Notes under the pieces: generated by a model
Seen by the model: the letters and a program-made list of their open reading frames with translations, nothing else
Databases searched by the model: none
What the model was told of the DNA's origin: nothing
Position numbers and translations under genes: made by a program
Assembly (NCBI GenBank): GCA_017383945.1
Contig: JAFNUQ010000010.1
Location: 1 to 11,039 of the forward strand
DNA from: Bacteroidales bacterium
Lineage (GTDB): Bacteria > Bacteroidota > Bacteroidia > Bacteroidales > UBA932
Length of the DNA: 11,039 bases
Reading direction: 5' to 3'
Part shown: positions 1 through 11,039 of the stretch, piece after piece
How positions within the stretch are numbered: position 1 is the first letter of the stretch
How the letters are laid out: each line of letters starts with the position of its first letter

Positions 1-362
<362 letters not shown>

Positions 363-363
363 A

Positions 364-1668
364 ATGAAACAGGATATGATCGTAATCTTGGATCTCGGTA
401 GCCACTATAATACTGTTGTGGCTCGTGCTATCCGTGCAATGGGTGTGTACAGCGAGATCTATCCACATGACATCACTGCAGCAGAGCTCAAAGCTCTACC
501 TAACGTAAAAGGTGTTGTTATCAACGGTGGAGAAAATAATGTAATTGACGGAGTAAGAATTGACGTACTCCCTGAAATCTACGAGGCAGGTTTCCCTGTT
601 ATCGCAGCTGGTCACGAATTGGCAAAATGTGAGAATCTTGCTGAATTCTCAGATGATGAAAAGGCTATTGAGGATGCACTTCGCGGCTTTGTCTTTGACG
701 TGTGTGGCGCTCAGGCCAATTGGAACATGACCAATTTTGTTGCTGACCAGGTTGAGCTCATCCGTGAGCAGGTGGGTGATAAGAAGGTTCTCCTTGCACT
801 CTCGGGTGGCGTAGACAGCTCTGTAGTTGCAGCATTGCTTCTCAAGGCAATCGGTAATAACCTTGTATGCGTGCACGTAAATCATGGACTTATGCGCAAG
901 GGTGAGTCTGAGGCTGTTGTTGAGGTATTTGGTCGTCAGCTTAACGCTAACCTTGTTTATGTAGATGCAACAGATCGTTTCCTCTCAAAACTTGAAAACG
1001 TCGCAGATCCTGAGGAAAAGAGAAAGATTATCGGTGGCGAGTTTATCCGCGTATTCGAGGAGGAAGCACGCAAACTTGATGGAATTGACTTCCTCGGACA
1101 GGGTACTATCTATCCTGATATCGTAGAGAGCGGTACCAAGACTGCTAAGATGGTTAAGTCTCACCACAATGTGGGTGGTCTTCCTGAAGATCTTCAGTTT
1201 GCACTTGTTGAACCACTTCGTCAGCTTTTCAAGGATGAGGTAAGAGCTTGCGGTGTTGAGCTTGGTCTTCCATATGAGATGGTATATCGTCAGCCGTTCC
1301 CAGGTCCAGGCCTTGGCGTGAGATGTCTTGGTGCAATCACTCGTGATCGCCTTGAGGCTCTCCGTGAGTCAGATGCAATCCTTCGTGAGGAGTTTGCTCT
1401 CGCTGGTCTTGACAAGAAAGTATGGCAGTACTTTACAGTAGTTCCAGATTTCAAGAGCGTAGGTGTTAGAAACAATGCCCGTTCATATGACTGGCCAGTA
1501 ATCATCCGTGCTGTCAATACAATTGACGCGATGACTGCTACTATCGAGCACATTGATTGGGCTATCCTTGACAAGATTACAAAGCGTATCCTTGCTGAAG
1601 TGCCAAACGTAAACCGCGTGTGCTACGATATGTCACCTAAGCCAAGCGCTACAATCGAGTGGGAGTAG
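364..1668 (+). CDS. guaA: GMP synthase with intact ATP-pyrophosphatase and degenerate glutaminase domain
   Basis: GMP synthase adenylates XMP and aminates it to GMP. The synthetase half looks complete in this 434-residue protein: PP-loop SGGVDSS at residues 147-153, GQGTIYPDIVES near 246-256, the lid segment KSHHNVGGLPE near 265-275, PGPGLGVR near 313-320, and the canonical C-terminus ending ATIEWE. The N-terminal class I amidotransferase half is not normal. It starts recognisably (VILDLGSHYNTVVAR) but the segment that should read PVLGICYG reads PVIAAGHE, so the nucleophilic Cys is replaced by Gly83. The stretch carrying the catalytic HPE (His and Glu) is absent. Family members are about 510-525 residues; about 80-90 are missing, all before the PP-loop. 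The reading frame is intact, so this is not a frameshift. The start at 364 has an SD-like AGGAG and lies one base after guaB. It presumably uses free ammonia or a separate glutaminase subunit (inference). Confidence 0.93.
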   Translation: MKQDMIVILDLGSHYNTVVARAIRAMGVYSEIYPHDITAAELKALPNVKGVVINGGENNVIDGVRIDVLPEIYEAGFPVIAAGHELAKCENLAEFSDDEKAIEDALRGFVFDVCGAQANWNMTNFVADQVELIREQVGDKKVLLALSGGVDSSVVAALLLKAIGNNLVCVHVNHGLMRKGESEAVVEVFGRQLNANLVYVDATDRFLSKLENVADPEEKRKIIGGEFIRVFEEEARKLDGIDFLGQGTIYPDIVESGTKTAKMVKSHHNVGGLPEDLQFALVEPLRQLFKDEVRACGVELGLPYEMVYRQPFPGPGLGVRCLGAITRDRLEALRESDAILREEFALAGLDKKVWQYFTVVPDFKSVGVRNNARSYDWPVIIRAVNTIDAMTATIEHIDWAILDKITKRILAEVPNVNRVCYDMSPKPSATIEWE

Positions 1669-2502
1669 TTATTTAGATAATTGTAGGAGCTCATAATCAG
1701 CCTTGATTTTGTTGATTATGGCTTTGACTACTTGGAAGGCTTTAGAGTCTTCAGTATATACGGCCGGGAGAGCAAAGCTCACTCGGCCTTGTTTTTTGAG
1801 TTTGTTTGCTGTTGCTTTCTTGCGGGAATTGCTAGGATTGTATACCGCTACAGAGTGTCCGCCAAACATCTCGACAATCTTCATACAAGGGACATCAGTA
1901 TCTCCATCGCCGAAGTATACCATATGAGAAAACGGAACTCTCTTGCGCTCGTCAGCTACTGATTTGTTGACCATCTTGTTGTCCTGACTGCTGAAGATTC
2001 CCTTATTGATCTTGAAGATAAACTGGGTCTTGGCAGTGTAGTCTACCGCTACGCCAGGCCATTCGGCTTCGCCTTCCTCATTATAGATGAAGCTGCCCGC
2101 GAATACGTGCTTGAATTCGTGTGCAATCGGGCTGCCCTCAATAATCTCCTTGAGGCCGGAAGAATTGATGTAGTGCTCAATGACCACGCCCTGCTGCTTA
2201 CCGTAATCATTGATGAGTTTGAACCATTGTTTCACTCCTTCAAAAAGCTCAATCTGTGCACCGAAGTTTTTGAAATTGTCTCTGCGTAGGGCGATGCCGG
2301 ATTTTCTAGCTTCGTCAAACATCAGCTTCATATATGATAGGACATTGGAGGCATCGTGGTCTATTGCGATGCCGTCGCTCATTGTCCAGAACTCAGATGT
2401 TGTCTTTCCTACTGCCTGGATGAATCCAAATTCCTGCATATTTCCCGGCGAGAGAGTGCCGTCAAAATCGTAGATGAGTGCAATAATTGGTTTTTTTCTC
2501 AT
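1669..2502 (-). CDS. HAD-superfamily hydrolase (putative phosphatase)
   Basis: This 277-residue protein carries the haloacid dehalogenase core. Motif I is YDFDGTLSP with the nucleophile and acid/base aspartates at residues 12 and 14, motif II is probably INSSG (112-116), and motif IV is GDGDTD (198-203), where acidic residues bind Mg2+. A helical cap probably lies between motifs I and II. Most such proteins are small-molecule phosphatases, and the substrate cannot be read from the sequence. I start it at the ATG at 2502 because motif I then sits near residue 12, as is usual; in-frame codons upstream overlap the predicted promoter at 2535-2564. No signal peptide is seen, so it is probably cytoplasmic. 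The stop (1669-1671) abuts the guaA stop with no intervening base, so the two converge tail to tail without an obvious terminator. Confidence 0.85.
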   Translation of the reverse strand: MRKKPIIALIYDFDGTLSPGNMQEFGFIQAVGKTTSEFWTMSDGIAIDHDASNVLSYMKLMFDEARKSGIALRRDNFKNFGAQIELFEGVKQWFKLINDYGKQQGVVIEHYINSSGLKEIIEGSPIAHEFKHVFAGSFIYNEEGEAEWPGVAVDYTAKTQFIFKINKGIFSSQDNKMVNKSVADERKRVPFSHMVYFGDGDTDVPCMKIVEMFGGHSVAVYNPSNSRKKATANKLKKQGRVSFALPAVYTEDSKAFQVVKAIINKIKADYELLQLSK

Positions 2503-2534
2503 ATAATTTCGCCCCAAATGGTTATTTTTCACCA

Positions 2535-2564
2535 CAAATATCGTAATTATTCGCCACATACCAA
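2535..2564 (-). promoter_or_regulatory. Promoter for the HAD hydrolase gene
   Basis: Read on the minus strand this is TTG (2562-2564), 19 nt, then GATATTTG (2535-2542), which matches the Bacteroidota -7 box TAnnTTTG at all but the first position. Transcription would begin near 2529, leaving a leader of roughly 25 nt before the ATG at 2502. Confidence 0.5.
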
Positions 2565-2573
2565 TTTTTCAAC

Positions 2574-2604
2574 TTGTTAGTGACTCCCACATAGCCTAAA
2601 TTTG
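2574..2604 (+). promoter_or_regulatory. Promoter for the acyl-CoA ligase gene
   Basis: TTG at 2574-2576, 20 nt, then TAAATTTG at 2597-2604, an exact match to the Bacteroidota -7 consensus. The inferred transcript start (about 2611) lies downstream of the in-frame TTG at 2602. That TTG therefore cannot be the start codon, and the ATG at 2635 is favoured. It is divergent from the HAD promoter; the two -33 elements lie within about 10 nt of each other. Confidence 0.65.
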
Positions 2605-2634
2605 CCAAAGGTGAAATTAAAATCTAAATCTATA

Positions 2635-4278
2635 ATGGCACATTTCTTAACAACTCTTGAGAGCACAATGAAGGCTCATTGGAACAAGCCTGCTCTCTGT
2701 AACTACCGAGGCGAGGTTTTTACCAACGCTGATATCGCAGCATTGATTGCTCGCTTTGGTATCCTTTATGATGATCTTGGCATTAAGAAGGGCGATAAGA
2801 TTGCTCTTTGTGCTAAGAATACCGCTCGCTGGGGTGCTTTGTTTTTCTCAATCACTGCACACGAAGCTGTATGTGTTTCCATCCTTGCAGATTTCCATCC
2901 AGATAGCGTTAACTACCTAGTCGACCACTCAGACAGCGTACTCCTTTTTACCGATAAAGAAATCTGGGATAAGCTTGATACTAGCAAGTTCCCTAAGCTC
3001 AAGATGGCAATCAATGTAGATGACTTTGCTCTTCTCTACTCAAAAGACGAAGAATCTAAGGCTGCCTACGAGAACCTTAATGATAAGTATGCAGCAAAGT
3101 ACCCTGCAGGCGTGTCTACAAATGATGTTAAATTTGCCGTTGATAATCTTGATGAGCTCGCAGTTATCAACTATACATCTGGTACTACAAGCGCACCTAA
3201 GGGAGTAATGCTCACCTACGGAAACCTTAGTGCTTCAATCCAGTTTGGTCATGACAATGTGGCTGTACACCCAGAAGATAAGCTTGTGTCTATGCTCCCT
3301 ATGGCTCACATCTACGGAATGGTATTTGAGTTCCTTTACCCTGTGACCGGTGGTGCTGCAATCTACTTCTTGGGCAAATCTCCAGCACCTTCTCTTCTTC
3401 TCAAGGCCATGAAGGACGTTCAGCCATACCTTGTTTGCACAGTTCCACTCGTGATGGAGAAGATCTACAAGTCTTCACTCAAGCCAGTGCTCAGCAAGTG
3501 GTATATGAAGATCCTCACCGCTATCCCTGGTATCAATCAGATCATCTACTCAAAGGTGCGTGGAAAACTTGATGCTGCATTTGGTGGTAAGGTTACCCAA
3601 TATATCATGGGTGGTGCTGCTCTTAACCCTGAGGTTGAGAAGTGTTTCAAAGATATCAAGCTCCACTATACAATCGGTTATGGTATGACAGAGGCTGCAC
3701 CTCTTCTTGCCTACGAAAACTGGAAATATTTCTCACAGGGATCTTGTGGTAAGGCTATCACTTGCCTTGAGGCTCGCATTGATTCTGACGATCCTCAGCA
3801 CATTGCTGGTGAGATCCAGGCAAAGGGTGACAATATTATGGTAGGTTACTATAAGAATGAGGAGGCTACTAAGGCTGCATTTACTGAAGATGGTTTCCTC
3901 CGTACCGGTGACCTCGGTATTATGGACAGCAAGGGTAACATCTATATCAAGGGCCGCTCAAAGAGTATGATTCTTTCTGCAAATGGTCAGAATATCTACC
4001 CGGAGGAAGTTGAGGCAGTTGTAAACAACCAGCAGTTTGTGATTGAGAGTGTTGTAGTTGACCGTTCAAGCAAGCTCGTAGCTCTTGTATATCTTGACAA
4101 CGATGCTATCAAGAATGCAAAACTTGATGAGGAAGCAATCTCAGATCTTCCAGAGAAGATTAGACTCAATGCCAACCGCGGTCTTCCTGGATATAGCCAG
4201 ATTTCAAAGGTTGAGGTAGTTCTCGTACCATTTGAGAAGACTCCTAAGATGAGTATCAAGAGATTCCTTTACAAATAA
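2635..4278 (+). CDS. AMP-forming acyl-CoA synthetase (long-chain fatty acid-CoA ligase type)
   Basis: This 547-residue member of the ANL adenylating superfamily would activate a carboxylic acid, probably a fatty acid, to an acyl-adenylate and then to the CoA thioester. The core motifs are all present: the phosphate-binding loop YTSGTTSAPKGV (180-191), GYGMTE (348-353), RTGDLG (423-428), the hinge region GRSKSMILSANGQNIYPEEVE (from 440), and a C-terminal PKMSIKRFLYK whose lysines sit where the catalytic A10 lysine is expected. The hinge and the EEVE following it resemble bacterial long-chain acyl-CoA ligases more than acetyl-CoA synthetases. No membrane segment or signal peptide is apparent. 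It is a single-gene unit with its own promoter and a strong terminator (4324-4361). An acyl-ACP synthetase or another aryl/acyl substrate cannot be excluded. Confidence 0.88.
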   Translation: MAHFLTTLESTMKAHWNKPALCNYRGEVFTNADIAALIARFGILYDDLGIKKGDKIALCAKNTARWGALFFSITAHEAVCVSILADFHPDSVNYLVDHSDSVLLFTDKEIWDKLDTSKFPKLKMAINVDDFALLYSKDEESKAAYENLNDKYAAKYPAGVSTNDVKFAVDNLDELAVINYTSGTTSAPKGVMLTYGNLSASIQFGHDNVAVHPEDKLVSMLPMAHIYGMVFEFLYPVTGGAAIYFLGKSPAPSLLLKAMKDVQPYLVCTVPLVMEKIYKSSLKPVLSKWYMKILTAIPGINQIIYSKVRGKLDAAFGGKVTQYIMGGAALNPEVEKCFKDIKLHYTIGYGMTEAAPLLAYENWKYFSQGSCGKAITCLEARIDSDDPQHIAGEIQAKGDNIMVGYYKNEEATKAAFTEDGFLRTGDLGIMDSKGNIYIKGRSKSMILSANGQNIYPEEVEAVVNNQQFVIESVVVDRSSKLVALVYLDNDAIKNAKLDEEAISDLPEKIRLNANRGLPGYSQISKVEVVLVPFEKTPKMSIKRFLYK

Positions 4279-4323
4279 AATATTCTAGTGACATTTTGTC
4301 ATTGGAACGCAAATTGAACAAGT

Positions 4324-4361
4324 AAAGGTGTAGCTGTTGAGCTGCACCTTTATTTGTATTT
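4324..4361 (+). terminator. Rho-independent terminator after the acyl-CoA ligase gene
   Basis: An 11-bp stem pairs 4324-4334 (AAAGGTGTAGC) with 4341-4351 (GCTGCACCTTT), with one G-U pair and a 6-nt loop. It is followed by a T-rich tract to 4361. It ends the ligase transcript just before htpG. Confidence 0.85.
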
Positions 4362-4376
4362 TAAAATTTGATTATA

Positions 4377-6245
4377 ATGGCAACACAGAAAGTAAAAGGT
4401 CAGATTGGGGTAACTACAGAAAATATTTTCCCGGTCATCAAACAATTTCTTTATTCAGATCATGAGATCTTCCTGCGTGAGCTTGTAGCCAATGCGGTGG
4501 ATGCTACTCATAAGATGAAGGCAGTAGCTTCTCGTGGAGAATATAATCAGGAGCTTGGCGAACTCAAAGTCAGAGTAGAGCTCGACGAGAAGGCAAAGAC
4601 TCTCAAGATTATTGATAGCGGTATCGGTATGACCTCAGAAGAGGTTGATAAGTATATCAATCAGATTGCATTCTCATCTGCAGGAGAGTTTCTTGAGAAA
4701 TATAAGGATCAGCTGAACTCTATCATCGGTCATTTCGGACTCGGCTTCTATTCGGCATTTATGGTTGCCAGCAAGGTGAGCATTGATACCCTTAGCTGGA
4801 AAGAAGGTGCCGAGGCTGTACATTGGGAGTGCGATGGTTCGCCAGAGTACACAATGTCAGTGGGTAAGCAGAAAGAGAGAGGAACAGTGATTACTCTTCA
4901 CCTTGATGATGATTCAAAGGAGTTTGCAGAGAAATCCCGCATCAGTAAGTTGCTTGGCAAATACTGCAAATTTATGCCGGTACCTGTGGTGTTTGGCAAG
5001 AAGACAGAGTGGAAGGATGGCAAGAGCGTAGAGACAGACGAAGATAATATTATCAACAGCATTGATCCGATCTGGACCCGCACTCCAAGCGAGCTCAAAG
5101 ATGAGGACTACCTCAAGTTCTATCGCGAGCTTTATCCGATGGAGGAAGAGCCTATGTTCTGGATTCACCTTAACGTGGATTATCCTTTCAATCTTACCGG
5201 TGTACTTTATTTCCCTAAGATCAAGGAGAGAATGTCAATTGACAAGAACAAGATCCAGCTCTATTGCAACCAGATGTTTGTGACAGAGCACGTGGATAAT
5301 ATTGTTCCAGACTTCCTGACTCTTCTTCACGGTGTGATTGACTCTCCGGATATTCCTCTAAATGTGAGCCGTAGCTACCTTCAGAGTGATGCCAATGTCA
5401 AGAAGATCAGTACATATATAACTAAGAAAGTCGCTGATCGTCTTGAGGACATCTTCAAGACAGAGCGTGAGCAGTATGAGCAGAAGTGGGATAATATCAA
5501 GCTCTTTATTGAGTATGGTATGCTCAGTGACGAGAAGTTCTGTGACAGAGCACTCAAGTTTACCCTTCTCAAGAATACTGACGGCAAGTACTTCAGCCTC
5601 GAAGACTACCGCAAGGGTGTTGAGGCCTCTCAGACAGATAAAGATGGCAATGTGATCTATCTCTATGCCACTAAACTTGATGAGCAGTATTCGCAGATTG
5701 AGGCTGCCAAGAATATGGGTTATGACGTCCTCTTTATGGATTGTGAGCTTGACAGTCATTTTGTTAACTTGCTCGAGGCAAAGGTTGAGAAGACCAGACT
5801 TGCTCGCGTGGACAGCGACAGCGTAAATAACCTCATCGTAAAGGAAGAGAAGATCAAGCCTGAACTCAGCGAGGAAGATAACAAGCAGCTTGAGAGCATC
5901 TTCAAGGCGGTGCTTCCAGAGGGCAACGATTATATGGTTGAGGCGCAGAACCTTGGCGAAACTTCTGCCCCTGTGCTCATTACGCAGAGCGAATTCATGC
6001 GTCGCTATCGCGAGATGAGCGCAATGAATGGAGGTATGAATTTCTATGGCACTCTGCCACAGTCATACAACATCATTGTGAATATGGAGAACCCGCTGAT
6101 TGCCAAGCTCTGGGCAGATAAGGACAACGCAGCAGAAAGTCAGCTTCTGCACCAGTTGGTTGACCTTGCACTCCTCAGCAACGGTATGCTCAAGGGCAAG
6201 GCTCTTGCAGACTTTATCTCTCGCAGCCAGGATCTCTTGAAATAA
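4377..6245 (+). CDS. htpG: Molecular chaperone HtpG (bacterial Hsp90)
   Basis: HtpG is the cytosolic ATP-dependent Hsp90 dimer that remodels client proteins. The 622-residue product is close to the 624 residues of the E. coli protein. The N-terminal GHKL (Bergerat) ATP-binding fold is complete: ELVANAVDA with catalytic Glu35 and Mg-binding Asn39, DSGIGMT (80-86), and GHFGLGFYSAFMV (from 118). The middle domain contains the LNVSRSYLQ segment, whose Arg is the family's ATP-contacting residue. The dimerisation domain follows, with MNFYGTLPQSYNIIVN near its end. The ATG at 4377 places the ATPase motifs at their usual distance; the in-frame TTG at 4368 is not needed. The gene follows a terminator, so it should have its own promoter, but I find no convincing TTG/TAnnTTTG pair. 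It faces the oxidoreductase gene, 11 bp away, without a clear terminator between them. Confidence 0.96.
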   Translation: MATQKVKGQIGVTTENIFPVIKQFLYSDHEIFLRELVANAVDATHKMKAVASRGEYNQELGELKVRVELDEKAKTLKIIDSGIGMTSEEVDKYINQIAFSSAGEFLEKYKDQLNSIIGHFGLGFYSAFMVASKVSIDTLSWKEGAEAVHWECDGSPEYTMSVGKQKERGTVITLHLDDDSKEFAEKSRISKLLGKYCKFMPVPVVFGKKTEWKDGKSVETDEDNIINSIDPIWTRTPSELKDEDYLKFYRELYPMEEEPMFWIHLNVDYPFNLTGVLYFPKIKERMSIDKNKIQLYCNQMFVTEHVDNIVPDFLTLLHGVIDSPDIPLNVSRSYLQSDANVKKISTYITKKVADRLEDIFKTEREQYEQKWDNIKLFIEYGMLSDEKFCDRALKFTLLKNTDGKYFSLEDYRKGVEASQTDKDGNVIYLYATKLDEQYSQIEAAKNMGYDVLFMDCELDSHFVNLLEAKVEKTRLARVDSDSVNNLIVKEEKIKPELSEEDNKQLESIFKAVLPEGNDYMVEAQNLGETSAPVLITQSEFMRRYREMSAMNGGMNFYGTLPQSYNIIVNMENPLIAKLWADKDNAAESQLLHQLVDLALLSNGMLKGKALADFISRSQDLLK

Positions 6246-6256
6246 GCTTAGCTTAG

Positions 6257-6829
6257 CTAAAACTCTTTACAAATATCAAGTCCACGGCGGATAGCGTCGT
6301 GGATTTTTGTTTCTATCTCTTCTGGACTGCTGTAGTCCAGATTCTGGGCAGACACGGTTATGATTTCTCCTAAGCCCCAAAGGAAGCTCAGCGCATTGAG
6401 ATAAGGTGTGGCTTGCTCTAGAGGAGAACCGCTTGTGATATTCATTCCACGAGTGGTGATATAGAGCACCTTGTCGCAGCGGCATAGTCCGTAGCACTCC
6501 CGCTCATTTGTATTGAATGTTATCCCAAACAAAGACATATTCTCAAAGAAGACTTTAAGAATGCTTGGAAAGCTCATATCCCAAAAAGGAGCCGCAATTA
6601 CTATGCGATCTGCTGCAGCAATCCTTCTGGCTGTGTCTGCATACTCTTCTGGAACGATGCCGTTATTCCTGTCTATGAGCACCTTGTAATCCACGCAAGG
6701 GTAGTCGCTACCCTCCAGTGAAATGGTCTCGATCTCATATCTTTTGGAGAGTTCTGCTATCAGCGGCTCTGCAATCCGGAGTGTGCGCGACTCCGGGCGC
6801 ATACAGCAATTAATATAAACAAGTTTCAT
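6257..6829 (-). CDS. Flavodoxin-fold NAD(P)H-dependent oxidoreductase (AzoR/NQO1-like)
   Basis: This 190-residue protein resembles the Flavodoxin_2 family of FMN-dependent NAD(P)H quinone reductases and azoreductases. Its N-terminal strand and loop (KLVYINCCMRPESRTLRIA) match the FMN phosphate-binding loop. The segment APFWDMSFPSILKVFFENMSLFGITF (80-105) corresponds to the family's PMYNFNIPxxLKxYFD..xRxGxTF block, and TTRGMNITSG (125-134) to the loop near the isoalloxazine ring. It probably reduces quinones or related electrophiles with two electrons in the cytoplasm; the true substrate is unknown. Cysteines are frequent, including a pair at 8-9 and C112/C116/C118, although nothing shows that they bind metal. 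The start at 6829 lies 6 bp after the stop of the small upstream ORF, so the two are probably co-transcribed. Confidence 0.8.
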   Translation of the reverse strand: MKLVYINCCMRPESRTLRIAEPLIAELSKRYEIETISLEGSDYPCVDYKVLIDRNNGIVPEEYADTARRIAAADRIVIAAPFWDMSFPSILKVFFENMSLFGITFNTNERECYGLCRCDKVLYITTRGMNITSGSPLEQATPYLNALSFLWGLGEIITVSAQNLDYSSPEEIETKIHDAIRRGLDICKEF

Positions 6830-6835
6830 TCTAGG

Positions 6836-6979
6836 CTATTTAAAGAAATCTACTACCAGCTCGACTACGGTTTTAAGCTTCATTGAGAGGCCTCCCTGCG
6901 GACCTCTTACTTGAAAATCTTTAGCGCTTAGTGAAATGCCGGCCAGGGTGATAATCAGTGTAATCAGAATTCTTTTCAT
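6836..6979 (-). CDS. Small ORF with signal peptide, possible remnant of a secreted enzyme
   Basis: This encodes 47 residues from the ATG at 6979; an alternative in-frame ATG lies at 6985. The N-terminus is a textbook Sec signal peptide: MKR, a hydrophobic run ILITLIITLAGI, then SLSA with likely cleavage before KDF. The mature part would be only about 28 residues (begins KDFQVRGPQGGLSMKL). That start resembles the beginning of larger secreted Bacteroidota proteins such as glycoside hydrolases or alpha/beta hydrolases with an SPDG- or GPxGxL-like first strand, which suggests a truncated gene. This is a weak impression, not an identification. It ends 6 bp before the oxidoreductase start and may simply act as that gene's leader. 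A near-consensus -7 box, TATCTTTA, sits on the minus strand at 7001-7008, about 16 nt before the first ATG. It could also be a genuine small secreted peptide. Confidence 0.4.
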   Translation of the reverse strand: MKRILITLIITLAGISLSAKDFQVRGPQGGLSMKLKTVVELVVDFFK

Positions 6980-7021
6980 AATCATTGTAGAATCACTCCA
7001 TAAAGATAGAGAAAATTGAGT

Positions 7022-7029
7022 TATCTTTG
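7022..7029 (+). promoter_or_regulatory. -7 promoter box for ettA
   Basis: TATCTTTG is an exact match to TAnnTTTG and would give a leader of about 17 nt before the ATG at 7053. No TTG is found at the expected 19-21 nt upstream, so only the -7 element is supported. It lies back to back with a likely minus-strand -7 box at 7001-7008. Confidence 0.5.
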
Positions 7030-7052
7030 CACAAGACAATAAAATACATTTT

Positions 7053-8729
7053 ATGGCTGACGAGAAGATTATATTTTCGATGAACGGGGTGGGAAAGATC
7101 CTGCCTCACAATAATAGAGTGATACTCAAAAACATCTACCTGTCATTTTTCTATGGTGCCAAGATTGGTATCGTCGGACTTAATGGTTCAGGTAAATCTA
7201 CCTTGATGAAGATAATCGCCGGAATAGAAAAAGGTTATCAAGGTGAGGTCGTATGGGCTCCTGGATATTCTGTAGGATATCTTGAGCAGGAACCTCAGAT
7301 GGATCCGGATAAAACAGTTATTGAAGTTGTGCAGGAGGGCGTGCAGGAGGTAATGGACGTCCTTAAAGAATATGAGGAAGTTAACCTCAAGTTCTGTGAG
7401 CCGATGTCTGATGATGAGATGGCCGCTTTGATTGAGCGTCAGGGTGTGCTCACCGAGAAGATTGAGGCTTGCGACGGTTGGGAAATCGAGTCTAAGCTTG
7501 AGAGAGCAATGAATGCGCTTCAGTGTCCTCCATCGGATGCAAAGGTTGCAAATCTCTCAGGAGGTGAGCGTCGTCGTGTGGCTCTCTGCCGACTTCTGCT
7601 TCGCCAGCCGGATGTGCTTCTGCTTGATGAGCCGACCAACCACCTTGATACAGAGAGTATCCAGTGGCTTGAGGCGCACTTGCAGCAGTACAAGGGTACT
7701 GTTATCGCTGTTACCCACGACCGTTATTTCCTTGACAATGTTGCAGGTTGGATTCTTGAGCTTGATAGAGGTGAAGGTATTCCTTGGAAGGGTAATTACT
7801 CTTCTTGGCTTGATCAGAAGAGCACCCGACTTGCGCAGGAAGAAAAGCAGGAGAGCAAGCGCCGCAAAGCCCTTGAGCGAGAGCTCGAATGGGTGCGTAT
7901 GGCTCCTAAGGCGCGCCACGCGAAGTCTAAGGCCCGTCTGGGTGCATATGAGAAACTAGCTGCTGATGACGGAAGGGAGAAAGAGGCAAATCTTGAGATC
8001 TTTATCCCTAACGGACCGCGTCTGGGTAACAAAGTCATTGAGTTTAATAATGTGTCCAAGGGTTACGGGGATAAGCTTCTTTATGAAAACCTCAACTTTG
8101 TGCTTCCTCCAGCCGGTATAGTCGGTGTGATCGGTCCTAACGGTGCAGGTAAAACCACGCTCTTCCGTCTTATTATGGGACTTGATACTCCTGATAGTGG
8201 AGAGATTACTCTTGGTGAGACTGTTAAGATTGCCTATGTTGACCAGCAGCACAAGAGCATCGACCCTGAGAAAACTGTATTTGAGACAATCGCGGAGAAT
8301 TCTGAGTTTGTGAGACTTGGCAAGAGAGAAGTTAATGCTCGTGCCTATGTGTCACGTTTTAATTTCTCAGGTGCTGATCAGGAGAAGCTCTGTGGCGTAC
8401 TCTCCGGAGGTGAAAGAAATAGACTCCATCTCGCGTTGACCCTCAAGGATGAAGGTAATGTGCTTCTGCTTGATGAGCCTACCAATGACGTTGATGTAAA
8501 CACTATCCGTGCGCTGGAAGAAGGTCTTGAGAACTTTGCCGGATGTGCTGTCGTGATCTCCCACGACCGTTGGTTCCTCGATCGTATCGCAACCCATATT
8601 CTTGCATTTGAGGGTGACTCTCAAGTGCACTTCTTTGAAGGTACATATTCAGAATATGAAGAAGATAAGAAGCGTCGCCTCGGCAACGAAGAGCCTAAGA
8701 GATTTAAATACAAGAAGCTCATGGCATAG
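7053..8729 (+). CDS. ettA: Energy-dependent translational throttle protein EttA (ABC-F)
   Basis: EttA is a soluble ABC-F protein that binds the ribosomal E site and gates the first elongation steps according to the ATP/ADP ratio. The 558-residue sequence, against about 555 in E. coli, has two ABC domains and no membrane segments. Domain 1 has Walker A GLNGSGKST (42-50), signature LSGGE (168-172), Walker B LLLDEPTNHLD with Glu193, and switch His222. Domain 2 has GPNGAGKTT (361-369), LSGGE (450-454), LLLDEPTNDVD with Glu475, and His504. The inter-domain linker (about 240-305) is charged and helical, with the PKARHAKSKAR block characteristic of this subfamily's P-site tRNA-interaction motif. Both catalytic glutamates are present, so it should be active. 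The start is the only ATG that fits the -7 box at 7022. It is monocistronic, ending in the terminator shared with rpsU. Confidence 0.95.
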   Translation: MADEKIIFSMNGVGKILPHNNRVILKNIYLSFFYGAKIGIVGLNGSGKSTLMKIIAGIEKGYQGEVVWAPGYSVGYLEQEPQMDPDKTVIEVVQEGVQEVMDVLKEYEEVNLKFCEPMSDDEMAALIERQGVLTEKIEACDGWEIESKLERAMNALQCPPSDAKVANLSGGERRRVALCRLLLRQPDVLLLDEPTNHLDTESIQWLEAHLQQYKGTVIAVTHDRYFLDNVAGWILELDRGEGIPWKGNYSSWLDQKSTRLAQEEKQESKRRKALERELEWVRMAPKARHAKSKARLGAYEKLAADDGREKEANLEIFIPNGPRLGNKVIEFNNVSKGYGDKLLYENLNFVLPPAGIVGVIGPNGAGKTTLFRLIMGLDTPDSGEITLGETVKIAYVDQQHKSIDPEKTVFETIAENSEFVRLGKREVNARAYVSRFNFSGADQEKLCGVLSGGERNRLHLALTLKDEGNVLLLDEPTNDVDVNTIRALEEGLENFAGCAVVISHDRWFLDRIATHILAFEGDSQVHFFEGTYSEYEEDKKRRLGNEEPKRFKYKKLMA

Positions 8730-8735
8730 CAAAAC

Positions 8736-8765
8736 AAAAAACCGGCCCGGATGGGTCGGTTTTGT
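8736..8765. terminator. Bidirectional terminator between ettA and rpsU
   Basis: ACCGGCCC (8741-8748) pairs with GGGTCGGT (8753-8760), with one G-U pair and a 4-nt loop; flanking A and T runs extend the stem. On the plus strand it is followed by TTTGTTT. On the minus strand it is followed by TTTTTTGTTTT (complement of 8730-8740). It therefore can stop both convergent transcripts. Confidence 0.85.
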
Positions 8766-8785
8766 TTATCTAGTTGGGCGATAAA

Positions 8786-8980
8786 CTACTGCTCGTCCTC
8801 AAGACGAAGATGCTGAACGTAGATAGCCTTCATACGAGCTACACGACGCTTTGCAGATGGCTTCTCGAAATTCTTACGAGCACGGAGCTCACGAATCGCG
8901 CCTGTCTTCTCGAACTTTCTCTTGAATTTCTTAAGAGCTCTCTCGATATTTTCACCCTCTTTTACTGGTACGATAATCAT
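8786..8980 (-). CDS. rpsU: Small ribosomal subunit protein bS21
   Basis: bS21 is a small basic protein of the 30S platform that sits near the 3' end of 16S rRNA. The 64-residue product has the expected N-terminus (MIIVPVKEGENIERALKKFKRKFEKTG), a basic arginine/lysine-rich middle (KRRVARMK) and a short acidic tail. In Bacteroidota, bS21 is part of the pocket with bS6 and bS18 that sequesters the anti-SD sequence, and rpsU has been reported to keep an SD for self-regulation (established for Flavobacteriia; recalled, not looked up). This gene fits that pattern: a near-perfect extended SD precedes it at 8987-8997. It has its own promoter (9013-9042) just downstream of the ATPase-like gene and ends at the bidirectional terminator. 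Confidence 0.95.
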   Translation of the reverse strand: MIIVPVKEGENIERALKKFKRKFEKTGAIRELRARKNFEKPSAKRRVARMKAIYVQHLRLEDEQ

Positions 8981-8986
8981 CTTTAA

Positions 8987-8997
8987 ATCACCCCCTT
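8987..8997 (-). promoter_or_regulatory. Strong extended Shine-Dalgarno sequence of rpsU
   Basis: On the minus strand the sequence is AAGGGGGTGAT, ending 6 nt before the rpsU ATG at 8980. It pairs over 11 positions with the 3' end of 16S rRNA (complement AAGGAGGTGAT), with one G-U pair instead of A-U. It is by far the longest such match in front of any gene here. Most other starts have none. Confidence 0.8.
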
Positions 8998-9012
8998 TTT
9001 CTTTTGAGGTCG

Positions 9013-9042
9013 CAAAGTTAAGAATTTATTTTAAATCAGCAA
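9013..9042 (-). promoter_or_regulatory. Promoter for rpsU
   Basis: On the minus strand: TTG (9040-9042), 19 nt, TAACTTTG (9013-9020), an exact TAnnTTTG match with ideal spacing. Transcription would start near 9006, giving a leader of about 25 nt that consists mostly of the SD. Confidence 0.75.
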
Positions 9043-9051
9043 GTCTGTCAA

Positions 9052-10206
9052 TCAGATTTTTAGGCCAAAATAGAAATTGCTTGCCCAATACTCAAACAGC
9101 GGGTCAAGAACTATAGGATGATTGTCATCTTTGAAATAAATGATCTCCTTTTTACTCAATGCGTCTTTGAGTCGCTTTACGTTGGCTGAAGAATTGAGTT
9201 TATACTCTTCGATCACTTCTGTGCTGGTAAATTTATTGTGACCACAAAGTATGGCTTTGAGCAGACTGACCTGAAATGTTGTGAGATCATTCATAATCTT
9301 CTCGAAGCGTGGCTCGTGGATTGAAATCAAAATATCCAGAGCCTCATTGAGGATAGGTTCCATGATATAACCTCTTGTTAAAGAGTCACATATGGAGGCA
9401 AAATGGTTTATGTACCAGATGTTGTTTCTAAATAGGGTACAAGTGCCAAGGAGCAAGTCCTTGTCAATTACCTTACCGGTAGTCAGGAACCCGCGGGTGA
9501 TATATTCTATTATCTCTCGTGTCTCGATTTGGCTCACCTCAAGTCTCTCCACCTGCCTGTAGAAGTACTTCTTCACACCGAAAATCTCGTGCATTGCATT
9601 GTGACTGCTGCCTGTAAACAGGTACTGCGCCTGAGATCTTTGCTCGAGGCTCAACGATTTGAATATTCCTTGAAGCAGGTTGCAGACTTTTTCTCCATCT
9701 TCAGTCTGCATAATGTTCTGAAATTCCTGAAGCAGGACGATCAGGCGGCGTCCCTTCCATGCAGCAGCTTTGTAGGGGAGTTCCAATATCGCCTTGATGT
9801 CCTGGTCATCCAGACTCCAGCTGAGCGAGAGGATGTCTCCTGTTGCTTCATATTGCTTCTCGTCAAAGACGAAGTGACTTTCTCCCAGCAGATTGGCAAC
9901 GGCATTGCTGTATTCTCCCGGAGTGCTTGCAATTTTGCCGATTATGGCTGAGCCAAGGCGAATGCAGAATTGGCTCACAGAGCGAGTGCTTAGAATAGAA
10001 TACTCTACTGTGGTAAACTGCACGCCGCTGTTCTTCATGTTGGTAAATGTCTGGTTGATGATAGACATTACACCGGTTTTGGGCGGCTCATATATTGTGA
10101 CATTCTCTCCCTGATTGAGGAATGTGGCGAGCAAGCGGCAATCTTCTTTGCGACCAAGAAACTCTTTAGTGCTCACCGGCTTGCTGTAATTGAAAGTACT
10201 TGGCAT
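9052..10206 (-). CDS. P-loop ATPase-like protein with C-terminal winged helix, Walker motifs degenerate
   Basis: The 384-residue protein has the architecture of the archaeal-type AAA ATPase group common in Bacteroidales. It starts with a FLGRKEDCRLL-like region (16-26), then a P-loop region (38-50), a Walker B region (153-163), a sensor-like strand FTGSSHNAM (197-205), a C-terminal winged-helix segment (about 310-358) and the typical ending DPLFEYWASNFYF. Two key motifs are altered. The P-loop reads YEPPKTGVMSI, with Val46 where the Walker lysine should be. Walker B reads LIVLLQEFQNI, with Gln160 replacing the aspartate; Glu161 remains. ATP hydrolysis is therefore doubtful. I start at the ATG at 10206; the in-frame TTG at 10212 adds two residues only. 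No signal peptide or transmembrane segment is seen. Its role is unknown. It lies directly upstream of rpsU but each has its own promoter. Confidence 0.75.
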   Translation of the reverse strand: MPSTFNYSKPVSTKEFLGRKEDCRLLATFLNQGENVTIYEPPKTGVMSIINQTFTNMKNSGVQFTTVEYSILSTRSVSQFCIRLGSAIIGKIASTPGEYSNAVANLLGESHFVFDEKQYEATGDILSLSWSLDDQDIKAILELPYKAAAWKGRRLIVLLQEFQNIMQTEDGEKVCNLLQGIFKSLSLEQRSQAQYLFTGSSHNAMHEIFGVKKYFYRQVERLEVSQIETREIIEYITRGFLTTGKVIDKDLLLGTCTLFRNNIWYINHFASICDSLTRGYIMEPILNEALDILISIHEPRFEKIMNDLTTFQVSLLKAILCGHNKFTSTEVIEEYKLNSSANVKRLKDALSKKEIIYFKDDNHPIVLDPLFEYWASNFYFGLKI

Positions 10207-10228
10207 AAACAATTATGTTACAATGCTA

Positions 10229-10236
10229 CAAAAGTA
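10229..10236 (-). promoter_or_regulatory. -7 promoter box for the ATPase-like gene
   Basis: TACTTTTG on the minus strand matches TAnnTTTG exactly and would give a leader of about 15 nt before the ATG at 10206. No TTG lies at the expected distance upstream. Confidence 0.45.
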
Positions 10237-10256
10237 GTAAAAATCTATAAAATAAT

Positions 10257-10287
10257 TTGTTTAAGAATGAAATTTAAGCTAAATTCG
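10257..10287 (+). promoter_or_regulatory. Promoter for rplU-rpmA
   Basis: TTTG at 10257-10260, 19 nt, then TAAATTCG at 10280-10287, a one-mismatch fit to TAnnTTTG. The transcript would start near 10294, about 83 nt before the rplU ATG. It is divergent from the ATPase-like gene's promoter. Confidence 0.5.
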
Positions 10288-10293
10288 CGGCTC

Positions 10294-10376
10294 AAATATT
10301 TATGGCCGCTGAGCTTGAGAAGATCTGCCACGAGGGCAGGCGCTTACGGTCGGAACTTATAAATAAGTTTTTATTA
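10294..10376 (+). promoter_or_regulatory. Candidate structured 5' leader of rplU
   Basis: This stretch lies between the inferred transcript start and the rplU ATG. It holds a small GC hairpin, CTGCC (10325-10329) with GGCAG (10335-10339). Immediately before the start codon there is an AU-rich hairpin, AACTTA (10354-10359) with TAAGTT (10364-10369), followed by TTTATTA. An ATG at 10302 is in frame with rplU and would add 25 residues, which the family does not have. A regulatory leader, for example for feedback by a ribosomal protein, is plausible but unproven. Confidence 0.35.
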
Positions 10377-10685
10377 ATGTACGCAATCGTAGAAATTGCT
10401 GGCCAGCAGTTTAAAGTAGAAGCTGGTGCTGAGATCTTTGTTCCAAGGCTTTCTGAGGACAAAGGTGCTAACGTAGAGTTCTCGAAGGTGCTTCTCGTCG
10501 CTAACGACGCAGACATCAAGGTTGGAGCTCCAGTAGTAGAGGGCGTTGTAGTTAAGGCTACTGTTCTCGAAGAAGTTAAAGCTGATAAGGTTCTTGTTTT
10601 CAAGAAGAAGCGTCGTAAGGGCTACCAGAAGCTCAACGGTCACCGTCAGAAACTCACTAAGATTGTAATTAACGAAATCGCTTAA
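10377..10685 (+). CDS. rplU: Large ribosomal subunit protein bL21
   Basis: bL21 binds 23S rRNA and is needed for large-subunit assembly. The 102-residue product begins [20 protein letters not shown], the diagnostic bL21 N-terminus. It continues with the KVLLV and VGAPVVEG strands and ends in the conserved basic block [20 protein letters not shown], which contacts rRNA. The ATG at 10377 is chosen because bL21 proteins start exactly there; the in-frame ATG at 10302 would attach an unrelated 25-residue extension. The product length is normal for the family. rpmA follows after 5 nt, the near-universal rplU-rpmA pair, whose products also sit together on the ribosome. Confidence 0.96.
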
Positions 10686-10690
10686 GAATT

Positions 10691-10951
10691 ATGGCACACA
10701 AGAAAGGTCAATCCAGTTCAAAGAACGGTCGCGAATCGCAAAGTAAACGATTAGGACTCAAGAAATTCGGCGGCGAGGTAGTTAAAGCCGGTAATATTAT
10801 TGTACGTCAGAGAGGTACAGTTCACAACCCAGACAAAAATGTAGGTATGGGTAAGGACCACACTCTTTACGCTCTTGTTGATGGTACAGTTAAGTTCACT
10901 CGTAAGAGAGAGAATAAGTCTTATGTATCGGTAATCCCATTTGAGAACTAA
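10691..10951 (+). CDS. rpmA: Large ribosomal subunit protein bL27
   Basis: bL27 reaches the peptidyl-transferase centre with its N-terminal tail. The 86-residue product begins [22 protein letters not shown] and has the conserved [29 protein letters not shown] core. Its second residue is Ala and it has no N-terminal pro-sequence of the kind cleaved in Firmicutes, so the tail is mature as translated after Met removal. It follows rplU by 5 nt and is probably translated from the same mRNA. The transcript ends at the terminator at 10973-11018. Confidence 0.97.
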
Positions 10952-10972
10952 TCTCGAAGGGAAATGAAGTCA

Positions 10973-11018
10973 AAAGGACCGGCACTTTCGAGAGAATGTG
11001 TGGGTCCTTTATTTTTTT
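10973..11018 (+). terminator. Rho-independent terminator after rpmA
   Basis: AAAGGACC (10973-10980) pairs with GGTCCTTT (11003-11010), enclosing 22 nt that can form a short inner stem (GCAC with GTGT). A T-run follows (11012-11018). The 22-nt loop also contains TTCGAGA, complementary to TCTCGAA just after the rpmA stop (see findings). Confidence 0.75.
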
Positions 11019-11028
11019 AAGATAAATT

Positions 11029-11039
11029 ATGCTGACACT
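11029..11039 (+). CDS. serS: Probable start of seryl-tRNA synthetase (truncated by window end)
   Basis: An ATG at 11029 begins a frame reading M-L-T followed by CT, cut by the window end. Bacteroidota SerS proteins commonly start MLTLK, and serS commonly follows rplU-rpmA in this order. Three codons alone prove nothing, so the call rests on gene order. Confidence 0.5.

Follow-up and report, generated by a model that had tools for sequence, protein, structure and literature searches.

A short GMP synthase with half a glutaminase domain in Bacteroidales and Bacillota, and a matching loss in CarA

Results

Architecture of the short guaA gene

The window, that is the whole stretch of DNA analyzed here, comprises 11,039 nucleotides from the draft genome of a Bacteroidales bacterium (assembly GCA_017383945.1, contig JAFNUQ010000010.1, forward strand). 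At its start lies the 3′ end of guaB, encoding IMP dehydrogenase (3..362, plus strand; PF00478, 136.7 bits), and the guaB stop codon ends one base upstream of the start of a short guaA gene. This gene occupies 364..1668 on the plus strand and encodes 434 amino acids followed by a stop codon, as determined by translation, profile search and alignment to E. coli GuaA. The reading frame is open throughout 364–1668. Its conserved start is the ATG at 364; a mechanical list of open reading frames starts earlier, with a GTG at 289. Elsewhere in the window, 9052..10212 on the minus strand encodes a 386-amino-acid protein for which Pfam gave no match at 1e-5.

The synthetase half of the short GuaA is intact, as a previous reading of the sequence alone (the sequence-only reading) had claimed. 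Residues 125–434 (736..1665, plus strand) form the ATP pyrophosphatase and dimerisation part. The GuaA C-terminal model TIGR00884 matches residues 124–434 over its positions 1–310 of 310 with 455.9 bits (cutoff 338.75), and GMP_synt_C (PF00958) matches residues 342–433 (1387..1662, plus strand) with 127.7 bits (cutoff 27), so that a complete synthetase domain scores above both curated cutoffs. The PP-loop SGGVDS lies at residues 147–152 (802..819, plus strand), beginning at the residue that had been proposed. Across 44 aligned sequences from all GuaA forms, the PP-loop and residues D252, E255, K265, H267, H268, K290 and R294 are invariant.

In the N-terminal half, only residues 1–82 (364..609, plus strand) retain the glutaminase (GATase) fold, of which they make up the first half, as indicated by TIGR00888, PF00117, pLDDT and dN/dS. 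TIGR00888, the model of the GuaA N-terminal domain, gave 48.4 bits (cutoff 172.15) and matched over positions 1–75 of 188, and PF00117 matched over only positions 1–76 of 190; the half-domain is thus still recognisable and in frame, in agreement with the previous reading. In the alignment, residues 5–82 correspond to residues 9–85 of E. coli GuaA (1gpm) and residues 106–434 to 194–525, and E. coli residues 86–193 have no counterpart. About 108 glutaminase residues, comprising the region of the Cys, His and Glu, are exchanged for about 23, which form a variable linker at residues 83–105 (610..678, plus strand). The catalytic triad of E. coli GuaA is C86/H181/E183. The segment with the His and Glu is missing, as had been suspected, and AAGHE is found in place of the expected GICYG, with Gly83 in the nucleophile column.

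Below, GuaA proteins that keep this first glutaminase half are called half-shell and those without even that half shell-less. The reported loss of the nucleophilic Cys holds for the whole half-shell form. The half-shell set numbers 102 sequences, all different in the synthetase part. The nucleophile column could be parsed in 101 of them, and none of these has a Cys (Gly in 78, Asp in 16, Ala in 4, Ser in 2 and Glu in 1); the single unparsed sequence reads MISVDY, also without Cys. An H-P/A-E tripeptide occurs between residues 83 and 125 in 4 of the 102 sequences. It is taken as non-catalytic, because in the sequences inspected it appears as CHAEANW and lies past the deletion.

Structure prediction from a deeper alignment gave a pLDDT of 89.4 for the short GuaA, compared with 67.5 for a first model based on 28 rows. 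Most ten-residue blocks of the shell (residues 1–82) were predicted at a pLDDT of 88–97, and residues 259–266 of the lid loop at less than 50. Taken together, the complete synthetase and the lack of a complete glutaminase with Cys, His and Glu define the window protein as a GMP synthase that is not a glutamine-hydrolysing GuaA.

A conserved family under purifying selection

To place the short GuaA among its relatives, genome contigs were scanned. At least 595 candidate stretches were listed, and 593 of these code for GuaA relatives. The best 80 of the 593 all align to residues 1–434 or nearly so (the slightly shorter matches include L069 with 1–430 and L091 with 2–434) at 76–91% identity. These 80 half-shell loci fall in Bacteroidales and Bacillota, and they carry 80 distinct guaA DNA sequences, isolates included. 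Prevalence was counted at E ≤ 1e-170, a cut that is reached by half-shell rows alone. With the window's genome counted, the half-shell form was present in 10 of the 393 genomes from the window's order and in 2 of 395 from the phylum sample. In the class of the Robinsoniella genome G108 it was present in 19 of 391, G108 counted.

Mobile elements and RNA families were also searched. Among plasmids, 75 records match at E ≤ 1e-120, 4 of them over at least 80% of the query, and 3 of the 20 matches listed cover 100% of the short GuaA. Two plasmid records label short relatives as glutamine-hydrolyzing GMP synthase. One half-shell guaA (8001–9308) adjoins a kdp operon on NZ_OY725961.1, a circular 14.5-kb record of Bacteroides finegoldii that is called a plasmid and may be a chromosomal piece. 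In phages, 16 records match and the short form was recognised in none; two align over 83% of the query with 54% identity, the others over at most 79%. A search of Rfam in 16 sources (the window and 15 of the best 80 of 593 loci) returned two tRNAs and one c-di-AMP riboswitch and no RNA element over guaA, and regulation of the short guaA by such an element was rejected.

We calculated dN/dS for 88 pairs of moderate divergence among 59 equal-length half-shell sequences. The pooled values were 0.042 for the shell, 0.129 for linker residues 83–105, 0.066 for residues 106–122 and 0.053 for the synthetase. Purifying selection thus acts on the shell no less strongly than on the synthetase half, and the shell is maintained.

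These results bear on the origin of the short form. The previous reading had judged it an evolved loss, with a loss of about 250 bp in assembly as the finding that could refute this. A deletion of about 250–320 bp inside an ordinary guaA could be suspected in a draft genome that is 81% complete and split into 252 contigs, but such an error is excluded because the best 80 of 593 relatives, at distinct loci and some of them from isolates, encode the same short architecture, and a dN/dS near 0.05 argues against it as well. We regard its probability as negligible. Our results support an evolved loss of the glutaminase in a conserved family.

Phylogeny of glutaminase-less GuaA

The relationships among GuaA forms were analyzed in a tree of 96 rows and 311 synthetase columns, built by a quick method. 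The half-shell sequences form one group (35 rows, support 84). Nine shell-less rows form another, the first shell-less group (support 97). These two groups are sisters with a joint support of 100 and stand beside full-length enzymes of Bacillota. The question whether short GuaA proteins are a clade is thereby answered, with the half-shell form on one side and its shell-less sister group opposite. The 17 half-shell rows from Bacteroidota are nested within those from Bacillota (support 88), which suggests gene transfer.

A second shell-less group (6 rows) joins full-length GuaA of Bacteroidales with a support of 100. It is represented by stretches L209–L215 from the window's genus, whose proteins start with MYNGEKLNPK. 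When all glutaminase-less rows were forced together, the tree became 48 log units worse, with a p-AU of 0.079 that does not reject this arrangement at 0.05. A single origin of all glutaminase-less forms is thus disfavoured, and the second shell-less group is likely an independent loss of the glutaminase. At residue 321 (1324–1326 in the window), almost every glutaminase-less sequence in either group carries a Cys and full-length enzymes mostly an Ile; this shared residue is possibly a case of convergence.

The only GMP synthase detected in many genomes

As had been proposed, we searched for a second, full-length guaA, using the window's genome (81% complete) and 232 genomes of its genus that are at least 85% complete. 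A GMP_synt_C match was found in 230 of these 233 genomes, and in the window's genome the short GuaA is the only GMP synthase detected. From the 232, 37 genomes were chosen by eye for a best GMP_synt_C score weaker than that of full-length enzymes. At least 34 of the 232, all drafts, show a glutaminase-less GuaA only (14 half-shell, 20 shell-less; 14 of the 34 have a completeness of 90% or more), a lower bound since the weak-scoring genomes were picked by eye. The remaining three are G220, with a contig-edge fragment only, and G149 and G259, which also carry a broken full-length GuaA and are the only two of the 37 to reach the TIGR00888 cutoff. Two genomes, G315 (96% complete) and G057 (94%), gave no TIGR00888 match at E ≤ 0.001, so that this model sees hardly any typical class-I glutaminase in them, if any. 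All genomes are drafts, and any one of them might hold a full-length guaA that escaped detection; the sets of glutaminase-less genomes overlap (G120 and G195 share sequence), and their counts are not summed.

A check of 26 of the genomes behind the best 80 of 593 loci gave a mixed picture. A GuaA glutaminase domain above the TIGR00888 cutoff is present in 13 of 13 isolates and in 5 of 13 metagenome-assembled genomes (MAGs); in the other 8 MAGs the short form is the single GMP synthase match, and TIGR00888 stays below cutoff. This co-occurrence, together with short and full-length genes adjacent in several loci, could point to a role of the short protein as regulatory or heterodimer partner of full-length GuaA, and not as an enzyme of its own. 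However, the 34 genus genomes and the 8 MAGs hold glutaminase-less forms only, and the catalytic residues of the synthetase are invariant, which makes such a partner role very unlikely.

Source of ammonia and substrate

An enzyme without a glutaminase could receive ammonia in trans, and the sequence-only reading had offered a separate glutaminase, as in archaea, as an alternative. The half-shell would then dock an unrecognised or shared glutaminase in the manner of the archaeal two-subunit enzyme, and its strong conservation is what a contact surface would show. Nevertheless, TIGR00888 was over cutoff in none of 15 glutaminase-less-only genomes (the window's genome included; drafts, in which single misses are possible) but in 3 of 3 control genomes with full-length GuaA, so that the separate GuaA-type glutaminase of the archaeal system was not found and this alternative gained no support. 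In addition, no conserved glutaminase neighbour of guaA was found in the window and the best 80 of 593 loci, and the related shell-less forms likewise occur alone. We consider docking unlikely. At 4 of these 80 loci, in Bacillota, a member of one and the same cluster lies one or two genes upstream of guaA, and one such member was identified by profile as a diaminopimelate dehydrogenase; this number is too small to build a case on.

The synthetase has substitutions peculiar to the clade, among them F171 to H, which raise the alternative that the short GuaA has shifted to a substrate or product other than XMP to GMP. Against this, guaA lies directly downstream of guaB in the window, the TIGR00884 equivalog score is well above cutoff, and the single-copy genomes would be left without a GMP synthase. 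We find such a shift highly improbable. Across the forms, a same-strand guaB within 300 nt accompanies 11 of 94 half-shell copies, 11 of 22 and 6 of 7 copies of the two shell-less groups, and 6 of 30 full-length copies.

Loss of the glutaminase site in CarA

Apart from the short GuaA, the window's own genome has a single GATase match, CarA, the small subunit of carbamoyl-phosphate synthase (contig C11; 1474–2412 of stretch L002, minus strand), which passes two profile cutoffs and whose gene adjoins what reads as carB. Its nucleophilic Cys is replaced by Glu (GVELG) and its triad His by Gln (VQFQPE), so the site looks dead. The previous reading was silent on this matching loss, which was found in the present analysis.

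Of 53 stretches collected for a probable carA gene, 52 gave a readable CarA, to which that of the window's genome was added. Three were dropped before counting: L236 (identical to L226), L275 (triad intact, from G220 with its contig-edge fragment of GuaA) and L276, a second CarA-like frame of G168 in which the Cys is present and the remaining triad positions hold Gln and Asp. Ten CarA proteins, mostly without the Cys, were scanned with profiles, and all scored above the CarA cutoffs. Among the 50 genomes counted, the CarA Cys is absent in 25 of 27 with a glutaminase-less GuaA only, but in just 1 of the 23 whose GuaA has a glutaminase domain (Fisher 9e-11, uncorrected for kinship). The exceptions are G035, with an intact triad, G139, with the Cys kept and His replaced by Tyr, and G126, with the Cys lost despite a glutaminase domain. 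Because CarA was found via weak TIGR00888 matches, 15 of the 34 genus genomes had no CarA-length row and were left out of this sample.

The residues replacing the CarA Cys vary (Glu, Gly, Ser). In a tree of CarA, the state of the Cys requires at least six changes, and CarA of the window's genome is placed among intact CarA of Bacteroidales. The association with GuaA comprises only three to five independent contrasts, and a sign test is not significant.

Other GATase proteins of glutaminase-less-only genomes were read in 9 profile-scanned frames from 20 stretches. HisH kept its Cys and HPE in 6 of 6 cases and the triad was intact in the sole PyrG, a CTP synthase; judged by the sampled HisH and PyrG, the proposed switch of GuaA and CarA is therefore selective. 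Two frames weakly resemble gamma-glutamyl-GABA hydrolase below cutoff (L283, 385–1170, and L287, 437–1192, both minus strand; genomes G215 and G197) and have, as the pattern reads, Ser or Ala at the elbow instead of Cys. The loss of Cys may thus extend beyond GuaA and CarA.

The lid loop and the retained shell

The lid loop of the window protein (residues 255–267; 1126..1164, plus strand) carries the clade-specific sequence ESGTKTAK. Lid length was counted as the residues that separate (Y/W)PDxx from the K in K(S/A)HHN. It is 10 residues in 102 of 102 half-shell sequences, mostly ESGTKTAKMV. Full-length GuaA has 10–12 residues in 66 of 67 cases, with one unparsed. The first shell-less group has 5 residues in 16 of 22 sequences and 6 in the other 6 (by eye where the pattern missed), and the second has 9 in 7 of 7 (by eye). 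Since the half-shell lid length also occurs in full-length enzymes, shortening of the lid accompanies loss of the whole shell. The shell may thus stand in for the glutaminase as a cap, and shell-less forms may have adapted the lid instead. A cap over the synthetase lid would fit the data slightly better than a docking surface or a sensor of XMP.

Discussion

We propose, with a probability of roughly 0.78, that the short GuaA is a GMP synthase that depends on ammonia and has kept its shell, and that it is part of a selective switch of two nucleotide amidotransferases to free ammonia. The ammonia dependence predicted from the window gains support from the conserved family, the selection acting on it, the intact synthetase and the status of sole GMP synthase. 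In the proposed mechanism, ATP would adenylate XMP in the synthetase half, and cytosolic ammonia would attack the adenyl-XMP intermediate to yield GMP. Hydrolysis of glutamine would not be possible, because the glutaminase nucleophile, His and Glu are gone. Selection maintains the half-domain, whose role is most likely that of a structural cap packed on the synthetase near the lid loop. The glutaminase site of carbamoyl-phosphate synthase is likewise lost, here and in most sampled genomes with glutaminase-less GuaA only, and an ammonia-rich gut may be the cause. In a broader and more tentative reading, GMP synthase and carbamoyl-phosphate synthase may have become obligate users of free ammonia repeatedly and selectively in gut Bacteroidales and Bacillota. 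These bacteria would have kept glutaminases such as HisH and PyrG, and may have re-used the half-shell as a fixed cap with a clade-specific lid, with a shortened lid instead in the shell-less groups.

The family and its spread, the selection on the shell, the lid correlation, the shell-less relatives and the matching CarA loss go beyond the sequence-only reading. In a review, bacterial GMP synthases are described as two-domain enzymes (PMC10526850), and in the table of a 2012 survey of 730 genomes guaA is fused to a glutaminase in 100% of cases; 44% of genomes with nadE lack a glutaminase for it, and none do for guaA (PMC3376133). Bacterial GMP synthase is thus presented as always glutaminase-linked in both sources. 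No bacterial GMP synthase without glutaminase was found in the open-licence literature searched. The same review describes the synthetase module as independent of the glutaminase and able to use external ammonia, and gives for all GMP synthases studied a Km for ammonium above that for glutamine, with 174 mM ammonium in the human enzyme as the highest tabulated (PMC10526850). Use of ammonia in vivo would therefore require high ammonia or an adapted enzyme, and a GuaA without glutaminase makes the use of free ammonia by amidotransferases in vivo testable. If our proposal is true, these gut bacteria need ambient ammonia directly for purine and pyrimidine synthesis, and the short GuaA should be insensitive to inhibitors of the glutaminase site. 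The short GuaA is also prone to misannotation, as it passes the cutoff of a model named glutamine-hydrolyzing GMP synthase.

The two-domain GuaA enzymes of E. coli (1gpm) and A. baumannii (7sbc) have the triad, whereas the window GuaA lacks the nucleophile, the His, the Glu and about 108 residues. It differs from GuaAb, the ATPPase subunit of the archaeal two-subunit GMP synthase (6jp9, 2dpl), by keeping the half-shell, and the archaeal enzyme has a separate glutaminase, of which no GuaA type was found with the window GuaA. In its action, the short GuaA most likely resembles ammonia-dependent NadE, which in its single-domain form is an N-type ATP pyrophosphatase that amidates with free ammonia and has no glutaminase (PMC3376133), but acts on another substrate. 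Human CPS1 is an ammonia-fed amidating enzyme that keeps an inactive glutaminase domain with the Cys replaced by Ser, and it parallels both the GuaA shell and the seemingly dead CarA; CPS1 retains the whole glutaminase-like domain, however, and the window GuaA its first half only (PMC4655335).
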